Shown: positions 1 through 64,000 of the stretch, in pieces | Numbering within the stretch: position 1 is the first letter of the stretch | Layout of the letters: each line of letters begins with the position of its first letter | Source of the DNA: Chloroflexota bacterium | Lineage (GTDB): Bacteria > Chloroflexota > Limnocylindria > Limnocylindrales > CSP1-4 | Assembly (NCBI GenBank): GCA_021787395.1 | Contig: JAJYLZ010000002.1 | Location: 1-64,000 of the forward strand | Length of the DNA: 64,000 bases | Direction: 5' to 3' | Made by a program: the position numbers and the translations under genes | The notes under the pieces: model-generated | The model's database searches: none | Told to the model about the DNA's origin: nothing | What the model saw: only the letters and a program-made list of their open reading frames with translations

Positions 1-2
1 GG

Positions 3-1361
3 GCGTCGGTCTCGGTCGCCGGGACCGTGCCCGGCGGCGCCTGGTCGGCCGTGTGCCCGACCCCGTCGTCCGGCTCCTCGTGGTACCTGGTGACCGCCGT
101 CAACGGCGTCCCGGTCAGCTCCGCCTACGGCGTCGGCGCCCTGTACGCCGCCACCGGGGTGCTCACGGCGGCCGCGACGCCGACGCTGCTCGGCCCGACG
201 GTCACCTTCTATGGCCGCGGCGACGGCCCGGGCGTCGGCATGTCGCAGTACGGCGCGCTCGGCCGCGCCCAGGCCGGCCAGGACGCCGCCACCATCCTCG
301 CCCACTACTACCAGGGCACGACGCTGGGCATGCTCGCGACGAGCCCGAGTGTCCGGGTCTGGCTCGAGGACCAGTCTGCCACCCAGAGCGCCCCGCTCAC
401 CGTGTACGGACGCGGCGGGACCTGGTCCGTGGACGGCGTGGCGCTCCAGCTCCCCGCCGACGCCCGCGCCCGCGTGTACCGGACCAGCACTGGGTGGCGC
501 CTGGTGATCGACGCCGCCGGCACCACGCTCGTCAACAAGTCGGTGTCGTCGGCGGTGGTCTTCCGGCCGGCCGCGAGCGCGACGACCCTGCAGATCAGCT
601 CGATGGCTTCGTCCTACGACCAGTTCCGCGGCGCGATCACGGCACTGCTCTACTCCTCGAAGGCTCGCCTCATCAACGTCGTCGGCATGGAGGACTACCT
701 GCGAGGCGTCGTGCCCGCCGAGATGCCCTCGAGCTGGCCGCTGCAGGCACTCGAGGCGCAGGCCATCGCCGCGCGCTCCTACGCCGACTACCACCTCCAT
801 CCCGCCACCGGCACGTTCGACCTCTACGACGACACCCGGTCCCAGGTCTACCTCGGCGTCCGCGCCGAGCGCCCGACCACCGACGCCGCCATCGCGGCGA
901 CCGCCGGCCAGGTCGTGCTCAGCGGCGGCCAGGTGGCCGACACCCTGTACTCCTCGTCCGACGGCGGTGCGACCGAGGACAACCAGATCGCCTTCGCGTC
1001 GCCGACGGGCGCGATCGTCGCCACGCCGGTCAGCTACCTCCAGGGCTCGCCGGATCGCGACCCCGCGGGCGTCGCGTACGACGCCGCATCGCCGCACGCC
1101 ACCTGGCAGACCGCCAGCTACTCGCTGGCCTCGCTGTCCGCGATCTTCGGTGCGGACGCCCGAACGAACGTCGGGACGATCACCTCGATGGCGCTGTCGA
1201 ACCGCGGGGTGTCCGGGCGCCTCATCAGCGTGACCCTCGTCGGGAGCGCGGGCACCGTGACCGTGTCCGGCTCTGTGTTCACGGCGGTGTTCAACGCCAA
1301 CCGGCCGGCCGGCGACCCGGCCATGCTCAGCACCCTGCTCGACACCTCCCCGATCCCCTGA
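3..1361 (+). CDS. SpoIID/LytB domain protein, 5' truncated by window edge
   Basis: The reading frame is open from base 3, so the gene probably begins outside the window; an internal GTG at 27 is the first possible start. The region around GVGMSQYGALGRA followed by LAHYYQG is the typical entry of the SpoIID/LytB domain, and LRGVVPAEMPSSWP with AIAARSYA is its conserved core. The family includes sporulation and cell-wall amidase-associated lytic proteins; in non-sporulating bacteria such proteins are usually exported and act on peptidoglycan. The visible N-terminus resembles the end of a preceding beta-rich domain. The exact function is unknown. Confidence 0.85.
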   Translation, partial: ASVSVAGTVPGGAWSAVCPTPSSGSSWYLVTAVNGVPVSSAYGVGALYAATGVLTAAATPTLLGPTVTFYGRGDGPGVGMSQYGALGRAQAGQDAATILAHYYQGTTLGMLATSPSVRVWLEDQSATQSAPLTVYGRGGTWSVDGVALQLPADARARVYRTSTGWRLVIDAAGTTLVNKSVSSAVVFRPAASATTLQISSMASSYDQFRGAITALLYSSKARLINVVGMEDYLRGVVPAEMPSSWPLQALEAQAIAARSYADYHLHPATGTFDLYDDTRSQVYLGVRAERPTTDAAIAATAGQVVLSGGQVADTLYSSSDGGATEDNQIAFASPTGAIVATPVSYLQGSPDRDPAGVAYDAASPHATWQTASYSLASLSAIFGADARTNVGTITSMALSNRGVSGRLISVTLVGSAGTVTVSGSVFTAVFNANRPAGDPAMLSTLLDTSPIP

Positions 1362-1447
1362 CCGCGGCGCGTCCAGCGCGTCTCGACACCCTCTCCGCCC
1401 GGCGCCCCCTACGATGTCGGGACACGAAGCGGAAGAGGGTGTCGACA

Positions 1448-2374
1448 GTGCGGTTCGGGGCAGCATTCTGGGTCCAGCGCACGGACTGGCCGTCGCTGCG
1501 CGAGGCGGTTCGGCGGGCGGAGTCGGCAGGGTTCGACGACCTGTGGATCGACGACCACCTGCTGTCCGACGAGGCCGACTGGCCTGACCCCAAGTTCGAG
1601 GGCTGGACCACGCTGGCGGCCGTCGCAGCGATCACGGAGCGCCCCCGCCTGGGCCTGATGGTCGGCGCGAACACGCTGCGCAACCCAGGCCTCGTGGCCA
1701 AGATGGCCACGACGGTGGACCACGTGTCCGGCGGCCGGGCGATCCTGGGGATCGGCGCCGGCTGGTTCGAGCGCGAGCACGCCGCTTTCGGATTCGACTT
1801 CGGGTCCGGCTTCGGCGAGCGCCTCGACCGGCTGGCCGAGGCGGTGCCGCTCATCCGCCGCCTGCTCGACGGGGAGGAGGTCACCCACGACGGCCGCTTC
1901 TACCGGTTCGACCGCGCGGTCTGCGCGCCCCGGCCCGTCCAGGCCCGGCTGCCGATCCTGATCGGCGGCTCGGGGCCGCGCAAGACGCTGCCGCTGGTGG
2001 CCCGCTCCGCCGACCTGTGGAACGCGTACGGGCGGCCGGAGGAGGTGGCTGCCGCCTCGGCCGTGCTGCGCGCCGCGTGCGAGGCCGCCGGCCGCGACGA
2101 CCGCGAGGTGGAGCGGACGATCAACCTCAACGCGGTGATCCGGCGCGACCGAGCCGAGGCGGAGGCGGCGTGGGACGGCTGGTACCGCGAGCACCGGCCG
2201 CAGGCCGGCGAGGGCCGGCTGGGCGCGGGCGGCTCGGTGGCCGACGTCGCGGCCGTGCTGGCGGCCTACCGCGACGTGGGCTTCGCCCACCCGGTGCTGA
2301 TCTTCCGCCACCCCTGGGACCTGGCCACCATCGACCGGCTGCCGGAGCTCCGGGCCGCTCTCGGGGACGGCTGA
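1448..2374 (+). CDS. LLM-class (luciferase-like) F420-dependent oxidoreductase
   Basis: About 308 residues, the usual size for luciferase-like TIM-barrel oxidoreductases that use F420 or FMN. The start (VRFGAAFWVQ), the WIDDHLL segment, GLMVGANTLRNPGLVAKMATTVD and GIGAGWFEREH are typical of this family. Two GTG codons compete, at 1439 and 1448. I prefer 1448 because a purine-rich GGAAGAGGG lies at a normal distance and the family usually begins (M/V)RFG. The substrate cannot be predicted. A short unknown gene follows after 7 bases. Confidence 0.88.
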   Translation: MRFGAAFWVQRTDWPSLREAVRRAESAGFDDLWIDDHLLSDEADWPDPKFEGWTTLAAVAAITERPRLGLMVGANTLRNPGLVAKMATTVDHVSGGRAILGIGAGWFEREHAAFGFDFGSGFGERLDRLAEAVPLIRRLLDGEEVTHDGRFYRFDRAVCAPRPVQARLPILIGGSGPRKTLPLVARSADLWNAYGRPEEVAAASAVLRAACEAAGRDDREVERTINLNAVIRRDRAEAEAAWDGWYREHRPQAGEGRLGAGGSVADVAAVLAAYRDVGFAHPVLIFRHPWDLATIDRLPELRAALGDG

Positions 2375-2381
2375 CGCGCGC

Positions 2382-2687
2382 ATGCCGGGCGACGCGGACG
2401 ACCCCCGCTTCCTCGCCGACGCGGAGGTGCGCGCCAACGGCGGCGAGATCGTGTACCGCGGGCCCCTCAGGGCGGACGACCCGCGGTGGCCCGCCGAGGC
2501 CGCCCGGCTCCACCGCGGGCTGCGGATCCGCGACGCTGCCGATCCGGACCCAAGGGGCTGGGCGGTGCTCGTCTTCCCGGACGGCAGCGCGCGGATCAGC
2601 CCGGCGCTCGCACGCGCCCTCTGGTTCACGGGCGATTTCACGGGCGGCCAGCCGAGCCCGCCCCCGGGCGGGCGGCCAGCCGGGTGA
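2382..2687 (+). CDS. Hypothetical small protein
   Basis: A 101-residue frame directly behind the LLM oxidoreductase and in the same direction. No family is recognised. It has no membrane segment or signal peptide, is rich in Asp, Arg and Pro, and ends in a Pro/Gly tail. Its middle (GWAVLVFPDGSARISPALA) could be a small beta-strand fold. The position suggests co-transcription with the oxidoreductase; reality as a gene rests on spacing and codon use only. Confidence 0.5.
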   Translation: MPGDADDPRFLADAEVRANGGEIVYRGPLRADDPRWPAEAARLHRGLRIRDAADPDPRGWAVLVFPDGSARISPALARALWFTGDFTGGQPSPPPGGRPAG

Positions 2688-2712
2688 CGGCGAGTCGCCG
2701 TCGGGGATCGGC

Positions 2713-4167
2713 TCAGCGCCCCGCCGCGGCCGCGAGGAGCTCCTCCTCGTCCGAGGGGTCGCGCTGCGCCAGGCGCCCGGCGACGCGGGCCGCGGCCGCC
2801 TGCCCCTGGGCGATGCAGTCCGGCAGCCCGACGCCGCGGTACGAGGCGCCGGCCAGCGTGACGGCGGGCCACGCCTCCATCGCGGCCTCGACGGCGGCCA
2901 CGCGGTCGAGGTGCCCGACCGTGTAGCGGGGCATCGCCCGCTCGTAGCGGGCGGTCCGCACCAGGATCGGCTCGCCCCTGATCGACAGCGTCCGCTCCGC
3001 GTCGGCGCGGGCGGCCGCGACCAGCTCGGCGTCGGGCAGGGACGTGGCCTCGCCCTCGTCGCGGACGAACATCCGCAGCAGGACGGTGCCCGCGGGCGCG
3101 CGGCCGGCCCACTTCTCCGACGACCAGGTGCACGCGGCGATGGGCCCGCCCTCGGAGCGCGGCACGAGGTACCCGTGGCCGTCAAGCTCGCGGCTGACGC
3201 GGTCGCGGGGATAGGCCAGCGTCACCAGCACCGACGTCCCGTGGGGGATCGCGTCGAGGCGTCGCGCCGCCGCGGGCAGCGGGTCGTCGAGCAGGCGGGC
3301 GGCCGCATTGGCGGGCGTCGCGATCACCACGGCGTCGAAGCGGGCCCGCGTGCCGTCGGCGAAGCCCGCCACCACGCCGGCACCGGACGGCTCCAGCGAC
3401 CGCACGCCCAGCCCGGTGCGAAGCTCGACGCCCGCGAGGGCGGCTGAGGCGGCCACGGCCGAGGTCAGCCACCCGAGCCCGCCGCGGAGCGACACGAAGG
3501 CCCCGAGCGGCTTCGCGCCCGGGTTCGCGGCCGCCCGCTGGGCCGCGGCGGCGCGCATCCGGCGCCCGTCGGCGAGCCCGGCCAGGAGCAGGCTCCGGTG
3601 CTCCCGCTCGGCTGTGCGCAGCGTCGGCACCACCGCGTCGAGCGAGAGCTCGTCGATCGGTGTCCCGTACACCCCGCCGACCAGGGGGCCGGCGAGCCGC
3701 TCGACCAGCGGATCGCCGAGCCGGCGGCGCAGGTACACCCCCACGGCGATGTCCTCGTCCGGCATGGACCGCGGCGCGACGAGGTCCTTGGCCATCCGCA
3801 GCTTCTCGGGCCACGAGAACAGCGGCGACATCGCGAACGGCAGGGCGCGGGTCGGCAGCACGAGGCCCAGCCCCTCCGGCATCGGCACGAGGCGCCGCCG
3901 GACGCGGATGTAGACCGTCCGGGTGCCGGCCGTCCCGACCAGCTTCTCCCCCAGGCCGAGCTCGCGGACGAGGGCGGTGCCCGCCGGCCGCGTGGCGAGG
4001 AACGAGTCCGGGCCGTGCTCGATCGTGAAGCCGTCGGCGTGCTCGGTGGACACCTTGCCGCCCAGCCGCGGGCCGGCCTCGGCCAGCACCACCGGGATGC
4101 CGTCGCGGCCCAGCGACCGGGCCGCGGTGAGCCCGGTGATGCCGCCCCCGACGACGAGGACGCTCAT
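2713..4167 (-). CDS. hemY: Protoporphyrinogen/coproporphyrinogen oxidase, HemY type
   Basis: A 484-residue FAD-dependent amine-oxidase-fold protein with the N-terminal dinucleotide motif VVGGGITGLTAARSL and the second FAD-binding segment GGKVSTEHADGFTIEHGPDSF typical of HemY/CgoX. It oxidises protoporphyrinogen IX or, in the coproporphyrin-dependent route, coproporphyrinogen III. The C-terminal GASYRGVGLPDCIAQG segment is the usual FAD-contacting end. The gene is last in the minus-strand heme operon, 8 bases behind the radical SAM gene. Which porphyrinogen is the natural substrate cannot be told from sequence alone. Confidence 0.93.
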   Translation of the reverse strand: MSVLVVGGGITGLTAARSLGRDGIPVVLAEAGPRLGGKVSTEHADGFTIEHGPDSFLATRPAGTALVRELGLGEKLVGTAGTRTVYIRVRRRLVPMPEGLGLVLPTRALPFAMSPLFSWPEKLRMAKDLVAPRSMPDEDIAVGVYLRRRLGDPLVERLAGPLVGGVYGTPIDELSLDAVVPTLRTAEREHRSLLLAGLADGRRMRAAAAQRAAANPGAKPLGAFVSLRGGLGWLTSAVAASAALAGVELRTGLGVRSLEPSGAGVVAGFADGTRARFDAVVIATPANAAARLLDDPLPAAARRLDAIPHGTSVLVTLAYPRDRVSRELDGHGYLVPRSEGGPIAACTWSSEKWAGRAPAGTVLLRMFVRDEGEATSLPDAELVAAARADAERTLSIRGEPILVRTARYERAMPRYTVGHLDRVAAVEAAMEAWPAVTLAGASYRGVGLPDCIAQGQAAAARVAGRLAQRDPSDEEELLAAAAGR

Positions 4168-4175
4168 CGGCCGCC

Positions 4176-5363
4176 TCAGGCCATGCCGTAGGCCGGGACG
4201 TTGCCGCTGGGCACGTACGGGCAGAGGGGATCGGACTCGAGCGGGTCGCCCGTCCACATGTACGCCCGGGCCCGCGAGCCGCCGCACACGCGGGCGTACT
4301 CGCACATCCCGCAGCGGCCCTTGAACCCCTCGGGGCTGCGCAGCGCCTTCATGGTCTCGTGGTCGCGGTACAGGTCCACGATCGACGCCTCGCGGACGTT
4401 GCCCAGCGGGATCGGCAGGAACCCCGACGGGTTGACCGTGCCGTCGTGGGCGATGAACACGATGCCGTTGCCGTCGCGGATGCCGAAGCCGCGCCCGACC
4501 GACGTCTTGGTGATCGCCTCGTCGTCCATGCCGGCGGCGTGGAACGCCTTGATCGCCTGGCGGCGGTAGTGGGTGGCCTCGGTCGTCTTCACCTGGAACG
4601 GCGCCGTCTTGGCGAGGTCGAGCAGCCACAGGTTGAGCCGCTCGGACTCGACCGGGCTGACCTCCTTGAGCGCGCTGCCCCGGCCCGTGGTGATGAGCAT
4701 GAACAGGCTCCAGCGCATGACGTCCATGCGGGTGAGGAGCTCGTACACCGCGGGCAGGTCGGGCAGCGTCTCGTCGGTCACCAGGGTGTTGACCTGGATC
4801 GGCAGGCCCACCTCGTTGGCCCACCTGGCCGCCTGCAGCGTCTTCTCGAACGTGCCCGGGACGCCCCGGAAGCCGTCGTGGCGCTCGGCGTCGGACCCGT
4901 CGATCGACAGCGAGATGTTCTGGATGCCGGCCTCGTGGAGGCTGGCGAGGACCTCGCGGGTGAGCAGCGGCGTGGCGGCCGGGGCCAGCGAGCAGCCGAT
5001 CCCCCGCTCCGTGGCGGCGCGGACCAGGTCGTGGAGGTCGGGCCGGTTGAGCGGGTCGCCGCCCGTGAACACGACGTGCGGGAACGGGCGGCCGAACTTG
5101 ACGATCTCGTCGAGGAGCCGGTAGCCCTCCTCGGTCGTGAGCTCGAGCGGATTGCGCTCGGGCTGCGCCGTGGCGCGGCAGTGGCGGCAGGCGAGGCCGC
5201 AGGCGAGGGTCGTCTCCCAGTAGACCAGCATCGGGGCGCGCGAGTAGACGTAGCCCTCGGCGCGCACGGCGCCGACGCCGGTGATGCCGGGGTGGCCGGG
5301 GTGGCCGCCGCCCGGGTGGCCGCCGGGATGGCCGGGGCGCTGGGGTTCGATCGTCGCGGTCAC
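4176..5363 (-). CDS. Radical SAM/SPASM protein in heme operon (AhbD/NirJ-like group)
   Basis: A 395-residue radical SAM enzyme. The CX3CX2C cluster motif is CGLACRHC near residue 55, followed by the GGDPLNRPDL glycine-rich motif. The C-terminus holds a SPASM-like cysteine set (CGMCEYARVCGGSRARA, then CPY) for auxiliary Fe-S clusters. The N-terminus is a His/Gly/Pro run (HPGGHPGGGHPGHPG) that could bind metal. It lies between ferrochelatase and HemY. Related enzymes (AhbD, AhbC, NirJ) modify tetrapyrrole side chains, so a late heme step is likely; I see neither HemN, HemF nor ChdC in the window. Confidence 0.85.
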   Translation of the reverse strand: MTATIEPQRPGHPGGHPGGGHPGHPGITGVGAVRAEGYVYSRAPMLVYWETTLACGLACRHCRATAQPERNPLELTTEEGYRLLDEIVKFGRPFPHVVFTGGDPLNRPDLHDLVRAATERGIGCSLAPAATPLLTREVLASLHEAGIQNISLSIDGSDAERHDGFRGVPGTFEKTLQAARWANEVGLPIQVNTLVTDETLPDLPAVYELLTRMDVMRWSLFMLITTGRGSALKEVSPVESERLNLWLLDLAKTAPFQVKTTEATHYRRQAIKAFHAAGMDDEAITKTSVGRGFGIRDGNGIVFIAHDGTVNPSGFLPIPLGNVREASIVDLYRDHETMKALRSPEGFKGRCGMCEYARVCGGSRARAYMWTGDPLESDPLCPYVPSGNVPAYGMA

Positions 5364-5376
5364 GGAGACGCTCCTC

Positions 5377-6300
5377 TCAGGCAGGCGCCGGCAGGCCGAG
5401 CGCCGCTTGCGCGACGTCCGCCAGGCCGGCGATGAAGACGGGGTCGGTGTTCATGGAGCGGGCGCGCTCGAGGCGGATCCCCGCCTCCCGGGCCACGCCC
5501 TGCGCCTCGATGTCCAGGTCGTACAGGACCTCGAGGTGGTCGGCGACGAAGCCGACGGGGCGGACGGCGATCTCGGTCACGCCCGCCGCCGCGAGCCGGC
5601 GGATCTCGGCCAGGATGTCGGGCCCCAGCCACGGCTCGTCGGTGCGGCCGGCGGACTGGAACGCGAACGTGTAGTCGGGACGGCCGACCGCCTCCGCCAC
5701 GAGCCTCGCGGTGCGGGCCAGCTCGTCGGGGTACGGGTCGCCCTCGTCGACCACGCGGGCGGGCAGGCTGTGGGCGGAGAACATCAGCGTGGCCGCGCCG
5801 GGGTCGGGGAAGCGCGCGAGCAGCTCGCGGGTGGTGATCGCGAGCGCCTCGATGAACCGCGGCGCGTCGTGCCAGCTGTCCACGAACACGACCTGCGGCG
5901 GGCGCTCGACGCCGGCGAGGCCGCGCTCGACCGCGCGCCGGTAGCCGGCCGCGTTCGAGCTCTTCTGGGGCGCCATCGGGATCGCGACGATCCGCTCCAC
6001 GCCGTCGGCCGCCATCTGCGCCACGACGTCCCAGATCCGGGGCGCGATGTGGCGCATCGCCGCGTAGACGGGCATCGGCATGCCGCGTGCCGCCAGCTCC
6101 GCCTCGACGGCCGCCCGCTGCTCGCCCACGATCCGGGACAGCGGCGAGCCGCCGCCGATCGCGCGGTAGCGGCCCTTGAGCTCCTCGAGCAGGTGCGGCG
6201 GGGGCGGCGAGCCGCGCCGGATGTCGGTGTAGTACGCCTCGACCTGGTCGAGGCTGTCGGGGCTGCCGTAGGCCATCAGCAGCACGGCGTCGCGGCTCAC
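5377..6300 (-). CDS. hemH: Ferrochelatase (protoporphyrin or coproporphyrin)
   Basis: A 307-residue HemH/CpfC protein that inserts Fe2+ into porphyrin. It shows the AYGSPDS start, GGSPLSR, the metal-site region FSAHSLPARVV, FAFQSAG and VGFVADHLEVLYDLD, all family hallmarks. The GTG start at 6300 forms a GTGA overlap with the hemE stop, which implies translational coupling. Length matches monofunctional bacterial ferrochelatases of the coproporphyrin-dependent branch, although chemistry on protoporphyrin cannot be excluded. Confidence 0.95.
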   Translation of the reverse strand: MSRDAVLLMAYGSPDSLDQVEAYYTDIRRGSPPPPHLLEELKGRYRAIGGGSPLSRIVGEQRAAVEAELAARGMPMPVYAAMRHIAPRIWDVVAQMAADGVERIVAIPMAPQKSSNAAGYRRAVERGLAGVERPPQVVFVDSWHDAPRFIEALAITTRELLARFPDPGAATLMFSAHSLPARVVDEGDPYPDELARTARLVAEAVGRPDYTFAFQSAGRTDEPWLGPDILAEIRRLAAAGVTEIAVRPVGFVADHLEVLYDLDIEAQGVAREAGIRLERARSMNTDPVFIAGLADVAQAALGLPAPA

Positions 6301-7366
6301 CGGGACGCTCCGTGGTCGTGGACGAGGTCGACCAGCCGGCGCAGGTGGTCGGGGTCCGTCCCGGGCAGCACGCCGTGGCCGAGGTTGAACACGTGGCCGG
6401 GCCGGCGGTCGTTCTGCTCGAGGATCCAGCGCGCCGCCTCCTCGACGGCATCCCACGGGCCCAGCAGCAGGGTCGGGTCGAGGTTGCCCTGCACCGCGCG
6501 GTCGCCGACGATCTGGCGCCCCTGCGAGAGCGAGATGCGCCAGTCGAGCCCGATCGCGTCGCCGCCGGCGGACGCCTGCAGGCCCAGGATCCCGGCCGTC
6601 CCCACCCCGAAGTGGATCGACGGCACGCCGAGGTCGGCGATGCCCTCGAACAGCCGGCGCATGTGCGGCCACAGCCGGCGCTCGTAGTCGAGCGGCGACA
6701 GGGCGCCGACCCAGCTGTCGAACACCTGGACCGCCTCGACGCCCGCGGCCGCCTGCGCGCGCAGGTAGGCGATCGTCGTGTCGACCAGGCGGTCCAGCAG
6801 CCGTCCCCAGGTCGCCGGCTCGGCGTGCATCAGCGCCTTGGTCCTCCCGAAGTCGCGCGACGGCCCGCCCTCCACGAGGTAGCAGGCCAGCGTGAACGGG
6901 GCGCCCGCGAAGCCGATCAGTGGGACCGGCGACTCGCGGCGGATGATCGAGATCGCCTCGAGCAGGGGCGCCACCGCGGTCTCGGGCTCGAACGCGCGGA
7001 GGCCGGCCACGTCATCGGCCGTCCGCACCGGGTGCTCGATGACCGGCCCGCGGCCCTCCACGATGTCGAAGGCGACCCCCATCCCGGCCAGGGGCGTCGT
7101 GATGTCCGCGAACAGGATCGCGGCGTCCACGCCCAGCCGGCGGACCGGCTGCAGGGTGACCTCGGCGCACAGCGCCGGGTCGCGCGTGATCTCGAGCAGC
7201 GTCGCCCGCTCCCGCACGGCGCGGTACTCGGGCAGGGCCCGCCCGGCCTGGCGCATGAACCAGACGGGCGTGGCGTCCACCGACCCGCCCCGCAGGGCGC
7301 GCAGGAACCGCGCGTCCGGGCGCGGGGCGACGCCGGTCGTGCCGGGCGGGCGGGACGCGGCCGCCG

Positions 7367-7370
<4 letters not shown>
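6297..7370 (-). CDS. hemE: Uroporphyrinogen decarboxylase
   Basis: A 357-residue cytosolic enzyme converting uroporphyrinogen III to coproporphyrinogen III. The signature VWFMRQAGRALPEYR near the N-terminus and GFAGAPFTLACYLVEG in the middle are diagnostic, as is the C-terminal FNLGHGVLPGTDP. The ATG at 7370 overlaps the hemL stop (ATGA), and its own stop overlaps the hemH start (GTGA). Upstream extensions in the same frame have shadow-like composition, so 7370 is preferred as the start. Confidence 0.97.
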
Positions 7371-8676
<1,306 letters not shown>

Positions 8677-8677
<1 letters not shown>

Positions 8678-9711
8678 CAGAAGGACTCCCGGGCCCAGCC
8701 CGCGAGGTCCGCCGCGGCGTAGGTGATCACGAAGCCCGCGCCCGCGCGGAGGATCGACGTGGTCGACTCGGTCAGCGCGCGGCGGCGGTCCAGCCAGCCG
8801 TTGCGGGCAGCCGCCTCGATGGCCGCGTACTCGCCGCTCACCTGGTAGGCGCCGATCGGGACGTCGAAGCTCTCGCGGGCCGCCGCCAGGATGTCGAGCG
8901 ACGGCATGGCGGGCTTGACCAGCAGCATGTCCGCGCCCTCGGCGAGGTCGTTGGCCATCTCGCGCATCGATTCGCGGCCGTTGGCGGGGTCCATCTGGTA
9001 GCCGCGGCGGTCCCCGAAGGAGGGCGCCGAGCCGGCCGCGTCGCGGAACGGACCGTAGAAGGCGGAGGCCGTCTTGGCCGCGTAGGCGAGGATCGCGGCG
9101 TCCTCGAGGCCGGCGGCGTCCAGGCCGTGGCGGATGGCCGCCACCTGGCCGTCCATCATCGCGGACGGCGCCACGATGTCCGCCCCGGCCTCCGCCTGCG
9201 AGACGGCCGTGCGCGCGAGCAGCTCGATGGTGGCGTCGTTGTCCACGCGCCCGTCCTTCGTCAGCGGGCCGCAGTGGCCGTGGTCCGTGTACTCGCACAG
9301 GCAGGTGTCCGCGATGAGCACCAGGTCCGGGTCCGCGTCCCGCAGGCGGCGCAGGGTCTCCTGCACGATCCCGTCGCGGATCCAGCCGCCGGTGCCGATG
9401 CCGTCCTTGTCGGCCGGCAGCCCGAACAGGATGACGCCCCCGATGCCCAGGCCGGCGAGCGCCCGGACGTCCTTCTCGGCCTCGTCCGGCGTCACGCGCT
9501 CGACCCCCGGCATCGAGCCCACCGGCTCGCGCAGGCCCCGGCCGGGGAACACGAACAGCGGGGCGACCAGTTGGCGCGGGTGGATCCGAGTCTCGCGCAC
9601 GAAGGCCCGCAGCGCATCCGTGCGGCGCATCCGGCGCAGCCGGTGGGCCGGGTCCGGCAGCGGGACCGTGAGCGGGGCGGTGGACTCGGTGCGATCGGCG
9701 AGAAGGCTCAT
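8677..9711 (-). CDS. hemB: Delta-aminolevulinic acid dehydratase (porphobilinogen synthase)
   Basis: A 344-residue enzyme condensing two 5-aminolevulinate molecules into porphobilinogen. It carries the zinc-type cysteine cluster DTCLCEYTDHGHCG, so it is predicted to be zinc-dependent. The active-site lysine regions are AYAAKTASAFYGPFRDA and LLVKPAMPSLD. The start at 9711 makes an ATGA overlap with the HemC-HemD fusion upstream, and its stop touches hemL. Confidence 0.97.
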
Positions 9712-11426
9712 CGGGCGGCTCCGGTGGCGGATTCGAGGTCGGCGGTGGCGTGGTCGCGGCTCCCGGGGTCCTCGACCCCGAGGACGGACGCGGTGAAGGC
9801 GGCGAGGTCGGTCGCGGCGGGCGACGGGGCGACGAGCACCGTCGTGTAGCCGGCGGCCCGCGCGGCGGCGGCCGTGGCCGCCCCGGCGGCGATGGCCGGG
9901 ATCGACGCCAGCCGCTCGCGGGCCGTGCCGTCGGCCAGGGCGAGCAGGCCCCGGGCGGTGGAGCCGCTGGTCAGGACGAGGGCGTCGATCGGCCCGTCGT
10001 CGAGGGCCGCCGCGAGCAGCGGGACCGACGCCCCGGGCGCCTCGGCCGTCTCGTAGGCCACCGCCTCGGCGACCTCGACGCCCCGGTCGGCCAGGACCTC
10101 GGCGAGGGAGCCGTCGGCGATGTCGGCGTGCGGCACCAGGACGAGGTCGCCGGCCCGCACCGGGAGCTCGCGGGCGAGGGCCGCGCCGTTCGCGGCGGAC
10201 GGCAGGAAGGCATCCTCGACGCCGGCTTCACGGAGCACGGCGGCGGTCGCCTCCCCGACCGCGGCCCAGCGGACCGTCGTCGGCGCGAGGCCGACCCGGG
10301 CGGCGGCGGCCAGGGCGGCCCGCGCGGCGTTCGCCGACGTGACGACGATGAACTGCGCCCGGGATGCCTCCGCGAGCGCCGCGTCCAGCTGGCCCCCCGC
10401 GGGAGCCTGGCGGATCTCGATGGCCGGCACGTGGACGGTCTCGACGCCGTGGGAGCGGAGCCCGGCCACCAGCTCGTCGGCCTGGCCGGTCGGCCTGGCG
10501 ACGAGCACCCGCGGCGCGGAGCGCAGGGCGACGACGCTGGCCGCGAGGCGCTCGGCGAGGGCGCCCCCCTCGGCCAGCGGGACGGTGCCGCGGACCCACA
10601 CCACGCCGGCGGCCTCGACCTGGCGGCCGGCGGCGGGCGTCCAGGAGCGGGCGGCGCCGGCGAGCAGCGTCAGGCGCTCCGCGTCCGCGGTGCCGATCGC
10701 GCCGATCGGGGACCGGCAGCCGCCGCCCGTGGCGGCGAGGAACGCGCGCTCCGCCTCCACCGCGGCCCGGGTGGGCAGGTCGTCGAGCCGCCCGACCGCC
10801 TCGACCGCCTCGGCGTCGCCCGCGCGGACCTGCACGGCGAGCGAGCCCTGGCCGGGGGCGGATGGGATGGCGGCCGACGGCAGGACCTCGTCGATGCGGT
10901 CCGCGCGGCCGAGCCGGGTGAGGCCGGCGACGGCCAGCACCAGCGCGTCGCTGTCGCCCCGGTCGAGCTTGGCCAGGCGCGTGTCCACGTTGCCGTGCAG
11001 CGGGTGGAGCTGGAGGTCCGGCCGGAGCGCGCGGAGGAACGCCACCCGGCGCGGGCTGTCGGTGCCCACCCTCGCCCCGTGCGGCAGGGTCGCGAGGGTC
11101 GTGCCGCGCACCCGGCACACGAGGGCGTCGCGCGGGTCCTCGCGGGGCGGGTACGCGGCGATGACGAGCCTGTCCGGCTCGGCGGTCGGGACGTCCTTCG
11201 CCGAGTGGACGGCGAGGTCCACGCGCCCGTCGAGCAGCGCCGCGACGATCCGCGCCACGAACGCGCCCTCGCCCCAGGCGGTGTCGACAGGCCGGTCGTC
11301 GCCCTCGGTGCGGATGATCTCGATCTCCGTCGCCACGCCGTGCTCGGCGAGGCGGGCCGCCACCCAGCGGGCCTGCACGAGCGCGAGCTCGCTGCCGCGG
11401 GTGCCGATGCGCAGGGTCCGGGCCAT
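9708..11426 (-). CDS. hemCD: Fused hydroxymethylbilane synthase / uroporphyrinogen-III synthase
   Basis: A 572-residue two-domain protein. Residues about 1-300 are HemC: RIGTRGSELALVQA, VHSAKDVPT, a GTDSPRR variant of the usual GTSSLRR, LHGNVDTRLAKLD and the dipyrromethane-cofactor cysteine in GGGCRSPIGA. From about residue 305 (APRVLVARP) to the end is a HemD fold, with FIVVTSANAARA, AVGEATAAVL and LVLTSGSTARGL. Fusion would pass the unstable linear tetrapyrrole directly to the cyclising domain. Such fusions are known but uncommon. The start at 11426 lies 16 bases behind the hemA stop. Confidence 0.94.
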   Translation of the reverse strand: MARTLRIGTRGSELALVQARWVAARLAEHGVATEIEIIRTEGDDRPVDTAWGEGAFVARIVAALLDGRVDLAVHSAKDVPTAEPDRLVIAAYPPREDPRDALVCRVRGTTLATLPHGARVGTDSPRRVAFLRALRPDLQLHPLHGNVDTRLAKLDRGDSDALVLAVAGLTRLGRADRIDEVLPSAAIPSAPGQGSLAVQVRAGDAEAVEAVGRLDDLPTRAAVEAERAFLAATGGGCRSPIGAIGTADAERLTLLAGAARSWTPAAGRQVEAAGVVWVRGTVPLAEGGALAERLAASVVALRSAPRVLVARPTGQADELVAGLRSHGVETVHVPAIEIRQAPAGGQLDAALAEASRAQFIVVTSANAARAALAAAARVGLAPTTVRWAAVGEATAAVLREAGVEDAFLPSAANGAALARELPVRAGDLVLVPHADIADGSLAEVLADRGVEVAEAVAYETAEAPGASVPLLAAALDDGPIDALVLTSGSTARGLLALADGTARERLASIPAIAAGAATAAAARAAGYTTVLVAPSPAATDLAAFTASVLGVEDPGSRDHATADLESATGAAR

Positions 11427-11442
11427 CTCGCGGTCGTCCGCC

Positions 11443-12660
11443 CTAGAGCGAGAACAGCGCGCGCGCGGCGCGGTCCAGGTCGCCGGTGGAGTCCTCGCGG
11501 AGCGACGCGAGGGGCGCGTGCAGGAGGCCCGCGACCAGCCGCTGGCTCATCTGCTCCACCAGCTCCCGCTCGTGGTCGGCCAGCTCGAGGCGCCGGAACA
11601 GGCGGTCCAGCTCCTCGGCGCGCCGGCTCTCCGCCTGCTCGGCGAGCGCCTGGATCGCGGGCACCGAGGAGCGGGCGTTGACCCAGGCCGCGAACTGCGC
11701 CTCGGCGGCGTCGATCGCCTTCTCCAGCCGGTTGCGCAGGCGGGGGCGGATCTGGTCCTGGGGGCTGCGCGCGAAGTCGTCCACCGAGGTGTAGCGGTCG
11801 CCCAGGGCCTCCCGCAGGGCGGGCTCGAGCGCGGGCGGCGACGACAGGTCCACGACGGGGAACTCCCCCTCCAGCAGGCCGGCGCGGGCCGCCGGCGAGA
11901 GGTCCCAGCGAGCGGCGATGGCGGGGATGACCGCGTCGACCTCGGGCAGCGGCGCCGTCGGCCCGTAGGGCGCCGGCTCGCCGTCCACCTCCCAGGCCAG
12001 CGCGCCGGCACGCTCCGCGCTCCGGTTGGCGACCAGGACCCTGGCTCCCTGCCGCGACGCGGACAGGGCGGCGAGGCGGGCCATGCGGCCGGCGCCGACC
12101 ACGAGCACCCGCTTGCCGATCAGCGGCCCTGCGGCGGCGGCCACGCAGTCGGTCGCCACGTCGCCGAGCGAGCGCGGCGGGCCCTCGCGCCACGAGCGCG
12201 TCTCCCGGCCGAGGTGCAGGGCCACCTGGAACAGCCGCTCGATCAGCGGGTCGAGCGGCAGCGCGGCCGCGTCGTGGGAGCCCACCTCCACCGGGCACTG
12301 CTCGGCGCCCGGAACGCGACGGTCGGCGAGGCACTCGCGGAGCTGGTGGAGGATCTGGTCCTCCCCCACCACCACCGAGTCGAGGCCCGCGGCCACGGTC
12401 AGCAGGTGCCGCGCCGCATCGAGGCCCTCCAGGCTGACCCCGCCGTCGGGGAGATCCGGCGGGGTCAGCGCCTGGAGGTCGGGGGATGGCGCGGTGACGA
12501 AGTAGAGCTCGACCCGGTGGCAGGTCCGCAGCAGGATCGCCCTCGGGTCGTGGGCCACGCGCATTGCGGCGCGGGCGAAGGCTTCGCGCTCCTCGCTCGA
12601 AACGGCTCTGGCATGGACCGTGAGCGCGTTGAGCTCGAGCGCGGCGCGGGGGACGTTCAC
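11443..12660 (-). CDS. hemA: Glutamyl-tRNA reductase
   Basis: A 405-residue NADPH-dependent enzyme making glutamate-1-semialdehyde from Glu-tRNA. The catalytic cysteine lies in LLRTCHRVELY, where His replaces the usual Asn of TCNRVE. AAGLDSVVVGEDQILHQL, the Rossmann motif VLVVGAGRMARLAA and the C-terminal dimerisation helices (ELDRLFRRLELADHE) are present. An acidic insert (about residues 110-135, DRRVPGAEQCPVEVGSHD) occurs where most HemA proteins are shorter. This is the first biosynthetic gene of the operon. Confidence 0.94.
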   Translation of the reverse strand: MNVPRAALELNALTVHARAVSSEEREAFARAAMRVAHDPRAILLRTCHRVELYFVTAPSPDLQALTPPDLPDGGVSLEGLDAARHLLTVAAGLDSVVVGEDQILHQLRECLADRRVPGAEQCPVEVGSHDAAALPLDPLIERLFQVALHLGRETRSWREGPPRSLGDVATDCVAAAAGPLIGKRVLVVGAGRMARLAALSASRQGARVLVANRSAERAGALAWEVDGEPAPYGPTAPLPEVDAVIPAIAARWDLSPAARAGLLEGEFPVVDLSSPPALEPALREALGDRYTSVDDFARSPQDQIRPRLRNRLEKAIDAAEAQFAAWVNARSSVPAIQALAEQAESRRAEELDRLFRRLELADHERELVEQMSQRLVAGLLHAPLASLREDSTGDLDRAARALFSL

Positions 12661-12688
12661 GACGGTCGGTGCTCCGTGGTGGAATGGA

Positions 12689-13369
12689 TCAGGAGGCGGC
12701 GCGCTTGGGGCGGCGGCCAGCGCCGAGCGTCGCGGCCTCCCAGCCGCGGAGCGTGGCGAGGAGGAGGCCGTCGAGGGCGGCGTTGGCGTCGGCGATCAGG
12801 GCCGACGTGGCGGTGGCGTCGAACTCGCGGCGCCGGGCGACGGACGCGAGCTCGTCGAGGAACGGGCGGCGGAAGCGCAGGAACAGGTCCGCGGTCATGG
12901 ACGCGCCGAGCGCCTCTCCCGCGGCCAGCCGGCCGTAGCTGGCGCAGGCGTCCTCGGCCGAGCGGAGCAGCTCCACCCGGCGGGAGGCGTCGTCGGCGTC
13001 GAGGGCGGCGAGCAGCGAGGTCACGATCCCGCGCCCGTAGCCGCGGAACCGCTCACGCTTGGCGTCGTCCAGCTCGGACACCCAGGGGATGTGCGTCGGC
13101 GCGTCGTCGGCGTTCTTGCGGTAGCCGCGGGCGAGGCTCGTCGGCGTCTCGCCGAGTCCGGTCAGCGACGGGCGGACGCTCGGGCGGCCGGGCAGCATCG
13201 CCTCCAGGCCGGCCCGGGAGAAGCGCCGGTGGCCGCCCGGGGTGGTGTACGTCCGGACCACGCCGGAGTCGCCCCAGCGGCGCACCGTGGAGGGGGAGAC
13301 GCCGAGGAGACGGCAGGCCTCGGTGAGCGTGACCCAGCCCGGGTCATTCGCGCTCGCGGGGGACGCCAT
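12689..13369 (-). CDS. MerR/excisionase-type DNA-binding protein, likely heme operon regulator
   Basis: A 226-residue protein whose first 70 residues form a MerR-like winged helix (TEACRLLGVSPSTVRRWGDSG, then TTPGGHRRFSRAGLEAML). The rest is a helical domain of unknown type (about residues 95-215), possibly a ligand or cofactor sensor. It is first in the minus-strand heme cluster, 28 bases ahead of hemA, so it probably regulates the operon and itself. Two direct repeats lie directly upstream of the start. The ligand is unknown. Confidence 0.8.
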   Translation of the reverse strand: MASPASANDPGWVTLTEACRLLGVSPSTVRRWGDSGVVRTYTTPGGHRRFSRAGLEAMLPGRPSVRPSLTGLGETPTSLARGYRKNADDAPTHIPWVSELDDAKRERFRGYGRGIVTSLLAALDADDASRRVELLRSAEDACASYGRLAAGEALGASMTADLFLRFRRPFLDELASVARRREFDATATSALIADANAALDGLLLATLRGWEAATLGAGRRPKRAAS

Positions 13370-13382
13370 CCGCCTCGAAACC

Positions 13383-13401
13383 TCCCAAACCTACCAAATC
13401 A
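13383..13401 (-). promoter_or_regulatory. Tandem 9-bp repeat upstream of the MerR-like gene
   Basis: Read on the minus strand the sequence is GGTAGGTTT followed directly by GGGAGGTTT, two 9-mers differing at two positions, ending about 14 bases from the ATG. Direct repeats are used by several small MerR-type regulators, so this may be the autoregulatory operator. No convincing -10/-35 pair can be fixed around it. Confidence 0.35.
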
Positions 13402-13410
13402 GATGTAAAC

Positions 13411-13438
13411 TGCCGCCATCCTAGCGGGTTTGGCGGCA
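13411..13438 (-). terminator. Hairpin between SIS gene and heme operon
   Basis: Perfect 8-bp inverted repeat TGCCGCCA / TGGCGGCA with a 12-base loop. On the minus strand it is followed by a moderately T-rich stretch (GTTTACATCTGATTT). It may end transcription of the upstream SIS-maltokinase-ALDH operon before the heme operon promoter. The T tract is interrupted, so termination may be weak, and an operator role is possible. Confidence 0.45.
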
Positions 13439-13576
13439 TCGCGCGGCAGGGCCGTGCGGACCGTGATCGTCCTCCCGCACGGTGACGGAGGTCATCTGGG
13501 CAGGTGCAAGGTCGCCCGAATCGGGGTGAATCGGCGGTGCGCCGTGGCACCACTCCCGCGCCGGGCGCGTGGCGCC

Positions 13577-14590
13577 TCAGCCGGCGTCCCGGCGCTCCCA
13601 GCCGGACGCCCGGGCCCAGATCTCGGCCGCCACCAGCTCGGCCGCCGCCGGCGCCACCAGCGCGCCCACCGCCCAGTCGTCCGGGCCGACGGCCATCGGG
13701 ACCGCCACGTCCGCGTCGTCGCGGGGCCGCCCCACCGCCACCACGCGCCCGCCGCGCCGGTGGACCGTGGCGATCGCCTCGTCGTCGGCCGGCGAGCCCG
13801 CGAACAGGAGCACGCCGTCGCCGGGGTACAGCGTGTACTGGCCGACGTGGAGCCAGTCGCCGGTGTCGAACGGCAGGGCGGCGATCCGGGGCGCCTCGCG
13901 GAGCATCAGCGCGGCCTGCTCGGCGAGCCCGGACCCGAGCCCGTCGGCCAGCACGTGGACCTCGCGCCCCGTCTCGAGCAGCGTCGCGGCCGCGTCCAGC
14001 CAGGCGCCCCGCCCGTCGATGAACGCGGCGAGCGCCGCCGGGGCACAGGACAGAGCCGCCGCGGCGTCGGCGGCCGCGCGGCCGACGCCGAGCAGGACCA
14101 GGCCGCTGACGGTCGCGCGGTACGTCTGGCAGGCGATCCCCGCCGTCTCGACCGCGGTTGCCCGGAGCGGGACCACGGCGTCGGCGCCCGCCGCGAGCGG
14201 GCTGGCGGGCTCGGCCGTGAGGGCCACGACCGTCGACCCCTGGTCGCGGTGGCGGGCGGCGGCGGCCAGCACCTCGGGCGTCCGCCCCGACGCGGAGATC
14301 ACCACCGCCAGCGTCCCGGCACCCCCGGGGGACGGGGCCGAGGCCGAGGCCACCTCCGCCACCGCGTCGAGGCCGTCGTGGCGCCAGCGGGCCGCGGCGT
14401 CGCGGGCCGCGAACCCGGAGCTGCCCATCCCGATCAGCCGGCGCCGCCGGCAGCCGGCGAGGTCCTGCGGGAGCCGGGCCGCCGCCGACCGCTGCGCCTC
14501 GATGACCGCGGCCAGCTCGGAGGGGGCGTCCAGGATGTCCTGCAGGAACAGCTCGTCGCGGCCCGGCCGGCGCGACCGGGGGCCGTCCAT
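13577..14590 (-). CDS. SIS-domain sugar isomerase-like protein (GlmS C-half type)
   Basis: A 337-residue protein with two SIS (sugar isomerase) domains and no glutaminase domain. Features are GMGSSGFAARDAA, AVVISASGRTPEVLAAA (phosphosugar-binding Ser-rich loop), VALTAEPASPLAAGAD and a second domain with VLADGLGSGLAEQAALML. It resembles AgaS/FrlB-like aminosugar deaminase or deglycase proteins. The start shares one base with the stop of the maltokinase-like gene (TGATG), so the two are coupled. The substrate is not predictable. Confidence 0.82.
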   Translation of the reverse strand: MDGPRSRRPGRDELFLQDILDAPSELAAVIEAQRSAAARLPQDLAGCRRRRLIGMGSSGFAARDAAARWRHDGLDAVAEVASASAPSPGGAGTLAVVISASGRTPEVLAAAARHRDQGSTVVALTAEPASPLAAGADAVVPLRATAVETAGIACQTYRATVSGLVLLGVGRAAADAAAALSCAPAALAAFIDGRGAWLDAAATLLETGREVHVLADGLGSGLAEQAALMLREAPRIAALPFDTGDWLHVGQYTLYPGDGVLLFAGSPADDEAIATVHRRGGRVVAVGRPRDDADVAVPMAVGPDDWAVGALVAPAAAELVAAEIWARASGWERRDAG

Positions 14591-16071
14591 CAGTCCTCCC
14601 CGTGGGCGAGCAGCCAGCGCATCCCGTCCCGCGGCGCCCACAGCCAGGACGGCAGGACCGTCGCCGCGTAGCTGAACTCGTAGCACTCCTTGGCCACCTC
14701 GAACGCGTCGAGGAGGTCGAGGTCGAGCATCGGCGGCGCGCCCGCGTGGCGGAGGCCGGCCGCGTAGGCGCCGAGGAACCGGGCGCGGGCCCGCTCGATC
14801 CAGGCCTCCACGTCGAGCCCGGGCCGCTCGATCGGCCCGCCGCTGCGCCGCTCCGCCCGGCGCCGCGCGGAGCGCGCCACGTGGTCGAGGGAGCGCAGCA
14901 TCGACGCCACGTCGCGGAGCGGGGAGTCGAGCCGCCGGCGCTCCTCCACCGGCCGCAGCGGCTCCCCCTCGAAGTCGACCACCCGGTAGCCGTCGTCGGC
15001 CACCAGGATCTGGCCCAGGTGCAGGTCCGCGTGGATGCGCATCACCAGCGGGGGCGTCACCACGGCCTCGAAGCGCGACGCCCGGGCGGCGATATGGGCG
15101 CCCGAGTCGCGCAGCTCGTCGGCCAGCTCTGGGTCCACGGCGGCCACGTCGGCGATCGCCCGGTTGAGCCGCCGGTGCGCCTCGAACCGCCACGCCTTGA
15201 GCTCGTCGCGCGTGGCCGCGCGGGGCGCCATCTCGGCCGCCTCCCGGGGCGGCGACGCCAGCGCGGCGTGGAGCCCGGCCACCAGCACGCCGAGGTCCTC
15301 GGCGATCTCGGTCGCCCACTCGAGGCTCACGGTGCCGGGGGCCGCCACCAGCGCGGCCAGCCGCTCGGCCGTCGCCTCGTAGGCGTCCGCCGCGTGGCCC
15401 ACGTAGGCCTGCAGCATCGCGATCGTGGCGGCGCCGCCGTCCCGGGTCACGGCCTCGGCCCAGCCGGCGAGGCGCGGCACGCCGGGGAACGCCGCCTCCT
15501 CGGACAGGAACGCCGTCAGCTCGAGGTCAGGGTTGAGGCCCGGCTGGACGCGCCGGTAGGCCTTGAGCAGGAGCGCCCCGCCGCCGAGCACCACCGAGGT
15601 GTTCGACTGGTCGCGGCCCAGCGGCGCCTCGTCCTCCTCGGCCAGCCTGGCTGGCGGGCCGGGCCAGGAATCCGCGAGCCCGGGCGAGGGACGGCAGACC
15701 AGTGCCGCGTCCACGCCCGCCCCCTTGGCGGCCGCGCCGTCGGCCGGCTCGCGCCCGAGCGCCGGGATCGTGCGGCCCTGGGCGATCGCCGCGGCCAGCG
15801 ATCGCCATGCGCCGTCGCCGACCCCGGCCGGGACGACGGCCCCGTCGGCGCTCGTCGTGAACGGGACGAGGTACCGCTCGAGGCGGCCCTCCCCCTCCCC
15901 CAGCCGCACGTCCACAAGCGCCAGGACCTCCTGCGCGGAGAGCGCGAAGGCGTGCGCGAGGCGGGCGGAGGTGACGACGTCGCCCTTGGCGGCGAACCAC
16001 CGCTCACGGGCGAGGGCGTCGAGGTCGAGCCCGCGCACGGCGGCGGCGACCGCCGCCCGGTCGAGGCTCAC
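14590..16071 (-). CDS. Maltokinase-like protein (N-terminal cap plus APH kinase fold)
   Basis: About 493 residues. The N-terminal 100 residues (ALARERWFAAKG and following) match the cap domain of maltokinases; the C-terminal half is an aminoglycoside-phosphotransferase-like kinase with the catalytic IHADLHLGQILV and metal-binding VVDFEGEP motifs. Maltokinase phosphorylates maltose to maltose-1-phosphate, feeding alpha-glucan synthesis by GlgE. No glgE or treS is in the window, so the substrate remains open. The GTG at 16071 is the first start before the conserved cap; no strong ribosome site is seen. Confidence 0.78.
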   Translation of the reverse strand: MSLDRAAVAAAVRGLDLDALARERWFAAKGDVVTSARLAHAFALSAQEVLALVDVRLGEGEGRLERYLVPFTTSADGAVVPAGVGDGAWRSLAAAIAQGRTIPALGREPADGAAAKGAGVDAALVCRPSPGLADSWPGPPARLAEEDEAPLGRDQSNTSVVLGGGALLLKAYRRVQPGLNPDLELTAFLSEEAAFPGVPRLAGWAEAVTRDGGAATIAMLQAYVGHAADAYEATAERLAALVAAPGTVSLEWATEIAEDLGVLVAGLHAALASPPREAAEMAPRAATRDELKAWRFEAHRRLNRAIADVAAVDPELADELRDSGAHIAARASRFEAVVTPPLVMRIHADLHLGQILVADDGYRVVDFEGEPLRPVEERRRLDSPLRDVASMLRSLDHVARSARRRAERRSGGPIERPGLDVEAWIERARARFLGAYAAGLRHAGAPPMLDLDLLDAFEVAKECYEFSYAATVLPSWLWAPRDGMRWLLAHGED

Positions 16072-16127
16072 GGGAGACGAAGCGGCCGCCGGGGTCGCCG
16101 GCGGCCGCGTGCCCTGTGCAAGGCGGG

Positions 16128-17570
16128 CTAGATCCCGGTGTTGATCGTGATGTGCTTGACGGTCGTGTAGTCCTCGAGCGCGTACTTGCTGCCGTCCTTG
16201 CCCCAGCCGGACTCCTTGACGCCACCGTGCGGGGTCTCCGACGCCAGCGTGAAGTGCTCGTTGATCCAGACCGTCCCGAACTGGAGCCGGCGCGCGGTGC
16301 GCATCGCCTTGGCGATCGAGCCCGTGAACACCGAGCTCGCCAAGCCGTACCGGACGTCGTTCGCCCAGGCGATCGCCTGCTCCTCGTCGGAGAAGCGCTG
16401 GACGGTCACGACGGGGCCGAAGACCTCCTCCTGGACGATCTCGGACCTCTGGTCCGGGTTGGCCAGGACCGTCGGCTCGAAGTAGGCGCCCCTGAGGCCG
16501 GGGCGCTGGCCGCCGACGACCAGCTCGGCCTTCGCCTCGAGCGCCTTGTTGACCATCTGCTCCACCTTGTCGGCCTGGAACTTGCCGATCAGCGAGCCGA
16601 TGTCGAGGTCGTCGTGCTCGAGCGGGTTGCCCCACTTGATGGTCTTCACCCGGTCCGCGAGCGCGCCCAGCAGGCTGTCGTAGATCCCCGGACCGGCGAT
16701 GACGCGGCAGGCGGCGGTGCAGTCCTGGCCGCTGTTCCAGTAGCTCGCGAAGCGGAGGGTGTCCGCGACGAGGTCCACGTCCGCGTCGTCGTAGACGATC
16801 ACCGGGGCCTTGCCGCCGAGCTCGAGGTGCAGCCGCTTGACGCCGGCGGCCGCGACCGACGCGATGTGCTTGCCGGTGACGGTGTCGCCGGTGATCGAGA
16901 TCATCCGGACCTTCGGGTGCGCGACCAGCAGGTCGCCCATCACGCCGCCCGAGCCGGTGATCACGTTGAGCACGCCGGCCGGCAGCGCCTCCTGCACCAC
17001 CTCGGCGAAGCGGAGCGCCGACAGCGGCGTCCGCGAGGCGGGCTTGAGGACGCAGGTGTTGCCGGTGGCGAGGGCAGGGCCGAGCTTCCAGGCCGCCATG
17101 TACAGCGGGTAGTTCCAGGGCGCGATGCTGGCCACGACGCCCACGGGGTCGCGGCGGACCATCGAGGTGTGCCCCTCGAGGTACTCCGTGACCGCGAGGC
17201 CCTCGGGCACGCGGCAGGCGCCGGCGAAGAAGCGGAACAGGTCCGACGCGACCGCCATCTCGTCGATGGCGGCCTGGACCGGCTTGCCGGTCTGGAGGCT
17301 CTCGAGCCGGCCGATCTCGTCGGCGTTCGCGTCGAGCAGGTCCGCCACCTTGAGCAGCGCCAGGCTGCGGGTCTGCGGGGTGGTGAGGCTCCAGTTCTCG
17401 AACGCCGCGGCGGCCGCCTCGACGGCGCGGTTGACGTCCTCCTGGCCCGATGCCGGGACGCGGGCGATCTCCTCGTAGACGGCCGGGTTCTCGACCGCCT
17501 GCGTCTCGCCCGACGCCGCGTCGACCCACTGGCCGCCGATGAACTGCTGATACGTCTTGACGTCCGTCAC
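16128..17570 (-). CDS. Aldehyde dehydrogenase, gamma-aminobutyraldehyde/betaine-aldehyde type
   Basis: A 480-residue NAD(P)-dependent aldehyde dehydrogenase. APWNYPLYMAAWKLGPALATG, the glutamate motif LELGGKAPVIV and the catalytic cysteine in NSGQDCTAACRV are present. The pattern of residues around the cysteine and ETPHGGVKESGWGKDG resembles aminobutyraldehyde dehydrogenases of putrescine degradation. The GTG start at 17570 has a good GGAGGG site 5 bases upstream. It leads an operon with the maltokinase-like and SIS genes, and its 5' side carries an array of phased inverted repeats. Confidence 0.9.
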   Translation of the reverse strand: MTDVKTYQQFIGGQWVDAASGETQAVENPAVYEEIARVPASGQEDVNRAVEAAAAAFENWSLTTPQTRSLALLKVADLLDANADEIGRLESLQTGKPVQAAIDEMAVASDLFRFFAGACRVPEGLAVTEYLEGHTSMVRRDPVGVVASIAPWNYPLYMAAWKLGPALATGNTCVLKPASRTPLSALRFAEVVQEALPAGVLNVITGSGGVMGDLLVAHPKVRMISITGDTVTGKHIASVAAAGVKRLHLELGGKAPVIVYDDADVDLVADTLRFASYWNSGQDCTAACRVIAGPGIYDSLLGALADRVKTIKWGNPLEHDDLDIGSLIGKFQADKVEQMVNKALEAKAELVVGGQRPGLRGAYFEPTVLANPDQRSEIVQEEVFGPVVTVQRFSDEEQAIAWANDVRYGLASSVFTGSIAKAMRTARRLQFGTVWINEHFTLASETPHGGVKESGWGKDGSKYALEDYTTVKHITINTGI

Positions 17571-17770
17571 GGGGGCCCTCCAAGGCGAAATGCGACGCGG
17601 TGGTGCCGAGGTCCGGTGGTAGTGGCCTGATTGTGGCGCAGGTCGGAGGGCGCCACCAAGCGCGAGTGCACGGGGCGCGACGGCGTCCGAGCCGGCTGGT
17701 CGTCGGCTGGCCGCCGCGTCGGCCCGCCTGCCGCGGCGGGCCTGTGCAGGCACGCGCTCGAAGAGGCGGC

Positions 17771-17934
17771 CCGGACTGGCAGTCCGGACTCCTGGCCTCG
17801 GGTGGGGCCACGCTGGACCCAGAGTCCAGGACGGGACCCGCCGCCGACGGCCCAGGCCACATGGATCGCTGGGCTCTGGACCGGGAGTCCACCCGCGCGC
17901 GACATCCCGCGCAGAGTCTGGACCGGCAGTCCCG
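17771..17934. repeat. Four helically phased 13-bp inverted repeats (putative operator array)
   Basis: Four copies of GGACYNNNAGTCC occur at 17773-17785 (GGACTGGCAGTCC), 17815-17827 (GGACCCAGAGTCC), 17878-17890 (GGACCGGGAGTCC) and 17920-17932 (GGACCGGCAGTCC). Their centres are 42, 63 and 42 bp apart, all multiples of 21 bp (two DNA turns), so all would face the same side of the helix. They lie in the roughly 420-bp gap between the glycosyltransferase 3' end and the aldehyde dehydrogenase start, about 200 bp from that start. A cooperative regulator binding array is the likely explanation. Confidence 0.7.
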
Positions 17935-17992
17935 TCCCCTGCCCCGCCGGGTCGCGCTGGTGGAGGGCGCCCGCGCTGCTGCGGCGGGCCCG

Positions 17993-19315
17993 CTATCCCG
18001 TGACGGGCTGCCCCGTGAGCGCCAGGCGCTCGATCAGGTCGGCGGCGCGCACGGTGCCCGCGCCCGACTGCATGCGGGCGGCGACGGCCGCCATGCGGGA
18101 GCGCAGCGCGGTGTCGGCCAGCAGCGCGTCGATCGCGCCCAGCAGCTCCTCGTCGCGGAAGCCGTAGGTCGAGAGACGCCGGCCGAACCCGGTCTCGTCC
18201 ACGCGCTGGGCGTTGTCCACCTGGTCCCAGAACAGCGGCAGCACGACCATCGGCTTGCCGTGGTGGAAGCTCTCGACCACGGTGTTGTTGCCGCCGTGGG
18301 TGATGACCAGGTCCACCATCGGCAGGATGGCGGGCTGGGGCAGGAACCCGTCGCCGGCCATGTTGTCGTGGAGGGCGATCTGGTCGGCGAGCGGGCCCTT
18401 GGACACGATGACCCGGTGCCCGGTGCGGCCCAGCAGGTCCACCAGCCGCTGCATCAGGCCCACGTCGGCCGAGCCGAGCGAGCCCAGCGAGAGATAGATC
18501 AGCGCGCCGGGGAGGCTGGCCAGGTGCTCGGGCAGCGCCCATGAGGTGTCGGGCTCGCGGACCGTCGAGTCCAGCTGGTGCCAGGTCGGCCCCAGCGGGA
18601 CGGCGCGCTCGTAGTCGGCCTCGCGCGGGTACGAGTAGAGGTTGAGGTACGGCGACTCGTGCATGAAGTCGGGCCCGTACGGCCCCCACGTCAGCCCCCC
18701 GGCGCCGTTGGCCCGGCAGAACGCGTCGAAGTCGGCCCACATGTCGCCGTGGGTCCGCCGCACCTCCTCGAGGAACGCCGGCCACTCCCGCCGGTCCTCG
18801 GCCGGATACCCCGACGAGAAGGGCGCGACCAGCGGGTCCTTGAGCTCGGCCGGGTTGCAGGACACGATCCGGACCCACGGGTGGCGCGTGGCCATGATCG
18901 CCGGGAACGAGACCACGTTGTCCTCGACGATGGCGTCGGGCGCCAGCTCCTCGACGATCTCCTGCAGCCGCGGCTGGACGTACTTCGCCCCGTCGATCAG
19001 GGCCTGGAACGTGGGCGCGATGAAGTCGCCCAGCTGCTCGATCGTCGGCTTGCGGAACACCGGCGCGGTGTCGCGGATGAAGTCGATCCAGAACTGGCCC
19101 GGGACCTCGGGCTCGGCGGGCGGCGGCCCGAGCCGCATCAGCCGCTCCTCGAAGCCGCGCTGCTCGAGGCTGCCGGCGAACGACTCCTCGACGATGAACA
19201 CCACACGGTGCCCGCGCTCCCGCAGCACTGCCCCGATGCCCGCGCAGTTGTTGGTCGGGCCGTAGGCGCCCTCCGGGAAGAACACGATCGTCTTGCGCTC
19301 GGCCACCGCTGCCAC
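17993..19315 (-). CDS. MGT-type UDP-glycosyltransferase
   Basis: A 440-residue GT-B glycosyltransferase of the GT1/MGT family. The C-terminal nucleotide-sugar region has YLSLGSLGSADVGLMQRLVD, LPQPAILPMVDLVITHGGNN and PLFWDQVDNAQRVDETGFG, the family's donor-binding motifs. It probably glycosylates a small hydrophobic acceptor. The GTG at 19315 is the longest reasonable start; a second GTG at 19306 has better spacing to a GAGG motif and may be the true start. It is transcribed alone on the minus strand. Confidence 0.87.
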   Translation of the reverse strand: MAAVAERKTIVFFPEGAYGPTNNCAGIGAVLRERGHRVVFIVEESFAGSLEQRGFEERLMRLGPPPAEPEVPGQFWIDFIRDTAPVFRKPTIEQLGDFIAPTFQALIDGAKYVQPRLQEIVEELAPDAIVEDNVVSFPAIMATRHPWVRIVSCNPAELKDPLVAPFSSGYPAEDRREWPAFLEEVRRTHGDMWADFDAFCRANGAGGLTWGPYGPDFMHESPYLNLYSYPREADYERAVPLGPTWHQLDSTVREPDTSWALPEHLASLPGALIYLSLGSLGSADVGLMQRLVDLLGRTGHRVIVSKGPLADQIALHDNMAGDGFLPQPAILPMVDLVITHGGNNTVVESFHHGKPMVVLPLFWDQVDNAQRVDETGFGRRLSTYGFRDEELLGAIDALLADTALRSRMAAVAARMQSGAGTVRAADLIERLALTGQPVTG

Positions 19316-19529
19316 CTCGTCGCTGGTCGGTCGTCATCGGGGCTCGGCCCCGGGCGCGTGGCCGGGCCGGCCGGTCCGCGGATGATCGCACGGCGCCGTT
19401 CCCGCAGGACCCGCGTTGCGGCCGGCGTCACGGGTCCCGCTTTCATGGTGGTCTCAGGTGCAGGGCGCTAGGCTTGACCCGCTGGCGCGTTCCCGGCCCG
19501 CTCCCGGAGCGCCGCACTGCGAGGACCCC

Positions 19530-19877
19530 ATGTACTACCGCGTTCATCCGTTCGGCTTCCCCGGCCTGTGGTGGCTGGTCGGCCTCATCTGCATCGTGGT
19601 GCTCGTCGTGGGCGTCGGCTGGCTGGTCGCCACGGCCCTGCGCGGCGGCCACCGCACGCCGCCGCAGCCGTGGCAGCCGCCGTACACCGGCGCTCCGCCC
19701 GCCTTCCCGCCGCAGGCCGGCACGACGCCGCCCGCCCCGATGCGCCCCACCCCGCACGACATCCTTCGGGAGCGGCTCGCGCGCGGGGAGATCTCGGTCG
19801 AGGAGTACCAGCGCACGGTCGCCGTGCTGGGGCCCGACCCGTACGCGCCTCAGCCTCCGCAGCCGCCCCAGGGCTAG
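19530..19877 (+). CDS. Single-span membrane protein with SHOCT domain
   Basis: A 115-residue protein. One membrane helix occupies residues about 10-35 (LWWLVGLICIVVLVVGVGWLV), then a Pro-rich linker, then a C-terminal SHOCT helix pair (DILRERLARGEISVEEYQR). SHOCT proteins are thought to mediate oligomerisation of membrane proteins. The stop codon TAG overlaps the TAG of the convergent EcfT gene in the palindrome CTAG, leaving no intergenic space. Confidence 0.75.
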   Translation: MYYRVHPFGFPGLWWLVGLICIVVLVVGVGWLVATALRGGHRTPPQPWQPPYTGAPPAFPPQAGTTPPAPMRPTPHDILRERLARGEISVEEYQRTVAVLGPDPYAPQPPQPPQG

Positions 19878-20644
19878 CCGGGGCGACCGGCCAGCAGCGC
19901 CACGACCGCGACCGCCAGCGCGCCCGCCGCCACGGCCGCGTCGAGCGGCGACCAGCGCACCTCCCGGTAGCGGCTGCGCGGGCCGGACCCGAACCCGCGC
20001 GCGTCCATGGCCAGCGCCAGCCGGTCGCCGTGGCGGATGGCGAGCACGAGCAGGCCCACCAGCATCCGGGGATGCCACCCGGCGCGAAGCCCCCGGGTCC
20101 GCCGCGCCTCGCGCAGGGTGCCCAGCTGGCCCGCGAGGCGCGGGATCGCCTGGTAGGCGGCGAGCGCCCCGTAGGCGAACCGCTCCGGCGCCCGGCCCTG
20201 CTGGACGAGCGAGTCCACGAGCGCCGTGGGGTCGGTCGTCTGGCCGAACACCACCCCCACGGCGACGACGGCCACGACCCGCGCCGCGACGCCGATCCCG
20301 CCCGCCACCCCGGCCGCCGTGAGCCGGAGCGGTCCGATCATCGCCAGCACCGCGTTCGACGGATCGGTGTTGGCGGCCGAGAACAGCATGTTCGTGACGC
20401 CGATGCCGACCGCGACCGCCCACAGCGGCGCGACGCCCGCGGCGAGCCGGGACGGCGCCAGGCGGCCCACCGACAGGCCGGCCAGGAGGGCGGCCGCGGC
20501 GATCACTGCCGCGGGCCGGACGTCGTACGAGAACGCGAGCGTCACCAGCCAGGCGAGCGCGATGGCCAGCTTGAGCAGCGGACTGGTCCGTCCCAGCGGG
20601 CTCGCCAGCGCGCGCTCCTCCACCTCGAGCCGACGGACGATCAC
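19874..20644 (-). CDS. ykoC: ECF transporter T component (YkoC-like)
   Basis: A 256-residue integral membrane EcfT protein. Several hydrophobic helices (LAIALAWLVTLAFSY, VVAVVAVGVVFGQTT) are followed by the cytoplasmic coupling-helix region with ARRTRGL and AMDARGFG, the two Ala-Arg-Gly-type motifs that contact the ATPases. The GTG start at 20644 makes a GTGA overlap with the ATPase gene. Gene order S-A-T behind a TPP riboswitch matches ykoEDC, so it likely imports hydroxymethylpyrimidine or another thiamine precursor. Confidence 0.88.
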   Translation of the reverse strand: MIVRRLEVEERALASPLGRTSPLLKLAIALAWLVTLAFSYDVRPAAVIAAAALLAGLSVGRLAPSRLAAGVAPLWAVAVGIGVTNMLFSAANTDPSNAVLAMIGPLRLTAAGVAGGIGVAARVVAVVAVGVVFGQTTDPTALVDSLVQQGRAPERFAYGALAAYQAIPRLAGQLGTLREARRTRGLRAGWHPRMLVGLLVLAIRHGDRLALAMDARGFGSGPRSRYREVRWSPLDAAVAAGALAVAVVALLAGRPG

Positions 20645-22128
20645 GCGACCGCCTCGTCGGCGACGACGCGGCCCCGCTCCAGCCGCACCACGCGGTCCGC
20701 GAAGGACGCGATGAAGCGCTCGTCGTGGGTGGCCGCGAGCACGGCCGTGCCGCCCGAGGCCTGCTCCGCCAGGATCTCCTCGAGCGCCTCGCAGCCGCGC
20801 CGGTCCTGGCCGAACGTGGGCTCGTCGAGCACCAGCAGCCGCGGCGCCCGGGCCAGCGCGGGCGCCAGCGAGAGGCGCCGCTGCTCCCCGCCCGAGAGGG
20901 TGTACGGGCTGCGGTCGCCGAAGTCGTCGAGCGGGAGGCCGAGGCGCTCCATCAGCGCCGCGACGGCGTCCGCCAGGACCCGGTCGCCAGGGTCCAGCCC
21001 GGCGAGGACCTCGCCGCGCACGGTGGGCGCGACGAACTGGGCCTCGGGGTCCGGGAACACGAGCCCGGCCCGGCGCGCGAGCTCGGCCGCCCGCAGACGC
21101 GAGGGGTCGGCGCCCCCGAGCCAGACCGCGCCGGCCAGGGGTCGAAGCAGCCCCGTCAGGAGTCGGGCCAGCGTGGACTTGCCGCTGCCGTTGGCCCCGA
21201 CCAGGGCCACCCGCTCGCCGGGGCGGATCTCGAGGTCCACGCCGTCGATCACGACGGGGCCGTCGTACGCGAACCGGACGCCGCGCGCCGCCAGGACCGG
21301 CGGCGCGTCCAGACCGACGGTGGGGGCGGGCCGCGGGCGGCGCCCCTCCCGACCCCGGCTGGCGCCGGCGGGCCCGGGCAGCCACGACCCCGCGGCCTCG
21401 ATGGCCGCGCGAGATCGGGCCAGCACCTCGTCCGGAGCGCCGACGTCGATGGGCCGGCCGTCGGGACCGAGCGCGAGCACGAGGTCGGCCAGGGGCCACG
21501 CCTCGTCCACGCGGTGCTCGACCAGGACGATCGTGGCCGACCGGGCGTCCCGGATGCGGGCCAGGCGGGCGGCGAACGCCCGGGCGCCGTCCGGGTCGAG
21601 GTTCGCGGTGGGCTCGTCGAGGACGAGCACCCCCGGCTCGGGCGCCAGCGCCCCGGCGAGGGCAAGCCGCTGCTGCTGGCCGCCCGAGAGGCGCGTCGTG
21701 CGCCGCCGCTCCAGGCCGCTCAGGCCGACCTCGGCCAGGGCGGCGGGCACGCGCTCGCGCATCGCCCCGGGTCGCCAGCCCCGGCACTCCAGCCCGAACG
21801 CGACGTCGTCCTCGACGCGGTCCATCACCAGCTGGCCCTCCGGGTCCTGGAACACCAGGCCGACGCGCGCGGCGACCGCCGGGCCGTCGGCCGAGACCGG
21901 GTCGAGCCCAGCCACCTCGAGGGTCCCGGTCCAGTCGCCGGGCAGCTCCCGGGGCACGAGGCCGGCCAGGGCGAGGGCCAGGGTGCTCTTGCCCGACCCG
22001 GACGGCCCGACGATGAGCAGGCAGCCGCCCGGCGGCACGTCGAAGCCGACCTCGGCGAAGGCTGGACCCGGACGGTCGGCGTAGCGGAACGAGGCCCCGA
22101 CCGCCCGGACGCGACCCGGGTCAGCCAG
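20641..22128 (-). CDS. ykoD: ECF transporter double ATPase (YkoD-like), probable CTG start
   Basis: A two-cassette ABC ATPase. The first cassette has Walker A GPSGSGKSTL, signature LSGGQQQRLALAG and Walker B VLVLDEPTANLD; the second has GANGSGKSTLARLL, LSGGEQRRLSLAP and LLVLDEPTFGQD. The first ATG/GTG/TTG codon in frame (GTG at 22038) would remove the conserved first strand (VGASFRYADRPGPAFAEV). A CTG at 22128, seven bases behind AAGGGG and overlapping the end of the ykoE-like gene, restores a full-length protein of about 495 residues. I use that start; it is inferred. Confidence 0.85.
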   Translation of the reverse strand: MADPGRVRAVGASFRYADRPGPAFAEVGFDVPPGGCLLIVGPSGSGKSTLALALAGLVPRELPGDWTGTLEVAGLDPVSADGPAVAARVGLVFQDPEGQLVMDRVEDDVAFGLECRGWRPGAMRERVPAALAEVGLSGLERRRTTRLSGGQQQRLALAGALAPEPGVLVLDEPTANLDPDGARAFAARLARIRDARSATIVLVEHRVDEAWPLADLVLALGPDGRPIDVGAPDEVLARSRAAIEAAGSWLPGPAGASRGREGRRPRPAPTVGLDAPPVLAARGVRFAYDGPVVIDGVDLEIRPGERVALVGANGSGKSTLARLLTGLLRPLAGAVWLGGADPSRLRAAELARRAGLVFPDPEAQFVAPTVRGEVLAGLDPGDRVLADAVAALMERLGLPLDDFGDRSPYTLSGGEQRRLSLAPALARAPRLLVLDEPTFGQDRRGCEALEEILAEQASGGTAVLAATHDERFIASFADRVVRLERGRVVADEAVA

Positions 22129-22714
22129 CGGGGAACCCCTTGAGGACGCCGGCCTGCCGGAGCGCGCGCACGAGCAGGATGGAGCCGCCGGCGACGATGA
22201 CGACGCTGGAGACCCCCATGAACACGCCCACCCAGAGCTGGGTGTCGGTGGCGACGTCCGGGAACCAGACGATCCAGTCGTGGATCCAGGCGGCCGCCGC
22301 GGACGCGATCGAGGCGAGCACCAGCACCGGGATCGACCAGTTGCGGTAGCGGGCGAGCAGGAACACGAGCTCGGCGGCGCCGCCCTGGACGAAGCCGGAC
22401 AGGATGGCGTCCGGGCCGAACTGGCTGCCGATGAACGCCGACAGGGCCGCCCCGACGAGCTCGGCGAACAGCGCCGCTCCGGGCTTGCGGACGATCAGCG
22501 GCGCGAGCACCGCGGGGACGAGCCACACGCCGTACAGGAGGTTCTTCGCGGGCGGGAAGAACACGAACACCGCGTCAAAGGGCCCCCAGACGAGGTTCCA
22601 CACCTGGAACACGACCCCGAAGACCACGCCGATGATCGCGGTCACCACGATGTCGCGGGTCCGCCACCTCGAGCCCCCCGAACCGAACGTCGCCCGGGAC
22701 GCAGCCGCCGTCAT
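22121..22714 (-). CDS. ykoE: ECF transporter substrate-binding S component (YkoE-like)
   Basis: A 197-residue membrane protein with five to six helices. The segment IIGVVFGVVFQVWNLVWGP and the LLYGVWLVPAVLAPLIVRKPGAA stretch fit the YkoE family of thiamine-precursor S components. It follows a TPP riboswitch by about 70 bases and is the first gene of an S-ATPase-T operon. A GGAGG lies about 10 bases before the ATG. Its end overlaps the ATPase gene by 8 bases. Confidence 0.88.
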   Translation of the reverse strand: MTAAASRATFGSGGSRWRTRDIVVTAIIGVVFGVVFQVWNLVWGPFDAVFVFFPPAKNLLYGVWLVPAVLAPLIVRKPGAALFAELVGAALSAFIGSQFGPDAILSGFVQGGAAELVFLLARYRNWSIPVLVLASIASAAAAWIHDWIVWFPDVATDTQLWVGVFMGVSSVVIVAGGSILLVRALRQAGVLKGFPAG

Positions 22715-22784
22715 CGCCTGACCACCTCCAGCTGCAAGTTCGCCGCCCCCGGATCACGGGGACGGCGACTGCCGCGGTGGGCCT

Positions 22785-22872
22785 GCTTCCTACACCGGTA
22801 CGAGCCGGATCAGGTTCAGCGGGTCTGTGGCTGACGCCACACTCTCAGCGCGCTCGGCGCTCCCCGGAGGCG
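22785..22872 (-). promoter_or_regulatory. TPP (THI-element) riboswitch
   Basis: Read on the minus strand, the conserved blocks appear in order: GGGGAGC, GCTGAGAGTGTGG, ACCCGCTGAACCTGATCCGG and TACCGGTGTAGGAA. These are the CUGAGA and ACCU/GAACCUGAUC pockets that bind the pyrimidine and pyrophosphate of TPP. It leads the ykoEDC operon. Between riboswitch and start codon is a strong hairpin (arms CGCCGTCCCC and GGGGGCGGCG) without a U tract, so control of translation seems more likely than termination. Confidence 0.95.
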
Positions 22873-22950
22873 GTATTCGGATTGTGCGCGGAGTCTACAC
22901 CCGGGCACCCTGACGGGACGAACGCCGGGCGCCCCGGGCCGGCCCGCGGC

Positions 22951-23835
22951 TCAGCCTGCCGCCCGGGCTGCCGGCACCCGGGAGCGGATCCAGGCGACCA
23001 CCTCGGCCAGCACCTGGTCGTGCTGCGGCTCGTGGTGGCACTCGTGGCGCAGGCCGGGCCACACCCGCCGCGTCACGTTGCCCTTGCCCTCGAACACCTC
23101 GGTCATCCGGGCCGGCACGATCGGGTCGGCGCCGCCCTGGAGCACGTAGGTGGGCATCGGCATCGCCTGCAGCCCGGGCAGCAGCACCCTGAGGCGGTCC
23201 TGCTCACCGAACGCCTCCACCGCGAAGCGGACCGTCGAGGAGTTGATGCACAGCGGGTCGGCGTCGGCGCGCTGCCGCACGGTCGGGTCGGACGAGAGCC
23301 CGTCCTCGGCCAGCCCGTTGGACATGCGCAGCCGGGGCACCGCCGACTGGAGCACCGTGGCCAGCGCCTTCTTCCAGCCGGGCGTCGCCGCGTCGATCGC
23401 CGGCGCCGAGAGCACCAGCAGGTCGGGCTGCGGGCGGCCGTGGCCCGCCACCACGTACCCGGTCGCGATCAGCCCTCCCAGCGAGTGCGCGTACATCACG
23501 AGCGGCAGGCCGGGCCGCTCGGCGCGGGTCGCCTCCACGCGGTTGGCGAGGTCGTCGTGGTACTGGCTCCAGTGGTCGACGTATGCCCGGAACCCGGACG
23601 AGCCGCCGAAGCCGCGGTGGTCGTAGCCGAACACGTCGATGCCGGCAGCGGTCAGCGCCGCGGCCACCGTCTCGTACCGCCCGGCGTGCTCGCCCAGCCC
23701 GTGGACGATGAGCGTCGACGCCCAGGGCTCCCCGGCCGCCGCCCAGTGCAGGGTCCGGAGCGTGGCCCCGTCGGGCATCCGGGCCGTGCCCTCCGCGGGG
23801 ACCAGCGGCTCGGCCGTCGCAGTCGCCGTTGTCAT
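22951..23835 (-). CDS. Alpha/beta hydrolase, monoacylglycerol lipase-like
   Basis: A 294-residue hydrolase of the lysophospholipase/monoglyceride lipase group. It has the oxyanion HGLGEHAGRYE, YDHRGFGGSSG, the nucleophile elbow AHSLGG, the acid in GGADPIVP and the base histidine in LRHECHHEP. It probably cleaves glycerolipid esters in the cytoplasm. The ATG at 23835 precedes an Ala/Thr-rich start. It is divergent from the MBL-fold gene with about 95 bp between. Confidence 0.9.
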   Translation of the reverse strand: MTTATATAEPLVPAEGTARMPDGATLRTLHWAAAGEPWASTLIVHGLGEHAGRYETVAAALTAAGIDVFGYDHRGFGGSSGFRAYVDHWSQYHDDLANRVEATRAERPGLPLVMYAHSLGGLIATGYVVAGHGRPQPDLLVLSAPAIDAATPGWKKALATVLQSAVPRLRMSNGLAEDGLSSDPTVRQRADADPLCINSSTVRFAVEAFGEQDRLRVLLPGLQAMPMPTYVLQGGADPIVPARMTEVFEGKGNVTRRVWPGLRHECHHEPQHDQVLAEVVAWIRSRVPAARAAG

Positions 23836-23930
23836 CGATGCCTCCTGGCGCGAACCCCCGCGCTGCAGACGGTACGCCCTGCGCGCGGGACCGCGCGAGC
23901 CGAGCGCGTCGCGATGCGTACGATGGCGAC

Positions 23931-24743
23931 ATGGCCGGGCGCTGGACCGAGGTGGCCGACGGCGTGTTCGTCCGCCGGTACCGCTTCTACGAGCAGAACA
24001 TCGTCGCGGTGGTGGACCGCGGCGAGGCGCTGCTCGTGGACACGCGGAGCACCTACCGGCAGGCCCGCGAGATCCTCGAGGACCTGCGGGCGGTCGGCGC
24101 GCCCCGGATCGCGGCCGTCGTCAACACCCACGGCCACTACGACCACGCGTTCGGCAACCGGGTCTTCCGGCCGGCGCCGGTCTGGGGCCACGTGCGAGCG
24201 GCCGCGATGCTCAGCCCCGGCGGCGGCCAGCGCGAGACGGCGATGCGGGACCTGCCGCGCCTGGCCGACGAGCTGGCCGAGGTCGAGCTCGACCCGCCGG
24301 ACCGGGTGTTCCCGGGCGAGGCGGAGGTGCCGGTGGGCGGCCGGCGCGTCCGGCTCGCGTTCCTCGGCCGGGGGCACACCGACAACGACGTCGTGGTCAC
24401 CGTCGAGGCGGCCGATGTGCTGCTCGTGGGCGACCTGCTCGAGGAGGGCGACGCCCCCTCGTTCGCCGACGCCTATCCCCTCGACTGGCCGGCGACCGCG
24501 GAGGCGATCCTCGCCCGCACCACCGATCGGACGGTGGTCGTCCCGGGCCACGGCGATCTGGGCGGTCGCGGGTTCGCGGCCCGGCAGGCGGCCGACCTCG
24601 CGGCGGTGGCGGACCTCGCCCGCCGGGTGCACGCAGGCGCGCTCGATCTCGAGGCGGCGGTCGCGGCGTCGCCGTTCCCGCCCGAGCAGAGCCGCGAGCC
24701 CCTGGAGCGGGCGCTCGCCCAGCTGCGCGGCGAGCTCGGCTGA
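23931..24743 (+). CDS. MBL-fold metallohydrolase
   Basis: A 270-residue metallo-beta-lactamase-fold protein. The metal motif is NTHGHYDH (HXHXDH) near residue 65, followed by the third-strand histidine in GRGHTDND, aspartate in LLVGDLLEEG and a late histidine in VVPGHGD, together a full dinuclear site. Substrate unknown; the family covers lactonases, glyoxalases and quinolone-type hydrolases. The ATG at 23931 gives the usual start (WTEVADGVFVRRY). Confidence 0.88.
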   Translation: MAGRWTEVADGVFVRRYRFYEQNIVAVVDRGEALLVDTRSTYRQAREILEDLRAVGAPRIAAVVNTHGHYDHAFGNRVFRPAPVWGHVRAAAMLSPGGGQRETAMRDLPRLADELAEVELDPPDRVFPGEAEVPVGGRRVRLAFLGRGHTDNDVVVTVEAADVLLVGDLLEEGDAPSFADAYPLDWPATAEAILARTTDRTVVVPGHGDLGGRGFAARQAADLAAVADLARRVHAGALDLEAAVAASPFPPEQSREPLERALAQLRGELG

Positions 24744-24804
24744 CCCGGTCGCCGCCGCGCCGTCGTACCCCGCGCGGGTGCCGGCGCCGGCGAGGCGGCC
24801 GCGG

Positions 24805-25818
24805 TCAGCCTGCCGGCGCGGCCACGCGCACCACCCAGCGGCCGCGCGCCAGGCCGGCGTGGATCGCGTCGAGCGCGGGCTCGAGGGTGTCCAGCGTCAC
24901 CTCGGTGATCCCGTCGGCGATCCCCCGGGGGAGGAGGTCCCCGGCGAGGCGGCCCCACAGGGCGCGGCGGCGCTCGATCGCCATGTTCGCGGAGTCCATC
25001 CCCAGCAGCGCGCAGCCGCGGAGGATGAACGGGAACACGGTCGTGGCGAGCTCCGCGCCGGATGCGTTCCCTGACGAGGCCACGGCCGCGCCGATGCGCA
25101 GGGTCCGGAGCACGTAGGGCAGCGTGGCGGCGCCCACCGTGTCCACGGCTCCCGCCCACCGCTCGCGCTCCAGGGGCCGACCCGGTCCGGTGACCTCCTC
25201 GCGGGCCAGGAAGCCGCTCGCGCCGAGGTCCCGCAGGCGGTCGTGCTCGTCCGCCTTGCCGGTGGCCGCCCACACCTCGTGCCCGCGCGCGGACAGGATG
25301 GCGATCGCCGCCGAGCCGACCCCGCCGGAGGCGCCCGTGACCAGCACCGGCCCGGCGCCGGGCTCCAGTCCGCGATCCTCCAGCGCCGCCACGCTCATCG
25401 CCGCGGTGAAGCCCGCGGTGCCGATCTCCATGGCATCCTTGGCGGTGAGGCCCGCCGGCATCGGGACGGCCCACGCCGATGGGATCCGCGCCAGCTCCCC
25501 GTACCCGCCGTGGCGGGCGACACCGATGTCGTAGCCGTTGGCGAGCACGGCGCTGCCCACCGGGAACGCGTCGTCCTCAGACGCCACCACGGTCCCCGCC
25601 AGGTCGATCCCCGGGATCAGGGGGTAGCCGCGGGCGACCCTGCCGTCCTCGCGTGCCGCCAGCGCGTCCTTGAAGTTGACCCCCGACCACTCCACCCGGA
25701 CCGTCACCTCCCCGGGAGGGAGGTCGCGCGGGTCCATCTCGCGCACGCCCCGGCTGAAGGGGCCCCCGGCGGGCTTGTCGACGACGAAGGCTCGGAACGA
25801 GGCGGGCAGCTCAGGCAT
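24805..25818 (-). CDS. Quinone oxidoreductase, YhdH/YhfP (acrylyl-CoA reductase-like) family
   Basis: A 337-residue medium-chain reductase without zinc ligands. VRVEWSGVNFKDALAAR, IPGIDLAGTVVASED and the NADPH motif VTGASGGVGSAA are characteristic, as is LGMDSANM near the C-terminus, where the family has LLGIDSV. It likely reduces an activated enone or acryloyl-CoA. The ATG at 25818 agrees with the family's length. It is a monocistronic minus-strand gene. Confidence 0.9.
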   Translation of the reverse strand: MPELPASFRAFVVDKPAGGPFSRGVREMDPRDLPPGEVTVRVEWSGVNFKDALAAREDGRVARGYPLIPGIDLAGTVVASEDDAFPVGSAVLANGYDIGVARHGGYGELARIPSAWAVPMPAGLTAKDAMEIGTAGFTAAMSVAALEDRGLEPGAGPVLVTGASGGVGSAAIAILSARGHEVWAATGKADEHDRLRDLGASGFLAREEVTGPGRPLERERWAGAVDTVGAATLPYVLRTLRIGAAVASSGNASGAELATTVFPFILRGCALLGMDSANMAIERRRALWGRLAGDLLPRGIADGITEVTLDTLEPALDAIHAGLARGRWVVRVAAPAG

Positions 25819-26009
25819 GCGGCGATGATAGGCGAGCCGTCTGGCCGGGCCCCTGGCCGGTGCACTCGCCCAGCGAGCCAGACCGGACCGGGTCCGCCGC
25901 GGCGCCCACGATTGCAGTTCGGTTGCGTCTGGGCGCGAGGGCTTGACGGAACCGCCCCCGCTCCCCCATCCTGCGCAGCCTGATGACCCACACGACTGTG
26001 TCCTGGTTG

Positions 26010-27590
<1,581 letters not shown>

Positions 27591-27600
27591 GACCGCCACG

Positions 27601-28809
27601 ATGGCCCCAGACGACGGCACCGCGCGGCGAGCCGACAGCTCCCCCGCGTCGGAGTTCGACATCCCCGGCGACGCGGCCGGCATCGAGGGCCTGGCGGCCG
27701 CCGGGCTCGCCCCGGGCCGGGCCTCTGCGGCGGCCCGCCGGGCGTCGCCTGCCTCCAGTCCGCCGCTCGGCACCGGGCGGGTCGAGACCGTGCCGGTGGG
27801 CACCCTGACGCTCGAGTCGGGGGCCTCGCTGCCGGTCACGGTCGCCTACCGGCACGACGGCCCCGGCCCCGACGCGCCCCAGGCGCTGGTGGTCCACGCG
27901 CTCACCGGGTCCGCGGACGCGGCCGGCGACTGGTGGGAGCCGGTCATCGGCCCCGGACGGGCGCTCGACACCGACCGGGTGGGCGTGCTGTGCGCGAACC
28001 TGCTCGGCGGGCGGTATGGGACCACCGGTCCGACGTCCCCCCACCCCGGCACCGGCAGCCCCTACGGCTCGGCATTCCCGCAGCCCACCGTGCGCGACGA
28101 GGCCGCCGTCCTGTGGGCGCTGGCCGACCGCCTCGGCATCGAGCGGTTCGCGCTCGTCGCCGGAGGCTCGCTGGGCGGCATGGTGGCCCAGGAGGTGGCG
28201 CTCGCCCGGCCGGGCGCGGCCGGGCACGTCGCGGTGCTCGGCGCGCCCGCCGCGACGGGCGCCATGGCGCTCGGCTGGAACCACATCCAGCTCGGGCTGA
28301 TCGACGCGCTGGGCGAGCGGGGGCTCGAGCTGGCCCGCCAGCTGGCGATGACCACCTACCGCTCGGAGGCGGACTTCGACGGCCGATTCGGCCGCTCGGT
28401 CGAGGACGACGGGCGCTTCACCGTCTCGTCGTATCTCGACTACCAGGGCCACAAGATCCTGGGCCGCTTCGACCCGGACACGTACCGCGTGCTCGTGCGC
28501 GTCATGGACAACCACGACGTCGGCCGGGGCCGCGGCGGAACGCTCGAGGCGTTCCGGGCGCTGGCGGCGTCGGGGACCGGCCTCACCGGCATCGGCATCG
28601 AGGGCGACATCCTGTTCGGGCCCGACCAGGTCCGCCGGCTGGTGGACGAGGCCGTCGGCGCCGGCGTGGACGCCTCGTACCGCGAGATCCGGTCGGCAAA
28701 GGGGCACGACGCGTTCCTGATCGAGTGGGAGCAGCTCACCGCGTTCCTGTCCGACGCGCTGGCCGATGCCCTGGGGCGCGCGACCCGCGAGGTCACGGCC
28801 ACCGCATAG
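27601..28809 (+). CDS. metX: Homoserine O-acetyltransferase with long N-terminal extension
   Basis: A 402-residue alpha/beta-hydrolase-fold acetyltransferase giving O-acetylhomoserine for MetY. Family features are VVHALTGSADAAGDWW, the nucleophile elbow GGSLGGMVAQE, the acid in GIEGDILFGP and the histidine in KGHDAFLIE. The first 60 residues are Ala/Ser/Arg-rich and not part of the fold; no internal start has better support. It stands 10 bases behind metY, so co-transcription and coupled control by the leader are expected. Confidence 0.95.
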   Translation: MAPDDGTARRADSSPASEFDIPGDAAGIEGLAAAGLAPGRASAAARRASPASSPPLGTGRVETVPVGTLTLESGASLPVTVAYRHDGPGPDAPQALVVHALTGSADAAGDWWEPVIGPGRALDTDRVGVLCANLLGGRYGTTGPTSPHPGTGSPYGSAFPQPTVRDEAAVLWALADRLGIERFALVAGGSLGGMVAQEVALARPGAAGHVAVLGAPAATGAMALGWNHIQLGLIDALGERGLELARQLAMTTYRSEADFDGRFGRSVEDDGRFTVSSYLDYQGHKILGRFDPDTYRVLVRVMDNHDVGRGRGGTLEAFRALAASGTGLTGIGIEGDILFGPDQVRRLVDEAVGAGVDASYREIRSAKGHDAFLIEWEQLTAFLSDALADALGRATREVTATA

Positions 28810-28815
28810 AGCGGG

Positions 28816-29634
28816 TCAGCCCGACGAGGAGGCGGCGGCGCAGCTGGCGGGCGAGGCCGGCGGCGAGACGAGCGGCGCGCCGTTCGCCGCCGCCGCCGAG
28901 GCCGGCGTGATGTCGCCCTCGGAGACCATCGCGTCGAGCACGTGGGCGCGCCGGGCGGTCGCCTCAGCCCGGTGCACCAGCGGGTCGTAGGCGGACGGCG
29001 CCTCGGGCATGCCCGCAAGGAGGGCCGCCTGCGGCAGGTCCAGCCCGTCGAGCGAGACGCCGAAGTAGGCGCACGCGCCGTTCGCCATCCCGTAGCGGTC
29101 GATCCCGACTCCGACGATGCTGGCGTAGTCGGCCAGGATCTGCGCCTTGTCGTAGCGGAACTCCACCTTGAGCGCCAGCGCCATGTCGGCCAGCTTGTTG
29201 AGCCCGGCATCGGACCCGTTCAGGTACACGTCCTTGGCCAGCTGCTGGGTGATCGTGGACCCGCCCTGGCACAGGCACCCGTGGGACACGTCGAACAGGA
29301 ACGCCCGGCCGAGGCCGATGAGGTCGATCCCGTGGTGCTGGTAGAAGCGCTCGTCCTCCGTGTCGACCAGCGCCCGAGCGAGCAGGGGCGGGACGGCGCC
29401 CCGCTCCACCACCGTGGACCCCCGGGCCGCGGCGAGCGCGGCCACGCGCACCTGGAGGTCGTCCACCCCGGGCGTCAGCAGCCAGGCGGCGAGCCCGACG
29501 ACGAGGGCCGTGCCGAGGAGCAGCGCGAGGCCGAGGGCGAGGGCCGAGGCCAGCTGCCGGCGGCGGACGAGGCGAAGTCGTTCGATCACGATCTCGATCA
29601 CGATGCGCATGGCGCCCGTGCCCGACATGGGCAT
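28816..29634 (-). CDS. GT51 peptidoglycan transglycosylase (monofunctional)
   Basis: About 272 residues: an N-terminal membrane anchor (ALALGLALLLGTALVVGLAAWLL), then a GT51 domain with the catalytic EDERFYQHHGID motif and GGSTITQQLAKDVYLN. No penicillin-binding transpeptidase domain follows, so it should polymerise glycan strands from lipid II only. Candidate ATG starts are 29634, 29628 and 29610; 29634 has a G-rich stretch at a proper distance. It converges on metX with 6 bases between stops. Confidence 0.85.
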   Translation of the reverse strand: MPMSGTGAMRIVIEIVIERLRLVRRRQLASALALGLALLLGTALVVGLAAWLLTPGVDDLQVRVAALAAARGSTVVERGAVPPLLARALVDTEDERFYQHHGIDLIGLGRAFLFDVSHGCLCQGGSTITQQLAKDVYLNGSDAGLNKLADMALALKVEFRYDKAQILADYASIVGVGIDRYGMANGACAYFGVSLDGLDLPQAALLAGMPEAPSAYDPLVHRAEATARRAHVLDAMVSEGDITPASAAAANGAPLVSPPASPASCAAASSSG

Positions 29635-29764
29635 CCGGACGCCCCCGCGCCGGACTGGCGCGCCCTCGGACGCTAGCACGGCGGGCCGACTCGAGCCGCG
29701 AACCCCACCGGGGCCCCGGGATTGGTCCGGGGACGCGGAGTTGCGGTACACTCCCGCAGCCCGC

Positions 29765-29839
29765 TGGCGCGTGGCTCAACGGTAGAGCACCTGACTCTGG
29801 ATCAGGGGGTTCCAGGTTCGAATCCTGGCGCGCCAGCCA
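29765..29839 (+). tRNA. tRNA-Gln (anticodon CTG)
   Basis: Complete cloverleaf. Acceptor arms TGGCGCG and CGCGCCA pair fully, the anticodon stem CCTGA/TCAGG (29790-29806) encloses CTCTGGA with anticodon CTG, and the T arm CCAGG-TTCGAAT-CCTGG is canonical. The discriminator is G and CCA is encoded. A tyrosine recombinase begins 90 bases downstream on the same strand, a common arrangement for integrated elements. Confidence 0.96.
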
Positions 29840-29842
29840 ACA

Positions 29843-29925
29843 CACAACCTGTGGTGCAGCAGAGCCAGTCGCACCACCAGATGTTGTGGTTTCGACCCTC
29901 CTCGGACGACCCGCCGAGGAGGTCG
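29843..29925 (+). promoter_or_regulatory. Nested inverted repeats and a hairpin covering the recombinase ribosome site
   Basis: Two nested inverted repeats lie right behind the tRNA: CACAAC (29843-29848) with GTTGTG (29883-29888), and GTGGTGC (29851-29857) with GCACCAC (29871-29877). Next, CCTCCTCGG (29897-29905) pairs with CCGAGGAGG (29914-29922), a 9-bp stem that encloses the AGGAGG ribosome site of the recombinase. The second hairpin should lower translation of the recombinase; the first set may be recombinase arm sites. Confidence 0.6.
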
Positions 29926-29929
29926 CTCG

Positions 29930-30970
29930 ATGGCACGTACGCTTGACTCCCACCCCGTAGCTTCGCCTGACTCACGCAGGAATCCGCGCGCTTCGCTTGA
30001 TTCCGCGCCCCCTGATCGCTTCTCAGGCGGTGATCCGCTCGCTTCGCCTCATTCGGAACCCCCTGACCGCTTCTCAGGCGGCGGCTCGCTCGCCGTGGGG
30101 CTCGGCGCGGCGGTCGACCTGTTCCTCGCCGCGAAGGCCGCCGAGGGCGCGTCGCCGAGCACCGTCGAGTGGTACCGGTACATCACCGGCCGCGCCGTGC
30201 GCCGGCTCGGCCCCGGCCGGCCGCTCGACGGCGTCGGGGCGCCCGAGCTCCGCGCCTGGCTGCTCGACCTGCGCGCGACGCTGTCCCCCGAGTCGGTCGC
30301 CGGCTTCGTCCGGGGCCTCAAGGCCTTCGGCAACTGGTGCGCGGCCGAGGAGCTGGGCGAGGCCGCCGGCTTCCGGGCGCTCCGGCGGCCGCGCGTGCCG
30401 CGCCGGCTGATCGCCCCCTTCACCGACGCCGAGCTGCAGGGCATGCTCGCCCTCGCCGAGCCCCGCGAGCGCGCCGTCGTCCTGCTCCTGCTCGACACCG
30501 GGCTGCGGCTCGCCGAGCTGCTGCAGCTCCGGGTCGGCGACCTGCGGCCCGACGGCACGGTCCGGGTCATGGGCAAGGGGTCCAAGGAGCGGATCGTGCC
30601 CGTCGGCGCCACGGCCCGCCGGGCGGTCGTGCGCTACGTCGCGGGGCGCGGCGCCGCCTCGCGTCCGGGCGACGCGCTGTTCGTCGGCGCGCGCGGGGCG
30701 CCGATCGAGAGGCGCATGCTCCAGAAGGCGATCGCGGACCTCGGGCGGCGCGCCGGCGTCGGCACCCGCTGCAGCCCCCACACCTTCCGCCACACGTTCG
30801 CCCGCAGCTTCCTCGTCAACGGCGGCGACGTGTTCAGCCTGCAGCAGATCCTGGGCCACACCACGCTCGACATGGTCCGCCGCTACGTCAGCCTGACCGA
30901 GGCCGACCTCGTGGCGCGGCACCGGGTCGCGTCGCCGGCGGACCGCCTCGCACGGGGCCGCTCGGGATGA
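29930..30970 (+). CDS. Tyrosine recombinase/integrase beside tRNA-Gln
   Basis: A 346-residue tyrosine recombinase. Residues about 60-145 are the SAM-like core-binding domain (STVEWYRYITGRAVRRL) and the rest is the catalytic domain with Arg in DTGLRLAEL, Lys in MGKGSKERIVP, His-x-x-Arg in HTFRHTFARSF, His in ILGHTTL and Tyr in RRYVSL, so it looks active. The ATG at 29930 has a strong AGGAGG site. The N-terminal 50 residues are a tandem repeat (PPDRFSGG twice) absent from ordinary XerC/D. It resembles the recombinase at 44403-45452. Confidence 0.9.
   Translation: MARTLDSHPVASPDSRRNPRASLDSAPPDRFSGGDPLASPHSEPPDRFSGGGSLAVGLGAAVDLFLAAKAAEGASPSTVEWYRYITGRAVRRLGPGRPLDGVGAPELRAWLLDLRATLSPESVAGFVRGLKAFGNWCAAEELGEAAGFRALRRPRVPRRLIAPFTDAELQGMLALAEPRERAVVLLLLDTGLRLAELLQLRVGDLRPDGTVRVMGKGSKERIVPVGATARRAVVRYVAGRGAASRPGDALFVGARGAPIERRMLQKAIADLGRRAGVGTRCSPHTFRHTFARSFLVNGGDVFSLQQILGHTTLDMVRRYVSLTEADLVARHRVASPADRLARGRSG
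30011..30078 (+). repeat. Two CCTGA-N7-TCAGG dyads in a 51-bp tandem repeat
   Basis: CCTGATCGCTTCTCAGG (30011-30027) and CCTGACCGCTTCTCAGG (30062-30078) repeat at a 51-bp interval inside the start of the recombinase gene. Each has the same 5-bp stem and 7-base loop layout, and identical stem sequence, as the tRNA-Gln anticodon arm at 29790-29806. They also encode the repeated PPDRFSGG peptide. Confidence 0.6.
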
Positions 30971-31010
30971 CGGCCGACCGCGGCCGGGGCGCGCAGGGGC
31001 GGCGATGGCC

Positions 31011-31050
31011 CGGCATCGGGTTATCGGCCCTCGGCGCCCGGGCGCCGCCG
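31011..31050 (+). repeat. Left copy of 40-bp direct repeat (putative att site)
   Basis: Begins CGGCATCGGG, then two variable bases, then ATCGGCCCT and the perfect 16-bp palindrome CGGCGCCCGGGCGCCG, ending CCG. It matches 44362-44401 at 38 of 40 positions; the only differences are TT here against CG there. It lies 40 bases behind the recombinase stop. Together the copies bracket a 13.4-kb metal-resistance region. Confidence 0.75.
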
Positions 31051-31063
31051 GCGGTTCCCGGGC

Positions 31064-31094
31064 TTGACCTTCAAGCAGCTTCAAGGTCTACCCG
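31064..31094 (+). promoter_or_regulatory. MerR-type promoter/operator without an adjacent merR gene
   Basis: TTGACC (31064-31069) is followed by a 19-base spacer and TACCCG (31089-31094). The near-perfect dyad ACCTTCAAG-CAG-CTTCAAGGT (31067-31087) fills the spacer. An over-long 19-bp spacer with an ACCTT...AAGGT dyad is the classical layout of promoters activated by heavy-metal or redox MerR regulators. Only 4 bases separate it from the truncated phosphoesterase start at 31099. No MerR gene is nearby. Confidence 0.6.
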
Positions 31095-31098
31095 CCCC

Positions 31099-31164
31099 GT
31101 GCGCATCGCCATCTTCTCCGACGTCCACGCGAACCTTCCAGCACTCAAACCTGCGCCAGACGTT
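31099..31164 (+). pseudogene. Truncated metallophosphoesterase N-terminus
   Basis: From a GTG at 31099 the frame reads VRIAIFSDVHANLPAL, the unmistakable start of YfcE-like calcineurin phosphoesterases (metal ligands in FSDVHAN). Similarity is lost after about 22 residues and the frame soon stops. It lies just inside the left direct repeat, so a gene was probably cut by insertion or rearrangement. The following 31165-31434 holds no gene I can support. Confidence 0.6.
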
Positions 31165-31434
31165 ACGAACCGCAGTCCCTCCGGCAAACGGCAGATGTGT
31201 ACGACGACGTCGTGTACGTGTCGGTGATCGACGGGCTCGAGGCCGGTGATGGGCGGATCGGGCTGCCGGTCGCGCATGCGGGGCTGGCCCGTGCCCCCTG
31301 GCCATGCAAACCGGGCCCTTCGTCATAAGACGGGCGACCTTGTGGACCTCTCGTAAACCGGGCTTGTGAACGCACGATAGGGACGCCCGAGTTCGTCGCG
31401 AAGCGGTGATCCGGGGCTGTTGCGGGAGATGCCG

Positions 31435-32115
31435 GTGCGCCCCGGAGGGTTCAGCGAGGCGGTCGAGATGTACCTCAAGACGCTCGCGGTGCTGGGCGGG
31501 GGCGACGGGCCCGTCGCCGCGGCCGCGGCGGCCGAGCGCCTGGGGGTGTCGCCCGTCGCCGCCAACGAGATGCTGCGCCGACTGACCGCCGAGGGACTCG
31601 TCGCGCACGAGCAGCGCCGCGGCTTCCGGCTCACCGGGCAGGGCCGCGCGGCGGCCTGGGACGTCATCCGCCGCCAGCGCCTCTGGGAGCGTTTCCTGGT
31701 CGACCGGCTCGAGCTCGCGCCCGGCGACGCGATGAGCTGGGCTTGCCTGCTCGAGCACGCGACAGTCCCCCAGGTGCTCGACGCGCTCGACGCGTTCCTC
31801 GGTTTCCCGCCGACGTGCCCCGAAGGCCAGCCGATCCCCCGCTCACCTGGTGACCCCGTCCGCCGCCCGGGGCCCTCGATTGCGGACAGCGAGCCGGGCG
31901 CCTCCTTGCGGGTGGACGCCTTCGACGACACCGACGCGGAGGTCCTCGCCTACCTCCACAGCGCCGGCCTGCCGATCGGTGCGGTCGTGCAGGTCACCGC
32001 CGTCGGTCCGCGCCGCAGCGTGTTCTCGGTCGAGGGCCCGAGCGGAGTCGTCGTCCTCGCCCGGGAGGTCGCTGCGACGATCCAGGCGACGCCCGTCACT
32101 CCGCCGACAGCATGA
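31435..32115 (+). CDS. DtxR/IdeR-family metal-dependent regulator
   Basis: About 226 residues: an N-terminal winged helix (SEAVEMYLKTL; SPVAANEMLRRLTAEGLVAHE), a dimerisation domain and a C-terminal SH3/FeoA-like domain (PIGAVVQVTAV). Metal-site residues follow DtxR: Met of EMYL, then Cys, Glu and His in ACLLEHAT; the ancillary DtxR His of the KHRLAERLL segment is Gln here (RQRLWERFL). The GTG at 31435 has GGGAG six bases upstream; TTG 31420 and ATG 31429 are alternatives. The stop overlaps the NRAMP start (ATGA), so it probably controls it. Confidence 0.87.
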   Translation: MRPGGFSEAVEMYLKTLAVLGGGDGPVAAAAAAERLGVSPVAANEMLRRLTAEGLVAHEQRRGFRLTGQGRAAAWDVIRRQRLWERFLVDRLELAPGDAMSWACLLEHATVPQVLDALDAFLGFPPTCPEGQPIPRSPGDPVRRPGPSIADSEPGASLRVDAFDDTDAEVLAYLHSAGLPIGAVVQVTAVGPRRSVFSVEGPSGVVVLAREVAATIQATPVTPPTA

Positions 32116-33404
32116 AGGACACCCTGATGGTCGACATCCCCGTGGCAGCGCCCCTCGCCGTCCCCCTCCGCGCCGCGACGACGCGACGCGCCGCCCACGT
32201 GCTGCGCGTTCTCGGCCCGGCCTGGATCGTGATGATCGCGGACGTGGACGCGGCGTCGGTCATCACCGCGGCGCAGGCCGGCAGCTCCTTCGGGTACGCG
32301 ATGCTGCTCCCGCTCGCGCTGCTGATCCCCGTGCTGTACCTCGTGCAGGAGATGACGGCCCGGCTCGCGGTGGCCACCGGCCTCGGCCACGCGGAGCTCA
32401 TCCGGGAGCGCTACGGGATGCGCTGGGGCGCGGTGGCGGTGACGTCGATGGTCGCCATCGACCTCGTCGCCTATGTCGCCGAGTTCGCCGGGATCGTGCT
32501 AGGCGCCAGCATCGTCGGCATCCCCGCCGGCGTGGCGGTGGCCGGGGCCCTGGCGCTGCACACGGGCATCGTCCTCACGGGCAGCTACGCGCGGTTCGAG
32601 CGCCTCGTGCTGGTCCTCTCGCTGGGCCTGTTCGCCTTCGTCGCCCTGGCCGTCGCCGCTCGGCCCGACCCGTCGGCCGTGCTCGCCGGCTTCGCGCCGG
32701 CCGGGCAGTTCGGCCACGACGGGTACCTCGAGCTGGTGGTGGCCACCATCGGCGCGGTGATCATGCCGTGGATGCTCTTCTACCAGCAGGCCGCCAGCGT
32801 GGACAAGGGCCTGCGCCGGGACGACCTGGGCGCGGCGCGCTTCGAGACGATGGCCGGCTCGATCGCCAGCCAGGTCCTGATGGCCGCCGTGGTCGTGGCG
32901 GCGGCCGCGGCGGTGGCGGCCGGGGCCGGGTCCACCATCTCCGCCGGGGGCATGGTCCTGCCGGCCGGCCTCGCCGGCCTCGCCGTCGGCGGCGGCGCGG
33001 TGCTCATCGCGGCCGGCATGATCGGGGCGGGCCTCCTCGCCGCCATCGTCATCTCCCTCTCCTCGGCCTGGGCCTGGGCGGAGCTCTTCCGCTGGCCGCG
33101 CAGCCTGAACCTGACGCCGAGGCGGGCGCCGATGTTCTACGGCCTCTACCTGCTCGAGATCCTGCCCGCGGCCGCCGTGGCGCTCCTCGCGACGGACCTC
33201 GTGGGTGTCGTGGTCAACGCGATGGTCCTCAACGTTCTCGTCCTGGCGGTGCCGCTGACGTTCCTGATCCGCCTGTCGAGTGACCGCGCAGTCGTGGGCG
33301 ACCTCGTCAACTCGCCCCGGCGCCAGGCGGTCCTGTGGACCATCACCGCGGTGCTGCTCGCCCTAGGGCTCTGGAGCACCGGGGCCATGCTGCTCGGCGG
33401 CTGA
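32112..33404 (+). CDS. NRAMP-family metal transporter, divergent DVDA type
   Basis: A 430-residue membrane protein with eleven or so helices of the NRAMP fold (GPAWIVMIADVDAASVITAAQAG in TM1; AVIMPWMLFYQQ in TM6). The canonical manganese/iron motif DPGN is DAAS here and MPH is MPW, so metal choice may differ from MntH. It is coupled to the DtxR-like gene by a 4-base overlap. A paralog about 80-85% identical by eye lies at 50468-51751. Confidence 0.88.
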   Translation: MKDTLMVDIPVAAPLAVPLRAATTRRAAHVLRVLGPAWIVMIADVDAASVITAAQAGSSFGYAMLLPLALLIPVLYLVQEMTARLAVATGLGHAELIRERYGMRWGAVAVTSMVAIDLVAYVAEFAGIVLGASIVGIPAGVAVAGALALHTGIVLTGSYARFERLVLVLSLGLFAFVALAVAARPDPSAVLAGFAPAGQFGHDGYLELVVATIGAVIMPWMLFYQQAASVDKGLRRDDLGAARFETMAGSIASQVLMAAVVVAAAAAVAAGAGSTISAGGMVLPAGLAGLAVGGGAVLIAAGMIGAGLLAAIVISLSSAWAWAELFRWPRSLNLTPRRAPMFYGLYLLEILPAAAVALLATDLVGVVVNAMVLNVLVLAVPLTFLIRLSSDRAVVGDLVNSPRRQAVLWTITAVLLALGLWSTGAMLLGG

Positions 33405-33549
33405 GCAGAAGGCCGGCCCGGCAACCCGGCGCTCAACGCTGATCGCATACGTCTGACCTATTCGCGAGTGCCGTCGTAAGGCAACCCGTCTCGTTTGCCG
33501 CTGAAGCGATGAGCGCTCAGCTGGCGCTCGCAAACTGAACTACGATCGG

Positions 33550-33864
33550 GTGGTGAGCCACCGCGTCGAGTTCCTGTACTTCGTCGACTGCCCGAGCCAC
33601 GTGCCCGCCCGCGCGCTGCTGGACGAGGTGATCACCGCCATTGCTCCTGGCACGCCCGTCGAGGTCGTCGACGCGAGCGACCCAGCCGTCGCCGCTGCCC
33701 ACCGCTTCCCGGGCTCGCCCACGATCCGCGTCGACGGCCGGGACATCGTCCCCGGCTACGTGGACCCAGGTGACTACACGCCGCGGTGCCGGGTGTTCCA
33801 GACGCCGGCAGGGCTGCGCGGCGTGCCGCCCCGTGAGTGGATCGAGGACGCACTGCGCGGGTAG
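33550..33864 (+). CDS. Thioredoxin-like small protein
   Basis: A 104-residue protein with the strand-Cys pattern VEFLYFVDCPSHVPA at the N-terminus (single Cys of a CPXX motif) and FPGSPTIRVDGRDIVPG, the cis-proline region of thioredoxin folds. Similar proteins occur beside mercury and other metal resistance genes. Start is GTG 33550 or GTG 33553. A possible -10 box TACGAT lies about 6 bases upstream, suggesting a leaderless transcript. Confidence 0.7.
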   Translation: MVSHRVEFLYFVDCPSHVPARALLDEVITAIAPGTPVEVVDASDPAVAAAHRFPGSPTIRVDGRDIVPGYVDPGDYTPRCRVFQTPAGLRGVPPREWIEDALRG

Positions 33865-34269
33865 CGCCCCTGGTCTTTGGCGTCGGGTCCATGCAGCCAG
33901 AGCCGCCCGGATCACCCTGCTCTCGACCGCGCGCCGGCGGACGCGGCCCTGCCGGTCGGCTCGAGGAGGGCTCGACCCCGACGGCGCCCGACCGCCGGTG
34001 CATCAGTCGCCGCCCCCCCGCTGTCGCCGCCGGAGCTGCCCCTCTGGCCGCCGCCGTCTTCGCCTCACTCTCTTCGCCAGCCGCGCCCGGGAACAGGTCG
34101 ACGAGGCGTGGCCGTAGGTCCCGTCCGGATCTAGCCGCAGGGCCGCGCGCCGGCCGCGAGCCGCTCGGCCCCAACCCAAACGGGCAAGCCAGCATCGCGC
34201 GACTGCCCGGAGTGGGACCTGAGGCATACCGTGGGTCGGCAGCCCGATGCCCGCTCGGGCGTGGCGGCG
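33865..34269. other. Gene-free interval
   Basis: About 400 bp between the thioredoxin-like gene and DUF302. Open frames here have shadow-like Arg/Pro/Gly composition and no recognisable motif. I see no tRNA, repeat or convincing promoter; it may be decayed sequence of the island. Confidence 0.5.
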
Positions 34270-34677
34270 TCAGCGGCTCGTCGCCAGGCCCTCGATCACC
34301 CGCTCGAGCCGCGCCTTCGCCTCCTCCGCGACGGACGCGATCGCCGGTTCCCGGACGATGCCGAGGACGGCGAGCGGGTCCATTGCCTCGACGATCGTCT
34401 CCGGCCCGTCCTCGCGCAGCACGACGTTGCACGGCAGGAGGGCGCCCACCGACGGGTCCGCCTCCAGGGCCCGATGGGCGAGCGGCGGGTTGCACGCGCC
34501 CAGGATCACGAACGGCGGCCGGTCAACCCCGAGCTTGGCCTTCATCGTCGCCTGGACGTCGATCACGGTGAGGACGCCGAAGCCCTCAGCCCTCAGGGCC
34601 GCCTCGACGCTGGGACGGACGTCGTCGATCGACCCGATCATCCGGGTCCCGAAGGTGTAGCCCGTCGTAGTGATCAT
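34270..34677 (-). CDS. DUF302 family protein
   Basis: A 135-residue protein fitting DUF302: TYSFGT-like start (YTFGTRMIG), EAALRAEGFGVLTVIDVQATMKAKLG, FVILGACNPPLAHRALEADPSVGALLPCNVV and a C-terminal helix. DUF302 proteins bind as dimers and are often near metal or redox genes; two cysteines (ACNPP and LPCNV) are conserved features. The ATG at 34677 follows CAGGGG. Function is unknown. Confidence 0.85.
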   Translation of the reverse strand: MITTTGYTFGTRMIGSIDDVRPSVEAALRAEGFGVLTVIDVQATMKAKLGVDRPPFVILGACNPPLAHRALEADPSVGALLPCNVVLREDGPETIVEAMDPLAVLGIVREPAIASVAEEAKARLERVIEGLATSR

Positions 34678-34826
34678 CGGTACCCCTGTGGTGTCCGGGT
34701 CGGTGAAGCGGAGCCGGTCCACGGTGGCCTGCTCCAAGGAAGTCGCGCCAGGTGATGTTGTGCGGCGGGCCCTCGAATGCCAAGAGCCGACAGGCTCGTG
34801 TCAGCGATTGGACCCGAGTCAGCCGC

Positions 34827-35120
<294 letters not shown>

Positions 35121-35133
35121 GGCTCCCCTTCCT

Positions 35134-37104
35134 TTAGGCCCGTGCGGCGCGGAGGCCGTTGGCCACCGCGAGCAGCTCTGCCCCCTCGTGGACGGTGACG
35201 ACGAGGACGACCGTGAACAGGCCGCCCGCCGCGCCCAGGATGAGGATGGGCAGGATGACCAGCGAGAACGCCAGGTTCTGGCGCGACACGCGGCGCGCCT
35301 TGCGGCCGATCCGCAGGGCGTAGCCCGCCTTCTCGAGGTCGTCGGCCATGAGCGCGACGTCGGCCGCCTCGATCGCGGCGTCGGAGCCCGCGGTCCCCAT
35401 TGCCATCCCGACCGTCGCTGCGGCGAGGGCCGGCGCGTCGTTGACGCCATCACCGATCATCGCCACCGCACCGTGCTCGCGCTCGAGCTCGCGGATGGCG
35501 GCGACCTTGTCCTCGGGCTTCAGGCCCGCCCGGACGTCGTCGATCCCGAGCTCCCGGGCGATCGCGCGGGCCGTCCGCGGGTGGTCGCCGCTCAGCATCA
35601 CGACTCGCCCGACCCCCAGGCGGTGCAGCTCGGCAACGGCCGCGGCGGCGTTGGGCCGGACCTGGTCGCGGATCGCCAGCAGGCCGAGGACCCGCACGCC
35701 GGCCGTCGCGTCGGCGGGACCCTCGCCGACGAGGACGACCGTCTTGCCCTCCTCGCGCATCTCCTCGAGGAGGGCCGCGGTCGCGGCCGACGGTGCGGCA
35801 CCGAGCTCGCCGAACAGGTCGGGGCTGCCGACGTGGACGAGGCGGCCGTCGAGGCGCGCCGCGGCGCCGGCTCCGGTGAGGGCCGCGAAGTCGGTGGCGT
35901 CCGACGGGACGACGCCGTGCTCGCTCGCGGCGGCGACGATCGCCCGCGCGAGCGGATGCTCCGACAGCCGCTCCACGCCGGCGGCGGCCGCCAGCAGGCC
36001 CGCCTCGTCGGTGCCGTCGAGCGGGACGATGTCCGTCACGACCGGCCGGCCGTGGGTGAGCGTCCCCGTCTTGTCGAGCGCGACCACCCGGACCGTGCCC
36101 AGGTTCTCGAGGTGGATGCCGCCCTTGATGAGGACGCCGCGCCGGCCGGCCGAGCCGATCCCGGCGGCCATGGCGACCGGCGTCGACATGACCAGGGCGC
36201 ACGGTGCGCCGGCGACGACGACCGTGATCGCCCGGGTGACCCACTCCCTGGGGTCGCCGCCGAGCGCGATCGGGACGATCGCCAGGAGCGCCGCGCCGAC
36301 GAGGACGAGCGGGCTGTAGACGCGGCTGAAGCGGTCGATGAAGCGCTGGGCCGTGCCCTTCTGGCCCTGCGCCTCCTCGACGAGGTGGATGAGCGCGGAC
36401 AGGGTGTTGTCCGCGAACGCCTTGGTCGCCTCGATCGTGAGCGCGCCCTGGCGGTTGATCGTGCCCGCGAACACCGGGTCGCCCGGGCCCTTGTCGACCG
36501 GCACGCTCTCGCCCGTGACCGGCGACTCGTCGAGGCTCGACGCGCCCGCGCGGATGACGCCGTCGGTCGCGAGGCCCTCGCCCGGCCGGACGAGGAAGAC
36601 GTCGCCGGGCACGAGGTCGGTCGCCGGGATCGTCAGCTCGGCGCCGTCGCGCAGGACGTGCGCCTCCTTCGGTGCGAGGTCGAGCAGGGCGCGGATGGCC
36701 GAGCGGGTCCGGGCGAACGTGAGGGACTCGACGGCCTCGGCCGAGCCGTAGAGGAAGACCAGGAACGCCGCCTCCTCCCAGAAGCCGAGCGCCGCCGCCC
36801 CGACGGTGGCGACCGCCATCAGGACCTCGATGCCGACCTCGCGCTCCGAGACCAGCTCCTCGAGGCCCTCGCGGGCCCACCAATAGCCGCCGAATGGAAT
36901 CGAGGCAAGGTAGAAGGCGATGGGCAGTGGGCCGGGCAGGAGGCCGGTAATCGATCCGAGCCAGCCCGCCGCCAGCAGGACTCCCGAGACGGCCGCGCCA
37001 AGGATCGGCGGGTAGGTCCACCACGGACCGGCGTGGGCGCCCTCGCGCTCCTCGTCCTCGTCGTGGTCCTCGTGATCGTCGTCGCGCACGTGGTCGGTCG
37101 GCAT
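35134..37104 (-). CDS. Heavy-metal P1B-type ATPase, P1B-4-like
   Basis: A 656-residue metal efflux ATPase. An Asp/His/Glu-rich N-tail (residues 4-24) may bind metal. The core has [10 protein letters not shown], the phosphorylated DKTGTLT (Asp 344), SEHPLARAI and [10 protein letters not shown]. The membrane metal motif is APC (300-302), not CPC or the P1B-4 SPC, while the last helix reads [12 protein letters not shown] like the P1B-4 HEG signature. Cobalt, zinc, nickel, cadmium or lead are possible. It diverges from a CmtR-like regulator, which favours cadmium or lead as inducer. Confidence 0.9.
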
Positions 37105-37204
37105 CGGTCACTCACGTCCTACTGGCTGGTAATTCACGCATTGCTGAAACGATACTCCCGCGATCTGGCCACGGGACAGGCCGTCCGGACCGAGGTTGAT
37201 GATC

Positions 37205-37242
37205 GACAGGCCTGTCTGAGGCACAGGAGGGGTGGCTATTGT
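37205..37242 (+). promoter_or_regulatory. Palindromic operator and leaderless promoter of the ArsR/MtrA operon
   Basis: The perfect 12-bp palindrome GACAGGCCTGTC (37205-37216) overlaps the expected -35 position. A -10-like TATTGT (37237-37242) ends exactly 6 bases before the ATG at 37249, the spacing of leaderless mRNAs. GGAGG at 37226-37230 is too far from the ATG to serve as a ribosome site. Repression by the CmtR-like protein of both divergent operons is a reasonable inference. Confidence 0.5.
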
Positions 37243-37248
37243 TCACTC

Positions 37249-37683
37249 ATGCCTGAACCGATGACAGTGGCTGGGCGCCCTTCGCTCGAAATCGAGACCA
37301 AGCTCCACCGCGGTCTCGCCGATCCCTCTCGCCTCGCCATCCTGCGCGAGCTGCGCCGAGGCCCGCTGACCGCCGGCCAGCTGGCCAGCTTGGTTGGGCT
37401 GACGCCGCAACGGGCGTCGAACCACCTGCGCTGCCTGCTCGAGTGCGGCCTCGTCGCGATGGAGCCACGAGGCCGCTACAACGTCTACCGGCTCGCCGAT
37501 CCCTCCGTCGGTCGGCTGCTCGACGCGTCGGCGCGCGTCCTGGCCGAGGTGGCCCCGCAGATCGAGGCATGCCTCAACTACGGGCCGCCAGATCGGCGCT
37601 CCTTGCGTCCGCCTCCAGGCGCGTCCCCGGACGCCGAGCAGCGGGGCGATCGGGCGACGGCGCAACAGAAGGAGACGTACTGA
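37249..37683 (+). CDS. ArsR/SmtB regulator, CmtR-like (Cd/Pb sensor type)
   Basis: A 144-residue winged-helix repressor. The cysteines Cys62 and Cys66 in NHLRCLLECGLV plus Cys108 in QIEACLNY reproduce the spacing of the mycobacterial Cd/Pb sensor CmtR (57, 61, 102). After residue 110 is a disordered Pro/Arg tail. Its TGA shares one base with the ATG of the next regulator. It is divergent from the P1B-type ATPase, the classic CmtR target. Confidence 0.85.
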   Translation: MPEPMTVAGRPSLEIETKLHRGLADPSRLAILRELRRGPLTAGQLASLVGLTPQRASNHLRCLLECGLVAMEPRGRYNVYRLADPSVGRLLDASARVLAEVAPQIEACLNYGPPDRRSLRPPPGASPDAEQRGDRATAQQKETY

Positions 37684-37925
37684 TGATGGGGCTCATCCAC
37701 GCCCTCGTCCGGGCCGGCGAGCTCTCATGGGGCGAGTTCGCGGCCAGCGTCGCGATGACCCCGCAGGCCGCATCGAACCAGCTCACGCGGCTGCTGGACC
37801 TGCGCGTCGTCGCCTCGGAGCGACGCGGCGCCCGCGTCTACTACCGGCTCGTCGATCCCTGCGTGCCCGGCGTGCTCGACAAGGGCCTCTGTGTCGCTGA
37901 GGAGTCGGCCCGATGGCGGCCCTGA
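37683..37925 (+). CDS. Half-size ArsR-like winged-helix protein
   Basis: Only 80 residues, containing the recognition helix and wing of an ArsR domain (SVAMTPQAASNQLTRLLDLRVVASERRGARVYYRL) and two cysteines near the C-terminus (DPCVPG, GLCV). The N-terminal helices that form the ArsR dimer core are nearly absent. It is translated from a TGATG junction with the preceding regulator and overlaps the MtrA-like start by 13 bases. It may form heterodimers or act as a decoy. Confidence 0.7.
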   Translation: MMGLIHALVRAGELSWGEFAASVAMTPQAASNQLTRLLDLRVVASERRGARVYYRLVDPCVPGVLDKGLCVAEESARWRP

Positions 37926-39037
37926 CCGAGGCGGCGGCTCTCGTCGCCGCGGAGAACCTCGAGCTGGCGACGGCGGCGAAGAAGTGCGCGGCGTGCGGCT
38001 GCTTCGCCGGTTCGCTGCCGACGATCGAGGCAGCCGCGGGCTCCGAACCGCCCGATCGACTCGTCGGAGCGCTCGCTGCGGCCCGGGGCCACATCGTCCC
38101 GGCCCGCTACGACTGCCTCGGCTGCGAGGTCTGCTGGCCCGCGGTCGCGCTCAACGCGGTCGCCGACGCGGCCGGCGCCGAGGCCGCCTGCCCGGCCGAG
38201 GCCGTGGCCTCCCGCGAGGGGTGGCCGCCGCTGCCAGGCTCGTATCGGGTCCTCCGCTACCGGGCTCCCGTCGCCGTCTGCACGCTCGATGACGACGCGC
38301 TCCTCGAGGCCGTCGTCGCGGGCGCCGGGCCCGAGATCGCGCTCGTCGGCTCGCTGCGCACCGAGAACCTCGGCATCGAGCGGCTGATCGCCAACGTCGT
38401 CGGCAACCCCCACATCAGGTTCCTGGTCCTCGCCGGCGCCGATACCCGCCAGCGCATCGGGCACCTGCCCGGGCAGTCGCTCCTGGCGCTCGGCGCTAAC
38501 GGCCTCGACGGCCGTGGTCGGATCGTCGGCGCGCCCGGCAAGCGCCCGGTCCTCAAGAACGTGCCGGCCGCGCTCGCGGAGCACTTCCGCGCCACGGTGG
38601 AGCTCGTCGACCTGGTCGGCGGGCGCGATGCTGCCGCGGTCCTCGAGGCGGCGGCCACGTGCGCCCGTCGTGATCCCGGCCCGGTCCCTGGCGTCGAGGT
38701 CGTGGCTCGCGTGCCGGTGATCACCGGTCGGCTGCCAGACCGGACCGTGCCAGACCCCGCCGGCTACTTCGTCGTCTATGCAGACGGGGCGCGCTCGGCC
38801 CTGTCCCTCGAGCACTACCGCAACGATGGCGTCCTTCACCGGGTCATCGAGGGACAGTCCAGCGCCGAGCTGTACATGGCGGCGATCGAGGAAGGGCTCG
38901 TCAGCCGCCTCGATCACGCCGCCTACCTCGGGCGCGAGCTCGCCCGCGCCGAGATCGCCCTCGCGCGAGACGAGCCCTACGTCCAGGACGGCGCGCCCGA
39001 GGCCGCCTGCTCGTGCCGCGGGAGCTGCGCGGACTGA
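37913..39037 (+). CDS. MtrA-like corrinoid-type protein with Cys-rich N-domain and DUF4346-like C-domain
   Basis: A 374-residue soluble protein. Residues 20-80 carry two cysteine clusters (CAACGC at 25-30; CLGCEVC at 68-74). Residues about 115-255 match the corrinoid domain of methanogen MtrA: GSLRTENLGIERLIANVVG, and GHLPGQ whose His184 aligns with cobalt ligand His84 of MtrA. The C-terminal 90 residues resemble DUF4346, ending in CSCRGSC. No membrane helix is present. The ATG has GAGGAG 8 bases upstream. It is the third gene of the ArsR operon, divergent from a metal ATPase; its function is unknown. Confidence 0.82.
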   Translation: MAALTEAAALVAAENLELATAAKKCAACGCFAGSLPTIEAAAGSEPPDRLVGALAAARGHIVPARYDCLGCEVCWPAVALNAVADAAGAEAACPAEAVASREGWPPLPGSYRVLRYRAPVAVCTLDDDALLEAVVAGAGPEIALVGSLRTENLGIERLIANVVGNPHIRFLVLAGADTRQRIGHLPGQSLLALGANGLDGRGRIVGAPGKRPVLKNVPAALAEHFRATVELVDLVGGRDAAAVLEAAATCARRDPGPVPGVEVVARVPVITGRLPDRTVPDPAGYFVVYADGARSALSLEHYRNDGVLHRVIEGQSSAELYMAAIEEGLVSRLDHAAYLGRELARAEIALARDEPYVQDGAPEAACSCRGSCAD

Positions 39038-39376
39038 GCCAAGCGGCCGGCCCGGGCATCGTCCTCGCGCTCGTACAACAGGGCCGGATGGGCCGGCCAA
39101 TTCAGCCAGTGCGTCGGGCTGGGCATGACCCTCCGTGTCGGCCTTCGGGCTCGGACAGCCGCGGAGCCGAGATCCAGGCGAGCTGCGCCGTCGTCGGCGA
39201 CCCGACCTTGGACCAGCGCTTGCCAAGTCGTGCTTGACGGCCGAGTCCACCAGGCCGAGGCGGTGGCGGCCGACTCTTCTGACCCCCCAACCAGCACCGC
39301 CGCGGCCCCGCCGATCTACCGACGGTGGCGCGCTCGGCGGAGGCGCGTCCCCGGATCGTGCGCTGAGCGGGGTTCC
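39038..39376. other. Gene-free interval
   Basis: About 340 bp between the converging MtrA-like gene and the CDF exporter. Frames here look like non-coding shadows. I see no obvious terminator hairpin with a T tract and no repeat. Confidence 0.5.
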
Positions 39377-40270
39377 TCATGCGTGGCTCCTCTCCTCGAG
39401 CCGCCGGCGGTCGGCGGTCTCGAGCTGGAAGGTGGAGTGCTCGATGTCGAAGTCGTCGGACAGGCACTGGCACAGCGCGTCGAGGGTCAGGGCCGGGTCG
39501 GCGCCGTCGGCCACGATGACGTGGGCCGAGACCACGTTCATGCCCGACGTGATCGTCCACGCGTGCAGGTCGTGGCAGTCGACGACGCCGGGCGCGTCGA
39601 GGATGTGCTGGCGAACGTGGTCCATGTCGATGCCCTTGGGGGTCGCCTCGAGGAGGACGTCGGTGGCGTCCCGGAGGAGGGCCAGCGTCCGCGGCAGGAT
39701 CAGCAGCGCGATGGCCACGGACGCGACCGCGTCCGCCTGCGCCCAGCCGGTGGCGGCGATGACGAGCGCGGCCACGATGACCGCGGCCGAGCCCGCGAAG
39801 TCGCCCATCACCTCGAGGTAGGCGCCGCGCATGTTGAGGCTCTCCCCCTGGGCCTGGCGCAGCAGGCGGAGCGACACGCCGTTGGCGGCGAGTCCGACGA
39901 GCGCCACCGCGAGCATCAGCCCCGACGCGACCTCGGGCGGCGCGGAGAGCCGCTGCCACGCCTCGTAGAGGATGAATGCCGCGACTCCGAACAGCAGGAG
40001 CGCGTTGGCCACCGCGGCCATGATCTCGACCCGCAGGTAGCCGAAGGTGCGGCCGTTGGTCGCGGGACGTCCGGCGAACCAGATCGCGAGCAGGGCCAGG
40101 CCGATGCCCGACGCGTCGGTGAGCATGTGCCCGGCATCGGCGAGCAGGGCGAGGCTGTGCGAGGCGAGCGCGCCCGTGGCCTCGACGACGAGGATGACGA
40201 GGCTGAGGCCGAGCACCGCAACGAGGCGATTGCGGCTCGCCGCGGCGGCCGACCCGTGGGCGTGCGCCAT
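39377..40270 (-). CDS. Cation diffusion facilitator (CzcD/ZitB-like Zn/Cd exporter)
   Basis: A 297-residue CDF protein. TM2 has HSLALLADAGHMLTDASG with the HXXXD metal ligands, TM5 has AYLEVMGDFAGSAAV with a metal-binding Asp (here preceded by Val-Met-Gly, the usual position being HXXXD), and the cytoplasmic domain has VVDCHDLHAWTITSG and DIEHSTFQLE with conserved histidines. It exports divalent metal by proton antiport. It is coupled by TGATG to the ArsR gene upstream, which likely represses it. Confidence 0.93.
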   Translation of the reverse strand: MAHAHGSAAAASRNRLVAVLGLSLVILVVEATGALASHSLALLADAGHMLTDASGIGLALLAIWFAGRPATNGRTFGYLRVEIMAAVANALLLFGVAAFILYEAWQRLSAPPEVASGLMLAVALVGLAANGVSLRLLRQAQGESLNMRGAYLEVMGDFAGSAAVIVAALVIAATGWAQADAVASVAIALLILPRTLALLRDATDVLLEATPKGIDMDHVRQHILDAPGVVDCHDLHAWTITSGMNVVSAHVIVADGADPALTLDALCQCLSDDFDIEHSTFQLETADRRRLEERSHA

Positions 40271-40656
40271 CAGGCAGTCTCGGCGACGTGGCTCGCGGCG
40301 CCCACCACCAGGTCGCGGAGGTGGCCGTCGACCAGGCGGTAGTAGGCCATGCGGCCGGCCTTGCGCCGCTCGACCGCTCCCCGCTCGCGCAGGAGCCGGA
40401 GCTGGTGCGACAGCGCCGAGACGCTCATGCCCAGGACGAGGGCGATGTCGCAGACGCAGAGGTCCAGCTCGGTGATCGCGAGCAGGTGGACGATCCTCGC
40501 CCGGGAGGGGTCGGCGAGCGTCGCGAACAGCTCTCCCACGGCTCTTGCGCCCTCCGCGCCAAGCGACCGCCCGAGCAGCGGCGCGATCGTGTCCGGGTGG
40601 AGGCACTCGACCGAGCAGGCGTCGGCGTCGATCTCGGAGGCGAACACTTGAGCCAT
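40270..40656 (-). CDS. ArsR/SmtB regulator with both CadC-like and zinc alpha-5 sites
   Basis: A 128-residue repressor carrying two complete sensor sites. The N-terminal ACSVEC (Cys14, Cys18) with DLCVCD (Cys67, Cys69) repeats the CadC Cd/Pb site, and the last helix has Asp110-X-His112-X10-His123-X2-Glu126, the SmtB/CzrA zinc site. It should respond to cadmium, lead and zinc. The operator overlaps its own start codon. The CDF exporter follows directly. Confidence 0.93.
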   Translation of the reverse strand: MAQVFASEIDADACSVECLHPDTIAPLLGRSLGAEGARAVGELFATLADPSRARIVHLLAITELDLCVCDIALVLGMSVSALSHQLRLLRERGAVERRKAGRMAYYRLVDGHLRDLVVGAASHVAETA

Positions 40657-40667
40657 CGCTCAAGTGT
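40644..40667. promoter_or_regulatory. ArsR operator overlapping the start codon
   Basis: Perfect 9-bp arms ACACTTGAG (40644-40652) and CTCAAGTGT (40659-40667) with a 6-base spacer; the spacer contains the ATG (complement of 40654-40656). The minus-strand -10-like TACACT ends 6 bases before that ATG, so the transcript is probably leaderless. Placement and shape fit the extended SmtB-type operator. Confidence 0.8.
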
Positions 40668-40793
40668 ACACGGGCGACGAGACCTCCACAGGGCCGCCAC
40701 CGGGGATCCAGCGTACGTCCACACGGGCCTGCGACGCTCCCTGAGCACCACCCGGACACGCCGCCCGGGCCCGAGAGAGCAGGAGCAGGAGCG

Positions 40794-41201
40794 ATGCAGC
40801 CCAAGATCACCGCCTTCGCCTTCGGGGCGCTCGTCGCGCTCCTCGCCGTCACGACCGTGGCGGCCGTCGACCCGTTCCGGGCGGGCAACCCCACGGTCGC
40901 CGACGCGGCCTCGGTGACGCCCGCGGCCCCGGCCGCCGTCGACCTGGCCGCGCCTGTCGCCATCCCCGTCGCCGCACCGCTGGCCACTCGGGCCCCCGCC
41001 GCAGCCCCGTCGGCGACAGCCGCGCGCGCGCCGTCCCGCGCCACCGGCAGCACGCCCGGGACGCGGACCTACTCCAGCCAGCACCGCTGGACGGCGCCGG
41101 CGGCGACCCCCTCGCCTCGCTCTACGCATCACCAGTCCGGGAGCACGCAGTCCGGCAGCGGCTGGTCCGGCGGGTGCGACGACTGCTGCGGCTGGCACTG
41201 A
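40794..41201 (+). CDS. Exported Ala/Pro/Thr-rich peptide with Cys/His tail
   Basis: A 135-residue protein with an N-terminal signal peptide or anchor (FAFGALVALLAVTTVAAV), a disordered Ala/Pro/Ser/Thr region and a C-terminus GGCDDCCGWH with three cysteines and a terminal histidine. AGGAG lies 5 bases before the ATG. It is divergent from the arsR-CDF pair and would share the operator region, so it may be an extracytoplasmic metal buffer. No family is recognised. Confidence 0.7.
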   Translation: MQPKITAFAFGALVALLAVTTVAAVDPFRAGNPTVADAASVTPAAPAAVDLAAPVAIPVAAPLATRAPAAAPSATAARAPSRATGSTPGTRTYSSQHRWTAPAATPSPRSTHHQSGSTQSGSGWSGGCDDCCGWH

Positions 41202-41295
41202 CGCCCGGTTGCCCGCATAGGGGCCGGTCGGCACCCAACGGCGCGACGGTCGGCGGTCGGTTGACCGCCGACCGCGCCCGTACGCTGGCGAGGCC

Positions 41296-42002
<707 letters not shown>

Positions 42003-42006
<4 letters not shown>

Positions 42007-43448
42007 GGCTCCGCGCCCGTTTCGCCGCCACGTACGGCGCCATCGCGCTCGCCGCCGGCGCGGTCGTCGTGCTCGGGACCCCGCTCCTCGCGGCGGGGGT
42101 GGTCGGATCGGGCCAGCGGGGCGCGGACGGCGCCCCCGGACCGGCCCTCACGGCGGACCCCAGCACACCCGCAGGCCCCGCGACGGCGCCGGTTCCATCG
42201 GCCGGGCCGGACACCGCGTCGCCCCCTGGGGGGTCGCCAGCCCCCGCGGCCACTCCCGCGGCATCACCCAGCGCGCGGCCCACGCCGCGGCCCACGCCAA
42301 GGCCGACGCCGCGCCCCACGCCAAGGCCGACGCACCACCCGGAGTGGTCCGAAGGCCCGTGGATGACCGACTGGCCGGGCTGGCAGGGCCAGGCCGACCC
42401 CGGCGGGGTGGTCCTGGCCGTCGCCCGCGTGCCGGTCCAATCGAGCCAGCCCGGGGAAGCCGCTCCGAGCCCCCAGGCTTGGGACAGCCCGCGGGCCTCC
42501 GCGCAGCCCGCCGGCACGGGCTCCGCCGACGACGTCGTGCAGGCCATCACCCTGCGGGTGGCAATCCTCGCGCTGGCGGCCGCGGTCCTCGCCGCGATCG
42601 CCGGGGCGGTCGCCGCCGACCGGCTCGTGCGCCCGCTGCGGCGGCTCGAGACCGCGGCCGCGGCCGTGTCCGACGGCGACCTCGAACGGCGCTCGGGCCT
42701 CGCCGGGCGGCGCGACGAGATCGGCGACCTCGCGCGCGCCTTCGACCGGATGGCCGACACGCTGGCCACGTCGGAGGCGACCCAGCGGCGGTTCCTCCAG
42801 GACGCGATCCACGAGCTGCGGACTCCGCTCACGGTCATCGAGGCGACGACGTCCGCGATCATCGACGGCGTCTACGAGCCCGAGCCCCGCCACCTTGCGA
42901 CGATCCGCGGGCAGGCCCGGGTGCTGTCGCGGATCATCGACGAGCTGCGCACCATCAGCCTCGCGGAGGGCCGCGGCCTCGACCTCCGGCCGGAGCCCGT
43001 CGAGGTCGCGTCAACCCTCCGCCGCGTCGCGGAGGGGTTCCGGGCCCGCGGGGAGGAGGCGCAGATCGCGATCGAGGTCGACGCGCCCGAGGCGCTCGTC
43101 GTGGTGGCAGACCCCGAGCGCCTGCGGCAGATGCTCGGGTCGCTGGTCGACAACGCGATGCGGCACACGCCCGCCGGCGGCGCGATCACGCTCGCGGGCT
43201 CGGCCGAGGCGGGCCCGGCGGTCCGGCTCCACGTGCGCGACACGGGCACGGGCGTGGCGGCGGAGGACCAGCCCCACGTGTTCGAGCGCTTCTACCAGGC
43301 GGACGCGTCGCGCGACCGCGCCCGCGGCGCGTCGGGCCTGGGGCTCGCGATCGTGAAGGCGATCACCGAGGCGATGGGCGGCCGCGTCGGGGTGGCGAGC
43401 ACGCCCGCCCGCGGCGCCGACTTCTGGATCGAGCTGCCGTCGGCGTGA
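42003..43448 (+). CDS. Sensor histidine kinase with Pro-rich extracytoplasmic region
   Basis: A 481-residue kinase: first membrane helix (IALAAGAVVVLGTPLLAAGVV), an extracytoplasmic segment of about 130 residues with a PRPT repeat ending in HHPEW, second helix (VAILALAAAVLAAIAGAV), HAMP, a dimerisation helix with phospho-His in DAIHELRTPLTV, and ATPase boxes (NAMRHTP, DTGTGV, GLGLAIV). The GTG start overlaps the regulator stop. A partial copy of its HisKA segment lies at 44245-44348. Confidence 0.93.
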
Positions 43449-43563
43449 CCCGGGCGCCACCAGGTGCGCCTCGGGCGGGGTCGGACAATGGCGGCGCCGG
43501 CGAGATGGTCGGCATGACCTCGCGTGCCGGGCCGGCAGGGCGGCGGCGTCCTACCATCGTAGG

Positions 43564-44133
43564 ATGGGCTCGGCCCGAGCCGCGCGGGCCGCGAAGCTCG
43601 ATGCACCGGAAACCCACCTCGTGAGCGCCCGCCTTGCCACGCCGTCCGACGCCGCGTCGATCGCCCGCATCTACAACGAGGGGATCCAGGACCGGGTGGC
43701 GACCTTCGAGACGCGCCTGAGATCGCCCGAGGACGTCGCGGCGTGGTTCGACGGCACCCACCCCATCGTCGTCGCCGAGCGTGCCGGCAGCGTCGTCGGG
43801 TTCGCCGACACGTCGGCCTACCGCCCCGGGCGGGAGTGCTACGCGGGCGTGGCCGAGTTCAACGTGTACGTCGACCGTGCGCACCGGGGCCGGGGCGTGG
43901 GCCGCGAGGTCATGGCGGCGCTCGTCCGGGAGTCGGAGGCGGCCGGGCTGTGGAAGCTGCTGTCGCGCGTCTTCACGGACAACGCGGCGAGCCGGGGGCT
44001 GCTCCGCTCGATGGGCTTCTCCGAGGTCGGCGTGTACCGGTGCCACGCCAGGCTTGACGGCGCGTGGCGGGACGTCGTGATCGTCGAGCGCCTCCTCGGC
44101 GACGCGGCCGACAACAGTCCCGGGAGCGCTTGA
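43564..44133 (+). CDS. GNAT acetyltransferase of the phosphinothricin/arsinothricin (Pat/ArsN) type
   Basis: About 190 residues with the Pat-family layout: IARIYNEGIQDRVATFET, VAEFNVYVDRAHRGRGVGREVMAAL (acetyl-CoA loop) and MGFSEVGVYRCHARLDGAWRDVVIVERLL. Homologs acetylate phosphinothricin, methionine sulfoximine or arsinothricin. The metal island context makes an ArsN role attractive but unproven. Start ATG 43564 or GTG 43621, the latter giving the usual family N-terminus. Confidence 0.82.
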   Translation: MGSARAARAAKLDAPETHLVSARLATPSDAASIARIYNEGIQDRVATFETRLRSPEDVAAWFDGTHPIVVAERAGSVVGFADTSAYRPGRECYAGVAEFNVYVDRAHRGRGVGREVMAALVRESEAAGLWKLLSRVFTDNAASRGLLRSMGFSEVGVYRCHARLDGAWRDVVIVERLLGDAADNSPGSA

Positions 44134-44244
44134 GCCGGACCCGACCTTCACCCCGCTCGAATGATCCCTACCGGTCGACCGCCGCTGGACACGGCAGCGT
44201 AGGGTCCCTCGCCGTCAGGCGAGCGGCATCCGGTGACCATGCCA

Positions 44245-44348
44245 GCGGCATTTCCTCGAGGACGCGAGTCCACGAGCTGCGGACGACGCTGACTGTCCTC
44301 GAGGCCACGACCTCCGCGATCAGCGCCGGCGTCCGCCGTGAGGCGTAG
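44245..44348 (+). pseudogene. Histidine kinase fragment (HisKA segment)
   Basis: Reads RVHELRTTLTVLEATTSAISAGV, closely matching the HisKA region of the kinase at 42003-43448 (AIHELRTPLTVIEATTSAI). Upstream similarity continues in another frame, and there is no membrane or ATPase part. It is a decayed or partially duplicated kinase lying 14 bp from the right direct repeat. Confidence 0.7.
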
Positions 44349-44361
44349 CGAAGGGATCGCT

Positions 44362-44401
44362 CGGCATCGGGCGATCGGCCCTCGGCGCCCGGGCGCCGCC
44401 G
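44362..44401 (+). repeat. Right copy of 40-bp direct repeat (putative att site)
   Basis: Same orientation as the copy at 31011-31050 and identical apart from CG in place of TT at positions 11-12. Contains the perfect palindrome CGGCGCCCGGGCGCCG. One base separates it from the stop codon of the minus-strand recombinase. Confidence 0.75.
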
Positions 44402-44402
44402 C

Positions 44403-45452
44403 TCAGAGCCGGTCGACGGGCGAGACCCGGCGGTGGACGGCGCGCAGGTCGTCGTCGAGCAGCCGGACGTAGCGGCGCGTCACCTGCAGCGAGGCCGGGC
44501 TGTGGCCGAGGATCCGCTGGAGCGAGAACACGTCGCCCCCGTTGGTCAGGAACGCCCGGGCGAAACTGTGGCGGAGGACGTGCGGCGAGCAGCGCCCGGA
44601 GAATTCGGCCGCGCGGCCGAGGCGCCGGACGAGTAACTGGACGGCCCGTGCCGTCAGCCGGCCACCCCGACGCCCGACGAATAGTGCATCGTCGGCGGAA
44701 AGCTTCCCACGGGTGACGAGCGACATACGGATGGCGCGCCGCGCCCGGCCGCCAAGCGGGACCACCCGCTCCCTCGACCCCTTGCCCATGACCCGGCAGC
44801 GCCCCTCCGCGAGGTCGACGTCCCCCACCGAGAGGGAGACGAGCTCGCCGAGCCGGATCCCCGTGTCGAGCAGCAGGAGCACGATCGCCCGGTCCCGGAC
44901 CACCGCCTCGGAGCCGCCGTCGACCGCGGCCAGCAGCGCCCGCATCTGCGCGGCGGTGAGGCTGGGGACAAGCACGTCCGGGACCCTGGGCGGCGAGAGC
45001 CCAGCTAGGAGGTCCGCGCCCAGCCCGAGCTCACGCTGCAGCCAGTGGCCGAACGCCCGCAGCGTGCGGATGCGGCCGGCGACCGAGTTCGGCGCGAGCG
45101 GTCGGGCTCGCGCCGCCTGGGCCGCGAGCAGCCAGCGTCGAACGGTCGCAGGCGACAAGTGGCGGAGGGCGGCCGCCTCGCCGTCGCGCTCGGCGAACCC
45201 GGCGAAGCCCTCCAAGTACGCCCGATACCAGTCGATGGTGCGGCGGCTGCGGCCCGCGACCTCGAGGGCAGCCGTGTACTCCTCAACCAGTTCGCGCAGA
45301 GGGAGGTCGCCGACGCCTGCCACAGGAGATTCCGCGGGCGGGGCCGAGTGCAATCCCATCGTCGATGCTTCGCGGGCGCCCAATCCCCGGGCCGCCGAGT
45401 TCGGTCGGCTGACCCGGCTCCCCTTCCTCGCGCTCAACAACTGCTGCACCAT
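44403..45452 (-). CDS. Tyrosine recombinase/integrase
   Basis: A 349-residue recombinase with core-binding domain (RRTIDWYRAYLEGF) and catalytic Arg (DTGIRLGELV), Lys (MGKGSRERVVP), His-X2-Arg (HVLRHSFAR), His (ILGHSP) and Tyr (RRYVRL). All active residues are present. It is clearly related to the recombinase at 29930-30970 (CSPHTFRHTFAR against CSPHVLRHSFAR; GGDVFSLQ in both). It lies just outside the right direct repeat and points toward it. Confidence 0.93.
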   Translation of the reverse strand: MVQQLLSARKGSRVSRPNSAARGLGAREASTMGLHSAPPAESPVAGVGDLPLRELVEEYTAALEVAGRSRRTIDWYRAYLEGFAGFAERDGEAAALRHLSPATVRRWLLAAQAARARPLAPNSVAGRIRTLRAFGHWLQRELGLGADLLAGLSPPRVPDVLVPSLTAAQMRALLAAVDGGSEAVVRDRAIVLLLLDTGIRLGELVSLSVGDVDLAEGRCRVMGKGSRERVVPLGGRARRAIRMSLVTRGKLSADDALFVGRRGGRLTARAVQLLVRRLGRAAEFSGRCSPHVLRHSFARAFLTNGGDVFSLQRILGHSPASLQVTRRYVRLLDDDLRAVHRRVSPVDRL

Positions 45453-45574
45453 GGTCAGTGTTCCTATCGCCTGGCGATCATCCGTCCGTCAGACCGCGTG
45501 ACCACGGTCCCTCGTTCTGGCGCGACGCGCAACGAACACGCTAGCGGCGTAGGTCGCCGAGCGCAACAGATAAT

Positions 45575-45598
45575 GCGTACGTATTCGTGTACGTACGC
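45575..45598. promoter_or_regulatory. Perfect 9-bp inverted repeat between recombinase and TetR genes
   Basis: Arms GCGTACGTA (45575-45583) and TACGTACGC (45590-45598) with spacer TTCGTG. The arms are unlike the TetR promoter downstream. It lies in the 230-bp divergent region and may be an operator or a recombinase binding site. Confidence 0.55.
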
Positions 45599-45624
45599 CC
45601 GTGACCCCGGTGTATAGGTCGCGC

Positions 45625-45653
45625 TTGACCGCCGCCCGCGTGGCATGTATTGT
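45625..45653 (+). promoter_or_regulatory. Sigma-70-type promoter of the TetR operon
   Basis: TTGACC (45625-45630), a 17-base spacer, and TATTGT (45648-45653), 29 bp ahead of the ATG. The -10 region runs into the AT-rich TTGAATGAACGATCAATT, whose TGAACGATCA core resembles sites bound by TetR-family repressors, suggesting autoregulation. Confidence 0.6.
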
Positions 45654-45681
45654 TGAATGAACGATCAATTAGCGAGGCACC

Positions 45682-46275
45682 ATGACGGCGACGACGGGCA
45701 GGCGGGTCCACGCCGACACCAGACGGGAGCAGTTCCTGGACGCCGCGCTCGAGCTCTTCTCTGAGCGGGGGTTCGACGCGACCTCGATGAAGGACCTGGC
45801 CGAGGCCACCGGTTCCGCGCCGGGGCTCGCATACCACTACTTTGGCAGCAAGAGCGAGCTGCTCGCGGCGGTGCTCGCCGAGCGGAGCTTCTTTCCGAAG
45901 CTCCGCGCCATGCTCACCGACCTGCCTGATCGTCCTGCGGGCCTGGTCCTCAGCGAGCTCGCCGAGCGGTTCGACGCGATGCTCTCCGAGCGGGAGCCGA
46001 TGGTGCGGCTGGTGGCCCACGAGGCCCAGACGGACGGGCAGATCAGGGCCGAGCTGCAGCGCAGGATCGACGATGGGGCCGGATTCGTCGCGCGATATCT
46101 CGAGTCGCGCGTGGCCCTCGGCGAGCTCAGGCCGCACGACTCGATGACCGCGGCCCGGGCGATCTTCTTCACGCTGGTCACGTTCCACCTCACGGGGACG
46201 CCGGCCGGCGACGCCCCACGATCCCTTGTGAAGCTCGTCCTCGAGGGCATCGCGGCAAGGGCCGACCAAGAGTGA
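45682..46275 (+). CDS. TetR/AcrR-family regulator
   Basis: A 197-residue repressor with the N-terminal helix-turn-helix (AALELFSERGFDATSMKDLAEATGSAPGLAYHYFGSKSELL) and a ligand-binding C-domain of unknown specificity. It heads an operon with a membrane protein (GTGA overlap) and a PEP-synthase-like enzyme, so it likely senses the compound handled by that enzyme. Confidence 0.93.
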   Translation: MTATTGRRVHADTRREQFLDAALELFSERGFDATSMKDLAEATGSAPGLAYHYFGSKSELLAAVLAERSFFPKLRAMLTDLPDRPAGLVLSELAERFDAMLSEREPMVRLVAHEAQTDGQIRAELQRRIDDGAGFVARYLESRVALGELRPHDSMTAARAIFFTLVTFHLTGTPAGDAPRSLVKLVLEGIAARADQE

Positions 46276-46832
46276 GCCTGTACGACATCACCCTCGCGGC
46301 GCACGTCGCGGGCGTCGCGGGCGTCTTCCTCGCTCTCGGCGCCTGGCTGTACGGGATCGTCCTGCTCGGGCGGGCGACACAGGTGGGGCAGGTCGAGAGC
46401 GCGATCGAGCTCATCGAGCTCTCCGAGCCGTTCGTCCGCGTTGGCGGCGTCCTTCTCGCGCTCGCCGGGCTGTCCATGGCGGTCGCGACCTGGGGGGTCA
46501 CGACGGGCTGGATCGTGGCGGGGATCGCCGGCGCGCTCGCCGTCGGCGTCCTGGGCGGGCTGGTGCTGGAACCGCGGGTCAAGGCGATCGGCGCCGCGGC
46601 GAGGGCGCTCCCGGCAGGGCCGGTCCCCGACGACCTCGCAGGCCGGCTGCGCGAGCCGCTGCTGGCGGTGGGTGTGCGCGTGGACGTCGCGATCCTGTTC
46701 GGCATCGTCGTCGTCATGACGGTGAAGCCGGAGCTCGCCGTCGCCGTGGCCGTGCTGGCGGTCGCGGCCCTCGCCGGGTTCGCGTGGGCGACGATCGCCG
46801 GCCGCCCCGCCGCGCGGAAGGAGCCCGCGTGA
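46272..46832 (+). CDS. Four-helix membrane protein of unknown function
   Basis: About 186 residues with four or five hydrophobic segments (VAGVAGVFLALGAWLYGIVLL; VLLALAGLSMAVATWGV; IVAGIAGALAVGVLGGLVL; AVAVLAVAALAGFAWATI). It resembles DUF2269-like integral membrane proteins. GTG start overlaps the TetR stop and its TGA overlaps the next GTG, so it is part of a coupled three-gene operon. Confidence 0.75.
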   Translation: MSLYDITLAAHVAGVAGVFLALGAWLYGIVLLGRATQVGQVESAIELIELSEPFVRVGGVLLALAGLSMAVATWGVTTGWIVAGIAGALAVGVLGGLVLEPRVKAIGAAARALPAGPVPDDLAGRLREPLLAVGVRVDVAILFGIVVVMTVKPELAVAVAVLAVAALAGFAWATIAGRPAARKEPA

Positions 46833-49213
46833 CGACGCGCCGCGACGAGCCCGCGGTCATCCGACTCGACGATGCGGCGGCGACCGACGTCTCGGTCGCG
46901 GGCGGCAAGGGTGCCGGCCTCGCCCGGCTGGTCGCGCTCGGCCTGCGCGTCCCCGACGGGTTCGTCCTCTCCACCTCCGCCTACCGGGCGGCCGTCGCGT
47001 CGCTCGGCATCGCCGACCTGCCCGCCGCCCGTCGCGCCGACGCTCTGGAACAGGCGGACCTTCCGACACCGCTCCGCGACCAGATCGTCGCTTCCTACCG
47101 GAGCCTCGGTGGCAGGGTCGCGGTCCGGTCTTCGGCGAATGCGGAGGACCTCGAGGCCGCCTCGTTCGCCGGCCAGCACGACACCTTCCTCGACGTCGAG
47201 GGCGAGGAGGCGCTGCTCGACGCCGTGCGGCGCTGCTGGGCGTCGCTGTGGTCGCCCCGGGCCGTCGACTACCGCCGCGAGCGCGGCTGGGACGAGGCGG
47301 ACCTCGCGATGGCCGTCGTGGTGCAGCGGATGGTCCCGGCCGACTGGGCGGGCGTGCTGTTCACGGTTGACCCGGTCTCGGGCGACCGGTCGGTGATGGT
47401 CGTCGAGGCCGTGCGCGGGCTCGGCGAGGCGCTCGTCTCGGGCCAGGCGAGCGGCGAGCGCTGGCGGATCGATCGGGGGGCGGGTCGGCTGGAGGGAGTC
47501 GGGGACCTGCCCGCCTCGCTTCTCCGGGAGCTCGGACGCGACGCGCTGCGCGTCGAGGAGGCGTTGGGCGGCCCGCAGGATATCGAGTGGGCGGCCGCGG
47601 AGAACCGGACATGGCTGCTCCAGGCACGCCCGCTGACCGTCAGGGCGCCTGCCCCGACCCCGCGGCCGGCTGGCGGTGCCACGCCAAGCCGCCTGGCCCG
47701 ATCGTTCGCGCCAACCGCAATCGACCACGTGCCGGTCACGCCGTTGCCCTTCGATACCTCGCTCTTCTTCCGCCCCCTGTTCGAGCGGATCCTCACGGCT
47801 GCCCGATCGGTTGGGGTCGGCCTGCCGCCCAGCGATCAGGTTCTCGTCGAGATCGCGGACGGTGTCGTCCAGGTCGTGCCACCGGCTCCGCGGCCGACCC
47901 GATCACTCGTCCGCCTGCCGCGGGGAGTGGTACGCGCGTTCTCCGTCGACATGGATCGCTGGCTGGCCGACGCGGAGCGGCGGAGCGTTGGGCGCGCGGC
48001 CGAGATCGACGCCGAGGACGTGACGGCACTCTCCGACGCCGACCTACTGGGCCGGATTCGGGAGCTTCAGGCCCTGCTCCTCGAGTTCTCGACGACGCGG
48101 CTCCTGCCGCTCGCACGCGGCGCGATCGTCTCCGCTTCGTTCGGCCGGCTGCTCCGGGCCACCGTCGGCAGGGAGGCGGCGGTGCCTCTCGAGCGAGCGC
48201 TCCTCGCCGAGGTTCCCTGCACGACGACCGAGGCCAATCACGAGATCGAGGCCATCGCTGCCCTTGTCCGCGCCTCCGCTCACCTGCGCGACGTCTTCGA
48301 GGCGACCGAGCCGGCCGACCTTCCGAGCGCGCTCTCGGCGACCCCAGACGGCCGGGCGGTCGTCGAGGCGGTGGACGGCTACCTCCGCAGGTTCGGCCTC
48401 CGCGAGACGATCCTGCCGGCAGCCGCCTTCCCGGCGTGGCGCGACGACCCGACACTCGCGTACGGCCTCGTCAGCGGGCTCGCGCGGGGCACCGGGCCGG
48501 CCCACGCCGACCCGCGGGCCGCGAGAAGCGAGCTGGTCCGGCGGCTCGAGCGCGGGCGCGGGCCTCGTCGCTGGCTTGCGCCCAGGCTGCCGCGCCTCCT
48601 CGACGCCACCCGCGCCTTTCTCGCGTTCCGGGAAGAGAGCCACTACCGGGCGTTCGTTGCATTCCCCGTCGTCCGGCGGCTCGCCCTCGTGCTGGGGGGT
48701 CGGCTCGCCTCTCGCGGATCGCTCGACAGCGACGACGACGTCTTCTTCCTCAGCCTCGAGGAGCTCGAGTCGAGGAGCGAAGTGGCGTTCCGCGAGATAG
48801 TCGAGGGCCGGAAGGCGGCGCGTCGGTCGGTCGGCGCCCTCACGATCGTGCCGATCGAGGTCGCGACGCATGTCGAGGGCCGCTCCCTGGCCGGCGTGCC
48901 GGTGAGCGGGGGCACGGCGACCGGTCCTGTCCGGATCATTCGCGGAGAGGCCGAGTTCTCGAAGCTCCGGCCGGGTGACGTGCTCGTGGCGTCCTACACG
49001 AACCCGACGTGGACGCCCCTCTTCTCCATCGCTGCGGCGGCCGTCGTCGACGGCGGAGGGGCTGCCTCGCACGCCGCGATCGTCGCCCGCGAGTACGGAC
49101 TGCCCGCGGTGATGGGAACGCTCGACGGGACGATGCGGCTCCACGACGGTGACGTCGTACTCGTCGACGGCTCCGCGGGACGGGTGACCCTGCTGGCCGA
49201 GGCCGCGTCCTGA
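46829..49213 (+). CDS. Rifampicin phosphotransferase / PEP synthase-like enzyme
   Basis: A 794-residue protein with the three-part layout of RPH-type enzymes. Residues about 10-290 are a PEP-synthase ATP-grasp domain (VAGGKGAGLARLVALGLRVPDGF; VRSSANAEDLEAASFAGQHDTF; PQDIEWAAAENRTWLLQARP). The middle is a divergent helical substrate domain, and the C-terminal swivelling domain has the phospho-His motif GGAASHAAIVAREYGLPAV (His about 748). Location behind a TetR gene suggests drug inactivation; classic metabolic PEP synthase is less likely because the PEP-binding barrel is missing. GGAAGGAG precedes the GTG. Confidence 0.85.
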   Translation: MTTRRDEPAVIRLDDAAATDVSVAGGKGAGLARLVALGLRVPDGFVLSTSAYRAAVASLGIADLPAARRADALEQADLPTPLRDQIVASYRSLGGRVAVRSSANAEDLEAASFAGQHDTFLDVEGEEALLDAVRRCWASLWSPRAVDYRRERGWDEADLAMAVVVQRMVPADWAGVLFTVDPVSGDRSVMVVEAVRGLGEALVSGQASGERWRIDRGAGRLEGVGDLPASLLRELGRDALRVEEALGGPQDIEWAAAENRTWLLQARPLTVRAPAPTPRPAGGATPSRLARSFAPTAIDHVPVTPLPFDTSLFFRPLFERILTAARSVGVGLPPSDQVLVEIADGVVQVVPPAPRPTRSLVRLPRGVVRAFSVDMDRWLADAERRSVGRAAEIDAEDVTALSDADLLGRIRELQALLLEFSTTRLLPLARGAIVSASFGRLLRATVGREAAVPLERALLAEVPCTTTEANHEIEAIAALVRASAHLRDVFEATEPADLPSALSATPDGRAVVEAVDGYLRRFGLRETILPAAAFPAWRDDPTLAYGLVSGLARGTGPAHADPRAARSELVRRLERGRGPRRWLAPRLPRLLDATRAFLAFREESHYRAFVAFPVVRRLALVLGGRLASRGSLDSDDDVFFLSLEELESRSEVAFREIVEGRKAARRSVGALTIVPIEVATHVEGRSLAGVPVSGGTATGPVRIIRGEAEFSKLRPGDVLVASYTNPTWTPLFSIAAAAVVDGGGAASHAAIVAREYGLPAVMGTLDGTMRLHDGDVVLVDGSAGRVTLLAEAAS

Positions 49214-49259
49214 CCTGTAGCTCAGGCCTTGCCCCGACGCAGTGGCGCTGCGCGGAGTG

Positions 49260-49324
49260 GCAAGCGCCAGGTCAGGTCAGGAGGTCAGTCCTGCCCGCTG
49301 TCCCAGTCAGGCCTGGCGCCTTGC
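49260..49324. repeat. Long inverted repeat in intergenic region
   Basis: GCAAGCGCCAGG (49260-49271) is nearly complementary to CCTGGCGCCTTGC (49312-49324), one base bulged. The 40-base loop contains three closely spaced GTCAG units. It may be an inefficient terminator for the preceding operon or a remnant terminus of a small element. Confidence 0.35.
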
Positions 49325-49477
49325 GCGGCGCCGAGCGTGCCGCCACACTTCGAAGCATGAGGACCGCCCGGGTGGACGGCCAGCGCGCGCGGCGCGTCCC
49401 GTCCTACGACACCTGCGACGACGACCCGGCGGGATGACGCCCCGAACGTCATCCGCCGCTCGCCACGAGGTGCCGCG

Positions 49478-50602
49478 ATGTCCCTCTCCGTCCTCCCGCG
49501 CCGTCCCCTCGGCGCGCTGATCCTCGCCGCCGCCTGCTGGGGCGCCGGCACGGCCGCCAGCAAGCAGGCCGTCGCCGAGATCCCGCCGCTCACGCTCCTA
49601 CCCGTCCAGCTCGCAATCAGCCTCGCCTTCATCGGCACCATTGCGCGCCGCCGCGGGGAGCGTCTGCCTCGCGGGCGAGACGGTCAGCTGCTCGGCCGCC
49701 TCGGCCTACTCAATCCCGGCGTCGCCTACGCGCTGAGCCTGGCCGGGCTGTCGATGATCACGGCCAGCCTCTCTGTCCTCCTCTGGGCGGTCGAGCCCGT
49801 GCTCATCCTCGTCCTGGCGGCCGTGCTCCTCCGCGAGCGGCCCGGGTGGGCGTTGGTCGCCCTCTCGGCGGTCGCGATCGCCGGCTTGGGACTCGTCCTC
49901 TACGAACCGTCGGCGTCGGGCGCGGCCATCGGCGTCCTGCTGACGGTCGCTGGGGTCGGCTGCTGCGCCGCCTACACGGTCGCGACCCGGCGCTGGCTCC
50001 CGAGGGCCGACTCGACCCTCGGCGTGGTCGTCGCCCAGCAGGCGCACGCGCTGGCCCTCGCGCTGGGGCTGCTCGCCGTCGGCGGGCTTGCCGGCCTTCC
50101 GGTGCTGCCGAGCGGGCTGACGGCCGCCGGTGTCGCGAGCGCCCTAGCGTCGGGCCTCGTCTACTACGGCGTGGCCTACTGGTGCTACCTGACCGGGCTG
50201 CGGGCGGTTCCGGCCTCGGTCGCGGCCGTCTCGTTCTACCTGATCCCGGTATTCGGGGTGGGCTCTGCGCTCCTGTTCGGCGAGCGCCTCGGGCCCGGGC
50301 AGTGGGCGGGCGCCGCGGTCGTAGTGGCCGCAGTCGCGGCGATCACCGTTCGGACCGCGGGCTGGTCGGGAAGGCTGTCGGCCCAGGCCGAGCCCTCGGA
50401 TCTTGCGAGTTGGCGTCAGCCTCAACAAGTGGAGAAGCAGCCGCGATCAGGGGTCCTCCGCGGGCTGTCACCCAGCTCCCAGGACGAGCCTCGCCGAGCT
50501 CCACACGCCGAGGATGAGCAGGGCGGCGGTGATCGCCCAGAGGAGAGCCTGCCGCTGACGCGAGTTGGCCAAGTCGCCGACCACGGACCGGTCGCTCGAT
50601 AG
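49478..50602 (+). CDS. EamA/DMT-family transporter with antisense-overlapping tail
   Basis: A 374-residue protein; the first 300 residues form ten membrane helices of the EamA drug/metabolite transporter type (ALILAAACWGAGTAASKQAV; LYEPSASGAAIGVLLTVAG; SVAAVSFYLIPVFGVGSALLFGERLG). The last 75 residues are polar and lie antisense to the 3' end of the convergent NRAMP gene (135-bp overlap), so the ancestral stop was probably lost. Substrate unknown. Confidence 0.85.
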   Translation: MSLSVLPRRPLGALILAAACWGAGTAASKQAVAEIPPLTLLPVQLAISLAFIGTIARRRGERLPRGRDGQLLGRLGLLNPGVAYALSLAGLSMITASLSVLLWAVEPVLILVLAAVLLRERPGWALVALSAVAIAGLGLVLYEPSASGAAIGVLLTVAGVGCCAAYTVATRRWLPRADSTLGVVVAQQAHALALALGLLAVGGLAGLPVLPSGLTAAGVASALASGLVYYGVAYWCYLTGLRAVPASVAAVSFYLIPVFGVGSALLFGERLGPGQWAGAAVVVAAVAAITVRTAGWSGRLSAQAEPSDLASWRQPQQVEKQPRSGVLRGLSPSSQDEPRRAPHAEDEQGGGDRPEESLPLTRVGQVADHGPVAR

Positions 50603-51751
50603 GCGGATCAGGAACGTCAGCGGCACGGCCAGCGCGAGCACGTTGAGGACCATCGCGTTCACGACCACGGCGACGAGGTCCGACGCGAGCAGCGCCACCG
50701 CGGCCGCCGGCAGGATCTCCAGCAGGTAGAGGGCGTAGAAGAGGGGGGCGCGCCGCGGCGAGAGGTTCAGGCTGCGGGGCCATCGGAAGAGCTCGGCCCA
50801 GGCCCAGGCGGACGAGAGCGAGATGATGATGGCGGCGAGCAGGCCCGCGCCGACCATGCCCACCGCGATCAGGACCGCGCCGCCCCCGACGGCGAGGCCC
50901 GCGAGGCCGACCGGCAGGACGAGCCCTCCCGCCGAGATGGACGCCTGCGCGCCGGCCGCCACTGCGGCGGCCGCGGCCACGACGACAGCCGCCATCAGCA
51001 CCTGGCTGGCGACAGCCCCGACCATCGTCTCGAGGCGCGCCGCCCGCAGGTCGCCCCGCCCGAGGCCCTTGTCGACCGTCGCCGTCTGCTGGTAGAAGAG
51101 CATCCACGGCATGACCACCGCGCCGATGGTCGCGACGACCAGCTGGAGGTAGTCGCTGCCGTTGCCGAACTGGGCCGACGGCGAGAGCCCCGCGAGCGCG
51201 GCGGCCGGGTCAGGCCGCGCCGCCACCGCCAGGGCGACGAACGCGAACAGCCCGAGCGAGAGGACCAGGACCAGCCGCTCGAACCGGATGTAGCTGCCAG
51301 TCAGCACGACCCCGGTATGGAGGACGAGCGCCCCGAGCACGGCGACCGGCGCCGGGACGCCGACGATGCTCGCGCCGAGGACGATGCCGGCGAACTCCGC
51401 GACGTACGCGACCAAGTCGATCGCGACCATGGACCCAACGGCCACCGCCCCCCAGCGCATCCCGTATCGCTCCCGGATGAGCTCCGCGTGCCCGCGGCCG
51501 GTGGCGATCGCCAGGCGGGACGTCATCTCCTGCAGGAGGTAGAGCACCGGGATGAGCAGCGCGAGCGGCAGGAGCATCGCGTACCCGAAGGAGCTCCCGG
51601 CCTGCGCGGCGGTGATGACCGACGGGGCGTCGACGTCCGCGATCATCACGATCCAGGCGGGCCCGAGCACGCGAAGCACGTGTGCGGCCCGGCGCGCGGA
51701 CGTGGCGCCGAAGGGCGCGGTGACGGTCGCGGTCACAATCGGTGGCTCCAT
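50468..51751 (-). CDS. NRAMP-family metal transporter, second paralog
   Basis: About 427 residues, nearly collinear with the NRAMP at 32112-33404 and visibly 80-85% identical (shared AGSSFGYAMLLPLALLIP and SSAWAWAELFRWPRSLN). The TM1 metal motif reads DVDAPS against DVDAAS in the other copy. Chosen start ATG 51751 gives the same N-terminus; upstream in-frame codons belong to unrelated sequence. No DtxR gene accompanies it. A truncated kinase lies upstream. Confidence 0.86.
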   Translation of the reverse strand: MEPPIVTATVTAPFGATSARRAAHVLRVLGPAWIVMIADVDAPSVITAAQAGSSFGYAMLLPLALLIPVLYLLQEMTSRLAIATGRGHAELIRERYGMRWGAVAVGSMVAIDLVAYVAEFAGIVLGASIVGVPAPVAVLGALVLHTGVVLTGSYIRFERLVLVLSLGLFAFVALAVAARPDPAAALAGLSPSAQFGNGSDYLQLVVATIGAVVMPWMLFYQQTATVDKGLGRGDLRAARLETMVGAVASQVLMAAVVVAAAAAVAAGAQASISAGGLVLPVGLAGLAVGGGAVLIAVGMVGAGLLAAIIISLSSAWAWAELFRWPRSLNLSPRRAPLFYALYLLEILPAAAVALLASDLVAVVVNAMVLNVLALAVPLTFLIRLSSDRSVVGDLANSRQRQALLWAITAALLILGVWSSARLVLGAG

Positions 51752-51880
51752 CAAGGACGCCTGCTGCACATCAGCAAGACACCCTGATGCGATGGTCCCG
51801 CGCTGGCATGGCACCGGTGACCTGCTGTACGGCATGGCGGGCGGGGCCAGAGGTCCCTTCCTGGCGGACCACCGCTGACC

Positions 51881-51999
51881 TGCGGATCGGCCTCGCAAAC
51901 GTGCGCGCCCTCGCCGACGCCAGGGGTGGGCGGGCGTGGGCCGAGAGCGCCGGACCGGGGGCCGGGGCGAGGTTCATCGTCGACCTCCCAGCGGTCTGA
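51881..51999 (+). pseudogene. C-terminal histidine kinase remnant
   Basis: The frame ends LRIGLANVRALADARGGRAWAES then GARFIVDLP, the G2 box and last strands of a kinase ATPase domain. The rest of the kinase is absent. It points away from the NRAMP paralog, consistent with a gene cut when that transporter segment arrived. Confidence 0.65.
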
Positions 52000-52260
52000 C
52001 AACGGCCGGATCCCGGCCGGGACAGTCACGAGCGGCCCGCGCGGGCGCGGTCGCCACTTCTTGACCGAGTGTTGATCGGGACCTGACTCGCTCTCCATCG
52101 ACATGAGCGTCGGCCCACCCGGATCACGGACCGATCGCGTCCTCGCGGTTCGCTCATCCACCAGGCGCCAGCGCTGGCGCAAGGAGCCGCTACATGGGCG
52201 TCGCCCTCGGGGTCCATCGGCCGGTCTCGACCGACCGCCGGCCGACTTCACACGATCATC

Positions 52261-52512
52261 GTGATGGCCGTGACCGTGGTGGCAATTGCGGGCATCTCCT
52301 GGTACGTCGGCCAGTCGGCCGATGACGGGATCTCCGCGATCAACGTGCGGGCGGCCGCCGGGATCACGCCCCCGACTGTCGGCACGCCGCCCACTCCGTT
52401 CACTGGTCCATTGAGCGGTTGGGCCAGCCCGTGGAGGCCGCTGCGCCCATCGTCTCCGACAATGCCCGCAACAGTGGCAAGCCGACCTGGATCGGGTCTG
52501 TGCGGCGGATGA
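52261..52512 (+). CDS. Possible small exported protein, uncertain
   Basis: An 83-residue frame starting with a hydrophobic segment (AVTVVAIAGISWYVG) followed by low-complexity Pro/Thr sequence. The latter half has shadow-like composition, so the gene may be frameshifted. A TTGACC promoter-like box is at about 52061. The interval 52513-52770 shows nothing I can support. Confidence 0.3.
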   Translation: MMAVTVVAIAGISWYVGQSADDGISAINVRAAAGITPPTVGTPPTPFTGPLSGWASPWRPLRPSSPTMPATVASRPGSGLCGG

Positions 52513-52774
52513 GGCAGTCGTGAGTTCAGACCCGCCCCAGGCTCCTCCGAGCCGGTCTGAAGCCGCGTTCGGCGCTTCGGCTTCGCGGCGGCGGCCGAAT
52601 GTTGCGCCGACTTACCCCTGAGTGTCCTGCTCGTTAGGTCCCTCGGAGGCGCACCCCAGCGACCCGCGACGCCTGGACCTCAGGTTCGCTTTCTCGCTTT
52701 CGGCCTGGCCTTCCCGGCCGGGTGGGCCCGCCTGCCACGCCGTCTGACGTCACGCCCACCGCCGCGGTCGGCGA

Positions 52775-53304
52775 TCACCGGACGACGACGATCATCCCGC
52801 GCATGCCGGCCTCGTAGTGGCCGGGGGCATGGCAGGCGAAGGCGAACGGACCCGCCCCCGTGAACGTGTAGGTTAGCGACTCGGTCTGCATCATCGAGAT
52901 CTCGGGGACCTCGGGGGTGCCGGCGGTGTCGGCTGCCACGTCGACAGCTGGCCGACCATGAACTCGTGGCTGGACATCCCCATCGACGTGACCTCGAAGG
53001 CGATCGTCTCGCCTTGCTCGACCGTCACAACGTCCGGGAAGAAGCGGAGGGCGTCGCTCGCGACGATGCGCACGACGCGAGGCGCGGAGGTCGTCCCTCC
53101 GACGAAGCCCGGCGAGCCCGGATCGGGGCCTGATCCGGCATTGGCCGCGCCCCGGCCCATCATTCCGCCGGGGCCAACGATCCACGGGCCAGCTTGGCCG
53201 AGCGCCGATCCAGGACCGGAGCCGAACGCGGCGCCGAGGGTCATGAGGATGATGCCGGCCGCGGCGAGAGTGGCGCCGAGAACAGCGAGTCGACGGTTGG
53301 CCAC
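52775..53304 (-). pseudogene. Cupredoxin (plastocyanin-like copper protein), frameshifted
   Basis: The N-terminal half (signal anchor LAVLGATLAAAGIILMTLG; then VVRIVASDALRFFPDVVTVEQG and the ligand histidine in SSHEFMVG) runs in one frame from the ATG at 53304. The C-terminal half (EISMMQTESLTYTFTG; FACHAPGHYEAGM with Cys, His and Met ligands) is in another frame ending at 52775. A single missing base near 52951-52955 separates them. Restoring it gives a normal type-1 copper protein, so this may be a sequence error rather than a dead gene. Confidence 0.8.
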
Positions 53305-53307
53305 GAG

Positions 53308-53544
53308 TCAGTACCCCAGGGTCCTCTTCGCCTGCTCGAACTCCTGCTGGCTGATCTCGCCGCGGGCGTACCGCTCTCGCAGGATGTCGAGCGGCGTCGG
53401 CCGCTCGGGCTCCCTGCCCGCCCCGCCGCGGCTCACGGCACCGACCGCCCATGCGATCAGGACCACGAAGCCGACCATCACGAGCAGGCCGCCGAGCATC
53501 CAGATCCAGCCGAGCGCGCCGCCATCCCAGCCATACCCCATCAT
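53308..53544 (-). CDS. Small membrane protein with SHOCT domain
   Basis: A 78-residue protein: one membrane helix (IWMLGGLLVMVGFVVLIAWAV) and a C-terminal SHOCT motif (DILRERYARGEISQQEFEQ). It sits 3 bases ahead of the cupredoxin start and is probably co-transcribed. Similar peptides accompany copper genes in many high-GC bacteria. Confidence 0.85.
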   Translation of the reverse strand: MMGYGWDGGALGWIWMLGGLLVMVGFVVLIAWAVGAVSRGGAGREPERPTPLDILRERYARGEISQQEFEQAKRTLGY

Positions 53545-53633
53545 TCGTGTCTCCCCTTGCGCAACCTCGCTCAGCGCCTCCGCCGCATGCGTCAGTTTGC
53601 GCGGGTCACCTCAACCCGGCACGCAGGCTCGCG

Positions 53634-54359
53634 TCAAGGTTTCAGGATCTCCGCGAGGCGCAGCTCTATGCCCGGCCGAGTCAGCGGGCCAAAGACGCGG
53701 TCGCGGATGACGCCGGCCCGATCAATGAAGTAGTGGGTGGGGATGCCGAATACCCGGTAGGCGTGCATTACCGCGCCGGTCACATCCATGCCGATCGTGT
53801 AGGTCAGACCGTAGCGGGTGACGTAGTCGCGCACGACCCCCGGCTCCTCCTGGATGCTGATCGCGACGAGCACGAGCCCCTCCGTTCGGTGGGCCTCGTA
53901 GGCGGCTCGGAGGTCGGGGGTCTCCTGCTGACAGGGCGGGCACCAGGTCGCCCAGAAGTTGATCCAGACGGGATGGCCCTTCAGGTCGGCCATCGACAGG
54001 GGGTTCCCGTCGAGGTCGGTCAGGCGGACCGCCTCGCCCTTGTCGCCGCTGCCGACAAAATCAGGCGCGGTCTGCCCAATCTCGAGACCCTGCGTCTCCG
54101 CGCTCACCCGGTAGAACGTGGACTGGGGATTGACGGGCGCACCTGGGCCTGAGGTCCCGAGCGGCTGCAAGACCGCGAAGAGGATGACGAGGAAGACCGC
54201 GATCACCGTGTTCAAGACGGCGATGTGGCGAAAGGTGAATGGGCCGACGACCTGCCGGCTCCACCTCCGCGCGGTGGGCGTCGCGACTGCTCCGTGGGCG
54301 AGGTCTGTTGATGGATCGACTGGAAGCTCGCCGACCGTCGGGTCCGTATACTCGCTCAT
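53634..54359 (-). CDS. Membrane-anchored TlpA-like thiol-disulfide oxidoreductase
   Basis: A 241-residue protein: cytoplasmic N-tail, one membrane anchor (HIAVLNTVIAVFLVILFAVL), then a thioredoxin fold with INFWATWCPPCQQETPDL (active site CPPC) and the cis-Pro region FGIPTHYFIDRAG. It likely reduces apocytochrome or copper-protein cysteines outside the membrane, with electrons from CcdA. A BlaI-like dyad abuts its start codon. Confidence 0.92.
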   Translation of the reverse strand: MSEYTDPTVGELPVDPSTDLAHGAVATPTARRWSRQVVGPFTFRHIAVLNTVIAVFLVILFAVLQPLGTSGPGAPVNPQSTFYRVSAETQGLEIGQTAPDFVGSGDKGEAVRLTDLDGNPLSMADLKGHPVWINFWATWCPPCQQETPDLRAAYEAHRTEGLVLVAISIQEEPGVVRDYVTRYGLTYTIGMDVTGAVMHAYRVFGIPTHYFIDRAGVIRDRVFGPLTRPGIELRLAEILKP

Positions 54360-54376
54360 ACGACACAGAGTGTAGT
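54360..54376. promoter_or_regulatory. BlaI-like dyad at the TlpA promoter
   Basis: ACGAC-N7-GTAGT, identical in both half-sites to the second dyad in the blaI promoter (57318-57334). It begins at the base next to the ATG of the minus-strand tlpA-like gene and would cover its -10 region (minus-strand TACACT). Confidence 0.7.
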
Positions 54377-54448
54377 TCTTACGGCCCGAAGGAGCGCCGC
54401 GCGTGAGACAGGTGATCGTGGGGGTGCCTCGCCGGCCTCGCGACGGCG

Positions 54449-55051
54449 GTGATCGGACCCATCGTGGCCCTGGCGTTCCTCCTCGTGGCGCCCGTCCACC
54501 CGCGCAATCCAGCTCCACCGCGGTCCCCGCTTGCTCCGCCGTCGGCCCCAATCCGGCCACTGGCCAGCCCCACCGCGACGATCTCCCCGACCTACAGCGC
54601 GGCCACCATCGGCATCGACATCGGCCAACTCGCGCATGAATTCGTGCTTCGATCCCTCGATTGCAAGACGACCCAACTCTCCGACTTCCGGGGTCGGCCA
54701 GTCTGGATCATCTTCTGGGCCTCGTGTTGCCCGCCATGCCGTGACGAGATGCCTCGCCTCGAGGGAGTCCCCCTCACTCACGAGGCGGACGGCATGGTCA
54801 TCTTTGGCGTCGCGGTGAAGGATGCCCCGGCGGATGTGAGAGCATTAGTCAAGCAAGTCGGTGCGACCTACCCGATCGTCGTCGACGAAACAGGGAAGGC
54901 CGCCGATCGATCCGGCGCCGTCGCGCTGCCGGTCCAGTACTGGTTCGACTGCGACGGGATCGTCCGCGGCTGGGCATTCGGCCAACTGCCGCTCGACCAA
55001 TACGACCCGGCGCTCGCAAAGATCCTCCCGACGATTTCGGCGATCCCATGA
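54449..55051 (+). CDS. TlpA-like thioredoxin-fold protein, 5' end frameshifted
   Basis: About 200 residues with IIFWASCCPPCRDEMPRLE (active site CPPC) and a C-terminal VALPVQYWFDCDGIVRG. From GTG 54449 the anchor is incomplete. If one G of the five-G run at 54420-54424 is removed, translation from GTG 54403 gives a proper membrane anchor (VIVGCLAGLATAVIGPIVAL). The stop overlaps the CcdA start (ATGA). It faces the other TlpA-like gene across the BlaI-like site. Confidence 0.8.
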   Translation: MIGPIVALAFLLVAPVHPRNPAPPRSPLAPPSAPIRPLASPTATISPTYSAATIGIDIGQLAHEFVLRSLDCKTTQLSDFRGRPVWIIFWASCCPPCRDEMPRLEGVPLTHEADGMVIFGVAVKDAPADVRALVKQVGATYPIVVDETGKAADRSGAVALPVQYWFDCDGIVRGWAFGQLPLDQYDPALAKILPTISAIP

Positions 55052-55710
55052 CGCTTGCCGTCGCCTTTCTGGCTGGTCTGGTTTCGTGCCTGTCGCCATG
55101 CGTGCTCCCCGTCATCCCGGTCTTCGCCGCCTATGTCGGTGGTGGGCGGGTGGTGGGCGGAACGAACATCGGTCGGGCGCGGGCGACCGGCTTCCTGCTC
55201 GGCTTCACCGGCGTATTCGTCCTGCTGTGGGCATCGCTCGGGCTTGTCGGGTTCGCCCTGCTCGAGGCGATCCCGACCCTTCGTCTGTTGGGGGGGGTGG
55301 CGATCATCTTGCTCGGGGTAGCCACGGTCATCGGCTGGCAGCCCATGCTCGGGGTTGGTCGCTGGCAAGGGGCGGGATCGCTCGGCGGCTCGTTCCTCCT
55401 CGGGGCCGGCGTCGCCGTCGGCTGGACTCCGTGTATCGGGCCGACGCTCGGCGCGATCATCACCCTGGCGGCGGCCAGCCAGACAGTCGGTGCCGGAGCA
55501 GCCTTGCTCGTCGCCTATGGTCTCGGGATGGCCGTGCCCCTGGCGGTCATCGGGCTGGGGCTACCTCGTCTGCAGCCCTTCATTCGCTTCCTGGGTGCGC
55601 ACCACCGAGCCTTCCAGATCGCGTCTGGCACGTTGGTCGTCGGTGTCGGCATCCTCGTCGCGACCGGCGCCTTCGGGCGTCTCGCGGGCCTCGTGCCGTG
55701 GGGGTACTAG
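55048..55710 (+). CDS. ccdA: CcdA cytochrome c biogenesis/thiol transport protein
   Basis: A 220-residue six-helix protein. The two reactive cysteine motifs are SCLSPCVLPVIPVF and VGWTPCIGPTLGAI, as in CcdA. It carries reducing power from cytoplasmic thioredoxin to extracytoplasmic TlpA-like partners, such as the protein it overlaps. Its TAG overlaps the TAG of the convergent gene (CTAG). Confidence 0.94.
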   Translation: MTLAVAFLAGLVSCLSPCVLPVIPVFAAYVGGGRVVGGTNIGRARATGFLLGFTGVFVLLWASLGLVGFALLEAIPTLRLLGGVAIILLGVATVIGWQPMLGVGRWQGAGSLGGSFLLGAGVAVGWTPCIGPTLGAIITLAAASQTVGAGAALLVAYGLGMAVPLAVIGLGLPRLQPFIRFLGAHHRAFQIASGTLVVGVGILVATGAFGRLAGLVPWGY

Positions 55711-56909
55711 GCCGAACGCTCCCGGGCGACCTGCTCGCTTCGCTTCCAGGAGTAGATGCGGCGCTCGGCCCGAAGCCGCAGGAGGAATTGGCGTAGCACG
55801 AAGTAGACGGCGATCGCGGCCACGAAGGCGAGGCCCGGAAGGGGCAACGCTTGCCGCAAGACGAGCACGGTCGTGGCGATACCGATCAGCAAGCCGCTGA
55901 TTGACTCCAATAGCTGGGTGGGTATCCGCCGGGCACCGATTCGGCGATCCGACGACCAGATGCCGAACCTGGAACTTGTGCAGCGGCCGGCGCAGCATCC
56001 GGTGAAGAAGCAGCCAAGGCGCCCGACGGCGACCGCGAAGAACAGGCCCGGGGAGACGGCGTCGAGATACGGTCCGATGGGCAAGGCGACGGCCGCGAGC
56101 GCGGAGACTGCCACGGCCGGCGCGACGAGGAGGAACCCGTCGACGGACCAACCTCCGGCCAGTGACTGCCGCCAGGGTCCGGGATGCAGAACCGCATACC
56201 AGACCTTCGCCGCGACCAGGCCCACGACCAGCGCAAGCAGCGAGACGACCAGAGAGCTCGCTACCGAGAGGTTCTCCTGTCCGGCGATCACAGCTTGTGT
56301 GAGGAGGGCGACGAGGATGCCGAGGGCGCCCAGGGCTGGGAAGCTGCCGGGGAAGACCGCCGGGATGCGAGCGAGCCGAGCCGGCAACGCCCACCGAGTC
56401 TTCACGGGGCCGTCGGGGGCCGTCATCAGGGCCCAACTGCGCCACGACCACTGCGCGCGAGGCGGTGACTCGCTCGCCTTTCGCCATGGATCGGAATGCC
56501 CATGTCCCCGGGAAACCCCGGGTCGCGTCAGTTCTGCCGCGACGGTCCAGTCGCCCGGCTCGAGTCCGTAGACCCATGAGCTGATCGACACGCGACCGCT
56601 GCCGGGCACAATGCCGTCGATCGCCTCCTCGTGCACGAAGGTGTCTTGCGATCGAGGGCTGCCACGGGTTCCGGCACGACGTCCGATCAGCCGGATCTTC
56701 GCAGAGTACGGATCACCCTCCTCTCCGGAGTCGAACCAGTGGCTGACGACCAGCGCCTCCGGCTCGTTGGTCCCGGGCGTCGCCTGGGGTTCGGTTGTCG
56801 ATCGCCGATCCGCAGTCAACTGCCCGGGATCCGGCGGACGCTCCCGCGACGTCCGTCTGGACCGAGCTCGGGCGGCGCGACGATCAACGACAGCAATCCG
56901 TCTTGCCAC
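55707..56909 (-). CDS. Lgt-like membrane protein with cysteine-rich core and N-terminal soluble domain
   Basis: A 400-residue protein. The first 170 residues are soluble and Arg/Ser-rich with a beta-strand region (ISSWVYGLEPGDWTVAAEL), as in Ig-like folds. Residues about 185-390 form seven helices of the prolipoprotein diacylglyceryl transferase family, with AVGRLGCFFTGCCAGRC where classic Lgt has GRIGNFINGE-type residues. The loss of the Asn/Glu residues and gain of four cysteines suggests a role other than lipoprotein modification. It is coupled to the DUF2933 gene 3 bases upstream. Confidence 0.75.
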   Translation of the reverse strand: MARRIAVVDRRAARARSRRTSRERPPDPGQLTADRRSTTEPQATPGTNEPEALVVSHWFDSGEEGDPYSAKIRLIGRRAGTRGSPRSQDTFVHEEAIDGIVPGSGRVSISSWVYGLEPGDWTVAAELTRPGVSRGHGHSDPWRKASESPPRAQWSWRSWALMTAPDGPVKTRWALPARLARIPAVFPGSFPALGALGILVALLTQAVIAGQENLSVASSLVVSLLALVVGLVAAKVWYAVLHPGPWRQSLAGGWSVDGFLLVAPAVAVSALAAVALPIGPYLDAVSPGLFFAVAVGRLGCFFTGCCAGRCTSSRFGIWSSDRRIGARRIPTQLLESISGLLIGIATTVLVLRQALPLPGLAFVAAIAVYFVLRQFLLRLRAERRIYSWKRSEQVARERSA

Positions 56910-56912
56910 CGG

Positions 56913-57230
56913 TCATCCACCTTCCTGCCGGCGCATCTGGTGGACGCCGGCGGTCTCGGCTGCGGCGAGATCGCGCTCGATATGGCGTTGGCGCTCGGCG
57001 AGCTCAGCCAGTTCCGCCCGCATCGAGTCGACGCTCGCGGGCGGGGCAGCGGGAGTCGCGGCTCGACCCATCGCGACGGCCATGACGACCATCGCGACCG
57101 GACACGCTGTAAGGAGCAGGAGGGGCAACGCGGCACCAAGCGCCCGAGGCGCGAGGATGGCCGTCCCAAGGGCGATGACACCGAGAACGGCGAGGACCCG
57201 GCGGTCGAGGCAGTAGCGGAGGCTGCTCAT
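56913..57230 (-). CDS. DUF2933-like small membrane protein
   Basis: A 105-residue protein with two membrane helices (VLAVLGVIALGTAILAP; LPLLLLTACPVAMVVMAVAMG) followed by a coiled-coil tail (ELAELAERQRHIERDLAAAE). The CPVAM segment after LLLL matches the DUF2933 pattern common beside copper and cytochrome genes. GGAGAG precedes the ATG. It is divergent from blaI. Confidence 0.78.
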   Translation of the reverse strand: MSSLRYCLDRRVLAVLGVIALGTAILAPRALGAALPLLLLTACPVAMVVMAVAMGRAATPAAPPASVDSMRAELAELAERQRHIERDLAAAETAGVHQMRRQEGG

Positions 57231-57292
57231 CGGTCTCTCCTGCAGGAGTGGCTACCCGACCGGGGGGAGGGCCGGGCAGCCCAGTGCATAGT

Positions 57293-57336
57293 ACTACGCC
57301 TCTTGTAGTTGATATCGACGACAGGTCTTGTAGTAC
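57293..57336. promoter_or_regulatory. blaI promoter with two BlaI-like dyads
   Basis: ACTAC-N7-GTAGT (57293-57309) and ACGAC-N7-GTAGT (57318-57334) lie 25 bp apart. A promoter TTGATA (57309-57314), 16-base spacer, TAGTAC (57331-57336) runs through them: the first dyad touches the -35 box and the second overlaps the -10 box. Repression by BlaI of its own promoter is the natural reading. Confidence 0.75.
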
Positions 57337-57346
57337 GATCGCGTCG

Positions 57347-57730
57347 ATGGAAACTACTTCGCTTGGACCGCTGGAACAGCGCGTCATGGAGCACTTGTGG
57401 CATGTGGGTCCCGCCACCGTCGGCGAGGTCCTCGAGGCCCTCAACGCTGCGACGAAGCGAAAGCTGGCCTACACGACCGTCCTGACCATCCTTGTCCGCC
57501 TGGGCGAGAAGAGCTACGTCACTCGCACCCGGGAGGGTCGCCTCTTCCGTTACGCGGCCGCGTTCGCAGAGGATGACCTCGCAGCGGAGATCGGTCGTCG
57601 CGAACTCCGGCGGCTCATCGAACGCCACGGTTTGAGCACCCTGGCCGGTTTCGCGGCCGACCTCGCCGGGGCCGACGCAGCCCTGGTGGTCCGTCTTCGC
57701 GCACTCGCGAACGAGCCGGCGGACTCCTAG
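57347..57730 (+). CDS. BlaI/MecI/CopY-family repressor
   Basis: A 127-residue winged-helix repressor (LGPLEQRVMEHLWHVGPATVGEVLEALN; LAYTTVLTILVRLGEKSYVTRTREGRLFRY). The cleavage and dimer region at the C-terminus is of normal length. The ATG at 57347 follows the operator by 13 bases. The M56 protease gene follows after 3 bases, the standard BlaI-BlaR pairing. Confidence 0.94.
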   Translation: METTSLGPLEQRVMEHLWHVGPATVGEVLEALNAATKRKLAYTTVLTILVRLGEKSYVTRTREGRLFRYAAAFAEDDLAAEIGRRELRRLIERHGLSTLAGFAADLAGADAALVVRLRALANEPADS

Positions 57731-57733
57731 CCC

Positions 57734-58513
57734 ATGCGACCGCTCGTATGGGTGCCGATCCTGGGCGCGACCGCCGTCGCCGTCGCGTGCGTGCTCGTCG
57801 CGGTTGCAGGCGGAACGACCTGTGCCCCGGGCATGGCGGCAACGGTTTGCCTCGGCGGGCCGGTCAGCTCGATCCGCGACCTACTAGGGGTCGCGGTCGC
57901 CACGGGCGTGATCGCTGGCGTCCTTCTCGCCGCATCGATCGTGTCGCAGGCGCGCCGCCATCGACGGTTGTCCACCGTTCTCGACCGGGCGGCGAGCCCC
58001 GCCCGGCTGGCCGATCAGGAAGTCCGTCTCGTACCCGGTCTCGGGGCGCCGCATGTCGCGGGGTTGGCTCATCCGCGGATCTATTGCCCGGCGGATCTCG
58101 CTGATCGCCTGGACGAAAGTGAGCTACGGGCCGTCCTCCTCCACGAGCGCCACCATCAGCTCGCGCACGCGTCCGCGCGGCTGGTCGTTCTCGCGGCAAT
58201 CCTGCCCGCTGTTGGGCGTCTCGAGGCCGGCCGGCGCTGGGTCGAGCGTCGTCGGGCGGCCCTCGAGATCGCGGCCGACGTGCACGCGCTCGGGGCCGGT
58301 GCCAGTCGAGCGGAGCTCGCCCGCGCGCTGCTCAAGCTCGGGTCGGCGAGTCTGGACGTCAGTCTGCCGAGCTACTCGTCGGCCTCGGAGCTGCGTCTGC
58401 GCCATCTGACCGGAGAGACGATCCCAGCCAGCCGAGGACCGGACTCACTCGCGCCGGTCGTCCTCCCCGTCGTGGCGTTCGCCGCCTGCCTCGTCTGGCG
58501 CCTGATGGCCTGA
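57734..58513 (+). CDS. M56 (BlaR1/MecR1-like) membrane metalloprotease without sensor domain
   Basis: A 259-residue protein: two N-terminal helices, a cytoplasmic zinc-protease domain with the HExxH motif in LLHERHHQLAH, and a further helix at the C-terminus (LAPVVLPVVAFAACLVW). No penicillin-binding sensor domain is present. It should cleave BlaI on an unknown membrane or redox signal. Confidence 0.9.
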   Translation: MRPLVWVPILGATAVAVACVLVAVAGGTTCAPGMAATVCLGGPVSSIRDLLGVAVATGVIAGVLLAASIVSQARRHRRLSTVLDRAASPARLADQEVRLVPGLGAPHVAGLAHPRIYCPADLADRLDESELRAVLLHERHHQLAHASARLVVLAAILPAVGRLEAGRRWVERRRAALEIAADVHALGAGASRAELARALLKLGSASLDVSLPSYSSASELRLRHLTGETIPASRGPDSLAPVVLPVVAFAACLVWRLMA

Positions 58514-58519
58514 TCGAGC

Positions 58520-59148
58520 CCGTCCAGCGAGCGCGTCGACGGCTGTCGGACCTGCTCGGCGCCTCCGCCGACCCCGGTAGGGCGGTCGGATTGCCAACCC
58601 CACCGGGGCTTGGTGGGCGCTAACGAAGTCACGCGATGGATCCTGGCCCGCGGTGTCCAGATGATCAGCGCAAGGGCATAGCTCACGGCGCCGCCCAGAA
58701 GGCTGATCCCGAGATGGACTGGCTGCATGATGTGGAGGACGAGCCGGAGGACGTAGGTCGATGCGAGGCCGGTCACCGCGCCGATCAGCGCGTACTCCCA
58801 GGTCTCGCTCTCGGGCCCGAAACCCGTCACGCCCCGCACCTGACCCGCGCAGGTCCCAGCCTTCGACCCACCAGCGGTGTCCGGCGATCAGCGCTCCGAC
58901 CGCGCCGGAGCCGAGGGCGAGGACCGACCAGATCGCGAGCGTGGAGCCGCCTGGCTGCTGCGCGAGCGCCAGCATTCCGAGGAGGGATAAGCGACTCCCC
59001 AGGCCCGCAGCGCCGATCCCAGATCGGCCCACACGACCTGGCCATCGGGCGTGCCGGCCGGATGGCGGCCGCCGACATGTCGCAACCAGAGCCACCCGAT
59101 GAGCGCAAGCGAACCGAACGCCAGATCGGCGATGACGAACGATGGCAT
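58520..59148 (-). pseudogene. Multi-helix membrane protein split over three frames
   Basis: Hydrophobic helices continue smoothly over three frames: SFVIADLAFGSLALIGWLWL (from ATG 59148), then RLSLLGMLALAQQ and LAIWSVLALGSGAVGALIAG, then YALIGAVTGLASTYVLRLVL and ISLLGGAVSYALALIIW. The first shift lies at a C4 run (58996-58999), the second near 58850. The 3' boundary is approximate because the last frame runs antisense into the protease gene. Family unknown; either decayed or affected by sequence error. Confidence 0.6.
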
Positions 59149-59187
59149 CGGGCTCGGTCGACCCTGCGGCGTGGTGCCGTGCAATCT

Positions 59188-59204
59188 ACTACACTCGCCT
59201 TAGT
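59188..59204. promoter_or_regulatory. BlaI-like dyad at the thioredoxin/DsbD-like operon
   Basis: ACTAC-N7-TTAGT, one base from ACTAC-N7-GTAGT. It lies between the divergent broken membrane gene (start 59148) and the thioredoxin-like gene (start 59249) and overlaps a TACACT -10-like box (59190-59195). Confidence 0.65.
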
Positions 59205-59248
59205 AGGTCGTGGCCGACGATGTGCCGGACCAGACGAGAGGGTAAGAA

Positions 59249-59551
59249 GTGGCCGACCAGCGTCCCCCAATCAGCCGCGAGCATGCGGTTCTTGAGTACG
59301 TCAGCACGTCAGGTTGCTCGGACTGCCGGTCTTTCGAGGGGCTCCTTGAGAGGGTGCATCCGGACTACCCGTGGATCGAGGTGCGGGCCGTCGCGGCCGA
59401 CTCGACGAGGGGCATGGACTTGTCGATCGGACGAGGGATCCTGCGCTTCCCGGTCATCGTCTTCGACGACGACGTCATCGCCGTCGAGTCCATCGCCGAG
59501 GCGGACCTTCGCTCGGTGCTGGGGCGTGAACGGGCGGACCCAGCCTCTTGA
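59249..59551 (+). CDS. Thioredoxin-like protein with CSDC motif
   Basis: A 100-residue glutaredoxin/thioredoxin-fold protein: VLEYVSTSGCSDCRSFEGLLE (active site CSDC) and the cis-proline region FPVIVFDDDV. No signal peptide, so cytoplasmic. GTG start has GAGGG upstream. Its TGA overlaps the TTG of the DsbD-like gene, suggesting it supplies reductant to that membrane protein. Confidence 0.82.
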   Translation: MADQRPPISREHAVLEYVSTSGCSDCRSFEGLLERVHPDYPWIEVRAVAADSTRGMDLSIGRGILRFPVIVFDDDVIAVESIAEADLRSVLGRERADPAS

Positions 59552-60432
59552 ACGAGTTCGTCGTCGGGTCGACCATCCTGGCCGGATTCGTCGGCGGGAT
59601 GGTCGCGCTGCTGGCCCCATGCTGCGTGACGGTCCTGCTGCCGGCGTACTTCGCCGCGGCATTCACCAGCGTCATCACGCTCGTCCGGATGACCTTCGTG
59701 TTTGCGGCCGGGATCGCCGTCGTCATCCTGCCGATCGCGCTCGGTCTGGCGGCCCTCGGACAGCTGTTCACGCGATTCCACCCACTGCTCTTCGGGACCG
59801 GGGGGCTGTTCCTCCTTGCCCTGGGGGTCATGACGCTCCGCGGCCGGGGGTTCGAGCTGCCCTTCGGCCACGCGCCGACGTTCGCCGAGCGACCGGGCCT
59901 GTCGATCTTCGCGCTCGGGCTGTTCTCGGGCGCAGCCAGCTCGTGCTGTGCGCCCGTGCTGATCGGCGTCCTGACCCTGACCGCGCTGACGAGCTCCTTC
60001 GTCGGCGCCCTGGCGGTCGCCCTGGCGTACGTCTTCGGGATGGTCTTTCCCCTGTTCGTGCTCGCCCTGGCGGGTGACCGCTTCGGCTGGATGCGCAGTC
60101 GCGCCGTCCGCGGAACGACGGTGCACTTCAGGATCCTGGGCCGCGCCTACGCCGTGCACAGCACGAACCTCATCGGTGGATCGCTCTTCCTGGTGATGGG
60201 CGTGCTCATGCTCGTCCTGGCCGCAACCGGCACCGAGGTCCTCGCCTTCCCGGGCCAGGCCGAGCTGAGTGCCGGTCTGCATCAGATGAGTGACGCGTTC
60301 CTGATCGCCGTCAACGGCCTCCCGGCGCTGGTCCTGTCGGCGCTGCTGGCCGTGTTCGCCATCTACCTCGTTCGCCGGGCTCGCCGACGGCCCAGCATCA
60401 CCTCCGAGGAGATCGTCGATGACCCGTCCTGA
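59548..60432 (+). CDS. CcdA/DsbD-like thiol transporter with double-cysteine motifs
   Basis: A 294-residue membrane protein with six or more helices. The reactive cysteines are in VALLAPCCVTVLLPAYF and GAASSCCAPVLIGVLTL, two CC pairs in place of the single Cys of CcdA. A TTG start overlaps the thioredoxin-like stop. With the downstream peroxiredoxin it forms an electron path from cytoplasm to the cell surface. Confidence 0.85.
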   Translation: MNEFVVGSTILAGFVGGMVALLAPCCVTVLLPAYFAAAFTSVITLVRMTFVFAAGIAVVILPIALGLAALGQLFTRFHPLLFGTGGLFLLALGVMTLRGRGFELPFGHAPTFAERPGLSIFALGLFSGAASSCCAPVLIGVLTLTALTSSFVGALAVALAYVFGMVFPLFVLALAGDRFGWMRSRAVRGTTVHFRILGRAYAVHSTNLIGGSLFLVMGVLMLVLAATGTEVLAFPGQAELSAGLHQMSDAFLIAVNGLPALVLSALLAVFAIYLVRRARRRPSITSEEIVDDPS

Positions 60433-61099
60433 GGCGCGCCCGGCCGCATCGCGCTCCAAGAGCAAACAGACGTCGGCTGTGCCGGCGCGGCGTTCCCGGG
60501 TGCCCATCCCCCTGCTGCTCGGGATCGTGGCCATCGGGGTACTCGTCGTCGGGATCGCCGCTCGCAACACCTTGACCGGCGCCGACAAGCAGGGGGTCTC
60601 GTACGAGGTCGGCCGTCCAGGACCGGGCGACGTTGCTCCGGACTTCTCGTTGGCCAACGCCGACGGCACCCCGTTCCACTTCGCGGACCTCCACGGCAAG
60701 CAGGTTCTGCTCTACTTTCACGAAGGGCTAGGCTGCGATCCGTGCTGGCGTCAGATCGACTCGATCCAGGCCGACCTGGCTCGCTTCAAAGGTCTCGGGA
60801 TCGACCAGGTCGTGGCGATCTCGGCCGACCCGGCCACGGCGCAGGGCCAGCGGGCCAAGCGCACGAGCATCACGATCCCGACCCTGGCCGATCCGGACCG
60901 TGCCGTGTCGGGCGCCTACGGCACGCTGGCCTACGGGATGATGAACGGCGCCCTACCGGGCCACACATTCGTCCTCGTCGGTCCCGACGGCAAGATCCGC
61001 TGGCGCGCTGACTACGGCGGCGCACCGAACTACACGATGTTTGTCGCCGATGAGACCTTGCTAGCAGAACTCCGGCGGGCGCTCGGCATCTCGGGATGA
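60419..61099 (+). CDS. Membrane-anchored peroxiredoxin/redoxin
   Basis: A 226-residue protein: N-terminal anchor (PLLLGIVAIGVLVVGIAA), then an AhpC/TSA-type redoxin fold with GDVAPDFSLANADG, LYFHEGLGCDPCWRQ (CDPC) and VVAISADPATAQ. It faces the outside and may reduce peroxides or partner disulfides using the DsbD-like protein it overlaps by 14 bases. Confidence 0.9.
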   Translation: MTRPEARPAASRSKSKQTSAVPARRSRVPIPLLLGIVAIGVLVVGIAARNTLTGADKQGVSYEVGRPGPGDVAPDFSLANADGTPFHFADLHGKQVLLYFHEGLGCDPCWRQIDSIQADLARFKGLGIDQVVAISADPATAQGQRAKRTSITIPTLADPDRAVSGAYGTLAYGMMNGALPGHTFVLVGPDGKIRWRADYGGAPNYTMFVADETLLAELRRALGISG

Positions 61100-61640
61100 C
61101 TGAAAGGTCATCGCCCTCGACTGACGAGGATCGCCAGGATCTGGGGCCCGCTCATCGCCGTGATCAGCTTCGTCTGCTCGATCGGCAACGTGCCACTGGC
61201 GGCCGTGTTGTGGAACGGCGGGATCAGTTTCGGTGGCGTGATGGCGTTCATCTTCGCCGACCTGATCATCCTGCCGATCCTGAGTATCTATCGCAAGTCC
61301 TACGGACTCCGGGATGACGGCGTTCCTTGCCGTCACGTTCTACGTGGCGATGGTCGGTGCGGCGTATGTCGTCGAGATCGTGTTCGGGGCCATCGGGCTC
61401 ATCCCCACCGAACGGAACGCGCTGGTCGTCGAGGCCGGCGTGACCCTGCACTACACGACGCTGCTCAACATCGTGTTCCTCACTCTGGCAGCGGTCCTCG
61501 TCGTCCGATTTCGCCGGAAGGGTGGGTCTGAGGTGCTCGCGATGATGGACATGAGCGCGGACGAGATGGCCGGCATTGGCGGCTGGGTGAACGCCCGCGC
61601 TCGGGGCCGATGGACGGTCCGCCGACCGACCCGGGCCCGA
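61100..61640 (+). pseudogene. 5'-truncated, frameshifted permease (COG0701/ArsP type)
   Basis: Reads PLIAVISFVCSIGNVPLAAVLW and GVMAFIFADLIILPILSIYRK, the second-half signature of COG0701 permeases (YraQ/ArsP), but the N-terminal half is missing: the frame is preceded by a stop at 61097. One extra G in GGG (61311-61313) shifts it into the frame FLAVTFYVAMVGAAYVVEI through VLVVRFRRKGGSEV. That second frame continues without a stop into CopC-CopD. Confidence 0.75.
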
Positions 61641-61643
61641 CGA

Positions 61644-63746
61644 ATGAGCGAGGGGCCACCCCGATGGCGCTTCCGTGTCCTTGGGGTTCTCGTCGTGGGC
61701 ATGCTCCTTCTCGGGGCGCCGGCGCCGACCCTGGCCCACGCAGAGCTTCTCCTCGCGTCGCCCGAACCCGGGACCGGCCTCGCCCAGGCACCCGCGGCCG
61801 TCGTGATCAAATTCACCGAGCCGCTCAACGTTGCATTGAGCCGGATCGAAGTGCTCGATGCCTCCGGCGCCGACGTTGGCCAGGGGCCGACATTGGAGGT
61901 CGCGGGCGATCCGCGAGCAGTGCGACGCCCGCTCGGGCTGCTCCCCACCGGCCAGTACACGGTCGCCTGGACGAGCGTTTCGGCGCTCGACGGCCACACC
62001 CTCAGGGGTACCTACTCGTTCGCGGTCGGGACAGCGGCCAATCCCGGGACGACGATCGCCGACAGCCCACTCGACTCCGAAGGACCTCTCGGGTTGGTCG
62101 GCCGATTCGCGGCCCTCGTGGCACTCGGCACCTGGCTGGCATCGGGCCTGCTTTGTCGTCCATCGCGAACAGCGGGTCTCGACCCCGCGAAGACGGCGCG
62201 CATCGCGCGCCTCGCCCCACTGATCGCCTTCGCCGGGACCGCGCTGTCGATGGTCTCCACGGCCTTCGTCGCGACCGGCTCGCTGAGCGCGATCGGCGGG
62301 GTGTTCGCCAGTCCGTCGGGCGAGGCGCGGCTGGTCGTCCTCGCGGCCACCGCACTAGGCGCCCTTATCGGCCCTCGGTTCCCACCTGTGGCGATCATTC
62401 TCGCCGGCCTGGCGATCTTAGCCGAGGCGGCCTCCGGTCACGCCGCGTCCTCGGTCATGCCGCCGATCGCAACGGCGTCCTTTGCCGTCCACCTCGCCGC
62501 GGTCGGCGTGTGGGTTTACGCGATCACCGCATCGCTCCTGGCCGCACCGGACCTGCGCCGCGCGCTCGGGACGTACACGCGATATGCCGTGACCGCTGCT
62601 GTGCTAACCGCCGCGACGGGCCTCGTCAACGCGGTCCTCGAGCTGGCCGATCCGGCCGACCTCGTCCAGACCGGGTACGGCCTCGTCCTGGTCGCCAAGT
62701 CCGTCGCGTTCGTCGCGATGGCGTCGTTCGGCTTCATCCACTTCATCTGGCGGCGGCAGCCGTCTACCACCGAACTGACGCTGCGGGGTCCGGTCCGCGC
62801 AGAGACTGGCGCGGCCCTCTTGGCCCTCGGCCTTGCGACCCTCCTCGTCGGGTTTCCGAACCCGCCGCGCGATGCCGAAGCCTCCGCCGCCAGCATCACC
62901 ACGACGGATCCTGTGCTGGCCGACCTTGGCGGGCGCGACGCGCTCTCGATCGCCGACGCGTCGGGACCGTTCATCGTCGGTCTGACGGTCCTACCGCCGC
63001 GGCCGGGGCCGGCCGAGGTCCGCGTCCAGGTCCTGGGCGTAGATGCTGGCGACGGCCTGCGCAACGCCCGCTTCACGGCGGGCTCAGGCGACGCCTCGGC
63101 AACGACCACGCTCGACGAGTCCTGTGGACTCGGCTGCTTCGCCGGCACAACGACCTTCGGGAAGGCCGGCGAATGGCACCTCGCCGTCTCGATCGACTCC
63201 AATCGCGGCCCGATCTCGATCGAGGCGTCCGCGGCCCTCCCGGCGCTTGACGGCTCGGAGGAACTCGCTCAGGCGCTGACCAGCGAAGAGGCACTGAAGT
63301 CCGCGGTCCTCACCGAGAGACTGCAAGGGGGCGGGAACGGGCCGACGATCGTCTCGACATACAAATTCCAGGCCCCTGACCGGGCCGAGATCACGGTCAA
63401 CGACTCGACCCAGATCCTCGCCGGCCTGGACCAGTTCCGGCGGACCGGCACGGGACCGTGGGTCGAGTCGGCGTTCCCGCCACCCGGCTTCAGCTGGCCG
63501 ACGGGTTACTACCGAGACTTCTGGGCGGGCGCGGCGGCGGTCCGCATCCTTGGCACGGACACGGTGGATGGTGTCCCCTCGACCATCATCGGCTTCGTCC
63601 GGCCCGACATCCCAGCCTGGTTCCGCATCTGGGTGGGGACGTCGGACGGGCTCCTCCGGCGCGCCGACATGCGCGCGGAGGGCCACATCATGAACCAGAC
63701 GTACGCTCAGCTGAACGGGCCGATCACGGTGCAGACGCCGCCGTAG
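61644..63746 (+). CDS. CopC-CopD copper resistance fusion (YcnJ-like)
   Basis: About 700 residues. Signal peptide (VLGVLVVGMLLLGAPAPTLA) then CopC domain beginning HAELLLASPEPG with ligand His at the mature N-terminus and ALDGHTLRGTYSF. Next are eight or so helices of a CopD domain (ASFAVHLAAVGVWVYAI; VAMASFGFIHFIW), followed by an outside C-terminal domain of about 260 residues (EESCGLGCFAG-like cysteine pair). It probably binds copper outside and passes it to or through the membrane. ATG 61644 is chosen; the frame is open further upstream into a permease remnant. Confidence 0.88.
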   Translation: MSEGPPRWRFRVLGVLVVGMLLLGAPAPTLAHAELLLASPEPGTGLAQAPAAVVIKFTEPLNVALSRIEVLDASGADVGQGPTLEVAGDPRAVRRPLGLLPTGQYTVAWTSVSALDGHTLRGTYSFAVGTAANPGTTIADSPLDSEGPLGLVGRFAALVALGTWLASGLLCRPSRTAGLDPAKTARIARLAPLIAFAGTALSMVSTAFVATGSLSAIGGVFASPSGEARLVVLAATALGALIGPRFPPVAIILAGLAILAEAASGHAASSVMPPIATASFAVHLAAVGVWVYAITASLLAAPDLRRALGTYTRYAVTAAVLTAATGLVNAVLELADPADLVQTGYGLVLVAKSVAFVAMASFGFIHFIWRRQPSTTELTLRGPVRAETGAALLALGLATLLVGFPNPPRDAEASAASITTTDPVLADLGGRDALSIADASGPFIVGLTVLPPRPGPAEVRVQVLGVDAGDGLRNARFTAGSGDASATTTLDESCGLGCFAGTTTFGKAGEWHLAVSIDSNRGPISIEASAALPALDGSEELAQALTSEEALKSAVLTERLQGGGNGPTIVSTYKFQAPDRAEITVNDSTQILAGLDQFRRTGTGPWVESAFPPPGFSWPTGYYRDFWAGAAAVRILGTDTVDGVPSTIIGFVRPDIPAWFRIWVGTSDGLLRRADMRAEGHIMNQTYAQLNGPITVQTPP

Positions 63747-64000
63747 CGTCGCACGGTCACGATTTTCGACGAGCACGGCCGCACCCTGACGGTGTCTCGG
63801 AGCGGACTCTCGCCGACGGCGCCCCACGTCGTCGCCGTCGACCCTGTCATGCACCACAGCTTCTATCACACCCCGCACGGTGCGGACGGCCACCCGGCCC
63901 TTGAGCAGGCTACCTAACGGGGTCCTTCAAGAGCCAGGAGGTCGGGATGCAATGACGATCGCTCCGCCCCCGTAACCTCGATCTCCAGCGGCAGTCGGGC
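63747..64000 (+). other. Downstream sequence with an in-frame His-rich tail
   Basis: Directly after the copCD stop (TAG 63744-63746) the same frame stays open for 56 codons, with VVAVDPVMHHSFYHTPHGADGHP, before TAA at 63915-63917. There is no start codon at its head. It may be an old C-terminal extension cut off by the TAG. The remaining 80 bases show AGGAGG at 63936-63942 region and a very short ATG frame only. Confidence 0.35.

Follow-up and report, generated by a model that had tools for sequence, protein, structure and literature searches.

A beheaded AntR-type repressor gene as the probable scar of a rearrangement that placed an MtrA-DUF4346 gene behind a CmtR-like regulator

Why should the gene of a complete metal-sensing repressor run directly into a gene that encodes only part of another ArsR protein? 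In the window (the whole stretch of 64,000 nucleotides analysed), P1 (37249..37683, + strand; a CmtR-like ArsR/SmtB repressor of 144 aa) and P2 (37683..37925, +; 80 aa) were borne out as open reading frames that overlap by TGATG, with P2 comprising the winged-helix core of an ArsR protein only. A sequence-only reading of this DNA had taken the overlap to mean translation of P1 and P2 at a fixed ratio, and hence a P1/P2 heterodimer or a dominant-negative role for P2. The next gene was unmentioned there: P3 (37913..39037, +; 374 aa), with a Cys-rich N-terminus, an MtrA-type cobamide domain and DUF4346, begins at an ATG (37913) inside the end of P2, giving a 13-nt overlap. On the minus strand, a heavy-metal (Cd-type) P-type ATPase gene (35134..37104), unmentioned as well, diverges from P1, and a small ferredoxin gene with Fer4 domains (34827..35120) follows it at 13 nt with a ribosome site of its own; beyond P3 lie a cation diffusion facilitator (CDF) gene (39377..40222, the ATG at 40222 having been picked within a longer open reading frame) and, upstream of the latter, P4 (40270..40656), a further ArsR/SmtB repressor. 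A search for RNA elements between 35000 and 41000 returned none at gathering score. A DUF302 protein gene is located near the ATPase cluster (34270-34737, -).

P1 scored above cut-off as an ArsR winged helix (HTH_5, 49.6 bits against 22; HTH_metalloreg, 71 against 55), and its best solved relative was CmtR (2jsc, E 3.7e-13), the Cd/Pb sensor Rv1994c of Mycobacterium tuberculosis. The metal ligands of CmtR are Cys57, Cys61 and Cys102. The sole cysteines of P1 are Cys62, Cys66 and Cys108, whose spacing of 4 and 42 residues is close to the 4 and 41 of the CmtR positions 57, 61 and 102 given in PMC7863910. Like CmtR, P1 carries two cysteines in the region of the recognition helix (HLRCLLECGLV in P1, HLSCLRGCGLV in CmtR) plus a C-terminal cysteine, is tied to a metal P-type ATPase (an ATPase lies within 1.5 kb in 6/10 other P1 copies) and is likely to repress itself. 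Unlike CmtR, it has a C-terminal motif of its own (IEAC.NYG), a candidate operator of TTCA-N8-TGAA type and a third cysteine that falls one residue off in the phmmer alignment, in which Cys62 and Cys66 pair with Cys57 and Cys61. P1-type genes occur in 8 of the 177 genomes of the class, with 11 copies in total; the cysteine-bearing motifs CLL[ED]CGLV and IEAC.NYG are kept in all 11, and the cysteine trio is therefore not a matter of chance. The suggested CmtR likeness stands as far as the closest solved structure and the three conserved cysteines are concerned, but the score on the curated NCBIfam CmtR model (66 bits) is below its cut-off of 150; on paper P1 would work like CmtR, yet it is not filed as CmtR. 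Beside one P1 ortholog, a very short Cys-rich open reading frame that looks metallothionein-like by eye follows a MerR-type gene (L018:395-478, +).

The operator first suggested for P1, GACAGGCCTGTC, was dropped as unconserved: its single copy (37205-37216) recurred only in loci containing the window's own stretch and in none of the ortholog loci. The preferred and likely candidate, judged by motif enrichment, is TTCA-N8-TGAA, which occurs twice in the 64 kb (expected, 0.01), both times between the ATPase and P1 starts: as TTCACTCATGCCTGAA over the P1 start codon (37242..37257, +) and as TTCACGCATTGCTGAA upstream of the divergent ATPase gene (37133..37148, +). The whole 3.45 Mb genome holds the pattern in four places, two of them at the P1 locus, and a reversed control pattern in two. 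Across the 11 P1 loci (37 kb), 22 exact copies were counted, with at least one in each, against a background of 14 in 79 loci that had been retrieved by way of P3 and add up to 808 kb. The palindrome lies exactly over the start codon in the window's P1 and in two orthologs (G003, locus L114; G015, locus L117), and with one mismatch over the P1 start codon in L115 and L116. In L120, L122 and L123, where P1 start codons are uncertain, exact palindromes were located further upstream; in L118, L119 and L121, none was found within 250 nt of P1 with one mismatch allowed, each of these loci having one elsewhere. Many copies read, by eye, as TATCGTTTCA-N8-TGAAACGATA, placing the palindrome over a -10-like box. 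Near the G003 ortholog of P1, an exact TTCA-N8-TGAA also covers the start of a gene that appears LspA-like (signal peptidase II) by eye (L114:2750-2765). In the window, a -10-like box recognised by eye (TATTGT, 37237..37242, +) ends 6 nt ahead of the P1 ATG, a leaderless-type spacing which suggests that P1 may be leaderless. Since P2 has its own AAGGAG (37669-37674, +), a possibly leaderless P1 speaks against the fixed translation ratio.

Which kind of ArsR protein P2 derives from was addressed through the P3 gene behind it. The P3 alignment was scanned against 84,980 species genomes, and the best 80 of 483 confirmed candidates were taken. Of these best 80 loci, 39 have an ArsR gene, read in the same direction, no more than 1.5 kb upstream of the P3 relative (one of them being a relic in the sister genome G003), and the ArsR genes beside P3 relatives are of at least three types. 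One type corresponds to P2: the full-length orthologs that the sequence-only reading had named as the mark of simple decay are present upstream of the P3 gene in 22 of the best 80 of 483 loci, within 100 nt of the P3 relative in 19, in hosts from the Planctomycetota, Acidobacteriota, Verrucomicrobiota, Chloroflexota and deltaproteobacterial lines. P2 scored 94.1 bits on the model built from these 22 proteins; the P1-type model gave it 41.7, and a model of 16 other P3-linked ArsRs 23.6. Both halves of P2, scored apart, agreed on the P2-type family, and the end with DPC..GLC gave 35.6 bits for the AntR type against 8.8 for the P1 type. The best solved relative of P2 is AntR (6uvu, titled an antimony-specific repressor; E 9.5e-19), to which a full-length P2 ortholog aligns over 113 residues (E 8.9e-41), that is, nearly end to end. 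AntR operates with the pump AntA in Comamonas. Close plasmid relatives of P2 likewise carry the antR annotation, and one of them has the genes of a P-type ATPase and of a small protein as neighbours.

Residues 3-76 of P2 correspond to residues 46-119 of the antimonite-responsive AntR, the DPC and GLC cysteines included; D.C and G[LW]CL are present in 22/22 proteins of the P2-type family. What P2 lacks relative to AntR is everything before helix 2, the N-terminal cysteine and the helix-3 cysteine (LCV replaced by LSW), the latter being present by pattern in 16/22 P2-type proteins. P2 begins in helix 2; with the first helix and about 40 residues in all absent, it has neither the complete AntR dimer fold nor the full cysteine set. 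Its score on NCBIfam HTH_metalloreg (E 3e-13) stays under the model cut-off, and its fold matches ArsR structures. AlphaFold, run with 12 proteins in the alignment, gave a bare winged helix with a best mean pLDDT of 76 (the other four models, 52-59) and a weak, short last helix. By its alignments and profile scores, P2 derives from an AntR-type (antimonite) ArsR gene of which the 3' two-thirds remain, about 77 of about 121 codons (37692..37925, +). Two other ArsR proteins that seemed truncated like P2 (L071 and L091) were rejected as parallels, the DNA continuing to an upstream GTG (looked at in L071); their shorter rows were retained in the tree and the model.

That P2 arose by recent tandem duplication of P1 and then lost its first third is suggested by its position as the next gene in the same direction and by 48% identity over 58 aa. 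In the tree, for which the L033 relic was left out and rows longer than 150 aa were cut to the last 130, P2 falls within the P2-type (AntR-type) clade with support 99/99, on a branch of 1.41 compared with a median of 0.19; given this long branch and its shortness, the AU test leaves a tree with P2 beside P1 unrejected (p 0.448). The AU test alone is insufficient here, but the profile scores rule the duplicate out: P2 fits its own family at more than 94 bits and P1's at about 42, its DPC..GLC end fits the AntR type only, and its synteny with P3 orthologs extends across many phyla. The chance that P2 is a copy of P1 is close to nil.

The sister genome G003 indicates where the break points lie. 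Among 151 genomes (the window's own and its relatives), it is the only other one with a P2, of which about 35 codons are left; upstream of this remnant stands another gene, which looks methyltransferase-like by eye and has no Pfam match, and downstream come the P3 ortholog (84%), the CDF gene and P4. G003 carries its P1 ortholog on a separate contig, where a gene with a SHOCT domain comes next. The 30 nt around the P2 start (37661..37690, +), containing ATGATGGG and the AAGGAG ribosome site, match the G003 P1-SHOCT spacer and SHOCT start at 24/30 positions, a match equalled by 0/5000 shuffles and 0/4922 random pieces. Homology of P2 to the full-length P2-type proteins begins at residue 4. Combined, the two results lead to the reading of P2 as two genes joined: residues 1-3 are the SHOCT start (MMG) with the SHOCT ribosome site, residues 4-80 the 3' part of the AntR-type gene, and the join falls at 37690-37692. 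The TGATG "coupling" of P1 and P2 is then a by-product.

The join is known from a single assembly, and both genomes are drafts (96 and about 100 contigs), so the P1-P2 junction could in principle be an assembly chimera. When the junction DNA was searched against 101 relatives, matches came up in every genome, but those outside the window were short and of a chance-like kind (the best, 37 nt long, had E 4e-5), and the search was set aside. The joined piece carries the G003-type P1-SHOCT spacer and continues in frame, and G003 has another truncation of the same gene; a chimera is therefore considered very unlikely.

A functional half-repressor, pairing with P1 as a heterodimer or dominant negative or competing with it for operators, would be in keeping with several properties of P2: its frame is open over 80 codons with a coding-like GC3 of 0.91, its ribosome site is strong, it overlaps P1, its predicted winged-helix core includes a recognition helix, and both its identity to P1 and the AU test leave room for kinship. 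Because the reading frame is intact, P2 is likely to be translated. G003 has 24 codons of P2 in common with the window; counted by codon position, the differences there number 5, 2 and 5, and the stretch is too short to separate constraint from drift. Nonsynonymous changes affect 5/24 of these codons, similar to 59/374 in P3. Against a modulator stand the AntR-type rather than P1-type family of P2, the loss of helix 1, which belongs to the dimer interface of ArsR proteins, together with a short, low-confidence last helix, the few codons that the sister species kept, and a start derived from the SHOCT gene. Additionally, no P2-like open reading frame follows any of the 10 other P1 copies within the fetched flank, where the P1 gene itself was the sole match to P2. 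The full-length orthologs, the G003 remnant, the lack of partners at 0/10 copies and the borrowed start thus speak against the heterodimer or dominant-negative proposal. A modulator role is rated improbable, a dedicated heterodimer partner is unlikely, and most likely P2 is without function as a regulator. As a half-regulator it would be ordinary debris, and recognising it as such averts a false story of a "dominant-negative ArsR".

The reading preferred here, with a probability of about 0.86, is that P2 is a beheaded AntR left by a rearrangement and that P3 now stands under the P1 promoter. According to this reading, P1 would repress itself and the divergent P-type ATPase through TTCA-N8-TGAA sites over both promoters, and a thiophilic metal, for instance Cd(II) or Pb(II), would be expected to bind Cys62, Cys66 and Cys108 and free P1. 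We infer that the rearrangement removed the SHOCT gene behind P1 while sparing the first three codons and the ribosome site ahead of them, that it also took the first third of an antR-type gene, and that the remains were fused in frame. The fusion product would be an AntR without helix 1, its N-terminal cysteine and its helix-3 cysteine. P3, presumably the gene left over from an AntR-type operon, would thereby have been placed under the P1 promoter, and control of this cobamide-type protein probably shifted from an AntR-type to a CmtR-like regulator. The locus would accordingly be the scar of a regulator exchange, with the break point placed within a few bases. Observed here are the homologies, the break points, the synteny and the enrichment of the motif; which way events ran, which metal is sensed and that P2 lost its function are deduced.

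P2 may still be translated, mainly bringing translation and a ribosome site to P3. That it is kept for this purpose, the P2 protein itself being roleless, is a serious possibility at somewhat below even odds. The 13-nt overlap and a likely P3 ribosome site within the P2 end (GAGGAG, 37899..37904, +) agree with it, and G003 retains both the overlap and the GGAG of that site; the comparison, however, involves two genomes only and few codon changes. Retention for the sake of P3 is compatible with the beheaded-AntR explanation, not opposed to it.

P3 scored above cut-off for MtrA (123.8 bits against 25) and DUF4346 (78.2 against 29.6), while its 446 bits on the NCBIfam equivalog NF002128 are below the cut-off of 568. 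Residues 101-266 resemble MtrA, the corrinoid subunit of the methyl-H4MPT:CoM methyltransferase, with 35-39% identity and target TM values of 0.84-0.90 (5laa, 5l8x); the P3 model, built with 27 proteins in the alignment, matches cobalamin-bound MtrA (5laa) at a target TM of 0.88. Unlike MtrA, P3 has a Cys-rich N-terminus and a C-terminal DUF4346, is bacterial, and lies beside metalloregulators and metal pumps. For the Cys-rich head, no fold match was present among the matches listed. Across 27 aligned P3 relatives, 59 positions are invariant, including seven cysteines in the Cys-rich head and His184; an eighth invariant cysteine (C123) is within the MtrA domain. His184, invariant in 27/27, aligns to the GH motif of MtrA and is a candidate axial cobalt ligand; PMC4915002 gives MtrA His84 as the axial ligand and as mostly kept in bacterial homologs. 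Selenocysteine was considered for P3 relatives and rejected: three loci have a stop in the matched stretch, two of these are terminal, and the internal TGA of L067 is not at a cysteine position. That in-frame TGA (L067:6565-6567) is probably a damaged gene or a sequencing error.

Within the class, proteins of the P3 type are rare, found at E 1e-10 in 4/151 genomes, with the full architecture only in G000 and G003, and no description of an MtrA-DUF4346 protein of this type was found in the open-licence literature. P3 belongs to a widespread, seemingly undescribed group tied to metalloregulators and metal pumps; Dechloromonas hortensis and Paenibacillus naphthalenovorans, both culturable, are among the carriers of P3 relatives. 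P-type ATPases lie near P3 relatives in 11 of the best 80 of 483 loci, and additionally in G168, where the ATPase gene overlaps the P3-type gene. A census of neighbours covered 107 of the 115 open reading frames located downstream and 92 of the 110 located upstream, most AntR-type ArsR frames having been left out upstream by choice; in raw counts, it found DsbD/CcdA-type membrane proteins (12/107) and thioredoxin folds (7/107) downstream, and MerC (3/92) and small multidrug pumps (4/92) upstream. The mobilizable Planococcus plasmid pA26H3 carries, one after another, genes for ArsR, a cation transporter, a P-type ATPase and a DUF4346 protein. Efflux operons of the cad and ant types combine ArsR with a chaperone and a P-type ATPase; the locus in the window shares the regulator and the P-type ATPase with them and differs in the corrinoid-type P3 as an additional component.

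Tentatively, P3-type proteins may be a horizontally moving part of bacterial metal(loid) defence working through a cobamide, perhaps by methyl transfer, and this locus may have been caught in a change from an Sb-type to a Cd/Pb-type switch, the beheaded former sensor remaining in the middle. If so, P3-type proteins would act on thiophilic metals or metalloids, next to P-type pumps and regulators of the AntR, CadC and ArsR types. P3 makes a role of cobamides in metal(loid) defence beyond HgcA-type mercury methylation directly testable.

Several further observations concern P3-type genes and their neighbours. The ferredoxin gene (34827-35120, -) and the corrinoid-type P3 belong to the same presumed regulon, which recalls the corrinoid-ferredoxin pairing of HgcA/HgcB. 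P3-type genes directly adjoin metal P-type ATPase genes in L025 (G168), L089, L090, L096, L097 and L131, loci that represent unrelated lineages and pA26H3. A tandem pair of ArsR-type matches lies upstream of one P3 relative (L069:633-1354). Gammaproteobacterial P3 relatives (L052, L055, L056, L061, L112) come after a CadC-like ArsR gene and a further small gene, which encodes MerC in L052 and a small-multidrug-type pump in L056, and in these same five loci the P3 relative is followed by thioredoxin-like and DsbD/CcdA genes.
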